From positions 1 through 47,097 of the forward strand of contig SKNY01000065.1 in assembly GCA_007123105.1 (NCBI GenBank): DNA of 47,097 bases, given 5' to 3'. This stretch comes from Salinarchaeum sp. GTDB taxonomy: Archaea; Halobacteriota; Halobacteria; Halobacteriales; SKNY01. The position numbers and the translations under genes are program-made. Within the stretch, counting starts at the first letter, position 1. The number at the start of each line of letters is the position of its first letter. Of this stretch, positions 1 to 47,097 are shown one piece after another. The notes under the pieces were generated by a model. That model worked only from the letters and a program-made list of their open reading frames with translations. It did no database searches and was not told the origin of the DNA.

Positions 1-618
1 ACACTCTTTTTCTGTGCCGGGGCGATTCACGTCGAGACCCACACGGACAACATCAGCGAGATGGCCGGTATCGGTCGGCGCATGCCGTTGACGATGACGG
101 CGTTTACCGTCGGTGCCGCTGGGATGGCCGGCATTCCACTCGTTGCCGGATTCGTCAGCAAGTTCTACCTGCTGGTCGGTGGCATTGGAGCCGGCGGATT
201 CGGGAGTGTCGGAGCCGACGCAGCCGTCCTGTCACCAACCCTGGCGGCCATCTTCGCCGGATCGCTCATCGTCTCCGGTATATTGAATATCGCCTACTTC
301 TGGCCGATCGTCTACACGGCGTTTTTCGAGACGCCGGAGGCACACGATCCAAAGCCGTTGCTCGAGCACCCGATCGGCGGTCGGGAACGGGCAGTGACTG
401 ACGGAGGTCCAACCCACGGATCCGATAGCGACCATCACCACCACGGTGGTGCACCGGCTGGCGGATGGGAGGCCCGCACACCATGGACCGAGAGTACGTG
501 GCTGATGATCGTGCCAATCGGTCTGCTTGCGGTCGGTGCGCTTGTCCTCGGAACCGTTCCGAACACGGCTGTGTTCCTCGATCTCGTGATCTACATCGTG
601 GAGGTGGTCGACCCATGA
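1..618 (+). CDS. Proton-conducting membrane transporter (MrpD/NuoL-M-like antiporter subunit), 5' truncated by window edge
   Basis: Frame 1 is open from base 1 (TLFFCAGAIHVETHTDNISEMAGIGRRMPLT...GIPLVAGFVSKFYLL), typical of the proton_antipo_M family; His-rich insert HDSDHHHH-like near the C-terminus. Confidence 0.85.
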   Translation, partial: TLFFCAGAIHVETHTDNISEMAGIGRRMPLTMTAFTVGAAGMAGIPLVAGFVSKFYLLVGGIGAGGFGSVGADAAVLSPTLAAIFAGSLIVSGILNIAYFWPIVYTAFFETPEAHDPKPLLEHPIGGRERAVTDGGPTHGSDSDHHHHGGAPAGGWEARTPWTESTWLMIVPIGLLAVGALVLGTVPNTAVFLDLVIYIVEVVDP

Positions 619-2405
619 TGGAGCTCGCAACGGCTCTTCCGCCGTGGCTGCCGATCATAATCGGTGCGGGATTACTCCTGGTGCTCCCCCGGGCGGTGGG
701 ATATACGGTGGCTGGAATATCGGTCGCAACGCTCGTACCGCTCTCGCTGGTGGCACCTGCAGGAGCGCACCTCACTGTCGGGTTCCTGGGATTCGAGTCG
801 ACGTTCCTCTACGTGGACGAGGCGACGAGGCTGCTCGGGCTTGGCTTTGGCATTTTAGGTACGGCTGCCGTCTGGTATGCCTACGCGAGCGGCCTCAGCC
901 GTCGGTCCGGTGCCATTGCACTGGCGTACGTGGCAACCACGATCGGCGTCGTCTTTGCGGGCGACTGGTTGAGCATGGTGTTCTTCTGGGAGTTGATGGC
1001 CATTACGAGCACGGTGCTCGTGTGGGCGTACGGCGGTGCGGCCATCAGGGCTGGCTATCGCTACGCGATTGCTCATGGGATTGGCGGCAGTTTGGTCTTG
1101 TTTGCGGTGACCTGGCATTATGTCGCAGTCGAGACCTTCGCCTTCGGCGCGATAGTCGACGGGATCGCACCGGGTGGTCCAGCGCTACTTGCCGTCCTCG
1201 GTATTGGCGTCAACTGCGGGTTCATCGGTCTCCACACGTGGCTGCCCGACACGTACCCCCGTCCACACGTTGCCTCGAGTGTGTTCCTGTCGGTCTTTAC
1301 GACGAAGACGAGTGCGTACATGCTCTTTCGCGCGTTCCCCGATGGCGATCTGTTGATCGCGTACATGGGCGGGTTGATGGCCGTATACGGGGTCGTCTTT
1401 GCCCTCCTCCAACATGACATGCGGGCACTATTGTCCTATCACATCCAGGCCCAGGTCGGCTATATGGTCGCCGGCATCGGGATCGGTTCTGCGATCGGGA
1501 TTGCCGGGGCGCTCGGACACGTCTTTAACAATATCATGTACAAGGCGCTGTTGTTCATGGCGGTCGGTGTCATCATCCTCCGGACGGGCGAGCACGATCT
1601 CTATCGGCTCGGTGGACTCTGGCGGGAGATGCCCGTGACCGCGGGAGCCTTCGCGCTCGGTGCCCTCTCGATTACCGCGGTGCCCGGAACGAATGGGTTC
1701 ATCAGCAAAGGCATGCTGCTCGATGCAGCTGATCCGGCGTATTACGGTGCACCCGAATTCCACGCCCTCTACTGGTTGCTGATGATCGGCGCAGTCGGTA
1801 CGTTCCTCTCGTTCATCAAGCTCGGCTATTATGCATTCCTACACGGTCCAGCTACGGTGACAGTCACTGACGCGACACCGGGCCAATCGATCGCCATGCT
1901 CTCGATAGGAGCCGTGTGTATCGGGTTTGGTGTGTTCTGGCAGGCGTTCGTTGGCATCCTCCCCGGGGGCGAGGCCCTCATTGTCGAGGGAAGCGCAAAC
2001 CCCTACAGCGTTGGCCATCTCATCGATGCGGTCGGCCTGCTCGTGGTGAGTGTCATCGGATTTGCCGTGATTCGGAAGCCACTCAGCAGCGTCGGTCACG
2101 TGCGAGACGTGGATCGATGGCTCAATCCACTCCTGTTTTACACTGGCAAGGGGTCGATGCTCGCGATCACCGAATTGTATGCTGCAGTCGATCGGCTCGT
2201 CGTTCGGTTGGTAGTCCTCTCCTACTGGATTGCCAACAATCCGGTGACGACCGCTCGTCGAGTCGGTCTCACACCGGCTGATTCGGTTGCGGCAAACGGT
2301 GGTCGGCCATCAACGATTCCAATCCGTGCAAGCATCGGCACCACGGTCCTAGTGATCACGGTAGTTCTGACGCTCGTGCTGTTCATCCTCCTCTCATTTA
2401 CCTGA
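615..2405 (+). CDS. Na+/H+ antiporter subunit D / NADH dehydrogenase-like membrane subunit
   Basis: MMELATALPPWLPIII..., multi-TM proton_antipo_M features (GVVFAGDWLSMVFFWELMAITSTVLVW; HVFNNIMYKALLFMAVG). ATG at 615 overlaps the upstream stop (ATGA), so the ORF-track start at 465 is too early. Confidence 0.85.
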   Translation: MMELATALPPWLPIIIGAGLLLVLPRAVGYTVAGISVATLVPLSLVAPAGAHLTVGFLGFESTFLYVDEATRLLGLGFGILGTAAVWYAYASGLSRRSGAIALAYVATTIGVVFAGDWLSMVFFWELMAITSTVLVWAYGGAAIRAGYRYAIAHGIGGSLVLFAVTWHYVAVETFAFGAIVDGIAPGGPALLAVLGIGVNCGFIGLHTWLPDTYPRPHVASSVFLSVFTTKTSAYMLFRAFPDGDLLIAYMGGLMAVYGVVFALLQHDMRALLSYHIQAQVGYMVAGIGIGSAIGIAGALGHVFNNIMYKALLFMAVGVIILRTGEHDLYRLGGLWREMPVTAGAFALGALSITAVPGTNGFISKGMLLDAADPAYYGAPEFHALYWLLMIGAVGTFLSFIKLGYYAFLHGPATVTVTDATPGQSIAMLSIGAVCIGFGVFWQAFVGILPGGEALIVEGSANPYSVGHLIDAVGLLVVSVIGFAVIRKPLSSVGHVRDVDRWLNPLLFYTGKGSMLAITELYAAVDRLVVRLVVLSYWIANNPVTTARRVGLTPADSVAANGGRPSTIPIRASIGTTVLVITVVLTLVLFILLSFT

Positions 2406-2472
2406 AAGCCAGTGGATTGATCAATCGGTGAACGAACCGGTGGGGTGTCCAAACCGATTCATCACGTCCAAA

Positions 2473-3750
2473 TTAGGCATCCACTGGTGCGATGTCGAGT
2501 TCTGGAAACGTAGCGACGTGGACACTGATCGGTCGTTTTACCACGTGTTCGACGTGGTGGCCGATGATCGTCGGGACGTCGTGTCGGGCCGCCACATCCA
2601 GTTCGACTTGCGTGATCGGTCCGTTGATCAACACCGTCTGGCAGGCGTCATGTTCGTCAAGCCGAGCAGCGAGCTCATCTCGGGACGCTTCGACGAGTTG
2701 GTGAGCGCCTTCATCAAGCAACAGAATTGTGTCTGGGTCGGCATCGAGGATGGCTGCCGCAGCTGCCTCGATCGATTCGTCCGCAACATGTTCGTGGACA
2801 CAATCTTCGGCCTCGGGTTCCTCCGGCGTCTCGGTGGACGCGGTGTCAGAGCCAGATGGTACCGCGTCGACCCCGTCCTCCCGCGGTTCGAGGGTGCCAG
2901 AAGGAGGTTCCATCGTTGGGACCACCTGGTCGTAATCGTCAATTGCGGCCGGTGACGGCTCGTAAGGGACACGTTCGGCAAGCGCTTCCCGGATCTCGGC
3001 TCCGCTCAACTCCTCGACCACCTCGCCGGGGGGTGCAAACGTCACATAATCGACGTCGCCGACCTGGGCGAGCTCAAGCAACAGAAGATTCCCGCCACGG
3101 TCGCCATCGAAAAACGCGGTAACCGTATGGGCTTCCGTCAACGACGCGATCTCATCGGGAACGTTAGTACCCTCGACGCCGACCACGTGGTCGATGCCGT
3201 ACCGGAGCAATCGACGGACATCAGAACGCCCCTCTACAACGATGAGTTCGTCGGTCTCCCCGACGGCCGGTCCGGCAGGATATCCATGGAAATCGGCGAG
3301 TTCGACGGGCATTGTCGTCTCCCGGACGACCGTGACGAGATCCCGACCGGCGATGCCGATGTCATCGAATCCGTCCTCAATCAGCTCCGTTGCTCGATCA
3401 ACGATGTGACGGCGTTTTGCGGCGCGGACGTCTTCAATTCGTTCGACTTCAACTGATGCATAACACGGACCGATCCGGTCGATCGTTTCAAGTGACGCAG
3501 CGAGTACGGCCGTTTCCACCCGATCCATCGTCGTCCCGATGATGATGGTGCCGGTCGACACTCCATTCTCACTCTCGACTTCGACCTGCATGCGCCCGAC
3601 GCGTCCCGCCGCCTGGGACGAGCGGAGTTCGAGATCGTTACCGAGGAGTCCATCAGTTTGACCGAAAATGGCCCCAACGACATCGCTTCGTTCGATGACG
3701 CCGCTCGCGGTGATGCGGGCGACGATGTGATAGGTTGCAGCATCAGTCAT
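2473..3750 (-). CDS. dnaG: Archaeal DnaG-like primase (TOPRIM domain)
   Basis: MTDAATYHIVARITASGVIERSDVVGAIFGQTDGLLG; TOPRIM ELIVVEGRSDVRRLLRYGIDHVVGVEGTNVP...FFDGDRGGNLLL; start moved to the ATG at 3750. Confidence 0.93.
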   Translation of the reverse strand: MTDAATYHIVARITASGVIERSDVVGAIFGQTDGLLGNDLELRSSQAAGRVGRMQVEVESENGVSTGTIIIGTTMDRVETAVLAASLETIDRIGPCYASVEVERIEDVRAAKRRHIVDRATELIEDGFDDIGIAGRDLVTVVRETTMPVELADFHGYPAGPAVGETDELIVVEGRSDVRRLLRYGIDHVVGVEGTNVPDEIASLTEAHTVTAFFDGDRGGNLLLLELAQVGDVDYVTFAPPGEVVEELSGAEIREALAERVPYEPSPAAIDDYDQVVPTMEPPSGTLEPREDGVDAVPSGSDTASTETPEEPEAEDCVHEHVADESIEAAAAAILDADPDTILLLDEGAHQLVEASRDELAARLDEHDACQTVLINGPITQVELDVAARHDVPTIIGHHVEHVVKRPISVHVATFPELDIAPVDA

Positions 3751-3886
3751 CGGGAGACCCCTCGGTAGTGTCGATTTCTGATACTCGCCGGGACGGAAAA
3801 GTTGTATCGGTCCTGCTACCCGCATACAGCAGTTCCCGCCGGAGGCGTTCACTAGGGGTTAAGAATCTCCCCGGCGGAATACCGGT

Positions 3887-4795
3887 ATGCAGACCCACAT
3901 CGTCCCGGTCGGGTTTGATTACGACCGGCTCATTGCGCCGCTCGTCCGGGATCGGATGGAGGTTGATCGGGTAATTTTGCTCCAAGGACCGGTCGGTAGC
4001 GAGGCAAATGTCGAGTACTCCCGTCACGTCACTCAGAAACTAGAAACCGATTTCCACAATCTGTTGGGTGCAGAGACAGAACGACGAACGATCGAAGACG
4101 TCTACGATTACGATGCCGCCTTCGAGCACGCCTACCGACTGATTGCCGCTGAACTCGACGATGGAAACGAAGTGTGGGTCAACGTGAGCGCCATGCCACG
4201 GACGGTCAGTTTTGCGGTCGCAACGGCCGCACACTCCCTGGCTGTCGAGCGAACCGAGGAGCGCGAATCGATTCACACCTACTATACGGCACCAGAGAAG
4301 TACCTGGAAACGGAGCTGGCCGAGGAACTGCGACACGATCGGGAACTTCTTCGGACACTATCGGTAACTGACCAAGACGGCGCAATCGAGCGACGCCTCG
4401 ATCGGATCGACGCAGTACTACACGAATTCGACGAACGGGGCACGACCATCGGAGCAAAGGAGATCGACGGCCACCACATCGTTGAGTTCCCGCTTGCATC
4501 ATTCTCGAACGTCAAGCCGTTCGAAGAAGTGATTCTCTTCAAACTGGGAGAAGACGGTGAATTCCAAAGTGTGAGCGAGCTTGCAGAAGCACTGGCCCGC
4601 GAACTCGAGGAGGAATTTACCGATAGCTTTCGGTCGAAGGTCATCTACAACGTCGACCGGCTCGGCCCGGGGGGCAAGGGGTATATCGAACAGGAGGAGA
4701 CGGGTAAGGCACACCGGACACGCCTCTCCCGGATCGGAGAATTATGGGTCCGGGCTCACACGGAGGAAGAAGCCGTTCAACCAGCGGACGTGTAA
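3887..4795 (+). CDS. HFX_2341/DUF6293-like regulator: N-terminal CARF/Csa3-like fold plus C-terminal winged helix
   Basis: MQTHIVPVGFDYDRLIAPLVRDRMEVDRVILLQGP...DDGNEVWVNVSAMPRTVSFAVATAAHSLA; C-terminal wHTH-like stretch VSELAEALARELEEEFTDSFRSKVIYNVDRLGPGGKGYIEQEETGKAHRTRLSRIGELW. Confidence 0.75.
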   Translation: MQTHIVPVGFDYDRLIAPLVRDRMEVDRVILLQGPVGSEANVEYSRHVTQKLETDFHNLLGAETERRTIEDVYDYDAAFEHAYRLIAAELDDGNEVWVNVSAMPRTVSFAVATAAHSLAVERTEERESIHTYYTAPEKYLETELAEELRHDRELLRTLSVTDQDGAIERRLDRIDAVLHEFDERGTTIGAKEIDGHHIVEFPLASFSNVKPFEEVILFKLGEDGEFQSVSELAEALARELEEEFTDSFRSKVIYNVDRLGPGGKGYIEQEETGKAHRTRLSRIGELWVRAHTEEEAVQPADV

Positions 4796-4806
4796 ACTAC
4801 CCTACC

Positions 4807-6083
4807 CTACTTCGCTCGGTCTGGCGACCTCGCTCGTTGAGGGCAGGACTTTCGCGTGGACTCCCGTTCTATGCCACCGTCCGTGGTAGCGGGAGGACGT
4901 ACTCCCCCACTTCCATTCAACGTCCCGCGATTCAAGCGCACGTTTACGGGCGCGCCTCCGTCGGCTGCGTTTTGCCTCCGACGGAGATACCGATAGCCGA
5001 TGTTCTTCGCCGCGTTGTAATCCGCGTGGTTCTGATACCCGCACTTCAGACATTCGAGGTGATCGCCGTCACGGTTGTCCTTGTAGTACAGCCGCACGTC
5101 GAACAGCGTTGGGACGTGTGGTTCGGCGGGACTCGCACGGCTTCGATGCCGCACTCTGTCGCTTTGTACTCGACGTATTGGAACAACCGACGGAACGCCC
5201 AGACGTGTTGCCACGTTGCTTGCGGGATGTGCTCGCGGATATGCGTTAAGTCCTCGAAGACGATGTGCGAACAGCCGGATTCGACGGCTTCCTCGGTGAG
5301 TTCGTTCGCTACGCCATGCAGGTATATCTCGAAGCGTCCGTACTCCTTGCGACCGACGCCTTCGATGGCTTCGTGTGCCGCTCGCGTCCCGGTCTGTTGC
5401 AGCGAGCCACGGTGCTTCTCGTACTCCCGTCGCCAATGGTTGAACTCACCGGCGGACCAAAACGTGCCGGTTGACGAAACGGCGAGATTGTTCACACCAA
5501 GGCCCACACCGAGGACTGTCCTGTGCTCGGTGTCGGGTTCGGGGCCGTCGGCTTCGACCTTTCGCATCGAGGCATGCAGGAACCACACACCGGTTCGACG
5601 CTGTAGGTTCGCCATGCGGAACTCGTAGCCCTCGTCTTCGAGGTAGGTCCGTGGATGACGCTCAGGGTCGTCGGGAAGGATGTAGTCGCACGCGACGCGC
5701 CCGTTGACGGTCGAAAGCGAAACGTGGTCGCGGTGGAACGTCGCGCTTCGTTTGTCGTAGACCGCGCTATCGGCGGAGAATGAGGGTTGCGACGTTCGTT
5801 CACCGCGTTTCAGCCGTGCGACACCGCTCTTGACGGCTTCGACCGCTCGGCGGACTCCATTCTGCACGAGATTCGCGGTAAGGTCGGTTTCGGCACGCAG
5901 TTGGTCGTACAAGGCACGTTCGGCTTTGGCCATTGAGGTAACGTGGTATCCGTCGTCACCATGCCAACACCATTTGCTCGCGGTGTTTGCACAGTGTTTG
6001 AATTGCTCGACCGTCTCGCGAAGGGACGCATCGGCGTCCTGAGGCACGTCGAGCTTGATTACGGCGGTACGACGGTATTCCAC
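4807..6083 (-). pseudogene. tnpB: IS200/IS605-family TnpB (IS1341-type), frameshifted near 5085 and with altered RuvC-I Asp
   Basis: N-terminal frame 5046..6083 (MEYRRTAVIKLDVPQDAD...[34 protein letters not shown]...TSQRCSTCG) continues in frame 4807..5436 ([32 protein letters not shown]...[23 protein letters not shown]); one nucleotide appears missing inside the zinc finger. Confidence 0.9.
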
Positions 6084-6196
6084 GACGTTTCACATAATGT
6101 GGTGGTGTTCCGTAAACATCTGGGAGCGGGACTGCCTGATAACTTGGTTCGTTGCGGAGTTCTCGGCTCTTCCCCGCCCAACTCCGTTCGCTTCGC

Positions 6197-6907
6197 TCAC
6201 TCCGTTGAGGAAGGGGCCTCCGCCTCGCAATTTAGGTGAACACTCCGCCCCCGTTCTATGCGCGTTAAAAATGCGAGGACCGTAATCCAGATCGTCAGTA
6301 CCACCGCAGCCACGGCGAGGAAATCCCCGGCCGTGGCGTTTAACCAGAGTTCGGCCTCCCGGTCGGTTGGGACCCAGGTGTGGTGGGGACCACCGACGAT
6401 CGGCACGAAGAAGTCGACGATCAAGTCGAAGGTGTACCACGTCAACGCGCCGATAATCGCCCAGGGTGGAAACCGCGCGTAGTGCTGGATCAAAAAGGCC
6501 TGGGCAACCATGAGCAGGTGGCTCCAGAAGAGAAAGTGGAACATCTCTGGATCGAGGTATGAAAAGTCCTCTCGGAAGACCAGCAGGGTGTAGGGAGTCC
6601 ACAGCCCGAGCTTGATGTTCCCATAAAACGCGAGAAGGTTGATCAACTCATTTGATCGGCCGAGCCGCCAGAGCGCCAGGCTAGCTGCCATAAACAGCGT
6701 GGCAAGCGGACTATCGGGAACCCACGGCCACATCACCAGCGGCGTGTCGGCAAGCTGGAAACGATAGTACCAGAACCCGAACGCCGTTCCGATGAGGTTG
6801 ATCACCACGATCGGCCACGCAAATCGCAGCGCGAGGGCCTCGATCCGACCAGGTAACGGCGCCACCACCCGGGATCTCACCTCCGCAAGCAACCGGGGAG
6901 CGCCCAT
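6197..6907 (-). CDS. DUF1405-like integral membrane protein
   Basis: Multi-TM protein MGAPRLLAEVRSRVVAPLPGRIEALALRFAWPIVVINLIGTAFGFWYYRFQLADTPLVMWPWVPDSPLATLF. Confidence 0.75.
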   Translation of the reverse strand: MGAPRLLAEVRSRVVAPLPGRIEALALRFAWPIVVINLIGTAFGFWYYRFQLADTPLVMWPWVPDSPLATLFMAASLALWRLGRSNELINLLAFYGNIKLGLWTPYTLLVFREDFSYLDPEMFHFLFWSHLLMVAQAFLIQHYARFPPWAIIGALTWYTFDLIVDFFVPIVGGPHHTWVPTDREAELWLNATAGDFLAVAAVVLTIWITVLAFLTRIERGRSVHLNCEAEAPSSTE

Positions 6908-6990
6908 GATGGCGACTGTTCACGTTCATGCTTATCGGTGCCGATCCCTGACTGCATAACACCTTAACCCCCCGTACCCCATCTTTGGGT

Positions 6991-7899
6991 ATGGAAGAAG
7001 CAGTGGAGTTGGACGAGCTTCGCCGTGGGACGGAGCTTATTAAACGCGGCTTTGCCCAGATGCAACAGGGTGGCGTCATCATGGACGTGGTGAACGCAGA
7101 ACAAGCCCAAATCGCCGAAGATGCGGGTGCCGTTGCGGTCATGGCCCTCGAGGCCGTGCCAGCCGACATTCGGAAACGCGGAGGCGTCGCACGAATGGCC
7201 GATCCGTCGGATGTCGAGGAGATAATCGAGGCCGTCTCCATCCCGGTGATGGGCAAGGCCAGAATCGGTCACACGATGGAAGCCAGGATTCTCGAGGCGA
7301 TTGGTGTCGACATGATCGACGAATCCGAGGTACTCACCCCGGCCGACGACGCCTATCACATCGATAAGCGGGACTTCACTGTCCCGTTCGTCTGCGGAGC
7401 TCGTAGCCTCGGGGAGGCACTCCGACGCATCGATGAGGGGGCCGCCATGATCCGAACGAAAGGCGAGGCCGGAACCGGTGACGTCAACCAGGCTGTCCAT
7501 CACCAACGAACGATCGCCGGTGAAATCGGGCGGCTTGAAGGAGTTGACTATCAGGCGCGGACGGCCTACGCCCACGAGATCGACGCGCCGCCATCGTTGG
7601 TCCATGAGGTCGCCGAGCGCGGGCGGCTGCCGGTCGTCAACTTCGCGGCAGGCGGAATCGCGACACCAGCCGATGCAGCGTTGATGATGCATCATGGGGT
7701 AGACGGCGTTTTCGTTGGGAGCGGAATTTTCGGGGCAGAGGATCCCGAGGCGATGGCAGACGCCATTGTCACCGCCGTCACGCATTGGGACGATCCGGAC
7801 CGGCTCGCAGAAGTGAGCGCTGCGGCGGGGAGCGGGATGACCGGGACGGCAAACGTTGACTTGCCCGAGGAGGAACAGCTCCAATACCGTGGCAACTGA
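6991..7899 (+). CDS. pdxS: Pyridoxal 5'-phosphate synthase lyase subunit PdxS
   Basis: [55 protein letters not shown], canonical PdxS/SNZ; ATG at 6991, upstream TTG at 6985 not needed. Confidence 0.96.
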
Positions 7900-8113
7900 C
7901 GATCAACGAAGTTCCCTCCAGCTTGTAGGGATCGCATTGCTATTCGGGATTCCAGTCGGAATTGGAATTGCCATCGCGGTGTTCCGAGTGACCGGCGGCG
8001 CAGCCACGATGTGGTCGGTGGTCACCGGTCTTGCCGCCGGGCTCGCACTAGTCGTTGCAATCGTCATTATCGGCACAACGGGGTCGGTTGATCCCGATTT
8101 CGATCACTTGTAA
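7889..8113 (+). CDS. Small two-TM membrane protein
   Basis: GTG start at 7889 overlapping the end of pdxS; hydrophobic [37 protein letters not shown]... Confidence 0.6.
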
Positions 8114-8982
8114 ACGGTTGCACCTGGTCCGACTGTTGTCTGATACGCCCGTGCGTCGACGTCATGTGCGGCGAACGCATCCACCATCGCCCCGCCAATC
8201 CCCCGCTGATGTCGATGGTGACAAGCCGCAATCACTGTCGGTCCCGCACCGCTTACCGTTACCCCAGTGGCGCCGTTCGCGAGAGCAGCGTCCCGGACAT
8301 CAGGATATCCATCGATCAGTGCCGCGCGTTCGGGGGTGACGATGTGGTCTTCCATTCCCTGACCGACGAGAACGGGATCGTTTCGCATCATGCCGGCAGT
8401 GAGCGTTGCCGCCCGACCGACGGTGTCGATGACGTCTGCGATCGTTGCCCGATCTGGAACGACGTTCCTCGCGTCACGGGTCGAGACGACGATGTCTGGC
8501 AGGCAAGCGACGACCGGGATCGAAGCGTCGATCTGAGTGACGACCTCCTCGGTGGCAATCGTAAAACCGCCCAAAATGGCAGGGGCAACGTTATCGACGT
8601 GTGCCGTACCCGAGACGAGTGCTTCGCCTTGGGCTGCGTACGGGATCAGGTCGCGATAGTTCAGGCCGAGGTCGTACAGTTCGTTCAGTCCGATGGCCGT
8701 CGCTGCTGCGCTCGCAGCAGACGAGCCGAGCCCGGATGCAGGACGTACGCCTTTGTCGATTTCGATGTGGGCGGTCACGTCGAGCGCCTGGGCGACTGCA
8801 CCTGCCGTGTTCCGATCCGGATCCTCAGGGATGAATTCACTCCCGACTCCGGACATCGTGATCGTCGTTTCGGCGGCCTCCGAAACATGGACCACATCGG
8901 CGGGTCGACCGAGTGCGGCGCCGAATACGTCGTATCCGCTGCCGAGATTGGCGCTCGTCGCCGGCACTCGCACCGTTACCAT
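8104..8982 (-). CDS. thrB: Homoserine kinase (GHMP kinase)
   Basis: MVTVRVPATSANLGSGYDVFGAALGRP...GVRPASGLGSSAASAAATAIGLNEL. Confidence 0.93.
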   Translation of the reverse strand: MVTVRVPATSANLGSGYDVFGAALGRPADVVHVSEAAETTITMSGVGSEFIPEDPDRNTAGAVAQALDVTAHIEIDKGVRPASGLGSSAASAAATAIGLNELYDLGLNYRDLIPYAAQGEALVSGTAHVDNVAPAILGGFTIATEEVVTQIDASIPVVACLPDIVVSTRDARNVVPDRATIADVIDTVGRAATLTAGMMRNDPVLVGQGMEDHIVTPERAALIDGYPDVRDAALANGATGVTVSGAGPTVIAACHHRHQRGIGGAMVDAFAAHDVDARAYQTTVGPGATVYK

Positions 8983-9103
8983 GAACCAGAAAACCCGCAG
9001 GATCCTGAAAAAGCTAGCGAACCGCTATATCCGCCGACTGGTAGTGGCGGAAAGTTGGATCTGCCAGTCAGATCGACCGAAGAGCAAGGGCTCATCGGTT
9101 CGA

Positions 9104-9241
9104 TCACAACAATGCAATTCCGGCCCGGTAGAGTAAGCCGATCAGGAAGAGCACCACGAGGATCGTCGTCACGACGACTACGACAGGGGAAAGTTTGCCC
9201 TCCTCGACTGCGAGCAGGTGGTCCTCCGGTCGTCGAGTCAT
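9104..9241 (-). CDS. 45-aa single-TM small membrane protein (absent from the ORF track)
   Basis: ATG at 9241 to TGA at 9104: MTRRPEDHLLAVEEGKLSPVVVVVTTILVVLFLIGLLYRAGIALL; soluble N-terminus then one TM segment. Confidence 0.6.
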   Translation of the reverse strand: MTRRPEDHLLAVEEGKLSPVVVVVTTILVVLFLIGLLYRAGIALL

Positions 9242-9355
9242 GTGGTGCGGTATCGGAGCCAGCAATAAACCCGTTGCGAAGCCAAGGTTTCAGCGATACA
9301 AACTTCCCGTCCTGCTAATAGCAACGGACATTAGGCCCCGGGCAAAACCTCCACT

Positions 9356-10594
9356 ATGGGGAACTCGTACGTGGTACTCGGCGACGGAATCGCGGGGAGT
9401 TCCGCCGCCGAAACCCTCCGAGAGGAGGACCCCGATGGAAAAATCACCGTTGTGACCGATGAGGGGGAACCGCTGTACAACCGGATCCTCATTAAAGAAT
9501 TCGCGAAGGGAAAGCTCCCCGAGGCACCCATCGCTATCCACGACGAAGAATGGTATGAGGAACGAGATATCGAACTTCGGTTGAACACGCACGTCACGCG
9601 GGTGGCCCCGGACGAACACCGACTCTACCTACACGAGGGAGATCCGATCACGTACGATAAACTACTGATCGCCACGGGCGGAACGCCACGGCAACTCCCC
9701 GTTCCCGGTAGTGCGGCAGATGGTATCCATCATTTTTGGACGTTTCAGGACGCGCGAGCGATCCGTGAAGCAGCAGAACGGGCCGACACGGGTGTCGTCA
9801 TCGGTGCCGGCCTTCTGGGGATCGACCTCGCAGCCATCTGTGGCGCCCAGGATGTCCGCGCACACTATTTGATGCGTGGAAACCGATGGTGGCGGTACGC
9901 ACTCAGTGAAGAGGGTGGGGAAATCATCCACCGCGCGCTGCGAGCGCGCAACGTCACTCCGGTGTTCGAGAGCGGGGCGTCACGGTTCGAAACGGAAGAC
10001 GGACGGGTTGTCGCAACAATTGACGCCAACGAGCAGCGGTACGAGAGTGAGTTCGTTGGAATCGCAATCGGTTTGCATTTCAACATGGAGTTCCTTCAAG
10101 GGAGCGACGTTGAACAAGATGATGGGATTGTCGTCGACGAGTACATGCAGACAAGCGTCGAGGATGTCTACGCTGCGGGCGACATCACACAGTTTTACGA
10201 TACCATACTCGGTGAACACGCACAGAACGGGTCGTGGGGATCAGCGAAGACACAAGGCCACATTGCCGGGGTGAACATGGCAGCTGACGAGCCAGACGAG
10301 GCGTTTCGCTGGGTATCATCGTATTCGATCACCCACTTTGACTTTCCGTTTCTCAGTTTTGGCCATCCGACCCTCGGTGATCGCTACATCGAGCGGACGT
10401 TCGACGAGACTGCCTGGCGACGGATCGCAATCAAGGACAATAAGGTCGTGGGGGGCGTATTGATCGGTGACCTCGCCCCACAAACGACGCTCAAGCGGCT
10501 GATGCGCGAGGAGGTTTCGGTCGCCGGCCAAGACGATCAGTTGCTCGCCGACGACATCGACATCGAGCGAGTCGCACCGGCGCTCGGGAACTGA
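9356..10594 (+). CDS. NAD(P)/FAD-dependent oxidoreductase (rubredoxin/ferredoxin-reductase-like)
   Basis: MGNSYVVLGDGIAGSSAAETLREEDPDGKITVVTDEGEPLYNRILI; second NAD-binding GXGXXG-like GVVIGAGLLGIDLA; DVYAAGDITQFYD. Confidence 0.88.
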   Translation: MGNSYVVLGDGIAGSSAAETLREEDPDGKITVVTDEGEPLYNRILIKEFAKGKLPEAPIAIHDEEWYEERDIELRLNTHVTRVAPDEHRLYLHEGDPITYDKLLIATGGTPRQLPVPGSAADGIHHFWTFQDARAIREAAERADTGVVIGAGLLGIDLAAICGAQDVRAHYLMRGNRWWRYALSEEGGEIIHRALRARNVTPVFESGASRFETEDGRVVATIDANEQRYESEFVGIAIGLHFNMEFLQGSDVEQDDGIVVDEYMQTSVEDVYAAGDITQFYDTILGEHAQNGSWGSAKTQGHIAGVNMAADEPDEAFRWVSSYSITHFDFPFLSFGHPTLGDRYIERTFDETAWRRIAIKDNKVVGGVLIGDLAPQTTLKRLMREEVSVAGQDDQLLADDIDIERVAPALGN

Positions 10595-10632
10595 TCGAAG
10601 GCGTTTTGCGACGTCGTGGCTGAACAGCGAGT

Positions 10633-11046
10633 ATGGCAGGCGGCAGCGGGGACATGACCCTCGCGTTCGAACTGCGGGCGCTCCGGAAGCTCGCGGATCC
10701 ATCGGCGGTGTTCAGTGACGCCCGCGAATGGTCGCGGTACGTCGGAGTGGTCTCCGAGGAGCCCACGTACGTTGTGACCAACTACACACGAGAACAGCAG
10801 ATTCGCCAGGACTTCTTCTCTGGTCCGCGGGGTGTTGAGGAAAGCCTGCGGAGTGTAAAGGACCAATTTGACACCGCGCGGTACGTCTTCGTTGGGACGA
10901 ACGACACCGACGAAACGATTGCCGAGGCAACCGAGTGGGAGTATTTGCCTATCGAGGAAGCCGCAGAAGCAGCTAACTGGACGCTTGCCGATGACGAAGC
11001 GGACTGGCTGACCGACGACGAGGACGTCCGCGAAGACTGGCCGTAA
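10633..11046 (+). CDS. Haloarchaeal DUF7124-like protein
   Basis: MAGGSGDMTLAFELRALRKLADPSAVFSDAREWSRYVGVVSEEPTYVVTNYTREQQIRQDFFSGPRG. Confidence 0.6.
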   Translation: MAGGSGDMTLAFELRALRKLADPSAVFSDAREWSRYVGVVSEEPTYVVTNYTREQQIRQDFFSGPRGVEESLRSVKDQFDTARYVFVGTNDTDETIAEATEWEYLPIEEAAEAANWTLADDEADWLTDDEDVREDWP

Positions 11047-11053
11047 CTCCGAG

Positions 11054-11572
11054 ATGTCCACACCACGTGTTCCTGACGGACCGACCGATGACCTCACGCT
11101 CCCGTGTGGCCATGCTATCGGTATCGACAACTTGGATATGGGAATGCGGGAATTCTCATGTCCGTGTGGGGACGATCACGCCGTTGTGATGGACATTCAC
11201 CCGCTCAGTCGATGGGTCCCCGAGGAAGTCGCCAGCGTGTTGCGCGAGACAATCGTGCCTGATGACGAGTACGACGAGTTCGGGACGATCCATTTGATGG
11301 CCATCGTCCGCGAGGAGTTTCCAGAGCGCGTGGTCGACTACGATGCGAGCGAGGATCCAACGGTTGGCTATGCGCTTTGCTGGGTGAGCGATCATTCTGC
11401 CCGTCGACTCCACGAGATCATCGTAGAATTGTTGATCGAACTCATGGATCACGCCGTCAGTCATGCCGAGGACGATGCCGTCAAAACGACGTTTAGCGAT
11501 CAGCTCGCGTCGTTCAACGTTGCGTCGTTCGTGACGCTATACCGCGATCAGCGCGATTTTGAGCGCCCGTGA
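11054..11572 (+). CDS. Haloarchaeal DUF5815-like protein with an N-terminal Cys pair
   Basis: MSTPRVPDGPTDDLTLPCGHAIGIDNLDMGMREFSCPCGDDHAVVMDIHPLSRWVPEEVASVLRE. Confidence 0.6.
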   Translation: MSTPRVPDGPTDDLTLPCGHAIGIDNLDMGMREFSCPCGDDHAVVMDIHPLSRWVPEEVASVLRETIVPDDEYDEFGTIHLMAIVREEFPERVVDYDASEDPTVGYALCWVSDHSARRLHEIIVELLIELMDHAVSHAEDDAVKTTFSDQLASFNVASFVTLYRDQRDFERP

Positions 11573-11629
11573 ATCGTTCCGCATCGGGCCGTTTAATAAC
11601 CCGTGCGAATTCTCTCAGTATAGTATACA

Positions 11630-14600
11630 ATGGCAGAGGAATCACGGACCATCTTGCTAATTGGAAGTGGCCCCATCCAAATCGGCCAAGCAGCCGAGTT
11701 CGACTATTCAGGTGCCCAGGCCTGCCGAGCGCTCGCCGAGGAGGGTGTCCGTGTCGTCCTCGTTAACTCGAATCCCGCAACGATCATGACAGATCCGGAG
11801 ATGGCGGACAAGGTGTACATCGAACCGATCACCGCCGACGCCATCGCAGAAATCATCGAAATCGAACGCCCTGACGGTGTCATCGCCGGATTAGGGGGAC
11901 AAACCGGGTTGAACGTGACTGCCGAGCTTGCCGAAGCAGGGGTACTCGAGGAATTCGATGTCGAGATTCTGGGGACGCCACTCGAAACGATCTACGCGAC
12001 GGAAGACCGCGATCAGTTCCGCCAGCGGATGCGCGCACTCGACGAACCGATGCCACGATCAGTGACGATTCAGTCGGTCGACGAGGTCGAATCGGCCGTC
12101 GAGGCCGTTGGTGGTCTGCCGGTCATTATGCGCACCACCTACACACTAGGGGGATCGGGGTCCGGTGTTATCGACGATATGGAAGAGCTCGTCGACGCCG
12201 TCCGGCGTGGCCTACGGTTGTCCAGAAATAATGAAGTGATGATCACCGAGTCGATCGCGGGATGGATCGAACTCGAGTATGAAGTTATGCGGGACGCCGC
12301 AGACTCGTGTATCATCATCTGTAACATGGAGAACATCGATCCGATGGGGATTCACACAGGGGAGTCGATCGTCGTCACCCCATCACAAGTGATCCCTGAC
12401 GAGGGCCATCAGGAGATGCGCTCGGCCGCCTTGCGAGTGATTCGGGATCTCGAAATCCACGGCGGGTGTAACATACAGTTTGCGTGGCGGGATGACGGTA
12501 CGCCAGGCGGCGAGTATCGAGTTGTCGAGGTCAATCCACGAGTCTCTCGATCTTCTGCACTCGCATCGAAGGCCACCGGCTATCCAATTGCCCGGGTCAC
12601 GGCGAAGGTTGCGCTCGGAATGCGCTTACACGAGATCGAGAACGAGATCACCGGTGAGACCACGGCCGCATTCGAGCCCGCGATCGATTATGTCGTCACG
12701 AAAGTCCCCCGTTGGCCGAAGGATAAGTTCCCGGACGTCGAATTCGAGTTGGGACCGGCAATGAAATCCACCGGTGAGGCGATGGCAATCGGACGGACAT
12801 TCGAGGAGAGCCTGCTCAAGGCCTTGCGATCGACCGAATACAACCCAGCCGCGGACCTCACTGACGTCTCGGACGCAGTGCTCGAACGTGAGTATCTCGA
12901 ACGACCGGATCCGGATCGCCCCTACGGCATTTTCGAGGCGTTCGCGCGCGGGTACGATGTGGAATCGGTCAGCGAGCTCACCGGAATCCATCCCTGGTAT
13001 CTCGAACGATACCAGCGGATCGCGGATGCCTCCACCGGGGCCGCCGCAGGCGATCTTACCACACCGGCCGAACTCGGGTATACCAATCGTGAAATCACCA
13101 GCCTCGCTGATGATGGGACCGAGCTGGCGGATGTCGAGGCAGCGGCACCGACACGGCGATTCAAGTTGGTTGACACGTGTGCCGGAGAATTCGCTGCGAC
13201 GACGCCCTATTACTACTCGGCACGAGCCCGTGGCCCCGGCCTCGATCGGGACGAGGTGCGAGTCGACCGCGAGGCCGAGAGCGTCCTTATCGTTGGGGCG
13301 GGCCCGATTCGAATTGGACAGGGCGTCGAATTTGATTACTGTACAGTGCATGCCGTTCAAGCACTGCGCGAACGGGGCATCGACGCCCACATCGTGAACA
13401 ACAATCCCGAGACGGTATCGACCGACTATGACACCTCGGACGGACTCTTCTTCGAACCACTCAGCGCAGAGGAGATCACAGCCGTCATCGAGGCAACCGG
13501 CGCCGACGGAGTAATGGTCCAATTCGGGGGCCAAACCTCCGTGAACGTTGGTGCACCACTCGCGGCAGAAATCGAACGGCGGGGGCTCGACTGCAAGATC
13601 CTCGGCACCAGTGTCGAGGCAATGGACCTCGCCGAGGACCGCGATCGGTTCAACGCACTACTGACCGAACGTGGGATCAATCAGCCCGAGGGTGGTGCTG
13701 CAACCAGCGAATCGGAGGCGCTTGCGCTTGCGGCGAAGATTGGCTATCCCGTACTTGTGCGACCGAGTTACGTGTTAGGCGGCCGGGCCATGCAGGTCGT
13801 TACGGATGACGACGAACTCCGGGAATTCATCCGTGAGGCGGTGCGGGTGAGTCCAGACAAGCCCATCCTCGTCGACGAGTTTCTCGAGGACGCGATCGAA
13901 CTCGACGTCGACGCGGTCAGTGACGGCACCGACATCTTCATCGGTGGGATCATGGAACACGTCGAATCCGCTGGGATTCACTCCGGTGACTCGGCTTGTA
14001 TGATCCCGCCACGATCGCTCGGGCGGGCTGTCAATCGTGAAGTGCGGCGGGTGACCGAAGAGATCGCTGATGCGCTCTCGACGGTCGGTCTATTAAACGT
14101 TCAGCTGGCCGTGCGTGACGGAGAAGTGTACGTCCTCGAGGCTAATCCGCGGTCCTCGCGAACCGTCCCGTTTGTATCGAAAGCCACCGGCGTGCCGATT
14201 GCGAAGATCGCCGCGCGGGTGATGGCCGGCGAACGGCTGGCCGACATGGACGTCACCGAGCAAGTCCCGAGTCAGTTCAGCGTGAAAGAGGTCGTACTCC
14301 CGTTCGATCGCCTGCCGGGATCTGATCCCCGGCTCGGTCCCGAGATGAAATCGACAGGCGAAGTCATGGGAACCGCCGATAGTGTCGGGAAAGCCTACGC
14401 GAAAGCACAGGCAGCTGTCGGGAAACCGATCCCCACTGGTGGTGTCGCCGTCGTGGATCTCGAAGGAAGTGATTTCCCAGATGACGTCGCCGCCGATGGA
14501 CGCTCGGTGCATGACCGGTTCGGTGAATACTTCGAGCTACGGGAGTTCGAGGACGAGAACGCCTTTGCAGACGCGTTACGGGCTGGTGAGCTCGACCTTG

Positions 14601-14782
14601 TCGTCTCGCGCCGCCGCACGCCGCTCGAAGTTGCCGTCGAAGAGGACGTGACGTACCTCTCGACGCTCGCCAGCGCCAATGCAGCCCTCGAAGCTATTGA
14701 AGCGACTGACGAGCCGTCGGCAATTCAGGCAGTTGCTGACCGGCCACGGATGCAAGAGTACTGGGGCCAGCCAAAATCGTAA
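11630..14782 (+). CDS. carB: Carbamoyl-phosphate synthase large subunit
   Basis: 1050 aa; duplicated ATP-grasp halves (ILLIGSGPIQIGQAAEFDYSGAQACRAL and VLIVGAGPIRIGQGVEFDYCTVHAVQAL). Confidence 0.97.
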   Translation: MAEESRTILLIGSGPIQIGQAAEFDYSGAQACRALAEEGVRVVLVNSNPATIMTDPEMADKVYIEPITADAIAEIIEIERPDGVIAGLGGQTGLNVTAELAEAGVLEEFDVEILGTPLETIYATEDRDQFRQRMRALDEPMPRSVTIQSVDEVESAVEAVGGLPVIMRTTYTLGGSGSGVIDDMEELVDAVRRGLRLSRNNEVMITESIAGWIELEYEVMRDAADSCIIICNMENIDPMGIHTGESIVVTPSQVIPDEGHQEMRSAALRVIRDLEIHGGCNIQFAWRDDGTPGGEYRVVEVNPRVSRSSALASKATGYPIARVTAKVALGMRLHEIENEITGETTAAFEPAIDYVVTKVPRWPKDKFPDVEFELGPAMKSTGEAMAIGRTFEESLLKALRSTEYNPAADLTDVSDAVLEREYLERPDPDRPYGIFEAFARGYDVESVSELTGIHPWYLERYQRIADASTGAAAGDLTTPAELGYTNREITSLADDGTELADVEAAAPTRRFKLVDTCAGEFAATTPYYYSARARGPGLDRDEVRVDREAESVLIVGAGPIRIGQGVEFDYCTVHAVQALRERGIDAHIVNNNPETVSTDYDTSDGLFFEPLSAEEITAVIEATGADGVMVQFGGQTSVNVGAPLAAEIERRGLDCKILGTSVEAMDLAEDRDRFNALLTERGINQPEGGAATSESEALALAAKIGYPVLVRPSYVLGGRAMQVVTDDDELREFIREAVRVSPDKPILVDEFLEDAIELDVDAVSDGTDIFIGGIMEHVESAGIHSGDSACMIPPRSLGRAVNREVRRVTEEIADALSTVGLLNVQLAVRDGEVYVLEANPRSSRTVPFVSKATGVPIAKIAARVMAGERLADMDVTEQVPSQFSVKEVVLPFDRLPGSDPRLGPEMKSTGEVMGTADSVGKAYAKAQAAVGKPIPTGGVAVVDLEGSDFPDDVAADGRSVHDRFGEYFELREFEDENAFADALRAGELDLVVSRRRTPLEVAVEEDVTYLSTLASANAALEAIEATDEPSAIQAVADRPRMQEYWGQPKS

Positions 14783-14803
14783 CTCCTGGGTGAGAACTAC
14801 AGC

Positions 14804-15844
14804 TTATCCGTCTGCCATCGCCACGACGTCATCGAAGAAATCGAGCGTGTCGTGTGGACCAGGGTTCGCCTCTGGGTGGTATTGTCTGGTGAGAATCGAT
14901 CGTCCTTCGTCATCCAGCCCTTCCGGCGTATCGTCGTTGACGTTCCGTTGGGTGACCGTCAGAGACCCAGGATCGTCGACTGTGTAGCCGTGATTTTGCG
15001 TCGTCATCACGACACGGCCGGTTCGTAGGTCCTGGACCGGTTGGTTAACACCGCGGTGACCAAAGTCCATCTTGGTTGTCGACCCACCGAGCGCGCGAGC
15101 GACGATCTGTTGGCCCAAACAAATCCCGGCAATTGGTAGCTCACCGGCGAACGTCCGCACGAGTTCCTCTGCCGCGGAGAAAGTGGCCGGATCGCCAGGG
15201 CCATTTGAAAGAAACAAAATGTCGGGATCGTGTTCGGTAACAGTGTCCTGACCGATGTCGTACGGGACGACGGTTACGTCTGCACCGCGTTCGGTGAGCG
15301 ATGTAATGATCGATCCTTTCGCACCACAATCCACAAGCAGGACCGAACACCGACCGTTTCCAGAGAACGTCCTCGCTTCATCCACGCTCACCTGCGCACC
15401 AATGTCGGTATGGTCGCTCATGTGTTTACAGGCGTCCAGTTCGGCTCGGGCATCTGCCTCGGTGGCGTCTGTGCCGGCAGCAATGCCACAACGCATCGCA
15501 CCCTGATCACGGATCTCCGTAACGAGATCTCGCGTATCTACGTGGTCGATTGCAGGGATCGCCTCGTCGGCCAACCAAGTGACCACCTCATCGGTAAGTT
15601 CGAGGGCAACCACACCTCGTGGATGGATCCGGTCGGATTCAAACCGGTTTTCGTTGACGCCGTAGTTACCGATCAGTGGATAAGCAAACGTCAACACCTG
15701 TTCTTCGTAGGAGGGGTCGGTCAGGCTCTCCTCGTAGCCCGTGTAGGCAGTCGTAAAGACGAGCTCACCGCGAGTCCGCCCCGGCACCCGACACCTCGCG
15801 CTCAACACGTCGCCACCCTCGAGGGCGAGAAACGCCGTACTCAT
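14804..15844 (-). CDS. carA: Carbamoyl-phosphate synthase small subunit (class I glutamine amidotransferase)
   Basis: MSTAFLALEGGDVLSARCRVPGRTRGELVFTTAYTGYEESLTDPSYEEQVLTFAYPLIGNYG; GICLGQQIVARALGG; start set at ATG 15844. Confidence 0.96.
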   Translation of the reverse strand: MSTAFLALEGGDVLSARCRVPGRTRGELVFTTAYTGYEESLTDPSYEEQVLTFAYPLIGNYGVNENRFESDRIHPRGVVALELTDEVVTWLADEAIPAIDHVDTRDLVTEIRDQGAMRCGIAAGTDATEADARAELDACKHMSDHTDIGAQVSVDEARTFSGNGRCSVLLVDCGAKGSIITSLTERGADVTVVPYDIGQDTVTEHDPDILFLSNGPGDPATFSAAEELVRTFAGELPIAGICLGQQIVARALGGSTTKMDFGHRGVNQPVQDLRTGRVVMTTQNHGYTVDDPGSLTVTQRNVNDDTPEGLDDEGRSILTRQYHPEANPGPHDTLDFFDDVVAMADG

Positions 15845-15964
15845 TGGAAACCAGTAGTCAAATCCGGCGGAAAAACCTTCCTTTCCGGAATTGAGGGCCT
15901 GCAAAGACCTGTCGCTGCGACCGAGAGTCGAAGCTGGTTTAGCAGCGTCGAACGGATCATTCCT

Positions 15965-16540
15965 ATGAGCCAAGAGTCTCCCGTGGCGACTGATGATGTC
16001 GTACACCCGAATGCCGGCCAGGACGTCATCGCAGTCGATGAGGAGGATGGTGAACGTGAGGTAGTCAACCGGCTCGATGCCCACATCGGCGACGGGATCC
16101 GCCATCGGGCCTTTACGGCCCTGATCTTCGATGAGCGTGGCCACATTCTGCTTGCTCAACGAAGCCCCGAGAAACGTCTCTGGGACGGGCACTGGGATGG
16201 CACCGTGGCGTCACACCCACGACCGGGCGAATCACAACTCGAAGCCACACAGAACCGCCTCGAGGTCGAACTCGGGATCACTCCGGACCAATACGACGAC
16301 CTCGCGATTACTGACGTCTTCGAATACAAACGCTACTACCAGCGGGCCGGGGTCGAATGGGAGGTCTGTACGGTCCTACAACTCACCCTCTCCGAGACGG
16401 ATATCGATCCGAATGAAGAAGAGGTCGCGGGCATACTCTGGGCACCGTATGAACGACTCTATAATCACCCAGAATGGTACCGGCAGCTCCGCCTATGTCC
16501 GTGGTTCGAAATCGCGATGCGACGCGATTTCGACGATTGA
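15965..16540 (+). CDS. Type 1 isopentenyl-diphosphate delta-isomerase-like Nudix protein
   Basis: MSQESPVATDDVVHPNAGQDVIAVDEEDGEREVVNRLDAHIGDGIRHRAFTALIFDERGHILLAQRSPEKRLWDGHWDGTVASHPRPGES; start moved to ATG 15965 because the longer ORF is antisense to carA. Confidence 0.8.
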   Translation: MSQESPVATDDVVHPNAGQDVIAVDEEDGEREVVNRLDAHIGDGIRHRAFTALIFDERGHILLAQRSPEKRLWDGHWDGTVASHPRPGESQLEATQNRLEVELGITPDQYDDLAITDVFEYKRYYQRAGVEWEVCTVLQLTLSETDIDPNEEEVAGILWAPYERLYNHPEWYRQLRLCPWFEIAMRRDFDD

Positions 16541-16542
16541 TG

Positions 16543-16752
16543 TTACGGACGAACGGCTGCCCAAACGGCAGTAGTCGCGAGTAGTACGGCCGGGATAAGC
16601 GGGAGGATGAGATAGGCAAACGTAAACGAGACTGCCGTCGGGGGCTGGACGATGATGATCAACGGGACGATTACGAACGCACAGACGATCATCCCAACGA
16701 GGACCCACCCACGCCACGAGAACGCCCGTTTGGGAGATGTGGGATGTGCCAC
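16543..16752 (-). CDS. Small two-TM membrane protein
   Basis: MAHPTSPKRAFSWRGWVLVGMIVCAFVIVPLIIIVQPPTAVSFTFAYLILPLIPAVLLATTAVWAAVRP. Confidence 0.55.
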   Translation of the reverse strand: MAHPTSPKRAFSWRGWVLVGMIVCAFVIVPLIIIVQPPTAVSFTFAYLILPLIPAVLLATTAVWAAVRP

Positions 16753-16794
16753 ATCTGTATCCCATCCGCGGCAGAATATGAACGTTCGCGTCCG

Positions 16795-17028
16795 TTACTG
16801 GGCGAACCGGTATCGGTCTCCGTTACGGGTGACGACCTCACGATCTTCGAGGGCATTAAGAACACCACAGAGTTCGATCAATCGCATGTCGAGATCATCG
16901 GCCATCTCATCTAACGAGGCGTCGCCGCGGAGTTCGAGATACAGGGAAACGAGCTTTGCACGTGCGGACTCGAGTCCCATCGGCACCGCGTACCGAGTTT
17001 TCGCGGGACGCTCCATCTGTGACATCAC
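16795..17028 (-). CDS. Small winged-helix-type protein
   Basis: LVSLYLELRGDASLDEMADDLDMRLIELCGVLNALEDREVVTRNGDRYRFAQ resembles a wHTH domain. Confidence 0.6.
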   Translation of the reverse strand: MMSQMERPAKTRYAVPMGLESARAKLVSLYLELRGDASLDEMADDLDMRLIELCGVLNALEDREVVTRNGDRYRFAQ

Positions 17029-17134
17029 TACTGGAATAGACTATATTCGACGATAATAAAACCTTCCTACGACAATAGTCGAAAGTAGCAGAGGTTCGTC
17101 GACTGAATTTGGAGCCTGTGTTCCCGCGAACTAC

Positions 17135-17899
17135 CTATTTTGACTCCTCGTCTTGGAGTTCGGCGAGCTCTTCTTCGACATCGTCGTCCGTCGATCCGCC
17201 GCCAGTACCGGCCTCTGCTTTGAGGGTCTCCAATTCGGCCTCGACAGCTGAATCGGTGCGACCCGCGCTGAGTTCGCGGTCAATCGCGTCTTCATCGGAG
17301 AGCGCATCTTCAAAGGCACCAGTGTCTTGTAGTTCGTCCATCGCTGCTGCGCGGGCCTCCATCTCTTGGGTCTGTTCTTCCGCGCGTTCGATCGACCGGC
17401 CGACGTCTGCCATTTCGTCCCCGGCACCCGTCAACGCCTCCGAGACCCTGGTACTCGCTTCTGCCGCCTCGTATTGGGCCTTCATGGTTTCCTTTTTTGT
17501 CCGGAACTCCTCGATCCGACGCTGGAGCTCGTTTTTCTTCTCGACGAGGTTTTCCTGTTGGTGTTGAAGCTCGTTGATCTGCGTGTCGAGTTGCTCGATC
17601 TGTTCCATTTTCGCTTTCTTCTTCTCTAAGGCCTGCCTTGCGAGATCATCGCGATCCTGTCGAACAGCCTCACGAGCTTGCTCGTTGTGCTTCTCGACGT
17701 TCTCCTCGAGCCGCCGTTGTTGCATCTCGAGGCGTTTTTTCTGGGTGGTTAAATCGGCGATCCCCTGTTTGACCTGCTGGAGTTGGTCGCGCATCTGTTC
17801 GTATGAATAATCCAACGTCTCTCGTGGATCCTCGGCCCGGTTCAAAATTGCATTTAACTTGGACCGGATGACATACGACGCGCGTGCGAGGATGCCCAT
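17135..17899 (-). CDS. PspA/IM30 family protein
   Basis: MGILARASYVIRSKLNAILNRAEDPRETLDYSYEQMRDQLQQVKQGIADLTTQKKRLEMQ coiled-coil. Confidence 0.92.
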   Translation of the reverse strand: MGILARASYVIRSKLNAILNRAEDPRETLDYSYEQMRDQLQQVKQGIADLTTQKKRLEMQQRRLEENVEKHNEQAREAVRQDRDDLARQALEKKKAKMEQIEQLDTQINELQHQQENLVEKKNELQRRIEEFRTKKETMKAQYEAAEASTRVSEALTGAGDEMADVGRSIERAEEQTQEMEARAAAMDELQDTGAFEDALSDEDAIDRELSAGRTDSAVEAELETLKAEAGTGGGSTDDDVEEELAELQDEESK

Positions 17900-18002
17900 G
17901 TACCTTTGTTTGGCAGCAAGGCCTTAAAACCTCTTAGTAGCCTAATGTGCCCGAGAAGCATGGCTTCGAAATGGTTTTGGCGCGGTCACCCACACCTTGG
18001 GT

Positions 18003-19646
18003 ATGCCGAGGGCGCCCCCAACAGGGTACGATTCATCGCTGGGCAATAAGTTCATCTTCGTGACGGGTGGGGTCATGTCCGGCCTCGGAAAGGGGATCAC
18101 GTCCGCGAGCACCGGCCGACTGCTCAAAAACGCCGGGCTCGACGTCACCGCCGTCAAGGTGGATCCGTACCTCAACGTCGATGCGGGAACGATGAACCCG
18201 TATCAGCACGGAGAGGTATACGTCCTCAAGGATGGCGCCGAAGTCGATCTCGATCTCGGAAACTACGAACGGTTTCTCGACATCGACATGACTGCAGATC
18301 ATAACATCACGACCGGGAAAGTGTATCAGCGGGTCATCGAGAAAGAACGGGCTGGCGATTACCTCGGCTCGACCGTCCAAATCATTCCCCACATCACCGA
18401 CGAGATTAAACGACGGATTCGAACGGCGGCGGCAGGAAGCGACGTTTGTATCGTCGAGGTTGGAGGGACCATCGGTGACATCGAGGGTATGCCGTTTCTC
18501 GAGGCGCTCCGTCAATTTGCCAATGAAGAGGATCCGGCGGACATCATCTTTGTCCACGTTACGCTCGTTCCCCACTCCAAGAACGGCGAACAGAAGACGA
18601 AGCCAACACAACACAGCGTCAAGGAACTCCGCAGTATCGGGCTCCAGCCGGACGTGGTGGTTGGACGGTGTGAGGAACGGCTCGAAGAACAGACTAAAGA
18701 GAAGATTGCCCTCTTCTGTGATGTTCCCGTCGAAGCCGTCTTTTCGAATCCGGATGTCGAAGACATCTACCACGTCCCGTTGACCGTCGAGGAGGAAGGG
18801 CTCGATCGATTCGTGATCGATCGGTTGGCACTGGCCGATCAGACCAAACCGGATGGAAACACTGAGTGGCGCGAGCTTGTCACGCGCGAGACCATCGACG
18901 CGATTGAGGTTGCACTCGTCGGCAAGTACGCCCTCGAGGACGCCTACATCTCCATTCACGAGGCACTCAAACATGCGGGGCTCGAACGAGCAGTCGCCGT
19001 CGATGTGAAGTGGGTCGATTCCGACGCGATTGGCCCAAATGAAGTCGAACAATTGACCGATGTCGATGCCATCGTCGTTCCCGGCGGGTTCGGGAGTCGG
19101 GGAACCGAGGGCAAGATCGAAACGATTGGATATGCACGGCGTGAACGCGTGCCATATCTTGGCCTCTGTCTTGGCTTTCAGCTCGCAGTCGTCGAGTATG
19201 CGCGCAACGTCATCGGGTGGTCGGATGCACATTCGGCCGAAATCGACCCCGATACGGACTACCCCGTCATTGACATTCTTCCAGAACAACATGATCTCGA
19301 CGACCTCGGAGGGACCATGCGGCTCGGAGCACACGAGACGACAATCGCACCGGGTACCCAGGCAGCGGCAATTTACGAGGCCAACAGTTGTCTCGAACGA
19401 CATCGGCATCGGTACGAGGTGAACCCGGAGTACATCGAGACGCTCGAAGCGGCCGGGTTATCGTTTACCGGGCGATCCGGCCGACGAATGGAGATTCTCG
19501 AACTGCCGGATCACCCGTACTTCATCGGAACCCAATTTCATCCCGAGTTTCGCTCACGACCGGGACGAGCAAGTCCCCCGTTCGTCGGTCTCATCGATAG
19601 CGTGATCGACACACCACCACAGCCACACGGGGAGGTCGAGGTGTAA
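18003..19646 (+). CDS. pyrG: CTP synthase
   Basis: [59 protein letters not shown]; GATase [21 protein letters not shown]. Confidence 0.97.
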
Positions 19647-20563
19647 TGGTGGACGTCGATAGCTTCATCCCGGAGGCAATCGCCGAGATCGAAACTGCCG
19701 TCGGGGACGGGCGGGCGATCATCGCGCTCTCGGGCGGGGTCGATTCATCGGTCGCTGCCACGGTGGCCCACCGCGCGATCGGGGATCGATTGATCCCCGT
19801 CTATGTCGACACGGGGTTAATGCGGGCGGGCGAGACAGAATCCATCCGCGAGACGTTCTCGTTCATGGAGCAACTCGAAATCGTTGATGCCCGCGACCGA
19901 TTTCTCGCGGCACTCGCCGGCGTCACCGATCCGGAAGAAAAACGGCAGGTTATCGGCGAGACGTTCATCCGGGTCTTTGAAGAGCAGGCACGAAGGGTAG
20001 ATGCCACCTACCTCGTCCAAGGAACGATCTACCCCGACCGAATCGAATCCGAGGGAGGCATCAAGTCCCATCACAACGTCGGTGGTCTGCCCGAGGTCAT
20101 CGATTTCGACGGGATCGTCGAACCGGTCCGCGATCTTTACAAAGACGAGGTGCGCGAGGTTGCCCGTGCGCTCTCGCTCGAATCAGTCATCGCCGAGCGC
20201 ATGCCGTTTCCCGGTCCCGGACTTGCGGTGCGGATGATCGGCGAGGTAACCGAGGAAAAATTGTCCGTGGCACGAGCGTCGTGTGCAATCGTCGAGGAGG
20301 AACTCGAGGAATATGAGCCATGGCAAGCCCTCGCCGCGGTCATCGGCAAGGCGACGGGTGTGAAAGGAGACAACCGTGTCCATGGCTGGGTCGTCGCCGT
20401 CCGATCCGTGGATAGTCGTGACGGCATGACCGCGAGGGCCCAGGATATCGACTGGGAAACCCTCCAACGGATTCAGAGCCGAATTACGGGCGAAAATCCT
20501 TCGGTCGCACGAGTCGTCTATGACGTCACGCACAAACCGCCGGCGACGATCGAGTATGAGTAA
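19646..20563 (+). CDS. guaAb: GMP synthase subunit B (ATP-PPase)
   Basis: [44 protein letters not shown] overlap with pyrG. Confidence 0.95.
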
Positions 20564-20590
20564 CGCCGGAGCCGAGTCCAGTAGCCACCC

Positions 20591-20932
20591 ATGACACAAA
20601 TCGTAGTCGGCGGCGACGGTGCGACGGAACTGATTAGTGCACTCCGGAATGCGGGCTTTACCATCGACCGGATTTCCGCCCCGGTGACAGCACGGGCCCT
20701 AGAGCGGACAGGAATTGAGGAGGCCACGATGTTCGTGTTGACCGACGTCGAAGAAGCGACGAGTATTCCCGTTGCCCGTGAACTGAATCCTGGGCTCGAT
20801 GTCGTCGTCCTGAGTCGAACGTCCCTCCCCGAATTCGCCAGTCCCATCGCGGATCTAGTTATCCACCCAGAGGCGATGGACGCAACGATGCTCGTAGAAG
20901 AACTCGCCCGGCGTGTCAATGCGGCAGACTAG
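20591..20932 (+). CDS. Haloarchaeal DUF7126-like (TrkA-N-like) protein
   Basis: MTQIVVGGDGATELISALRNAGFTIDRISAPVTARALERTGIEEATMFVLTDVEEATSIPVAREL; downstream of pyrG-guaAb. Confidence 0.55.
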   Translation: MTQIVVGGDGATELISALRNAGFTIDRISAPVTARALERTGIEEATMFVLTDVEEATSIPVARELNPGLDVVVLSRTSLPEFASPIADLVIHPEAMDATMLVEELARRVNAAD

Positions 20933-21222
20933 GCGACCCCAGCGACATCTGGCTCGTCGGCTGGATCGCACACGGTGTAACCGTCCGCCTCAAGTGCCTT
21001 CGTGATGAGCTGATCGTCGATATCTCGAATGATGGCCCGCGGGACGAGCTGGTTACCGTCGAATACATCGAATTCGACCGTTCTGACGGCGACCTCTCCG
21101 TCACTACCAGTCCCAAAAATTTCGACGAGCACCTCCCCACGGAACCGATATATGTTAAACGACGAGATCGTATCCATACAGATACATTCACGCGAGAAAC
21201 GATATGGACCAACCCTAATCAT
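20929..21222 (-). CDS. Conserved hypothetical protein
   Basis: 97-aa ORF MIRVGPYRFSRECICMDTISSFNIYRFRGEVLVEIFGTGSDGEVAVRTVEFDVFDGNQLVPRAIIRD, convergent with the upstream gene, coding-like composition. Confidence 0.55.
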   Translation of the reverse strand: MIRVGPYRFSRECICMDTISSFNIYRFRGEVLVEIFGTGSDGEVAVRTVEFDVFDGNQLVPRAIIRDIDDQLITKALEADGYTVCDPADEPDVAGVA

Positions 21223-21227
21223 TTAGG

Positions 21228-22256
21228 CTACCGATCAATGATTGGATCGGCCACGTGGACGAGTTGCTTGCCGAGATTTGCGCCGGCGAACAGTCCAATG
21301 AAGGCATCGGCAGCCGATTCGATACCATCGGTGACCGTCTCTTCGTACGCCAGCGCATCCGAACGGATCCAGTCTGCCAATCTCCGTTCGGCGACATCGG
21401 CGCGATGGTCGAAATCGCCGACGAGGAAGCCACGGATCTGGGCCCGAGTCGCGATCAACCTGTGGAGTTTCCGGGGGCCGACGGGTTGGTCTGTGTCATT
21501 GTACAGGGCTATCTGACCGCAGATGGCCACCCGAGCATCAACAGCCAGGTGCGAAAACACTGCATCGGTGATTGTACCGCCGACATTATCGAAGTAGACG
21601 TCCACGCCATCGGGGCAGGCGCGTTCGATGGCCGCGTCGAGATCACTTTCCCGTCGATAGTTGATCGCAGTATCGATGCCGGCAACGGTTTCGAGCCACT
21701 CACATTTTTCGTCCGTTCCAGCCGTTCCAACCACGTGGCAACCAGACATCCGCGCGATCTGTGCGGCCGTCGACCCGACCGCTCCGGCGGCCCCCGAGAC
21801 GACAACTGTTTCCCCCGCATTCGGGCCGGCGACCTCACGCATACCGAAGTACGCCGTCCGTCCGGGCATCCCGACGACACCTAATCGAGTCGATATTGGA
21901 GCCAGCTCCGAATCAATGGGCTCAACGTCTGCTCCCACCGCTGTCGCATACTCTGCCCACCGAAGTCTCCCACGGACGAGATCCCCGCGCTCGAACAACG
22001 GATGCTGGCTCTCCAAAATCTCTCCAACGACCCCACCGCGGAGGATATCTCCTACATCCCATGCTGCTGCGTAGCCGGACGTGCCACCGATGCGGCCACG
22101 CATATACGGGTCGACCGACAGATAACAGGTCTTGACCAGCACTTCACCCGCGGCCGGTTCCGGCACCGGCTGATCGACGAGCGCAAACGCCTCCTCGGTT
22201 GGTTCGCCGGAGGGTCGTTCTGCCAGAACCCAACCGCGATTTAACTCCTCAGTCAT
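21228..22256 (-). CDS. NADP-dependent oxidoreductase, MDR superfamily (CurA/YncB-like)
   Basis: NRGWVLAERPSGEPTEEAFALVDQPVPEPAAGEVLVKTCYLSVDPYMRGRI; GETVVVSGAAGAVGSTAAQIARMSGCHVVGTAG. Confidence 0.92.
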   Translation of the reverse strand: MTEELNRGWVLAERPSGEPTEEAFALVDQPVPEPAAGEVLVKTCYLSVDPYMRGRIGGTSGYAAAWDVGDILRGGVVGEILESQHPLFERGDLVRGRLRWAEYATAVGADVEPIDSELAPISTRLGVVGMPGRTAYFGMREVAGPNAGETVVVSGAAGAVGSTAAQIARMSGCHVVGTAGTDEKCEWLETVAGIDTAINYRRESDLDAAIERACPDGVDVYFDNVGGTITDAVFSHLAVDARVAICGQIALYNDTDQPVGPRKLHRLIATRAQIRGFLVGDFDHRADVAERRLADWIRSDALAYEETVTDGIESAADAFIGLFAGANLGKQLVHVADPIIDR

Positions 22257-22306
22257 ACCCAGATTGCGCGGAAGGGCACCTAAAAAAGGGACGATCCGGC
22301 CCGCAA

Positions 22307-22379
22307 CGGGCGTGACGGGATTCGAACCCGCGATCGAAAGGTTAGGAACCTTTCGCCCTATCCGCTAGGCCACACGCCC
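22307..22379 (-). tRNA. tRNA-Arg (anticodon CCT), no intron
   Basis: Minus strand GGGCGTG TG GCCTAGCGGATAGGGC G AAAGG-TTCCTAA-CCTTT ... GCGGGTTCGAATCCCG CACGCCC G; acceptor, anticodon and T arms pair. Confidence 0.94.
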
Positions 22380-22412
22380 TGCTGACAGGTGGGAGCGTAC
22401 CGCCAAAAACGG

Positions 22413-22718
22413 TTACTGTTGATTGGTTTCTTCGTCCGGTTCGACCTCTTCGGTCTCGGTTGACTCCGATGGAGATTCGACGTCGCCACCGTCACCGGAC
22501 AGCTCAGAATCGTCCATGGTGGCCGTATCCTGGAGTTCTTGGAGTTCCTGTTCGACCTGTTGGCGACCTTTCTTAAATTCCCCCATTGCTTCACCAGTCG
22601 ATCGAGCGAGCTTTGGGATCTTGTTCGCACCAAACAGTAGAATGGCGATCAGGAGAATGACCGCGAGCTCCATCCCACCCGGAACCCCCGGAAAGAGGGG
22701 TATTGCTTGGAAAGGCAT
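22413..22718 (-). CDS. tatA: Twin-arginine translocase TatA/TatE family subunit
   Basis: PLFPGVPGGMELAVILLIAILLFGANKIPKLARSTGEAMGEFKKG, then an acidic tail. Confidence 0.93.
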   Translation of the reverse strand: MPFQAIPLFPGVPGGMELAVILLIAILLFGANKIPKLARSTGEAMGEFKKGRQQVEQELQELQDTATMDDSELSGDGGDVESPSESTETEEVEPDEETNQQ

Positions 22719-22883
22719 CTATGGCATAGATAGCCGAGAAGCAGTTATAGGCTTTATGGAGATGCTGGACATGAACTAATATCCAGAAGTTCTGGGAATT
22801 GTGATCATCACGTCCAGTTCTGTAGCTCAATACACCGAGCAAGATCACCATACTATCGCATCAAAAATGCGTTCGTTTCCCAA

Positions 22884-23006
22884 GATGGTTTCGCGAGATC
22901 CGTCGGTATCACGGCAAACACCATCGGCCAGCGGGCAGTGTCCGAGGTTCCCCTCGGGAGAAGGCATGGTTTGCATCCCTCGGAGAGCTCCGGAGATTGC
23001 AACCAT
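22884..23006 (+). ncRNA. Candidate structured RNA, or structured DNA region, upstream of thrS
   Basis: Three consecutive stem-loops: GATGGT(22884)/ACCATC(22920) with inner CCGT/ACGG; CCGAGG-TTCC-CCTCGG(22942-22957); ATGGTTtGCA(22966)/TGCAACCAT(22998-23006) with inner CTCGGA..TCCgGAG. No convincing ORF. Confidence 0.35.
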
Positions 23007-23078
23007 CACCGCCGTCGTTTTCGTCGCTCTGCGGTGGGAAAAGAAGCCTTCATAAGTTTCCTGTAGCTGGCATATACC

Positions 23079-25028
23079 ATGTCGATTTCCGTCCGCCTTC
23101 CCGACGGCTCAACGCTCGACGTTGAGGAGGGTGCCACGGTCCAGGAGGTTGCCTATGAGATTGGTCCCGGCCTGGGCAGCGATACCGTCGCCGGCGTCGT
23201 CGACGGAACCCTCGTCGCACGGGAGGAAACGCTTGACTCCGATGTTTCGCTCGAGATCGTCACCGACGATAGCGACGAGTATCTGGATGCGCTCCGACAC
23301 ACAGCAGCACACGTATTCGCTCAGGCGTTATTGCGTCTCCACCCGGACGCGAAGTTGGCGATCGGACCATGGACGGACGATGGGTTCTACTACGATATCG
23401 CACACGTCGACCTCGACGAGGATGACCTCAAGCAGATCGAAGCAGAAGCCCATCGCATCATCGAAGCCGATCTAACCGTCGACCGTCTGGAGATGGAGCG
23501 TGCGGACGCCATCGAATACTATGAGGAAGCTGCACCAAATCGGTTCAAACGCGAGATTCTCGCAGAGGAGGCCAGCGGAGAGGCGACGGTGTCCTTCTAT
23601 GAACAGGGAGAGTTCCGCGATCTCTGTCGCGGTCCTCACGTTCGTTCGACAGGCGAAATCGGGGGCTTCGCGTTGTTGGAGATGTCAGCCGCCTATTGGC
23701 GAGGCGATGAGTCGAACGAAACGCTTACGCGAGTGTACGGAACGGCGTTTCCGAGTGAAGCCGAACTGGAATCGTTCCTCGAGCGCCGCGAGGCGGCCAA
23801 AGAACGGGACCACCGACGTATCGGCCAGGAAATGGATTTGTTTTCGATCCCCGAACACTCACCGGGGTGTGTCCACTTCCATCCGAACGGCATGCGAGTG
23901 CGACGCGAGCTCGAGGAGTACGTCCGGACGAAGAACGAAGAACTCGGCTACGAAGAGGTGTGGACACCCGAACTCAACAAAAAGGAGCTTTGGCAGAAAT
24001 CGGGTCATCTGGACTTTTTCGGTGCCGAAGGTGAGTTCTATCTGTGGGAACAGGACGGCGACGAGTACGGGCTCAAGCCGATGAACTGTGCGAATCACGC
24101 CTATCTTTACGACCGCGAGAAGTGGTCCTACCGGGACCTGCCGATCCGGTTTTCGGAGTTCGGCACCGTCTATCGAAACGAACAATCAGGAGAGCTATCG
24201 GGCCTATTTCGGGTGCGCGGGATGACCCAAGACGACGGCCATGCATTCATCAGACCGGATCAAATCCAGGCAGAGATCACCCACACCCTTTCGATCATCG
24301 AGGAGCTGTACGGGGAGTTTGGCCTCGAGGCAGTCTATAAGCTCGAAACCAAAGGCGATCATTCGGTGGGCTCCGATGACATCTGGGCGCGTGCCACCGA
24401 AGCACTGCGTGATGCCCTGGAGGAGCGCGGCCTCGAGTACGAGATCGAGGAAGGCGAAGCAGCCTTTTACGGACCGAAGATTGGGCTCGACGCCGTCGAC
24501 GTGCTTGGTCGGGAGTGGACGGTCGGTACGGTCCAGCTCGATTTCAACATCCCAGAGCGACTCGATCTGATCTATATCGGCGAGGATAACCGTGAACACC
24601 GTCCGGTGATGGTCCATCGGGCGTTACTTGGCACGTTCGAACGGTTTCTCGGTGTGATGCTCGAGCATTTCGGCGGCGATTTCCCCACCTGGCTCGCACC
24701 AGAGCAGGTACGCATCCTGCCGATCAGCGACGACCAGCTCGAGTACGCAAACGCCCTCGCCGATACCTTCACCGGCGTTCGGGTGACGATCGCAGACCGA
24801 TCTTCGACGCTCGGACGGAAGATTCAGGCTGCCCACGACGACAGAGTTCCGTATATGGTCATCATCGGCGGTAACGAAGAGGAGTCGGGGACGATCTCCA
24901 TCCGTGATCGGTTCGAGCGGGAACTCGACGACATCGACCCGGCAGCGTTTAAACGGGCACTGGACGAGGAGATCGCCGCGAAACGACTGGAGCCGGCAAT
25001 CATCGAGACGTGGTCCGACCATGAGTGA
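23079..25028 (+). CDS. thrS: Threonine--tRNA ligase
   Basis: TGS domain MSISVRLPDGSTLDVEEGATVQEVAYEIGPGLG; HTAAHVFAQALLRLHPDAKLAIGPWTDDGFYYD; class II core. Confidence 0.97.
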   Translation: MSISVRLPDGSTLDVEEGATVQEVAYEIGPGLGSDTVAGVVDGTLVAREETLDSDVSLEIVTDDSDEYLDALRHTAAHVFAQALLRLHPDAKLAIGPWTDDGFYYDIAHVDLDEDDLKQIEAEAHRIIEADLTVDRLEMERADAIEYYEEAAPNRFKREILAEEASGEATVSFYEQGEFRDLCRGPHVRSTGEIGGFALLEMSAAYWRGDESNETLTRVYGTAFPSEAELESFLERREAAKERDHRRIGQEMDLFSIPEHSPGCVHFHPNGMRVRRELEEYVRTKNEELGYEEVWTPELNKKELWQKSGHLDFFGAEGEFYLWEQDGDEYGLKPMNCANHAYLYDREKWSYRDLPIRFSEFGTVYRNEQSGELSGLFRVRGMTQDDGHAFIRPDQIQAEITHTLSIIEELYGEFGLEAVYKLETKGDHSVGSDDIWARATEALRDALEERGLEYEIEEGEAAFYGPKIGLDAVDVLGREWTVGTVQLDFNIPERLDLIYIGEDNREHRPVMVHRALLGTFERFLGVMLEHFGGDFPTWLAPEQVRILPISDDQLEYANALADTFTGVRVTIADRSSTLGRKIQAAHDDRVPYMVIIGGNEEESGTISIRDRFERELDDIDPAAFKRALDEEIAAKRLEPAIIETWSDHE

Positions 25029-25086
25029 AGACGGTCAAATGAGACGGGGTCGAACGGGAGGAAACGGCCGGAGGATGACGCGATGA
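25021..25086 (+). CDS. 21-codon mini-ORF bridging thrS and pheS
   Basis: ATG at 25021 overlaps the thrS stop (ATGAGTGA); its TGA at 25084 overlaps the pheS ATG at 25083 (ATGA). Peptide MSEDGQMRRGRTGGNGRRMTR. Confidence 0.35.
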   Translation: MSEDGQMRRGRTGGNGRRMTR

Positions 25087-26588
25087 AGGTTTCACCCATC
25101 CACGCCGCAGTACTCGAGGCGCTTGCTGATGATGACGGCCGCAGCATCCATGGAATCGCTTCCGCGATCGACGAAAAACCCGAGACGGTCACCGGTGCCG
25201 CCTTCGCCCTCGAGGAAGCGGGCCTTGTACAGGTCGAGGAAGTAGACCGGACTACGGTCTCGCTGACCGCGGAGGGGACGACATACGAAGGTGAAGGGCT
25301 CCCGGAACGTCGCCTCTATGCGGCCGTCGTCGAAAGCGTAGGCACCGAAACGCCCGTCGCGCTCGGTGACGTCCTCGCTGAGGCGGACATTGCTGGTGAA
25401 GAGATCGACATTGCGCTTTCGAACCTGGCCCGCAAGGGATTGGGAGCGATCGATTCCGGTGAACTCACTGTTGTGGCAGATCCCCCACCGGATACCGAGG
25501 CATCGGCGCTGGCCGCCATCGCGGCAGATGATACCGATGGGATCGACGCAGCGGTCCTCGACCAACTCGAGCGGCGAAACCTCATTTCCGTCTCGACGCA
25601 CACGGAACGCACGGTCACCCTCTCCTCGGCAGGTGCGGCTGCCGTCGAGGAAGGCCTGGAGGTAGCCGAGCAACTCGGACCAGTGACTCCCGAGTTATTG
25701 ACCAGTGAAGACTGGAAGCAAGCGGAGTTCCGACCGTATAACGTGACAGCCGACCCACCGCTCGAGATCGGAGGACGTGTCCATCCGCTTCGGCAGATGG
25801 CCGAACGGGTAAAGGACGTTCTTATTGGGATGGGATTCCGGGAAATGGACGGGCCCCACGTCGACGCGGACTTCTGGATCAACGACTGTTTGTTCATGCC
25901 CCAAGACCATCCGGCCCGCACCCACTGGGACCGATTCGCGCTCGAACAACCCGAACGGATCGACAAGCTACCCGACGAACTCGTTGATCGCGTCGAAGCT
26001 GCGCATCGTGAAGGGGTTGGTGAAGATGGGGAGGGATATCGATCGCCGTGGGATGAAGACTTCGCCCGCGCGTTGGCACTCCGCGGCCACACGACCTCGT
26101 TGTCGGCACGATACCTGTCGGGTCGGGCAATCGGCGAGCTCGAGCCACCCCAGCGGTTTTTCAGCGTCGAGAAGGTCTATCGGAACGACACGCTTGATGC
26201 GACACACCTCCTCGAGTTCTTTCAGATCGAGGGCTGGGTAATGGCTGATGCGCTGAGCGTCCGCGACCTGATGGGGACCTTCACCGAATTCTACGAACAC
26301 TTCGGTATTACGGATCTCGAGTTCAAACCCCACTACAACCCGTACACCGAACCGAGTTTCGAGCTCTTTGGAACCCATCCCCGAACCGGTGAGCTCATCG
26401 AAATCGGTAACAGCGGTATCTTCCGGCCCGAGATGCTCGAACCCTTAGGCGTGGAAGCTGACGTCATGGCCTGGGGATTGGCCCTAGAGCGACTGTTGAT
26501 GTTGGTCACGGGCGCAGAGGACATCCGCGATGTTCACGGTACGTTAGTTGATCTCGAGTACCTGCGCACCGAGGAGGCGATCTACTGA
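25083..26588 (+). CDS. pheS: Phenylalanine--tRNA ligase alpha subunit
   Basis: N-terminal wHTH repeats, then VHPLRQMAERVKDVLIGMGFREMDGPHVDADFWINDCLFMPQDHPAR; GGAGG Shine-Dalgarno at 25070-25074, 8 nt before ATG. Confidence 0.97.
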   Translation: MKVSPIHAAVLEALADDDGRSIHGIASAIDEKPETVTGAAFALEEAGLVQVEEVDRTTVSLTAEGTTYEGEGLPERRLYAAVVESVGTETPVALGDVLAEADIAGEEIDIALSNLARKGLGAIDSGELTVVADPPPDTEASALAAIAADDTDGIDAAVLDQLERRNLISVSTHTERTVTLSSAGAAAVEEGLEVAEQLGPVTPELLTSEDWKQAEFRPYNVTADPPLEIGGRVHPLRQMAERVKDVLIGMGFREMDGPHVDADFWINDCLFMPQDHPARTHWDRFALEQPERIDKLPDELVDRVEAAHREGVGEDGEGYRSPWDEDFARALALRGHTTSLSARYLSGRAIGELEPPQRFFSVEKVYRNDTLDATHLLEFFQIEGWVMADALSVRDLMGTFTEFYEHFGITDLEFKPHYNPYTEPSFELFGTHPRTGELIEIGNSGIFRPEMLEPLGVEADVMAWGLALERLLMLVTGAEDIRDVHGTLVDLEYLRTEEAIY

Positions 26589-28318
26589 TGCCCGTCGTCG
26601 ACGTCGATCCCGACGAACTGCGGACGCTGGTCGGCACCGAGGAGAAGACAGACGATGAGCTCATCGCGGATCTGTTCGCGCTTGGACTGGAGTTCGAGGG
26701 CCGAAACGAGGCTGGTAAGTTTCAACTCGAGTTTGCACCAGACCGGCTCGACCGGTTGTCCGTCGAGGGCGTCGCCCGCTCATTGCGATACCAGTACGGC
26801 CTCGAACGGGGCGTCTACGTACCGTCTGTCGGGCGCTCGAATTGGACAATCGAAGTAGATCCATCGGTCCCCACCGCTCGGCCATACGTCACCGGGGCCG
26901 TCGCGCGTGACGTCTCGTTGACCGAGGACACGCTTACATCGCTCATCCAACTTCAAGAGAAGCTTCACGAGACAATGGGTAGATCGCGGGCAAAAGGTGC
27001 CATTGGCCTGCATGATCTCACGATGCTTCAGGGCGACGATCCGCTGGAGGATGGCGGTGCGTCGGTGACCTACCGTGGGATATCGGGCGACGGCGGTCAG
27101 TTCGTCCCATTGGAGAGCTCCGAGGCCATGACGCCGGCCCGGGTGTTAGAAGCCCACCCAACCGGACAGGCATATGCCGGCGTGGTCGCCGACTACGAAT
27201 CCTTCCCAGCCATCTATGACGAGATTGGCCTCTTTTCGTTTCCACCAATCATCAACGGCCAGCGCACCGAAGTGACAACTGGCACCCGTGATCTGTTCAT
27301 CGAGTTGACCGGGACCGACGAGTGGACGATCGAGAAGATGTTGACGATCGTCTGTTATGCGTTAGACGCACGTGGGGCATCGATCGAGTCGGTTACCGTC
27401 GAGTATCCGGACCGCACCCATCGCAGTCCCGATCTCGAACGTGATCGAAAACACGTCTCCCACGCCAGAATCGAACGTACACTCGGTATTGAACTTACAC
27501 CGGATGACGTGATTGATTTGCTCGAACGAGCCGGGCTCGATGCCGTGCGCGAGGAGGACACCGACACCTACGCCGTTGAGGTACCACCGTACCGGGTCGA
27601 CGTGCTCCATCCCGTCGATCTCGTCGATGACGTCGGGCGCGCGTACGGGTTCAATGACCTCAAGCCACGCTATCCGGAGGTCGGGACCGTGGGTACCCGC
27701 CACAACCGATCCCGGTTTGAACGGGTCGTCCGAGAGTTGCTCGTTGGCCTCGGGTTCGAGGATTTGCTCAACTTCCACCTCATCAGCGAACGGGCAAACT
27801 TCGATCGGATCGGGGTGGAACCGACCGACGACGCTGTCGGTGGGGGCCAACCCGTTACCATCAGCGAGCCGTACAGCGAAGAGTATGAGATCGTCCGCAC
27901 GTGGGCATTGCCGTCGTTGTGTCTCGTCCTGGAAAACAACACACACCGTGCCTATCCCCAGCGGTTGTGCGACATCGGACTTGTGGCATCCGTCGATCGG
28001 GATGAACGACTGAAGGTCACGGAGCACCGAACCGTCGCTGGAGTAATCGCCACCCACGATACCTCATTTGAGGATGCGGCCGCCCCACTCGCGGCGATCT
28101 GCCGACGATTCGGCCTCTCGTTAACGACCCAGCCGACGACCCACCCGAGCTTCATCGACGGTCGGGCCGCAACCATCGACGTAGGCACCGGACCGATCGG
28201 TATCGTCGGCGAACTCCACCCGCGCGTCGTGACCGAATTCGACGTCGAAGTTCCCGTGGCCGCATTCGAGGTTCGACTCGACGGCCTCCAATCGGCGGTG
28301 GAGTCACACAATGAGTGA
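26588..28318 (+). CDS. pheT: Phenylalanine--tRNA ligase beta subunit
   Basis: Archaeal PheT: PVVDVDPDELRTLVGTEEKTDDELIADLFALGLEFEG; B3/B4 and B5 regions. Confidence 0.96.
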   Translation: MPVVDVDPDELRTLVGTEEKTDDELIADLFALGLEFEGRNEAGKFQLEFAPDRLDRLSVEGVARSLRYQYGLERGVYVPSVGRSNWTIEVDPSVPTARPYVTGAVARDVSLTEDTLTSLIQLQEKLHETMGRSRAKGAIGLHDLTMLQGDDPLEDGGASVTYRGISGDGGQFVPLESSEAMTPARVLEAHPTGQAYAGVVADYESFPAIYDEIGLFSFPPIINGQRTEVTTGTRDLFIELTGTDEWTIEKMLTIVCYALDARGASIESVTVEYPDRTHRSPDLERDRKHVSHARIERTLGIELTPDDVIDLLERAGLDAVREEDTDTYAVEVPPYRVDVLHPVDLVDDVGRAYGFNDLKPRYPEVGTVGTRHNRSRFERVVRELLVGLGFEDLLNFHLISERANFDRIGVEPTDDAVGGGQPVTISEPYSEEYEIVRTWALPSLCLVLENNTHRAYPQRLCDIGLVASVDRDERLKVTEHRTVAGVIATHDTSFEDAAAPLAAICRRFGLSLTTQPTTHPSFIDGRAATIDVGTGPIGIVGELHPRVVTEFDVEVPVAAFEVRLDGLQSAVESHNE

Positions 28319-29111
28319 TTCCGACTACGGAGCCTACGACCGCGAAGCCGATCACGCCTTTCCGGACGAGCGGCTTCATGCCATACTAGATCGAATTGCA
28401 GACGACGACGAGGTCCAGGCGCTGCTCGCAGCCCAGAACGTCAACCCCGTAACCAGACTCGGATTCAATGACCACGGCCCCAAACACGTCGAGATCGTCA
28501 CCGATCGGGCACTATCGCTCTACGATCTGTTAAAGCGGGCGGACGTGCCGTTCTCCGGTGCCGCCGATCACGGCCTCGCAGCAGCTGACGAGGCCGTCAT
28601 CATCGGCCTCGCGGCAACGCTCCACGACGTGGGTCACATCGTCCACCGGACGGACCACGCCCACTGGTCGGTACCGCTCGCAGCCGACATTCTCGATCGG
28701 ATCCTCCCCTCGTTCTACGGGACGGCCGAGTGTGTCTGCATCAAAGCCGAAACGCTCCATGCAATCGTTTGCCATCACGCAGACTCAGTCCCCCTCACCG
28801 AGGAGGCCGGAGTCATGCGTGTCGCCGACGGATTGGACATGGAACGAGGTCGTTCGCGCGCACCGTACGAAAGCGGCGGACGGGGGATCAACACCGTCTC
28901 CAGTCGGGCGATCGAACACGTGCGGCTGTTTGCCGGCGAGCAGGTACCGGTCCGCGTCGAGATCGAAATGACGAGCGCGGCGGGCGTCTATCAGGTCGAC
29001 ACCTTGTTAAAGCGGAAGCTCGAGGGCTCGGGACTCGAGGACTACATCCGGATCGTCGCAGTCAACGTCGGGTCTGGCAGTGACCCGATCGTAGAACGCA
29101 TCGAACTCTGA
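28311..29111 (+). CDS. HD domain metal-dependent phosphohydrolase
   Basis: DHGPKHVEIVTDRALSLYDLL; IIGLAATLHDVGHIVHR; HAIVCHHAD; 8-nt overlap with pheT. Confidence 0.88.
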   Translation: MSDSDYGAYDREADHAFPDERLHAILDRIADDDEVQALLAAQNVNPVTRLGFNDHGPKHVEIVTDRALSLYDLLKRADVPFSGAADHGLAAADEAVIIGLAATLHDVGHIVHRTDHAHWSVPLAADILDRILPSFYGTAECVCIKAETLHAIVCHHADSVPLTEEAGVMRVADGLDMERGRSRAPYESGGRGINTVSSRAIEHVRLFAGEQVPVRVEIEMTSAAGVYQVDTLLKRKLEGSGLEDYIRIVAVNVGSGSDPIVERIEL

Positions 29112-29161
29112 GCCCCGCAAAAGGAAAGCCCCAATACTGTGGGTCAGTAACGTCTCCATGC

Positions 29162-29233
29162 GCGTGGGTGGTCTAGCGGCTAGGACCTCAGCCTTCCAAG
29201 CTGATGGCCCGGGTTCAAATCCCGGCCCACGCA
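29162..29233 (+). tRNA. tRNA-Gly (anticodon TCC)
   Basis: GCGTGGG TG GTCTAGCGGCTAGGAC C TCAGC-CTTCCAA-GCTGA TGGC CCGGGTTCAAATCCCGG CCCACGC A; arms pair. Confidence 0.95.
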
Positions 29234-29242
29234 TCCATTCTC

Positions 29243-29818
29243 ATGGCGATCCCGAGCGGACGTCTCCATCCGGCCCACCGCGATCTCCTGACGGGGGTAA
29301 TATCCGTCCTCGCGCTCGCGATCGTCGTGACCGCCGCAAGCGGCCGCGTGCCGGCGTCGTTCTTCCCGGCCACCCAAGGATGGGTGATTAGTGGAATTCC
29401 GTACGTCAACGTCGTCATCAGCGTGCTCGCGATCGGTACGATCGTGACCGGCTGGCGTGCGATTCGTGCGGGCCAAATTCGTCGACACCGAAGCGCAATG
29501 ATCGCCGCAACTGCTCTATTCGGAATCTTCCTCACGCTATATTGTTACCGGCTGGCCGTCCTCGGGGGACACGTACCGTTTGACGGGCCGAGTGTGCTCT
29601 ATCGGTACGTGTATTTGCCCCTGTTGGGTGTGCACGTGCTCCTTGCAATCGTATGCGTCCCGTTGCTGATCGATGCACTCGCACATGCGGCTACCGTCCC
29701 GACCACAGCACTCGCGGAGACACGCCATCCGACCGTGGGCCGCGTTGCCGCGGCACTGTGGATCATCTCGTACGTTCTCGGCATCTGCGTCTTCGTACTT
29801 CTCAGACTGGGCAGCTAG
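29243..29818 (+). CDS. DUF420-like integral membrane protein
   Basis: MAIPSGRLHPAHRDLLTGVISVLALAIVVTAASGRVPASFFPATQGW...IRRHRSAMIAATALFGIFLTLYCYRL; ATG 29243 chosen because the 29204 start lies inside the tRNA. Confidence 0.75.
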   Translation: MAIPSGRLHPAHRDLLTGVISVLALAIVVTAASGRVPASFFPATQGWVISGIPYVNVVISVLAIGTIVTGWRAIRAGQIRRHRSAMIAATALFGIFLTLYCYRLAVLGGHVPFDGPSVLYRYVYLPLLGVHVLLAIVCVPLLIDALAHAATVPTTALAETRHPTVGRVAAALWIISYVLGICVFVLLRLGS

Positions 29819-31248
29819 TCGTCCGCGCTCGCCGGGGGTTCGCCGATCGTCGGCCGGGTGACGGGCCGATCGGTTTGCTCCCCATCGATGTCATACGGAT
29901 ATTCTCCGGTGATACAGGCCATACAAAGTGCCGAGCTGTCCTTACAAATGGCCTTTGCCACAGCGCCTGCGGAGATATACTTGAGGCTATCGGCGCCGAT
30001 CACATCCCGGATCTCTTCGATCGTTCGATCCGTGGCAATCAGCTCATCACGGGTCGCCATATCGATCCCCATGTAACATGGGGCAATAATCGGTGGCGCA
30101 CCAATGCGCATATGGACCTCCTGGGCGCCTGCGGCACGTAACACTGCGACGAGTTGATCGGACGTCGTGCCACGGACGATACTGTCGTCGACCAAGGTGA
30201 CGGTCCGGCCGGCGACCGTGCTCTTGATCGGATTGTGTTTGAGCCGAACGGCCCGTTCGCGTTCGTCTTGAGTCGGCATGATGAACGTCCGGCCGACGTA
30301 CCGGTTTTTCATCAGTCCCTCGGCGAACTCGACTGTGTCCGGTGCCGCCTCGACGTATCCGCTGGCAAACGCGCGGCCGGAATCGGGAACGGGCATCACC
30401 ACGTCGGTCTCGATACCGCTTTCCTCCCAGAGCGATCGACCGATTTCCCGTCTGACTTCGTAGACGAGTTTCTCGTCGATGATGCTGTCTGGTCGGGCGA
30501 AATAGACCCACTCGAAGAAGCAGTGGGCCGTTCGATCGGTCTCGATAAGTTGATAACTTTCGAAACCAGTGCCGTCGTCCTCAAGAACGATTAGCTCGCC
30601 CGGACAGACATCGCGGATCAACTCACCGCCCAGCGTATCGATCGCCGCGCTTTCCGAACAGAGGATGTACCCATCGTCAACTTTGCCGATGCACAGGGGC
30701 CGGTTGCCTTCGGGGTCCCGGACGCCGAGGACAGTGTCGTCGTGCATGATCGTCAGCGAGTAGGAACCGTGAATTCGGCCCATAGTGCGCTTGACGGCAC
30801 GAACGAGATCGGCACGCAGGAGATTCCTAGCGAGGTCGTGGGCGATAACCTCGGTGTCGCCATCGGAGGTGAACGCGTGGCCAAGTGATTCGAGATCACC
30901 GCGGAGTTCGCCGGCGTTCACGAGGTTCCCATTGTGACAGAGCGCTAACGAGCCGTTCTTAAACGAGACGGTGAATGGCTGGGCACAAGACTTCTCGACG
31001 CTGCCGGCGGTTGGATAGCGGACGTGTCCAATCCCGGCCGCACCGCCGAGGCCGACCAGATCGGCTTCATCGAAGGCCTCGCCGACCAGTCCCATCGCAA
31101 TGTGACTGTGCTGTTGAAAGCCGTCGTGGGTGACGATACCAGCAGATTCCTGACCGCGATGCTGGAGGGCGTACAGCGCGTAATAGATCGGTCGGGCGAC
31201 GTCGTCGGCAGCAGTAGAGATGCCGACCACGCCACACTTGTCTCTCAT
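29815..31248 (-). CDS. purF: Amidophosphoribosyltransferase
   Basis: MRDKCGVVGISTAADDVARPIYYALYALQHRGQESAGIVTHDG; PRPP loop VTLVDDSIVRGTTSDQLV; start moved to 31248. Confidence 0.96.
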   Translation of the reverse strand: MRDKCGVVGISTAADDVARPIYYALYALQHRGQESAGIVTHDGFQQHSHIAMGLVGEAFDEADLVGLGGAAGIGHVRYPTAGSVEKSCAQPFTVSFKNGSLALCHNGNLVNAGELRGDLESLGHAFTSDGDTEVIAHDLARNLLRADLVRAVKRTMGRIHGSYSLTIMHDDTVLGVRDPEGNRPLCIGKVDDGYILCSESAAIDTLGGELIRDVCPGELIVLEDDGTGFESYQLIETDRTAHCFFEWVYFARPDSIIDEKLVYEVRREIGRSLWEESGIETDVVMPVPDSGRAFASGYVEAAPDTVEFAEGLMKNRYVGRTFIMPTQDERERAVRLKHNPIKSTVAGRTVTLVDDSIVRGTTSDQLVAVLRAAGAQEVHMRIGAPPIIAPCYMGIDMATRDELIATDRTIEEIRDVIGADSLKYISAGAVAKAICKDSSALCMACITGEYPYDIDGEQTDRPVTRPTIGEPPASADD

Positions 31249-31261
31249 CCCAATGTGGTCG

Positions 31262-31435
31262 CTATTCACCGACTTTACTCGTCCACGCGTATTCTCGACG
31301 TTTAGCGGATTTCCCGAAACCACACGCCGAGCAGACGCTCTTCTTCACGTGATAGGACTTCTCGCCGCACCGGCGACATTTCACGTGTGTAGTGGTATTC
31401 TTCTTTCCTTGGCTTGGTGTCCCGGCTCCCGGCAT
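31262..31435 (-). CDS. rpl37e: 50S ribosomal protein L37e (absent from the ORF track)
   Basis: [57 protein letters not shown] (57 aa), CxxC...CxxC zinc ribbon. Confidence 0.97.
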
Positions 31436-31648
31436 TGTACATCGAACGAAATGGCCGGGACCGGTTTAAAGCAAACGATAGTCCCCGCTTCGTACCAGAA
31501 GGGACGCCCTTCCGAACAAGGGAGTTTCAAGCCAGCACGTCGCCTCGGAGGCCCGTCCAACGCGGTCTCACCGGCTGCCGACTGGATGGGGTGTCAGTGA
31601 TCGAAAGCACACCGAACGACTAAGACGCTGTCGAGTCAATGTTCGGTT

Positions 31649-31918
31649 ATGGCCGACCGAAAGTTCACGCTACTCGAGTACCACAGCCACGGCAACGGTC
31701 CCAGCATTCTCCCCGATCTCCTCTCCGGACGGATGAAAACACAGGTGGCGGAACCACCCACCGAGGGGGACGACGAAGGCGGGAGCACAGTCGCGGTGGC
31801 AATCGGCTTCCTTGTCCTGGTTGCCATTGCGGCCGGTGTTCGATACTACTGGCAATCTCGTGAAGACGACTCGTATACCGAGCCAGAGAACGTCGAAGTC
31901 ACCGAATTTGAAGCCTAG
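31649..31918 (+). CDS. Small single-TM membrane protein
   Basis: MADRKFTLLEYHSHGNGPSILPDLLSGRMKTQVAEPPTEGDDEGGSTVAVAIGFLVLVAIAAGVRYYW, acidic C-terminal tail. Confidence 0.65.
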   Translation: MADRKFTLLEYHSHGNGPSILPDLLSGRMKTQVAEPPTEGDDEGGSTVAVAIGFLVLVAIAAGVRYYWQSREDDSYTEPENVEVTEFEA

Positions 31919-31960
31919 CTGGTGAGCACGTTTTTCAGGCTCCCGACCGACGTCTCCGTA

Positions 31961-32914
31961 ATGGATATTTATCGAAGCCTCCGGGCGGTGTCCCAGGCCA
32001 GTGGACCAGAGGCCATCGACTGGGAGGCGGTCCGAGAGGCCGCCCACGCGGCAACGGTACCTGGTTCGATCGCCCTGGAGCAGAGCGACGAGCAGGGATA
32101 CCGCGACGATGTCCGGGCCGCTCGTGCGGGCGTGCGATCGGTATCCGGAATCGATTTCGACCTCCCGCCGACGTTTCAAGTGCACAACCGGCACCACTGG
32201 ATCGACGCGAACATCGAGACGTTCGAACGCATGCTCGCCCCTATTGCCGAACGGCAATCCGTAATCGTCCCTGACGTGGCACGGGTGTTAAACACAGGCT
32301 CGATGACGGTCACCGTCTCGTTTCTCGCGCGACACGTCCTCGGCCAGTACGATCCGCTGCTATTGACCGACGAACCCGATCATGGGCTCTATTTTGTCCA
32401 TCCAAACGTCAGTCACGTCGCCGATGAGCTCGAATTACCATTCCCCCGCTTTCGACGATGGATTGCGTTCCACGAGGTCGCCCACGCCGCGGAGTTCGGC
32501 GCGGCACCATGGTTGCCAACACAGTTAGAGTCCCACCTCCACGACATGATGGACGCACTGGCAGGGGGCCGGATCGACCGGACGACCTTCCGCGAACTCG
32601 ACGCAACCATGACCGCGGTTGAAGGATATGCTGAGTTGTTGATGGACGAGGCCTTCGATCAACGATACGACGATCTCCGCGATCGGATCGAGCAACGACG
32701 TCGCAACCAGGGGCCACTCGGATCGCTAATGCGACGATTGCTCGGGCTCAGTATCAAACGGCGCCAGTACGAACGCGGTAAAGCATTTTTCGAGGCGGTC
32801 CGCGACGAACGAGGTATCGAGGCAACCGCTCGCGTGTGGGACGATCCCGAAAATCTTCCGCGGTGGGACGAATACGACACACCGGGCCAGTGGATCGCAC
32901 GGGTCGATCCCTGA
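31961..32914 (+). CDS. Zinc-dependent metalloprotease-like protein (F420-biosynthesis-associated family)
   Basis: MDIYRSLRAVSQASGPEAIDWEAVREAAHAAT...RWIAFHEVAHAAEFGAAPWLPTQLESHLHDMM; HExxH motif. Confidence 0.85.
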   Translation: MDIYRSLRAVSQASGPEAIDWEAVREAAHAATVPGSIALEQSDEQGYRDDVRAARAGVRSVSGIDFDLPPTFQVHNRHHWIDANIETFERMLAPIAERQSVIVPDVARVLNTGSMTVTVSFLARHVLGQYDPLLLTDEPDHGLYFVHPNVSHVADELELPFPRFRRWIAFHEVAHAAEFGAAPWLPTQLESHLHDMMDALAGGRIDRTTFRELDATMTAVEGYAELLMDEAFDQRYDDLRDRIEQRRRNQGPLGSLMRRLLGLSIKRRQYERGKAFFEAVRDERGIEATARVWDDPENLPRWDEYDTPGQWIARVDP

Positions 32915-33463
32915 TCAACCGAAGCCACGTCCGATTTCGTCGTCATCGAGCAAATCGTCAAGTTCCGACTCGAGCAGCCGTTCCGCCTCATCGAAGGTTC
33001 CCGAGAGCGCATCGAGTGGTTCCGGCCGATCCCGCTGATCGTAAGTAAGCGGACCGAAGGCCGGACTTTCAATCGCGTCCATGACGTCCTCGAAGAGGTC
33101 TTCCCGTGTGGTCGGTGCCGCGGCGTGGGTTTTGACCGTTTCTTCGAGTCGCTTTGCCCGTTGTTTGGCCTCATCACGATCCTGGACGGCGGGCTGGACG
33201 GCGAACTTCGCGGGCGCGTCTTGGGGCATCCACTGACCTATCTCATCGTCAATGGAACGAGCGACGCGTGTACCGACCCCGCGACGTTCGAACGGATTCT
33301 TCGGATACGTTTTCAAGACGTATACACCCCGGCGGGGGTGGGCAAGATAGAGGTCCTCGCCGATTCCGCGGTTGCGCGGGCCAGCGATCGCCCGCCAGTC
33401 ATCGGAACGAACGTTGGCGTCGACGATCTCACTGACGACATCCCGCCAATCACGCACGCGCAT
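32915..33463 (-). CDS. Haloarchaeal conserved hypothetical protein
   Basis: MRVRDWRDVVSEIVDANVRSDDWRAIAGPRNRGIGEDLYLAHPRRGVYVLKTYPKNPFERRGVGTRVARSIDDEIG; start set at ATG 33463. Confidence 0.7.
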   Translation of the reverse strand: MRVRDWRDVVSEIVDANVRSDDWRAIAGPRNRGIGEDLYLAHPRRGVYVLKTYPKNPFERRGVGTRVARSIDDEIGQWMPQDAPAKFAVQPAVQDRDEAKQRAKRLEETVKTHAAAPTTREDLFEDVMDAIESPAFGPLTYDQRDRPEPLDALSGTFDEAERLLESELDDLLDDDEIGRGFG

Positions 33464-33503
33464 ACGTACAAACTGCGCGATCGGTAGGAATGAACGTATC
33501 GGA

Positions 33504-36167
33504 TCACAATATGCTGTCATCGATGGTGTCCAAGACGTGCCGGTGGTAAGCACGGATTGCCTCGTTTCGCGAACCGCCAATGACTGTCGAGCTAGCGGAC
33601 AGGGTTGCAAGCCCGAAAGCGAGTGGGCTCGGCGAGTCAACGGTAACCCGATCGACGGCCACTGCGTCGGTCGCGATATCATTGAGGAGGCGTTCGATCT
33701 CACCGACAGCAAAATAATCCTCTAGCAGCTCACGGTGTGTTTCCGCGAGTACGACAAAGTCATCAAGCGCTCGTGCGAACTCCAGCAGCATTTCGCTCGA
33801 CACTTGCTGTTCGCGCGCCGATTTCTCTTTACCCTTGTAATGGCGGAGGATCATGAACGAACGCGTTGCGTTGATTCTGAAGTATCGTTTTTCGAGATCA
33901 GTCCCTGCAATGGCCGCGCGCAGTCGCTTCCGTACATTCAGAGCGGCCAGTTCCTCGAGAGTACGAGCCACGTCCACCTTGTGGTTCAGCGGCATCGATA
34001 ACGTGAATCCACCGTCGTCGACGGCCGTCGTGACCTGGGCACCCGTGGTCTCTCGACAGAAGGCCGCGACCAGTCGGGCCAGTCCGTCATTGGTGCGCCT
34101 CCCGAACGTGGCGTGGACGTAATACCGGCGTTGGTAACCGTCGTGATCGCGCTCCTCCTCGACGAGCAGTCGGTCGGGGGTGCTGACGGCATCGACATAC
34201 GCGAGCTGTTCGTCGATCAAGCGAGTGAGGCCACCTCGGGCGTGAGCGTTCATCGGGGTCGATGCTAATCGTGCACGCACGGCAGCGCGACCACCCTGCC
34301 GATGGGCTTCGTCGAGATCCCGTTGGAGGCGCAACCGTTCCCGACCAACGTCGACGGCCAGGGGCATCTGCTCTGAGAACCACGTCGGGACCGTCGGCCG
34401 CGCGTCGGTCGGATCGACGAACAGCTCACCGCCCCGACGATAGCGGAACACGAACCGCTGCCCACCGAGGAGGAAGACATCGCCGGGTTCGATGGCGTCG
34501 AGGAACGTTTCGTCGAGGCTGCCGACCCGTTCGTCAGTCTCCCGGCTGCGGACGGTACATGCAAAGCTACCGGGAATCGTCCCGACATTTGTCATGTAGA
34601 TGGGACGGGCCAGCCGACCGCGTTTGCCGATCAACCGCGTGCCCGGCGGAAAGCCTTCGTGATGGTGGGGGCCCGCTGGTGGATCGTTCGCGTCGACCCA
34701 GACCTTCGGATAGACGTGCCGTTCGGTGAGTCCATCATAGTCCGCGGTGAGATACCGGAGCAGCCGTGACCAGTCCGCATTCGAGTAATCGCGGAACGGA
34801 TACGCTCGCCGTAATATCCGTCGCACCGCCGCTTCCTTGCTGACCGCGGCGATTGCCATGCCGTAGACGTGCTGGACTGCAACGTCGTGTGGCCGGGTCG
34901 GGATCGTAATCCGATCAACCGTCCCGGCGTCGATCATCCTGAGCATCGCTGCACACTCCAGTAACTCGGCCCGATCGAGTACGAAGAGCCGCCCCGTGAC
35001 AGTTTCTCCCAGCTGGTGACCAGCCCGGCCAAACCGCTGGAGCAGCGCCGCCGTCGACTTTGGGCTCCCCAATTGAACGACCAAGTCGATATCTGGCATA
35101 TCGATGCCGAGCTCCAGGCTCGTAGATGTGGTCACGACGTCTAACGTCCCTTCCTTTAGTTCGGCCTCCACTCGCTCGCGAACGGGCTGGGAGAGGCTGC
35201 CGTGATGGCATCCCGAGTTCGACTCATTGTATGCCGGATAGCGATCGCGGAGTTCGTGCAGAACACGTTCTGCGCCGGAGCGCGTGTTCGTGAACACGAG
35301 CACACTATTGTGTTCGCGGACGAGCGCGTGGAGGCGGTCATACATGGCATCGCGCACGCGACCGGCCGGCGTCCGGACGAGATCGGCACATGGAGACACT
35401 AGCTCGAGATCGTAGGTCCGTGAGAACCGACGGTCAACGATCTCACACGGCCGTTGTCGTCCGTTATCGTCGTACCCGACAAGGAAAGCCGCAACGTTGT
35501 CGATCGGTTCGATGGTAGCGGAACAGCCGATACGGACGGGTGATCCGTCAGCGAGTTCCTCCAATCGTTCCAGGCTGACTGCGAGATGGCTCCCGCGCTT
35601 GCTGGCCGCCAGGTTGTGGATCTCGTCGACGATCACGTATTCGACCGTCCGCAAATGGTCCCGAAACGACGGCGCGTTCAGGAGAATGGCCAACGTTTCC
35701 GGTGTCGTATTGAGAATGTGGGGCGGCTCTGCGAGCATCCGCTGGCGGGCGTATGCGTCGGTGTCACCGTGGCGGATGGCATGGCGAATGTCGACGGTCT
35801 GACCGTCGTCGTCCTCGACGATGGCCGAGATCTCGTCAAGCGGCCGCGAAAGATTGCGGTGGATGTCATTCGCAAGTGATTTGAGCGGCGAAATGTAGAG
35901 ACAGTAGACCGTATCATCGAGCTCGCCGCGTCGATCTCGGCGTAGGAGATCGTCGATGATCGCGGTGAATGACGCTAGCGTCTTCCCGCTCCCGGTCGGA
36001 GCGGCGACGAGGACGTGGTCGTCGTCCAGAATATGGGGAATCGCCCCGCGTTGGGGCGGAGTGAACCGATGGGCGACGCCATCGCCGAATCGGTCGAGCC
36101 ACCAGCGCCCGATTGCGGGATCCAATCGGTCGAAAATGGCAGCATCCTGTGAACGACCGTCCCCCAT
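33504..36167 (-). CDS. lhr: Lhr-family DEAD/DEAH-box helicase
   Basis: FTPPQRGAIPHILDDDHVLVAAPTGSGKTLASFTAIIDDLL; DEIH box VIVDEIHNLAASKRGSHLAVSLERL; QRFGRAGH; long Lhr core. Confidence 0.94.
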   Translation of the reverse strand: MGDGRSQDAAIFDRLDPAIGRWWLDRFGDGVAHRFTPPQRGAIPHILDDDHVLVAAPTGSGKTLASFTAIIDDLLRRDRRGELDDTVYCLYISPLKSLANDIHRNLSRPLDEISAIVEDDDGQTVDIRHAIRHGDTDAYARQRMLAEPPHILNTTPETLAILLNAPSFRDHLRTVEYVIVDEIHNLAASKRGSHLAVSLERLEELADGSPVRIGCSATIEPIDNVAAFLVGYDDNGRQRPCEIVDRRFSRTYDLELVSPCADLVRTPAGRVRDAMYDRLHALVREHNSVLVFTNTRSGAERVLHELRDRYPAYNESNSGCHHGSLSQPVRERVEAELKEGTLDVVTTSTSLELGIDMPDIDLVVQLGSPKSTAALLQRFGRAGHQLGETVTGRLFVLDRAELLECAAMLRMIDAGTVDRITIPTRPHDVAVQHVYGMAIAAVSKEAAVRRILRRAYPFRDYSNADWSRLLRYLTADYDGLTERHVYPKVWVDANDPPAGPHHHEGFPPGTRLIGKRGRLARPIYMTNVGTIPGSFACTVRSRETDERVGSLDETFLDAIEPGDVFLLGGQRFVFRYRRGGELFVDPTDARPTVPTWFSEQMPLAVDVGRERLRLQRDLDEAHRQGGRAAVRARLASTPMNAHARGGLTRLIDEQLAYVDAVSTPDRLLVEEERDHDGYQRRYYVHATFGRRTNDGLARLVAAFCRETTGAQVTTAVDDGGFTLSMPLNHKVDVARTLEELAALNVRKRLRAAIAGTDLEKRYFRINATRSFMILRHYKGKEKSAREQQVSSEMLLEFARALDDFVVLAETHRELLEDYFAVGEIERLLNDIATDAVAVDRVTVDSPSPLAFGLATLSASSTVIGGSRNEAIRAYHRHVLDTIDDSIL

Positions 36168-36221
36168 CGTTGGTTCAAGACGGAGCAATCATATGATCGT
36201 TCGGTGTGGAGTGAAGGTGGC

Positions 36222-37289
36222 TTACTCGATCGGATACCGGAGGAGTGCAGCGATCCCACCGAGGTTAGCGAGCTGTCGACCCGGATCGTGACGAGCAGAG
36301 ATGACGACGATGTCCCCGCCCTGCTGTTCGACCTGCTGTAACACCGTTTCCGGATCGGTTGACCAGTCCCCGTCGTCGGTTCGTTCGAGCCGAAGCCGCT
36401 CATCGAGGATCGCGAGCTGTTCGACGGCGCCGTAAGCGCCAGCAGTGGCGACTTCGTCGATGCCATAGGTGACCGGCTCATCGGTTCCCAGCCGGCGCAT
36501 TATTTCTTCGACACAGGCGGCCTCCTCGCCGATGCGGGCTGCAGATCGGACCTCATCGAGAACCCCGCGCTCGAGTACTTCGTTCACCCCGCGACCGCCT
36601 GCGGCGGAGGTGTCGACCACGGTCAATCGATCGTCGAGATCGGGGTGGACGTCGGAAATGACGTCGACGGCATCCTCCTTGGTAAATCCGGGACCAGCCA
36701 CGACGATCCGATCGACGTCCAGCCGGCCAACAAGGGTTGCGATCTCCTCGAAGAAAGATGATCGCGCGCGAGCGTACTCGCCCTTGCCCGTCGGGCCGGA
36801 GATCGTTGCGATCTCCTCGGGGCCGTATTGGTTGACCGCAAATAACGTCGCCTCCCCCTCCTCGACCGTGACGATGGCGACATCCGGATCGGCGGCCGCC
36901 TCGACGGCCGCCTCCAGGCGGTCGCGTTGATCGACCGAGAAGCGTTTCTGCATGCTAATTTCGTCGTGGATGTCGACGTTGATCGTGTGATGGAAGCCGA
37001 CCTGATCCTCTCTGGAGCAGGCAACGATTTCGCCGCTGACCCGGAGGCGGTTTGCGTGCCGATCGAATTCGACGTCCTCGACCGCAACGGCAGCCCAGAG
37101 ATGTTCGCGCTGGCCACCAGTATCCCGCATGTGATCCTCCTGGCGCTGGATCCGCCGGTGGGTATCGCCCGCAACACGGTCCCCAGGTTCGATGACGTAT
37201 TGGAGATGCCAAAGGTCGTCGACGCCGTCGGGAACGACGCTCATCCGTTCATAGTCGCCGTCGATCGTTTCACGTTCGGTAATGCGCAT
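36222..37289 (-). CDS. pelA: mRNA surveillance/ribosome rescue protein pelota (Dom34)
   Basis: MRITERETIDGDYERMSVVPDGVDDLWHLQYVIEPGDRVAGDTHRRIQRQ; VVAGPGFTKEDAVDVI; GRGVNEVLERG; start set at 37289. Confidence 0.95.
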   Translation of the reverse strand: MRITERETIDGDYERMSVVPDGVDDLWHLQYVIEPGDRVAGDTHRRIQRQEDHMRDTGGQREHLWAAVAVEDVEFDRHANRLRVSGEIVACSREDQVGFHHTINVDIHDEISMQKRFSVDQRDRLEAAVEAAADPDVAIVTVEEGEATLFAVNQYGPEEIATISGPTGKGEYARARSSFFEEIATLVGRLDVDRIVVAGPGFTKEDAVDVISDVHPDLDDRLTVVDTSAAGGRGVNEVLERGVLDEVRSAARIGEEAACVEEIMRRLGTDEPVTYGIDEVATAGAYGAVEQLAILDERLRLERTDDGDWSTDPETVLQQVEQQGGDIVVISARHDPGRQLANLGGIAALLRYPIE

Positions 37290-37299
37290 ACTGTAACTC

Positions 37300-39378
37300 T
37301 CAGGGTTCGATGATGCGGCTCCGTCCCGGAGGGAGAAATCCCTGGATCTGATCCGGGCTGGCGATCTTGCGGACGAACGTCGTATCTGTGAACGACGTTC
37401 GGAAGGATCGGTAGATCCGTTTGGCGACGTCGTCTTGGGCGAATTCACCTGGTTGGACCCGACAGGTCACCTCAGCGCGTTCGAGAACCGGATCCGGCGG
37501 GCCCCCGATCACACGCGTGACGGGTTCACAGGTGATACCGATCGCGATCTCGACTTCGATGTTCTCGAAGTAATCGCGTTCACCGCGGATGACGAACGCC
37601 CCTTTCTGGAGATACTCGCCGCTTTCGGGATCCTTCCCAACCTGGTTGGCCTCGACCACGTACGCATCACCGGCGAACTGGCCGGCCTTCCATACCGAGG
37701 AATACGCGACGGCAAACTGGGCGGCCTCCTGGAGGGACCGCTCTGGGAAGGGCCCCTCACGAACCGGTTCGGACGGGTCGCTACCCTTCAAAATCGTTAC
37801 AGGGCCGCCATGAGCCTGTGCATGGACGAACCGGTCGCCGCGTTCGAGATACTTCGCGACCAGCTCTTCGTTCTGTTCGGCGTTGCGTCCGCCGAGGACA
37901 AGAAAGCCGTCGCTCGTTCTAAACCACCGAAACCGTTCGAACCAGTCATCGGGTTCCCGAACCGGAATCGACCGCCGACTCAACCAATCGGTAGGTTCGT
38001 CCTCATCCACCTCGACCGGTTCGGGCTGTGGCGAATCGCGCCGGTTCTCGAGCGCCTCGCGCTCGGCTTCCGTCTCTGCGAGTGCAGTCTTGGCGCCCTC
38101 GCGTTTGTTCTCGATCGCCTTAGCCTCCTGGTAAAGCCGGTTGGCATTCCGTTCGACGCCCGTGGTGACGTCGACGGTTACGCGATCATCGCCAAGGTCG
38201 ATCGTGACCGTCGCGTCACCAGGTTGGATGTCGGTAACGGCCGCTGCCCGTTCGTTACCGGCCTCGGCGGCATCCTCGAACCGCTCGATAATAGTGTCCC
38301 AGGGGACATCGTCAGCACGTGCGGCGGCAACCGTAGAGATGATCTCATCCACGAGGTCATACTGGGCGTACAGCATCTCCGCTCGTGTCCGTGTAGCTTC
38401 GGCTTCCTCGGCGAGGTCGTCGATGGCCGCCCGTTGCTGGTCGATAATCCGTTCGATCCGAGCGATTTCCTCCGCCAGATCGGGACCGTCGTCCGTGTCC
38501 TCCTCGACCGGTATCGTCTCGAGTTCGACATAGTACTGATCGACTGCGGTCGAAAACCGATCGAATTGCTCGAACGCGAGGGCTTCGTACTCGACAAGGG
38601 GTAACGGCGTGACATCCACGGGTTGATCATCGGTGCGGTATATCCGGGGGTCAAAGGTCCGTTCGCGAATCCGGTCGGCAACCGAGCAAAGCGCCTCATA
38701 GACCCGTTCGATGACCGCTTCGTCGATGTTGTCGGTCGGCATCGACCCATCAACCCCGGCTCTGGCACACAGTTCCTCCGCATAGGTTCCCCCGAGATTC
38801 AGCTGCGTGGCAAGCGTCCGGACGAGATCCGCATCGGATGCTTGAATGAGACCGGCTACCCGGTCGTATCCAACGGAGAACGGATCGAGCTGGCGATCCG
38901 GGTACTCATACGTTCCCCCGGGTGCAATCGTTCGCGACCGCAGCCGTACCGTCTCCAGTGCGTCGATGATGGTGTCGGTCGCATCACATACGATTAGATT
39001 GCCTTGGCCGAACAGTTCGACGATCACCGTCGTTGATTCATCCCCACGGACGAACCGTAACGTGACGATGCGGTCGAACTCGTACTGCTCGACGGACTCA
39101 AGACTCGCACCCGTCAACCGATTGCGTAACATCTTCGCAAAGTTCGGGGGCCGATCCGGGGCATCCGGTACCCGTTCGGGGTCGGCCATGTGAATGCGCT
39201 TGTACTCACCAACCTGACAGAGCAGTTCGATCCGGCCACGATCGAAATCCCGCATCCGAAACCGAACGAGGTCGTCCGGGTAGAGATACGCCTTGTCGAT
39301 CTTCGCACCCCGGTAGTCGCGAAGCTCGCCCACGAGGGCCGCGATGTCGATGCTCGTGAGTTCCCGTTTGGCCTCCAT
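37300..39378 (-). CDS. rqcH: Ribosome quality control protein RqcH (Rqc2/NEMF, NFACT)
   Basis: MEAKRELTSIDIAALVGELRDYRGAKIDKAYLYPDDLVRFRMRD; coiled-coil; NFACT-R WFERFRWFRTSDGFLVLGGRNAEQNEELVAKYL; FDR motif retained in NFACT-N. Confidence 0.95.
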   Translation of the reverse strand: MEAKRELTSIDIAALVGELRDYRGAKIDKAYLYPDDLVRFRMRDFDRGRIELLCQVGEYKRIHMADPERVPDAPDRPPNFAKMLRNRLTGASLESVEQYEFDRIVTLRFVRGDESTTVIVELFGQGNLIVCDATDTIIDALETVRLRSRTIAPGGTYEYPDRQLDPFSVGYDRVAGLIQASDADLVRTLATQLNLGGTYAEELCARAGVDGSMPTDNIDEAVIERVYEALCSVADRIRERTFDPRIYRTDDQPVDVTPLPLVEYEALAFEQFDRFSTAVDQYYVELETIPVEEDTDDGPDLAEEIARIERIIDQQRAAIDDLAEEAEATRTRAEMLYAQYDLVDEIISTVAAARADDVPWDTIIERFEDAAEAGNERAAAVTDIQPGDATVTIDLGDDRVTVDVTTGVERNANRLYQEAKAIENKREGAKTALAETEAEREALENRRDSPQPEPVEVDEDEPTDWLSRRSIPVREPDDWFERFRWFRTSDGFLVLGGRNAEQNEELVAKYLERGDRFVHAQAHGGPVTILKGSDPSEPVREGPFPERSLQEAAQFAVAYSSVWKAGQFAGDAYVVEANQVGKDPESGEYLQKGAFVIRGERDYFENIEVEIAIGITCEPVTRVIGGPPDPVLERAEVTCRVQPGEFAQDDVAKRIYRSFRTSFTDTTFVRKIASPDQIQGFLPPGRSRIIEP

Positions 39379-39421
39379 GTACGCAGTGAACGGAACGGCG
39401 GGAAAGGCCTATCGCTCCGAC

Positions 39422-41074
39422 TCAGGACAGTTGTTTCACGACGTAAGGTCCGTCTTGTTTGTACCCGAGCTGCTCGCGATAGTACTGGCGGGCACCGATG
39501 CCACTGATTACACTCAGACGATCGTACCCGGCATCGGCCGCAATCTCCTCGGCCCGAAGCATGAGCGTCTTGCCGTGGCCCCGGTGCTGGTAGTCACCGC
39601 CGGCACCGATTTCGGCTTCTGCACCATAGACGTGTAACTCCCGGACAATCGCGGCGTTTGCAAGCTCGGTTCGGTGTGTGTCCCCCGGAAAGCGGAGGCG
39701 ACAGAATCCGACGAGAATGTCGGCATCGGGATCTTCGATGCTCAGGAAATGTTCGGTCCCACCGGCAGCCTCGTACGAGTGTTCGAGCAGCTCGAGCTGG
39801 TCTGGCGTCCCGTCTGCGTGGCCCACCTCGCGACACCGAATACAGCGACAACGACCACCCGACTCCGCCAGCCGTTCCCGCGCGAGCTGTCGGAGATTCG
39901 ATTTCCAGACGCCGGCCTCGATGAAATCAGCCGGGATATCGCGCTGGACGCGCTGGAGTCTGACATACGGTGGAATAGCTGCCTTGATCTCGGCGACAAG
40001 GTCGGCGGCCTCCTCATTCGTCAACGGTTCATATTCGCCCTCGCGCCACATGTCGTAGGTGCGTGTTCCGGCCACGACCAACGTTGGATAGATCTTGAGG
40101 TAATCCGGCCGCCATGTTGGATCCGCAAACAGTCGTTGGAAATCCTTCCGGTCCATCTCCGACGTCATGCCGGGTTGGCCTGGCATCATGTGGAAGCCGA
40201 CCTTAAAACCGGCGTCCCGGAGGCGTCGGTTGGCCATACGGGAGGCGGCCGTCCCGTGACCACGGTGCATGGCCCGGTTGATCTCGTCGTAGGTGGTCTG
40301 GACGCCGAGTTCGACCTTCGTGCCACCCAATCGCAACATGCGGTCAATCTGTTCGGTCCCACACCAATCCGGTTTGGTCTCAAACGTCGTCGCGACGTTC
40401 CGGACGGTGGCAGTTTCGTTGCGACTGATGACGTCCTCGAGGTACGCAAACGTATCGGCGGGATCCTGCCGCAGACGTGCTGGGTCGTCGACGTGAAGTC
40501 GCGTATCAGGGTCGAAGTCGTTCATCGCCTGCAAGGCCCGTCTGACGAACCAGGTCTGGTAATCGTGGCTCCGGGCAGTCATCGTACCACCCATGAGAAT
40601 TAGTTCGACCTTGTCGACCGGATGGCCAATCGTCCGGAGCTGGTGTAACCGGAGCGTCACTTGTGCGTACGGATCATACTCTGTTTGCACACCCCGGGCT
40701 GCCGCCGGTTCGTGACCGGTATAACTCTGTGCGCTCGAAAACTTCGATGCCGGCCCACCGGGACAGTACAAACACTTACCGTGGGGACACATTGCCGGGC
40801 TGGTCATAATGGCGACCGGAGAAACGCCAGAAGCCGTACGAACGGGTTTGCGGCTGATCACGGGCTCGACGGCATCAATTTCGTCGGATTGTGCGTGTTC
40901 GAGGATTTCGCCGTTGGTCGGTACCTTTGGGGATGCGTATTGTCCACATACCACCAATTTTTCTCGTTCGAGATCGTCCCGGTCGATCTCCCCGTCCACG
41001 ATGCGGCGGACCAGCTCCCGGCACGTCCGCTCGAACGCCTCTGACTCCTCTGCGGTCGCGCTGTCGGAGTGCAC
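39422..41074 (-). CDS. elp3: Elp3-type tRNA uridine(34) carboxymethyl synthase (radical SAM + GNAT)
   Basis: MCPHGKCLYCPGGPASKFSSAQSYTGHEPAAARG; VELGVQTTYDEINRAMHRGH; C-terminal GNAT DYQHRGHGKTLMLRAEEIA; likely GTG start at 41074. Confidence 0.95.
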   Translation of the reverse strand: MHSDSATAEESEAFERTCRELVRRIVDGEIDRDDLEREKLVVCGQYASPKVPTNGEILEHAQSDEIDAVEPVISRKPVRTASGVSPVAIMTSPAMCPHGKCLYCPGGPASKFSSAQSYTGHEPAAARGVQTEYDPYAQVTLRLHQLRTIGHPVDKVELILMGGTMTARSHDYQTWFVRRALQAMNDFDPDTRLHVDDPARLRQDPADTFAYLEDVISRNETATVRNVATTFETKPDWCGTEQIDRMLRLGGTKVELGVQTTYDEINRAMHRGHGTAASRMANRRLRDAGFKVGFHMMPGQPGMTSEMDRKDFQRLFADPTWRPDYLKIYPTLVVAGTRTYDMWREGEYEPLTNEEAADLVAEIKAAIPPYVRLQRVQRDIPADFIEAGVWKSNLRQLARERLAESGGRCRCIRCREVGHADGTPDQLELLEHSYEAAGGTEHFLSIEDPDADILVGFCRLRFPGDTHRTELANAAIVRELHVYGAEAEIGAGGDYQHRGHGKTLMLRAEEIAADAGYDRLSVISGIGARQYYREQLGYKQDGPYVVKQLS

Positions 41075-41117
41075 GCCTGTGATACGTTCGGGTCGATCGT
41101 CGAATAAGGATGTCGCC

Positions 41118-43016
41118 TCAACCAAGCGAATCGGTGATGGCCTCGACGATCGCTGTCCGGACGGTATCCCGCCGACCCGACAGAAATTGCATGCCGTGAC
41201 GTGATGGCTCGATCCCGGCATGAGGGACCGCAGCGGCCACACGGTCGATCACCGTCGGGAGCTCCGATGGCTCTGCGCCGGCGATCCAGCACTCATCGAC
41301 ACCGAGAACGACCGTGACTGAGGCCGCGTCTTCGTCCCGGTGCAACGCATCGGTCAGGACAGCTGCCGGCGGAAATTCGAATCGGTGAGTATCCTGCTCT
41401 GCATCGAGCATCACGAGATCGCCGCCAACGGTCGAGATTCGATCCACGTTTCGCCGGGCCGTCTCCAGAGCAGTCTCCAATCTGGCTCGGTACTGCGCAC
41501 TGATGTGGCCCGCAAGTTCCCTGGCGGCGTCGCCGTTGAAGAGAAGATCTTCGATGAGTTCGCGTTTGTCATCGTACCGCTGGTAGTACGCGATGAGGGC
41601 GATTGCGTCGTGTCGTTCGGTGAGAGCTTCATCGTCGTAACCGTGAGCAGCCGCGAGCTCGCGGTACACCGACGGTGGTTCCTCGTAACTCACCGCCGGC
41701 AGGTGTACAAACGAATCGGCGGCCTCGGGATCGACCAGTGCCCCGACAGTCGCTGCGACGGTTGTCGCCGACCGGTCGTCCTCGACCACTGCACGCACCC
41801 CAAACGAGAAATCAGCGGGTCGGGGGTTCGAATCGACGATCGCGCCGTCGACCCCGAACAGTTCGAGGAACTCAAGGGCGGCTGCATCCTCGGAATTCGA
41901 ACCGGCACCAACGAGGAGCACGAACGGTTGCGTGCCATCACGGTCGACGTCAAACATGGCATCACCCAGGTCATACGCCCCATCCCGAAGGGGACGGCGA
42001 CGAACGAGATGATAACGTTCGACTGTATCACCGTGTACCTGGTCTATCCACCCCGCTATGGCCCGTTCGAGCGCAGCGCCACCGACAACGCCATCGGCAG
42101 TCGCTGGGTGCCGAATGACGATTGGTGTCCGAACGATGACGGCGCGCCGAACGGCGGTGGCGACTGCGGCAACGTCGTCCATCAGTTTCTGGATGACCGG
42201 GTCTTCGACAAGGGGTTCAACCGCGTCCGGCTGGGCGCGTTCGACGAGCGCCGAATCGATCCGACCCTTGAGATCATCGGCGGCCGCCTCCTCGAGGAGT
42301 GCGATCTCATCGCTTTCGATCTGAATGTCGCCGCGATGTCGTTCGACGACACCGAGGACTTCGACCGCATCGTCTGCAGTGATTGACGGATACGCGCGGA
42401 CTCCTGCGGACTCGAAGGCGGCGATCTCGGCCGTACCGGTCTCGTCGCGTATCGAAAAGATCGTCGGTCCACTCGTTTGCCTGACGTTCGCTACGACGCC
42501 TTCGATCATCACACTCGAACCAACGGCATCGTCGAGCTGTTCGATCGGGACACGTTCGACCGATTCCGTGCTCGCAGTTGCGTCCTCGGTCGGTTGTTCG
42601 GGCTGTTCTGTGGTGGTGAGTGGTTGCTCGTCGGTCGCTGGTTCGGCCTGTGGTGCGGCGGAGGTCGGTTCTCCCTCGGGCTCCGCGTCCGCATTGGGAT
42701 CGTGGACCGATTCGCCACGGAATTCTGAATCCGACTGACGGATCGACCACGCGAGGTCAACGTTACCGTTGTTCTGGACGTTTTCGACCTGGACGATGAC
42801 TTCGTCGCCCTCGGACCAACCTAGGTTTTCCAGTCGCGTATCGAGTTGGCTGCGGTGTAACAACCCAGTGACGGAGTCGCCGATGCGAACGAATACCCCG
42901 AAATCAGCGTATCCATCGACCGTTCCCCGATAAAACCGACCGGCCTCGAGTTCGGCCGCTTCGGATCCGCGAAACTCAAAGAGGATGTCCTCTTCGTGAA
43001 GGTTATCCCAAGTCAT
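41118..43016 (-). CDS. S1 domain + OB-fold + degenerate DHH (RecJ-like) protein
   Basis: S1: LEAGRFYRGTVDGYADFGVFVRIGDSVTGLLHRSQLD; OB: GSSVMIEGVVANVRQTSGPTIFSIRDETGTAEIAAFE; DHH-like VIRHPATADGVVGGAALERAI. Confidence 0.85.
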   Translation of the reverse strand: MTWDNLHEEDILFEFRGSEAAELEAGRFYRGTVDGYADFGVFVRIGDSVTGLLHRSQLDTRLENLGWSEGDEVIVQVENVQNNGNVDLAWSIRQSDSEFRGESVHDPNADAEPEGEPTSAAPQAEPATDEQPLTTTEQPEQPTEDATASTESVERVPIEQLDDAVGSSVMIEGVVANVRQTSGPTIFSIRDETGTAEIAAFESAGVRAYPSITADDAVEVLGVVERHRGDIQIESDEIALLEEAAADDLKGRIDSALVERAQPDAVEPLVEDPVIQKLMDDVAAVATAVRRAVIVRTPIVIRHPATADGVVGGAALERAIAGWIDQVHGDTVERYHLVRRRPLRDGAYDLGDAMFDVDRDGTQPFVLLVGAGSNSEDAAALEFLELFGVDGAIVDSNPRPADFSFGVRAVVEDDRSATTVAATVGALVDPEAADSFVHLPAVSYEEPPSVYRELAAAHGYDDEALTERHDAIALIAYYQRYDDKRELIEDLLFNGDAARELAGHISAQYRARLETALETARRNVDRISTVGGDLVMLDAEQDTHRFEFPPAAVLTDALHRDEDAASVTVVLGVDECWIAGAEPSELPTVIDRVAAAVPHAGIEPSRHGMQFLSGRRDTVRTAIVEAITDSLG

Positions 43017-43163
43017 CTCGGGACCTCCGTGAATGACATCAGGTCACTGCCACCGGCGACTGTCCGGGCCAGAGCACAATACAACGGAAAACACGGAATA
43101 CCGTACGAACTCATTGTCACAGAGGTCAGCCCGGACGTTAAAACGGTTGTCGAATCGTCACCG

Positions 43164-43439
43164 TCATCCGAAGCCCTCGACATCGCCTTGTTCAGCGACA
43201 TACGCGAGACCGTCGACGAGTGCCTCGGCTTCTTCGGGAAAGAGTGCGACCTCGATCTCGTTTCCCTCATCGTCTGCAAACGCGAGCTTCACTCGATTAT
43301 CACCGAACGGACGGGCCGTCGCTGCAGACACATCGTACAGCTTGACAGTAGCTGCTTTCGTTTGGGCGCCAACGTTCTGAACTGAGCCTTGCTTGAGCTG
43401 AATCAAGAAGTCGACGAGCTCGAGCGTGAGCATGGCCAC
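43164..43439 (-). CDS. Conserved hypothetical protein
   Basis: MAMLTLELVDFLIQLKQGSVQNVGAQTKAATVKLYDVSAATARPFGDNRVKLAFADDEGNEIEVALFPEEAEALVDGLAYV. Confidence 0.6.
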   Translation of the reverse strand: MAMLTLELVDFLIQLKQGSVQNVGAQTKAATVKLYDVSAATARPFGDNRVKLAFADDEGNEIEVALFPEEAEALVDGLAYVAEQGDVEGFG

Positions 43440-43471
43440 AAATCACCTGGCGAGAAGAAAACCGCTCCGGC

Positions 43472-44059
43472 TTACCGGTGGGCAGCACCCACGTTCTCCT
43501 CACTCTCGAAGGAGTGCTGGTGGGGTGAGATGCGGGCATACTCGACCGCCCGTTCGCCGAGTTCGACGACACGCTCCTCGATCGCCTCGTCGGTGAATCT
43601 ATCGCCCTCGATGACCGTCCGTGCTCGTGGGACTGCGACCTCCCATGGCAAGACCCACGCGTTCAACGATCGACACACAGATCGCAAATGTTCGAGAGCC
43701 GTGATCGGGAACCGACCCCCGGCAACAGCGAGTAAGCCGACGGTCGCATCTTCGAATTCGTCGAACCCGCAGTGGTCAATCATGTTCTTGAGCACCCCGG
43801 AGTACGAGCCATGGTACATTGGGGTACCAAGCAGAATGGCATCACTTGCAGCGACGACGTCGCGCAACCGCTCGACATCGCCGGCCGCAGCCGCATCGGG
43901 ATCGAGTAAGGGGATATCGAGCGAACGACCCTCGAGATGAGTCGTCTCCGCACCGGCAGTGGCGCTCGCTGTCAACGCCCGCTCGATTGCAACATGGGTA
44001 TAACTGCCAGCTCGGCGACTACCGCTCAATCCGACGACGCGAATGGGTCCGTCGGTCAT
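43472..44059 (-). CDS. NADPH-dependent FMN reductase family protein
   Basis: MTDGPIRVVGLSGSRRAGSYTHVAIERALTASATAGAE...DAILLGTPMYHGSYSGVLKNMIDHCG. Confidence 0.92.
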   Translation of the reverse strand: MTDGPIRVVGLSGSRRAGSYTHVAIERALTASATAGAETTHLEGRSLDIPLLDPDAAAAGDVERLRDVVAASDAILLGTPMYHGSYSGVLKNMIDHCGFDEFEDATVGLLAVAGGRFPITALEHLRSVCRSLNAWVLPWEVAVPRARTVIEGDRFTDEAIEERVVELGERAVEYARISPHQHSFESEENVGAAHR

Positions 44060-44207
44060 ACGGACACGAGCACGCATCGGTGCTTAACGATTGTTGGTCA
44101 TATGACCGACTACCAGCAGGCACTCCAATCCAGTTTCCGTGAAATCAGTTCCGATGAATTGATTCTGTGCTCGCCCGTAAGCCGTCCGACCAAGTACCCG
44201 CAGGACA

Positions 44208-44396
44208 CTCGGGCGGTCAACGGCTTCATTGAATCGCCCCGAGGATGACGGCTGTGTACCAGCTAGGCGTGTCGGTGTGCATCGCCTCGGGGTCAAGCCC
44301 CGAGGCACTGTCTTCCTTATCTGTAACACGGTGCGGACTCGTCGGACCCGAAGCGGCAAAGGCGTGCGTCGATCGCACCCCGTAGCCAAGCACGCC
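44208..44396 (-). ncRNA. Candidate structured element between mutY and the FMN reductase gene (three stem-loops; orientation unknown)
   Basis: CTCGGGCG/CGCCCcGAG (44208-44243), perfect 9-bp GCCTCGGGG-TCAAG-CCCCGAGGC (44284-44306), GGCGTGC/GCACGCC (44361-44396). Confidence 0.35.
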
Positions 44397-44404
44397 GACG
44401 ACGC

Positions 44405-45340
44405 CTACGAATCGTAACCGGAGCTAGCAAGCCGAACAATCGTCGTCCCAACGTCATTCTCCTCGAGTTCGACCAGCCCATCATCAGCAAGGTCATTCAC
44501 TACCCCGCACAACCAGTCTCGACCAAACTCACCTGCTGGATCGTAATCGACACGAACTGTTCGACCTAGTGTATCCAGTGCCACCGGCTCGCCTGAAGTC
44601 AGCGCCCGGACGATTCGGCCTCGATACTGGCGGCGGCTTCCGGCAAAGGCAGCCTGTGTCGGGACGTCCGGTGCCCGAAAGTCACCGGTGTCGTACGCCC
44701 GACACGAGTCCTGCCAGGGACACTCCTCGCAATTCGGATCGGCAGTACAAACCGTGGCACCGAGTTCCATGATGGCATTGTTCCAGGTGCGTGAGCGTCC
44801 TGGGGGGAGCAATACATCAGCCACCGCGCCGTGCGTGGGTGGCTCATCAGCGGTGTCCATCGCGAGCAACCGGTGAACGACTCGCTTGACGTTCGTGTCC
44901 ACGACAGCGCCGCCGGCGTTGAACGCGAAACTTGCCACTGCATTGGCTGTATAGGGACCGACACCCGGTAATTCCTCTAAGGACGCTGGATCCTCGGGTA
45001 TCTCGCCGTCCCACGCCTCCACGATTTGAACGGCGGCCTCGTGCAGATACCGCGCACGTCGATTGTATCCCAATCGATGTGATGACCAGAACGCGATCAC
45101 CACGTCGACTCTCGTAGCCGCAAGCGAGTGGATGTCCGGCCATCGGTCGAGAAATGCCGTCCAGGCCTCCTCGACGCGAGAAAGTTGGGTCTGCTGGCTC
45201 ATGACCTCCATGACCAGAATCGCGAACGGATCCGTCGTCTCCCGCCATGGAAACGACCGTTTGTGTATTTCATACCAGTCGACCAACTGATCCTGCAGAT
45301 CAGAGGCCGGAGCGGGAAGGTCGACGTCAGCCGCGGTCAT
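44405..45340 (-). CDS. mutY: A/G-specific adenine glycosylase
   Basis: HKRSFPWRETTDPFAILVMEVMSQQTQLSRVEEAWTAFLDRWP; LPGVGPYTANAVASFAF; FeS CTADPNCEECPWQDSC. Confidence 0.95.
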   Translation of the reverse strand: MTAADVDLPAPASDLQDQLVDWYEIHKRSFPWRETTDPFAILVMEVMSQQTQLSRVEEAWTAFLDRWPDIHSLAATRVDVVIAFWSSHRLGYNRRARYLHEAAVQIVEAWDGEIPEDPASLEELPGVGPYTANAVASFAFNAGGAVVDTNVKRVVHRLLAMDTADEPPTHGAVADVLLPPGRSRTWNNAIMELGATVCTADPNCEECPWQDSCRAYDTGDFRAPDVPTQAAFAGSRRQYRGRIVRALTSGEPVALDTLGRTVRVDYDPAGEFGRDWLCGVVNDLADDGLVELEENDVGTTIVRLASSGYDS

Positions 45341-45434
45341 GACCGTCTCCGCTCGCTCACGTTACTACACGGTTTCGAGTTTCGTCGCACGCCAGGTCGA
45401 AAGGGGTATGGGGCCAATGCTAATAGCACAGGTT

Positions 45435-45761
45435 ATGAGTCTCGATGAGCTCTCCAGCGAGATTGAAGCCGAATACGATGCGCTCCCCGATGAAATGACG
45501 GTCGCTCTCGATCGACAATCGAAAAACGAACTCGCCTTTCTACAGACCGTGCTCGGCACCGAAGAGACCGACGAACTGCTTCGCCGCGCGATTCACTTGC
45601 TCTTTCAGTCGACCGTCGACGTGGGTGGAATGGATTTCCACCTACGTCAATCATTCGACATCACATACGACGAATATCTATCAGGGATGACCTACGATGA
45701 GATGCGAGGAGGCGGCAGCTACCAGCCGCCAACTGAAGACGATCGACGATATCAATTCTGA
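45435..45761 (+). CDS. Haloarchaeal conserved hypothetical protein
   Basis: MSLDELSSEIEAEYDALPDEMTVALDRQSKNELAFLQTVLGTEETDELLRRAIHLLFQSTVDVGGMDFHLRQSFDITYDEYLSGMTYDEM; start set at ATG 45435. Confidence 0.65.
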   Translation: MSLDELSSEIEAEYDALPDEMTVALDRQSKNELAFLQTVLGTEETDELLRRAIHLLFQSTVDVGGMDFHLRQSFDITYDEYLSGMTYDEMRGGGSYQPPTEDDRRYQF

Positions 45762-45782
45762 GACGGTACGGCCGGTGGGGAG

Positions 45783-46064
45783 TTAATTATCCTCGTTCAG
45801 ATACTTCGCTTCCCATTCCTTCCGTGCCTCGATCTCCCGATGACCCCGTCGCGTAACCGTATAGTAGTTGGTCCGTCGGTCACGTTGACCCTTTTCTACG
45901 AGACCTTTCTCGACTAACGTATCGAGATTCGGGTAGAGACGTCCGTGGTGAATTTCGCGTTCGTAGTACTCCTCGAGTTCGTCCTTAATTGCAAGGCCAT
46001 GTGGCTCGTCCTTGCCGCCGATGACATAAAGGAGATCCCGCTGGAATCCCGTCAAGTCGTGCAT
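45783..46064 (-). CDS. PadR family transcriptional regulator
   Basis: LTGFQRDLLYVIGGKDEPHGLAIKDELEEYYEREIHHGRLYPNLDTLVEKGLVEKGQRDRRTNYYTVTRRGHREI. Confidence 0.93.
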   Translation of the reverse strand: MHDLTGFQRDLLYVIGGKDEPHGLAIKDELEEYYEREIHHGRLYPNLDTLVEKGLVEKGQRDRRTNYYTVTRRGHREIEARKEWEAKYLNEDN

Positions 46065-46268
46065 TGGGAATGACCATTCGATAATTCGTTTCGGTTTACA
46101 ATAAAAATGTCGGGTTGTAAGTCAAAACTTCGATCGAACCGGCCCGCACGGACGAGGACTTGACGTCCAGTGGGTTTCGAACGTGGTCCCGATTGACGAA
46201 AGTATACTCGTCAAATGAACATGTCTGTAACTGTTCGACTTGGCACTCATCAAGTATCGTGCGGAAAT

Positions 46269-46358
46269 GGTAAGCAAGCTTCGCCAAAATCGGCGAAACT
46301 CGCTTGCCGCCCTGAATTGGTCCCCGCTGACGCTTCGGCCCTCCAAAGCGAAGCGTCA
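46269..46358. repeat. Tandem strong hairpins between padR and folD
   Basis: 17-position stem GGTAAGCAAGCTTCGCC-AAAATC-GGCGAAACTCGCTTGCC (46269-46308) and perfect 10-bp stem TGACGCTTCG-GCCCTCCAAAG-CGAAGCGTCA (46328-46358). Confidence 0.75.
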
Positions 46359-46401
46359 CCTGAAGATAGCCACTGGCAGCGTAATAAAACTAACGGATGC
46401 G

Positions 46402-47097
46402 TCAGGACATGATCGTCGGCAGATCGACCTCGAGATCTCGACGTGCAGCAGCAGCCTTGACGGTATTGTACAACAGCATCGCGATGGTCATCGGGCCCAC
46501 CCCACCGGGCACTGGCGTCAGATGTGCTGCCTTTCGTTCGACACTCTCGAACTCGACGTCGCCAACGAGTTTGTATCCTTTCTCGGTGTCGGCATCGACC
46601 CGGTTGACGCCAACATCGATGACGGTGGCGCCGGCATCGACCATCGATCCATCGATCAGTTCGGGAACGCCGGCCGCGGCGATCACGATGTCAGCACCCG
46701 TCGTGTGCGCGGCGAGGTCGCGCGTTCGAGAGTGACAGACGGTGACGGTCGCGTTTCCCCCGGCAGCCTTCTGGATCAGCATGTTCGCCAAGGGCTTGCC
46801 GACGATCATCGAGCGTCCGACGATGGTCACGTCCTTCCCAGCCGGGTCGACACCAGCCTCGGCCAATAACCGGAGAACTCCGTGGGGGGTACACGGCAGG
46901 AACCGGGGATTGCCAGCAACGAGTCGCCCCACATTCTCGGGATGGAACCCGTCGACATCCTTTGTCGGATCGACCCGTTCGAGCACGGGATCAGTATCCA
47001 CGTGCTCGGGAACCGGCATCTGAACGAGAATGCCGTCGACATTCTCGTCCGCGTTTAATTCATCAATCGTGTCTAACAGCACCGCGGCAGAATCATC
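46402..47097 (-). CDS. folD: Bifunctional methylenetetrahydrofolate dehydrogenase/cyclohydrolase, 5' end beyond window
   Basis: [74 protein letters not shown]; frame stays open to 47097. Confidence 0.96.

Follow-up and report, generated by a model that had tools for sequence, protein, structure and literature searches.

Two hairpins between padR and folD in Salinarchaeum as predicted halves of a small non-coding RNA gene conserved across haloarchaea

Introduction

What are two strong tandem hairpins doing in the gap between padR and folD of a haloarchaeon? The question comes from a 47,097-nt stretch of Salinarchaeum sp. DNA (contig SKNY01000065.1), called the window here at its full length. 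A sequence-only reading of the window had picked out the hairpins and offered several identities for them: a small RNA on the minus strand, a folD 3′ UTR element or terminator, or a REP/PATE-like palindromic mobile element. That reading placed the hairpins on the convergent side of the two genes, a description that has to be corrected to a co-directional gap because folD (46402..47097, running off the window) and padR (45783..46064) both lie on the minus strand. The padR product belongs to the PadR family (PF03551) and is a homologue of hsRosR (PDB 6qfd, E 5.5e-25). Here we describe the structure, conservation, and genomic surroundings of the hairpins and weigh what kind of element they form.

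Results

Both hairpins were re-read from the sequence, and their pairing, loop sizes, and 19-nt spacing are as originally described. Hairpin 1 (46328..46358, minus strand) reads TGACGCTTCG-(11 nt)-CGAAGCGTCA from 46358 to 46328, a perfect 10-bp stem (GACGCUUCG/CGAAGCGUC) closed by the loop CUUUGGAGGGC, and its sequence is nearly invariant among homologues. It is followed by a single-stranded linker of 19 nt (46309..46327, minus strand; GCGGGGACCAAUUCAGGGC) and by hairpin 2 (46269..46308, minus strand), which is conserved in structure and variable in sequence. Read from 46308 to 46269, hairpin 2 is GGCAAGCGAGTTTCGCC-GATTTT-GGCGAAGCTTGCTTACC, with a 6-nt loop and 17 stem positions made up of 14 Watson-Crick pairs, two G-U pairs, and one C-A mismatch; the plus-strand reading of the same stem has one wobble and two mismatches, so the earlier counts hold for both strands. 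Folding of 46260-46365 gave -52.4 kcal/mol on the minus strand (z -5.50) and -45.2 kcal/mol on the plus strand (z -4.51). None of 200 shuffles folded as well in either case, which puts both energies outside the shuffled range with the minus strand the better of the two. The proposal that strand-biased imperfections point to a minus-strand RNA could be extended from one stem to the whole family. Among 119 distinct 3′ hairpins with arms aligned strand-neutrally, G-U pairs outnumber A-C pairs by 87 to 49, an excess that favors the minus strand as RNA, although the associated p-value of 0.0014 is only indicative because the 119 sequences are not independent.

From comparison with homologues and a covariance model, both hairpins are predicted to be the two halves of one minus-strand non-coding RNA gene of about 97 nt (46262..46359). 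The covariance model R1 matches the locus at 46263-46359 (G000:C95, minus strand) with 91 bits and an E value of 1.3e-27. The 5′ end of the predicted transcript would lie near 46357-46359 and its 3′ end near 46262-46266, within a pyrimidine-rich tail (46262..46268, minus strand) that follows hairpin 2, reads ATTTCC here and usually TTTT, TGTTTC, or TTTCC in homologues, and is the probable 3′ terminus. A TATA box, TTTTAT (46384..46389, minus strand), stands 32 nt before the G of GACGC in hairpin 1. Of 149 loci, all but one have a box of the NTTTAW type that starts 31 or 32 nt before hairpin 1 (GACGC), and this spacing is kept although the flanks are unrelated; a box at so fixed a distance suggests that the RNA gene has its own promoter. 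The family layout thus runs from TATA box to hairpin 1, linker AGCGGGGACCAAUUCAGGGC, hairpin 2, and pyrimidine-rich tail. Hairpin 1 takes the form GACGCUUCG, loop Y-U-(U)-UGGAGGGC, CGAAGCGUC, and hairpin 2 starts with GG, usually ends with CC, and spans 12-22 bp as folded across loci. The length of the hairpin 1 loop shifts by single nucleotides among copies (CUU, CUUU, UCU, AUCU), the base preceding GACGC is variable, and no start codon is conserved. Such changes keep no reading frame, which marks the element as non-coding. Assignment as an H/ACA guide RNA was considered and rejected, as the alignment of copies contains no conserved ACA after hairpin 2.

Homologues of the element occur throughout the order. 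With 46240-46400 as the query, blastn found them in 385 of 394 haloarchaeal genomes, in 345 of the 347 genomes of good quality, and in 91 of 95 genera, with a conserved block of about 60 nt that is 97-100% identical in most of the matches listed. The matches are not those of a dispersed multicopy sequence. There is one strong copy in the genome of the window and one syntenic copy in its only congener; elsewhere, one or two copies per genome in a conserved context are the rule, with some chromosomes carrying two or more. An exact 28-nt core pattern matched more than 100 named haloarchaeal contigs, among them contigs from Haloferax, Haloarcula, Natrialba, Halococcus, Halorussus, and Actinarchaeum halophilum. 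The covariance model, run against a sample of 394 genomes of the phylum, matched 81 haloarchaeal genomes strongly (best E at or below about 1e-15) and gave no convincing match in other Halobacteriota outside the order; ten matches there, with one-genome E values of at least 0.014, are taken as chance. Three lineages inside the order (f2, f10, and f12) also gave no convincing match, which makes the RNA less than strictly universal.

The two hairpins are conserved in different ways. Across 53 diverse copies, 48 columns are invariant (stem GACGCUUCG/CGAAGCGUC, loop UGGAGGGC, and linker GCGGGGACCAAUUCAGGGCGG), of which 28 formed the search string for the named loci; the 5′ arm and loop of hairpin 1 are among the remaining 20, which were free to vary. 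The linker part GCGGGGAC is invariant in nearly all copies and the 3′ half of the linker is semi-conserved. In hairpin 2, it is the pairing that is retained: when both sides of a pair change, 72% of the changes keep the pair, compared with 36-46% after the partner has been shifted by one or two positions. Within 16 copies of equal length, ten pairs changed on both sides and the covariation score was 0.190 against 0.095 +/- 0.012 in shuffles, none of 500 scoring as high. The slid-by-one control also scores high (0.199), but only 55% of its positions pair, and the score arises because many hairpins have a one-base asymmetry. Covariation was counted within equal-length groups because the MAFFT alignment prepared for RNAalifold did not align hairpin 2. 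Hairpin 1 is almost invariant in chromosomal copies, and compensatory changes in it appear only in copies on mobile elements, where CUUCG/CGAAG has become CUCCG/CGGAG and CUCUG/CAGAG with the loop and GCGGGGACC unchanged. Divergent copies, both Halorubrum-like and from other families, retain hairpin 1, UGGAGGGC, and GCGGGGAC(C) and shorten or lose the AAUUCAGGGCGG part of the linker, which reduces the minimal core to hairpin 1 plus GCGGGGAC(C).

Further copies were found away from the main locus. Second copies at four loci (L175, L182, L111, and L040) adjoin DUF5813 genes (PF19130); these loci are from family f5, to which Halorubrum belongs. Five diverged copies lie on plasmids or integrated elements: L173 2325-2420, L174 2287-2397 (Halorubrum lacusprofundi plasmid pHLAC01), L177 2296-2401, L178 2357-2465, and L183 2225-2384. 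These diverged copies stand about 100-130 nt from the 325-aa plasmid gene phrog_35116, in divergent orientation, and could possibly be a mobile mimic of the host RNA. A fixed link between the RNA and phrog_35116 was rejected, for the pairing occurs in five Halorubrum-type loci but ten other phrog_35116 homologues have no RNA. TRAM-domain genes were seen near three of the five diverged mobile copies. One more plasmid copy, on a Haloarcula sp. GH36 plasmid (L194 4005-4097, 59 bits), sits between genes for an FAD-dependent oxidoreductase and a hypothetical protein. A pattern scan of IMG/VR and a search of phage records gave no match to the RNA.

The surroundings of the chromosomal locus are conserved to differing degrees. 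folD stands directly before the RNA only in this genus, in the genome of the window and its congener (G001); in many other genomes it lies 0.9-5 kb upstream, or further away elsewhere. The window therefore shows an order-wide locus in locally shortened form, and the adjacency of folD is incidental to this genus. The gene usually found next upstream of the RNA encodes a protein of 48 aa that matches nothing in Pfam or NCBIfam. This protein (MRDEEEIREQYEFL...GWVLEEEHM) is conserved across haloarchaea, and in one locus (L054) its gene is 236-89 nt upstream of the RNA core. It was not found in the genus of the window and is present without the RNA in f10, and it was rejected as an obligatory partner of the RNA. 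In Actinarchaeum halophilum, a leuA-Halobacteria motif (RF03001, 51.6 bits; L085 4212-4264, plus strand) was observed about 0.9 kb from the RNA.

Discussion

Several ways of reading the hairpins tie them to a neighboring gene or to the DNA itself. One is a riboswitch or attenuator for padR, placed in its 5′ leader. It would explain why 107 of the 137 loci with enough flank have a RosR-like padR downstream on the same strand, and such a leader might look like this, with an invariant, aptamer-like part and then a terminator-like hairpin. We consider it very unlikely. A predicted TATA box of its own precedes padR by 42 nt in 98 of those 107 loci (46101-46106 in the window, minus strand, about 42 nt before the ATG), which indicates that the RNA would not be the padR leader; the distance from RNA to padR ranges from about 170 to more than 2000 nt, often with an opposite-strand amphi-Trp gene (PF20068) in between, and there is no padR beside the second copies that adjoin DUF5813 genes or sit on mobile elements. 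Slightly less credit still goes to a DNA element, with the inverted repeat serving as operator, recombination site, or replication element. GACGCTTCG/CGAAGCGTC is indeed an almost invariant inverted repeat next to the gene of a PadR-family regulator, but the loop and linker are invariant without being palindromic, the distance to the TATA box is kept, hairpin 2 preserves its pairing rather than its sequence, the hairpin 1 stem compensates in mobile copies, and two or more copies occur on some chromosomes. Two of the identities first proposed fare worst, and we regard a structure in the folD 3′ UTR, a plain terminator, or a REP/PATE-like mobile palindrome as extremely improbable. The position 3′ of folD in the window speaks for the first two; the restriction of that adjacency to one genus and the element's putative promoter speak against them, and a single copy in its own genome, mostly one or two elsewhere, and synteny conserved across the order do not fit a mobile palindrome.

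A classical base-pairing sRNA is a more serious contender, and we give it a real though lesser chance of being correct. The loop and linker would then serve as seeds for several mRNAs, perhaps with the help of Lsm (the archaeal Hfq), and hairpin 2 would be the terminator. A 5′ hairpin, a conserved single-stranded stretch, a 3′ hairpin, and a pyrimidine tail are a layout typical of many sRNAs, and many sRNAs are reportedly bound by haloarchaeal Lsm (PMC3235422). For one itsRNA of Halobacteria, 99 nt long, EF-1alpha and ribosomal proteins are the predicted targets (PMC7002113), and that itsRNA can be linked to the present RNA by description only. The search for long complementary sites argues the other way. 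In 35 genomes, the 13-nt complement of the linker turned up nowhere but at the RNA gene, apart from one extra match in one genome, and no recurrent complement was found around padR starts. Complementarity to rRNA, examined in three genomes, was limited to runs of 8-12 nt that these genomes do not share; the longest, CGCCCTGAATTG in 23S rRNA, occurs only in the Halorubrum-like G005, whose linker has lost that very sequence, and no conserved run is shared with rRNA in the sense direction. Anti-Shine-Dalgarno mimicry, for which the loop offers GGAGG, is not favored, as the flanking invariant U and G would not extend the pairing. Finding no long conserved target in these searches leans toward protein binding or short seeds without deciding between them.

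The explanation that we favor, and think probably correct, is that hairpin 1 makes up the 5′ half and hairpin 2 the 3′ half of a single trans-acting non-coding RNA of about 90-105 nt, transcribed independently and present in practically all haloarchaea. The original suggestion of a minus-strand small RNA is thereby strengthened, on the basis of the putative TATA box at fixed distance, the order-wide conservation, and the covariation. In the proposed mechanism, the TATA box would set the start of the RNA at the foot of hairpin 1, allowing transcription independent of the neighboring genes, and the RNA would act in trans. Hairpin 1, including its loop UGGAGGGC, and GCGGGGACC next to it would make up the functional core, the invariant loop and linker presumably providing a recognition or binding surface. 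Hairpin 2 appears to be held as structure only; its likeliest task, shared with the pyrimidine tail, is to form the 3′ end and protect it. A protein partner in a ribonucleoprotein, or several short pairings, would fit this arrangement better than one long antisense target. More speculatively, and with appreciable doubt on our part, the RNA could be the core of an unrecognized haloarchaeal housekeeping ribonucleoprotein, with a dedicated protein partner, a function outside the described RNA classes, conservation like that of SRP or RNase P RNA, and diverged versions on Halorubrum plasmids and integrated elements that may imitate or divert it. A core unchanged over most of 91 genera implies a basic cellular role, and since genera open to genetic work, Haloferax among them, carry the RNA, deletion and pull-down offer a direct test of its function.

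How does this RNA compare with what has been described? A permissive search of Rfam release 15 with the window and four relatives returned no family above its gathering cut-off at the RNA, where the only overlaps were chance microRNA scores below cut-off. The leuA-Halobacteria motif (RF03001) is likewise a structured RNA family of haloarchaea, but it is cis-regulatory and does not match the RNA. The literature searched nowhere spells out the core sequence. Without giving sequences, that literature does mention a few haloarchaeal RNAs that are conserved but functionless (PMC10927574, PMC7002113), and the present RNA may have been detected before as a transcript that carries an sRNA number. HVO_2908s and H3.2 are conserved sRNAs from vesicles of H. 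volcanii and Hbt. salinarum (PMC10927574) and are likewise intergenic, and STRG.49508.3 (PMC7002113) is intergenic and of similar length (99 nt); these were compared by description, which neither shows nor excludes identity. The 97-nt intergenic rancRNA_s194 of H. volcanii has a TATA box 28 nt upstream (PMC6104027) and differs in being reported as conserved only in other Haloferax species (PMC6104027). With the nearest sRNAs compared by description only, an RNA family with this order-wide core appears to be undescribed in the literature and databases searched. Haloarchaeal sRNAs have been described as extremely poorly conserved (PMC3956466). In a collection of 27 H. volcanii sRNA gene deletions, likewise of short intergenic non-coding RNA genes, 22 of the genes were restricted to H. 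volcanii and three were found in more than 10 other genomes (PMC3956466); no match to that collection, given as coordinates rather than sequences, was established, and the window RNA is found in 385 of 394 genomes. With some 40-48 nt of core unchanged over most of 91 genera, it stands as a strong exception among the sRNAs of haloarchaea.
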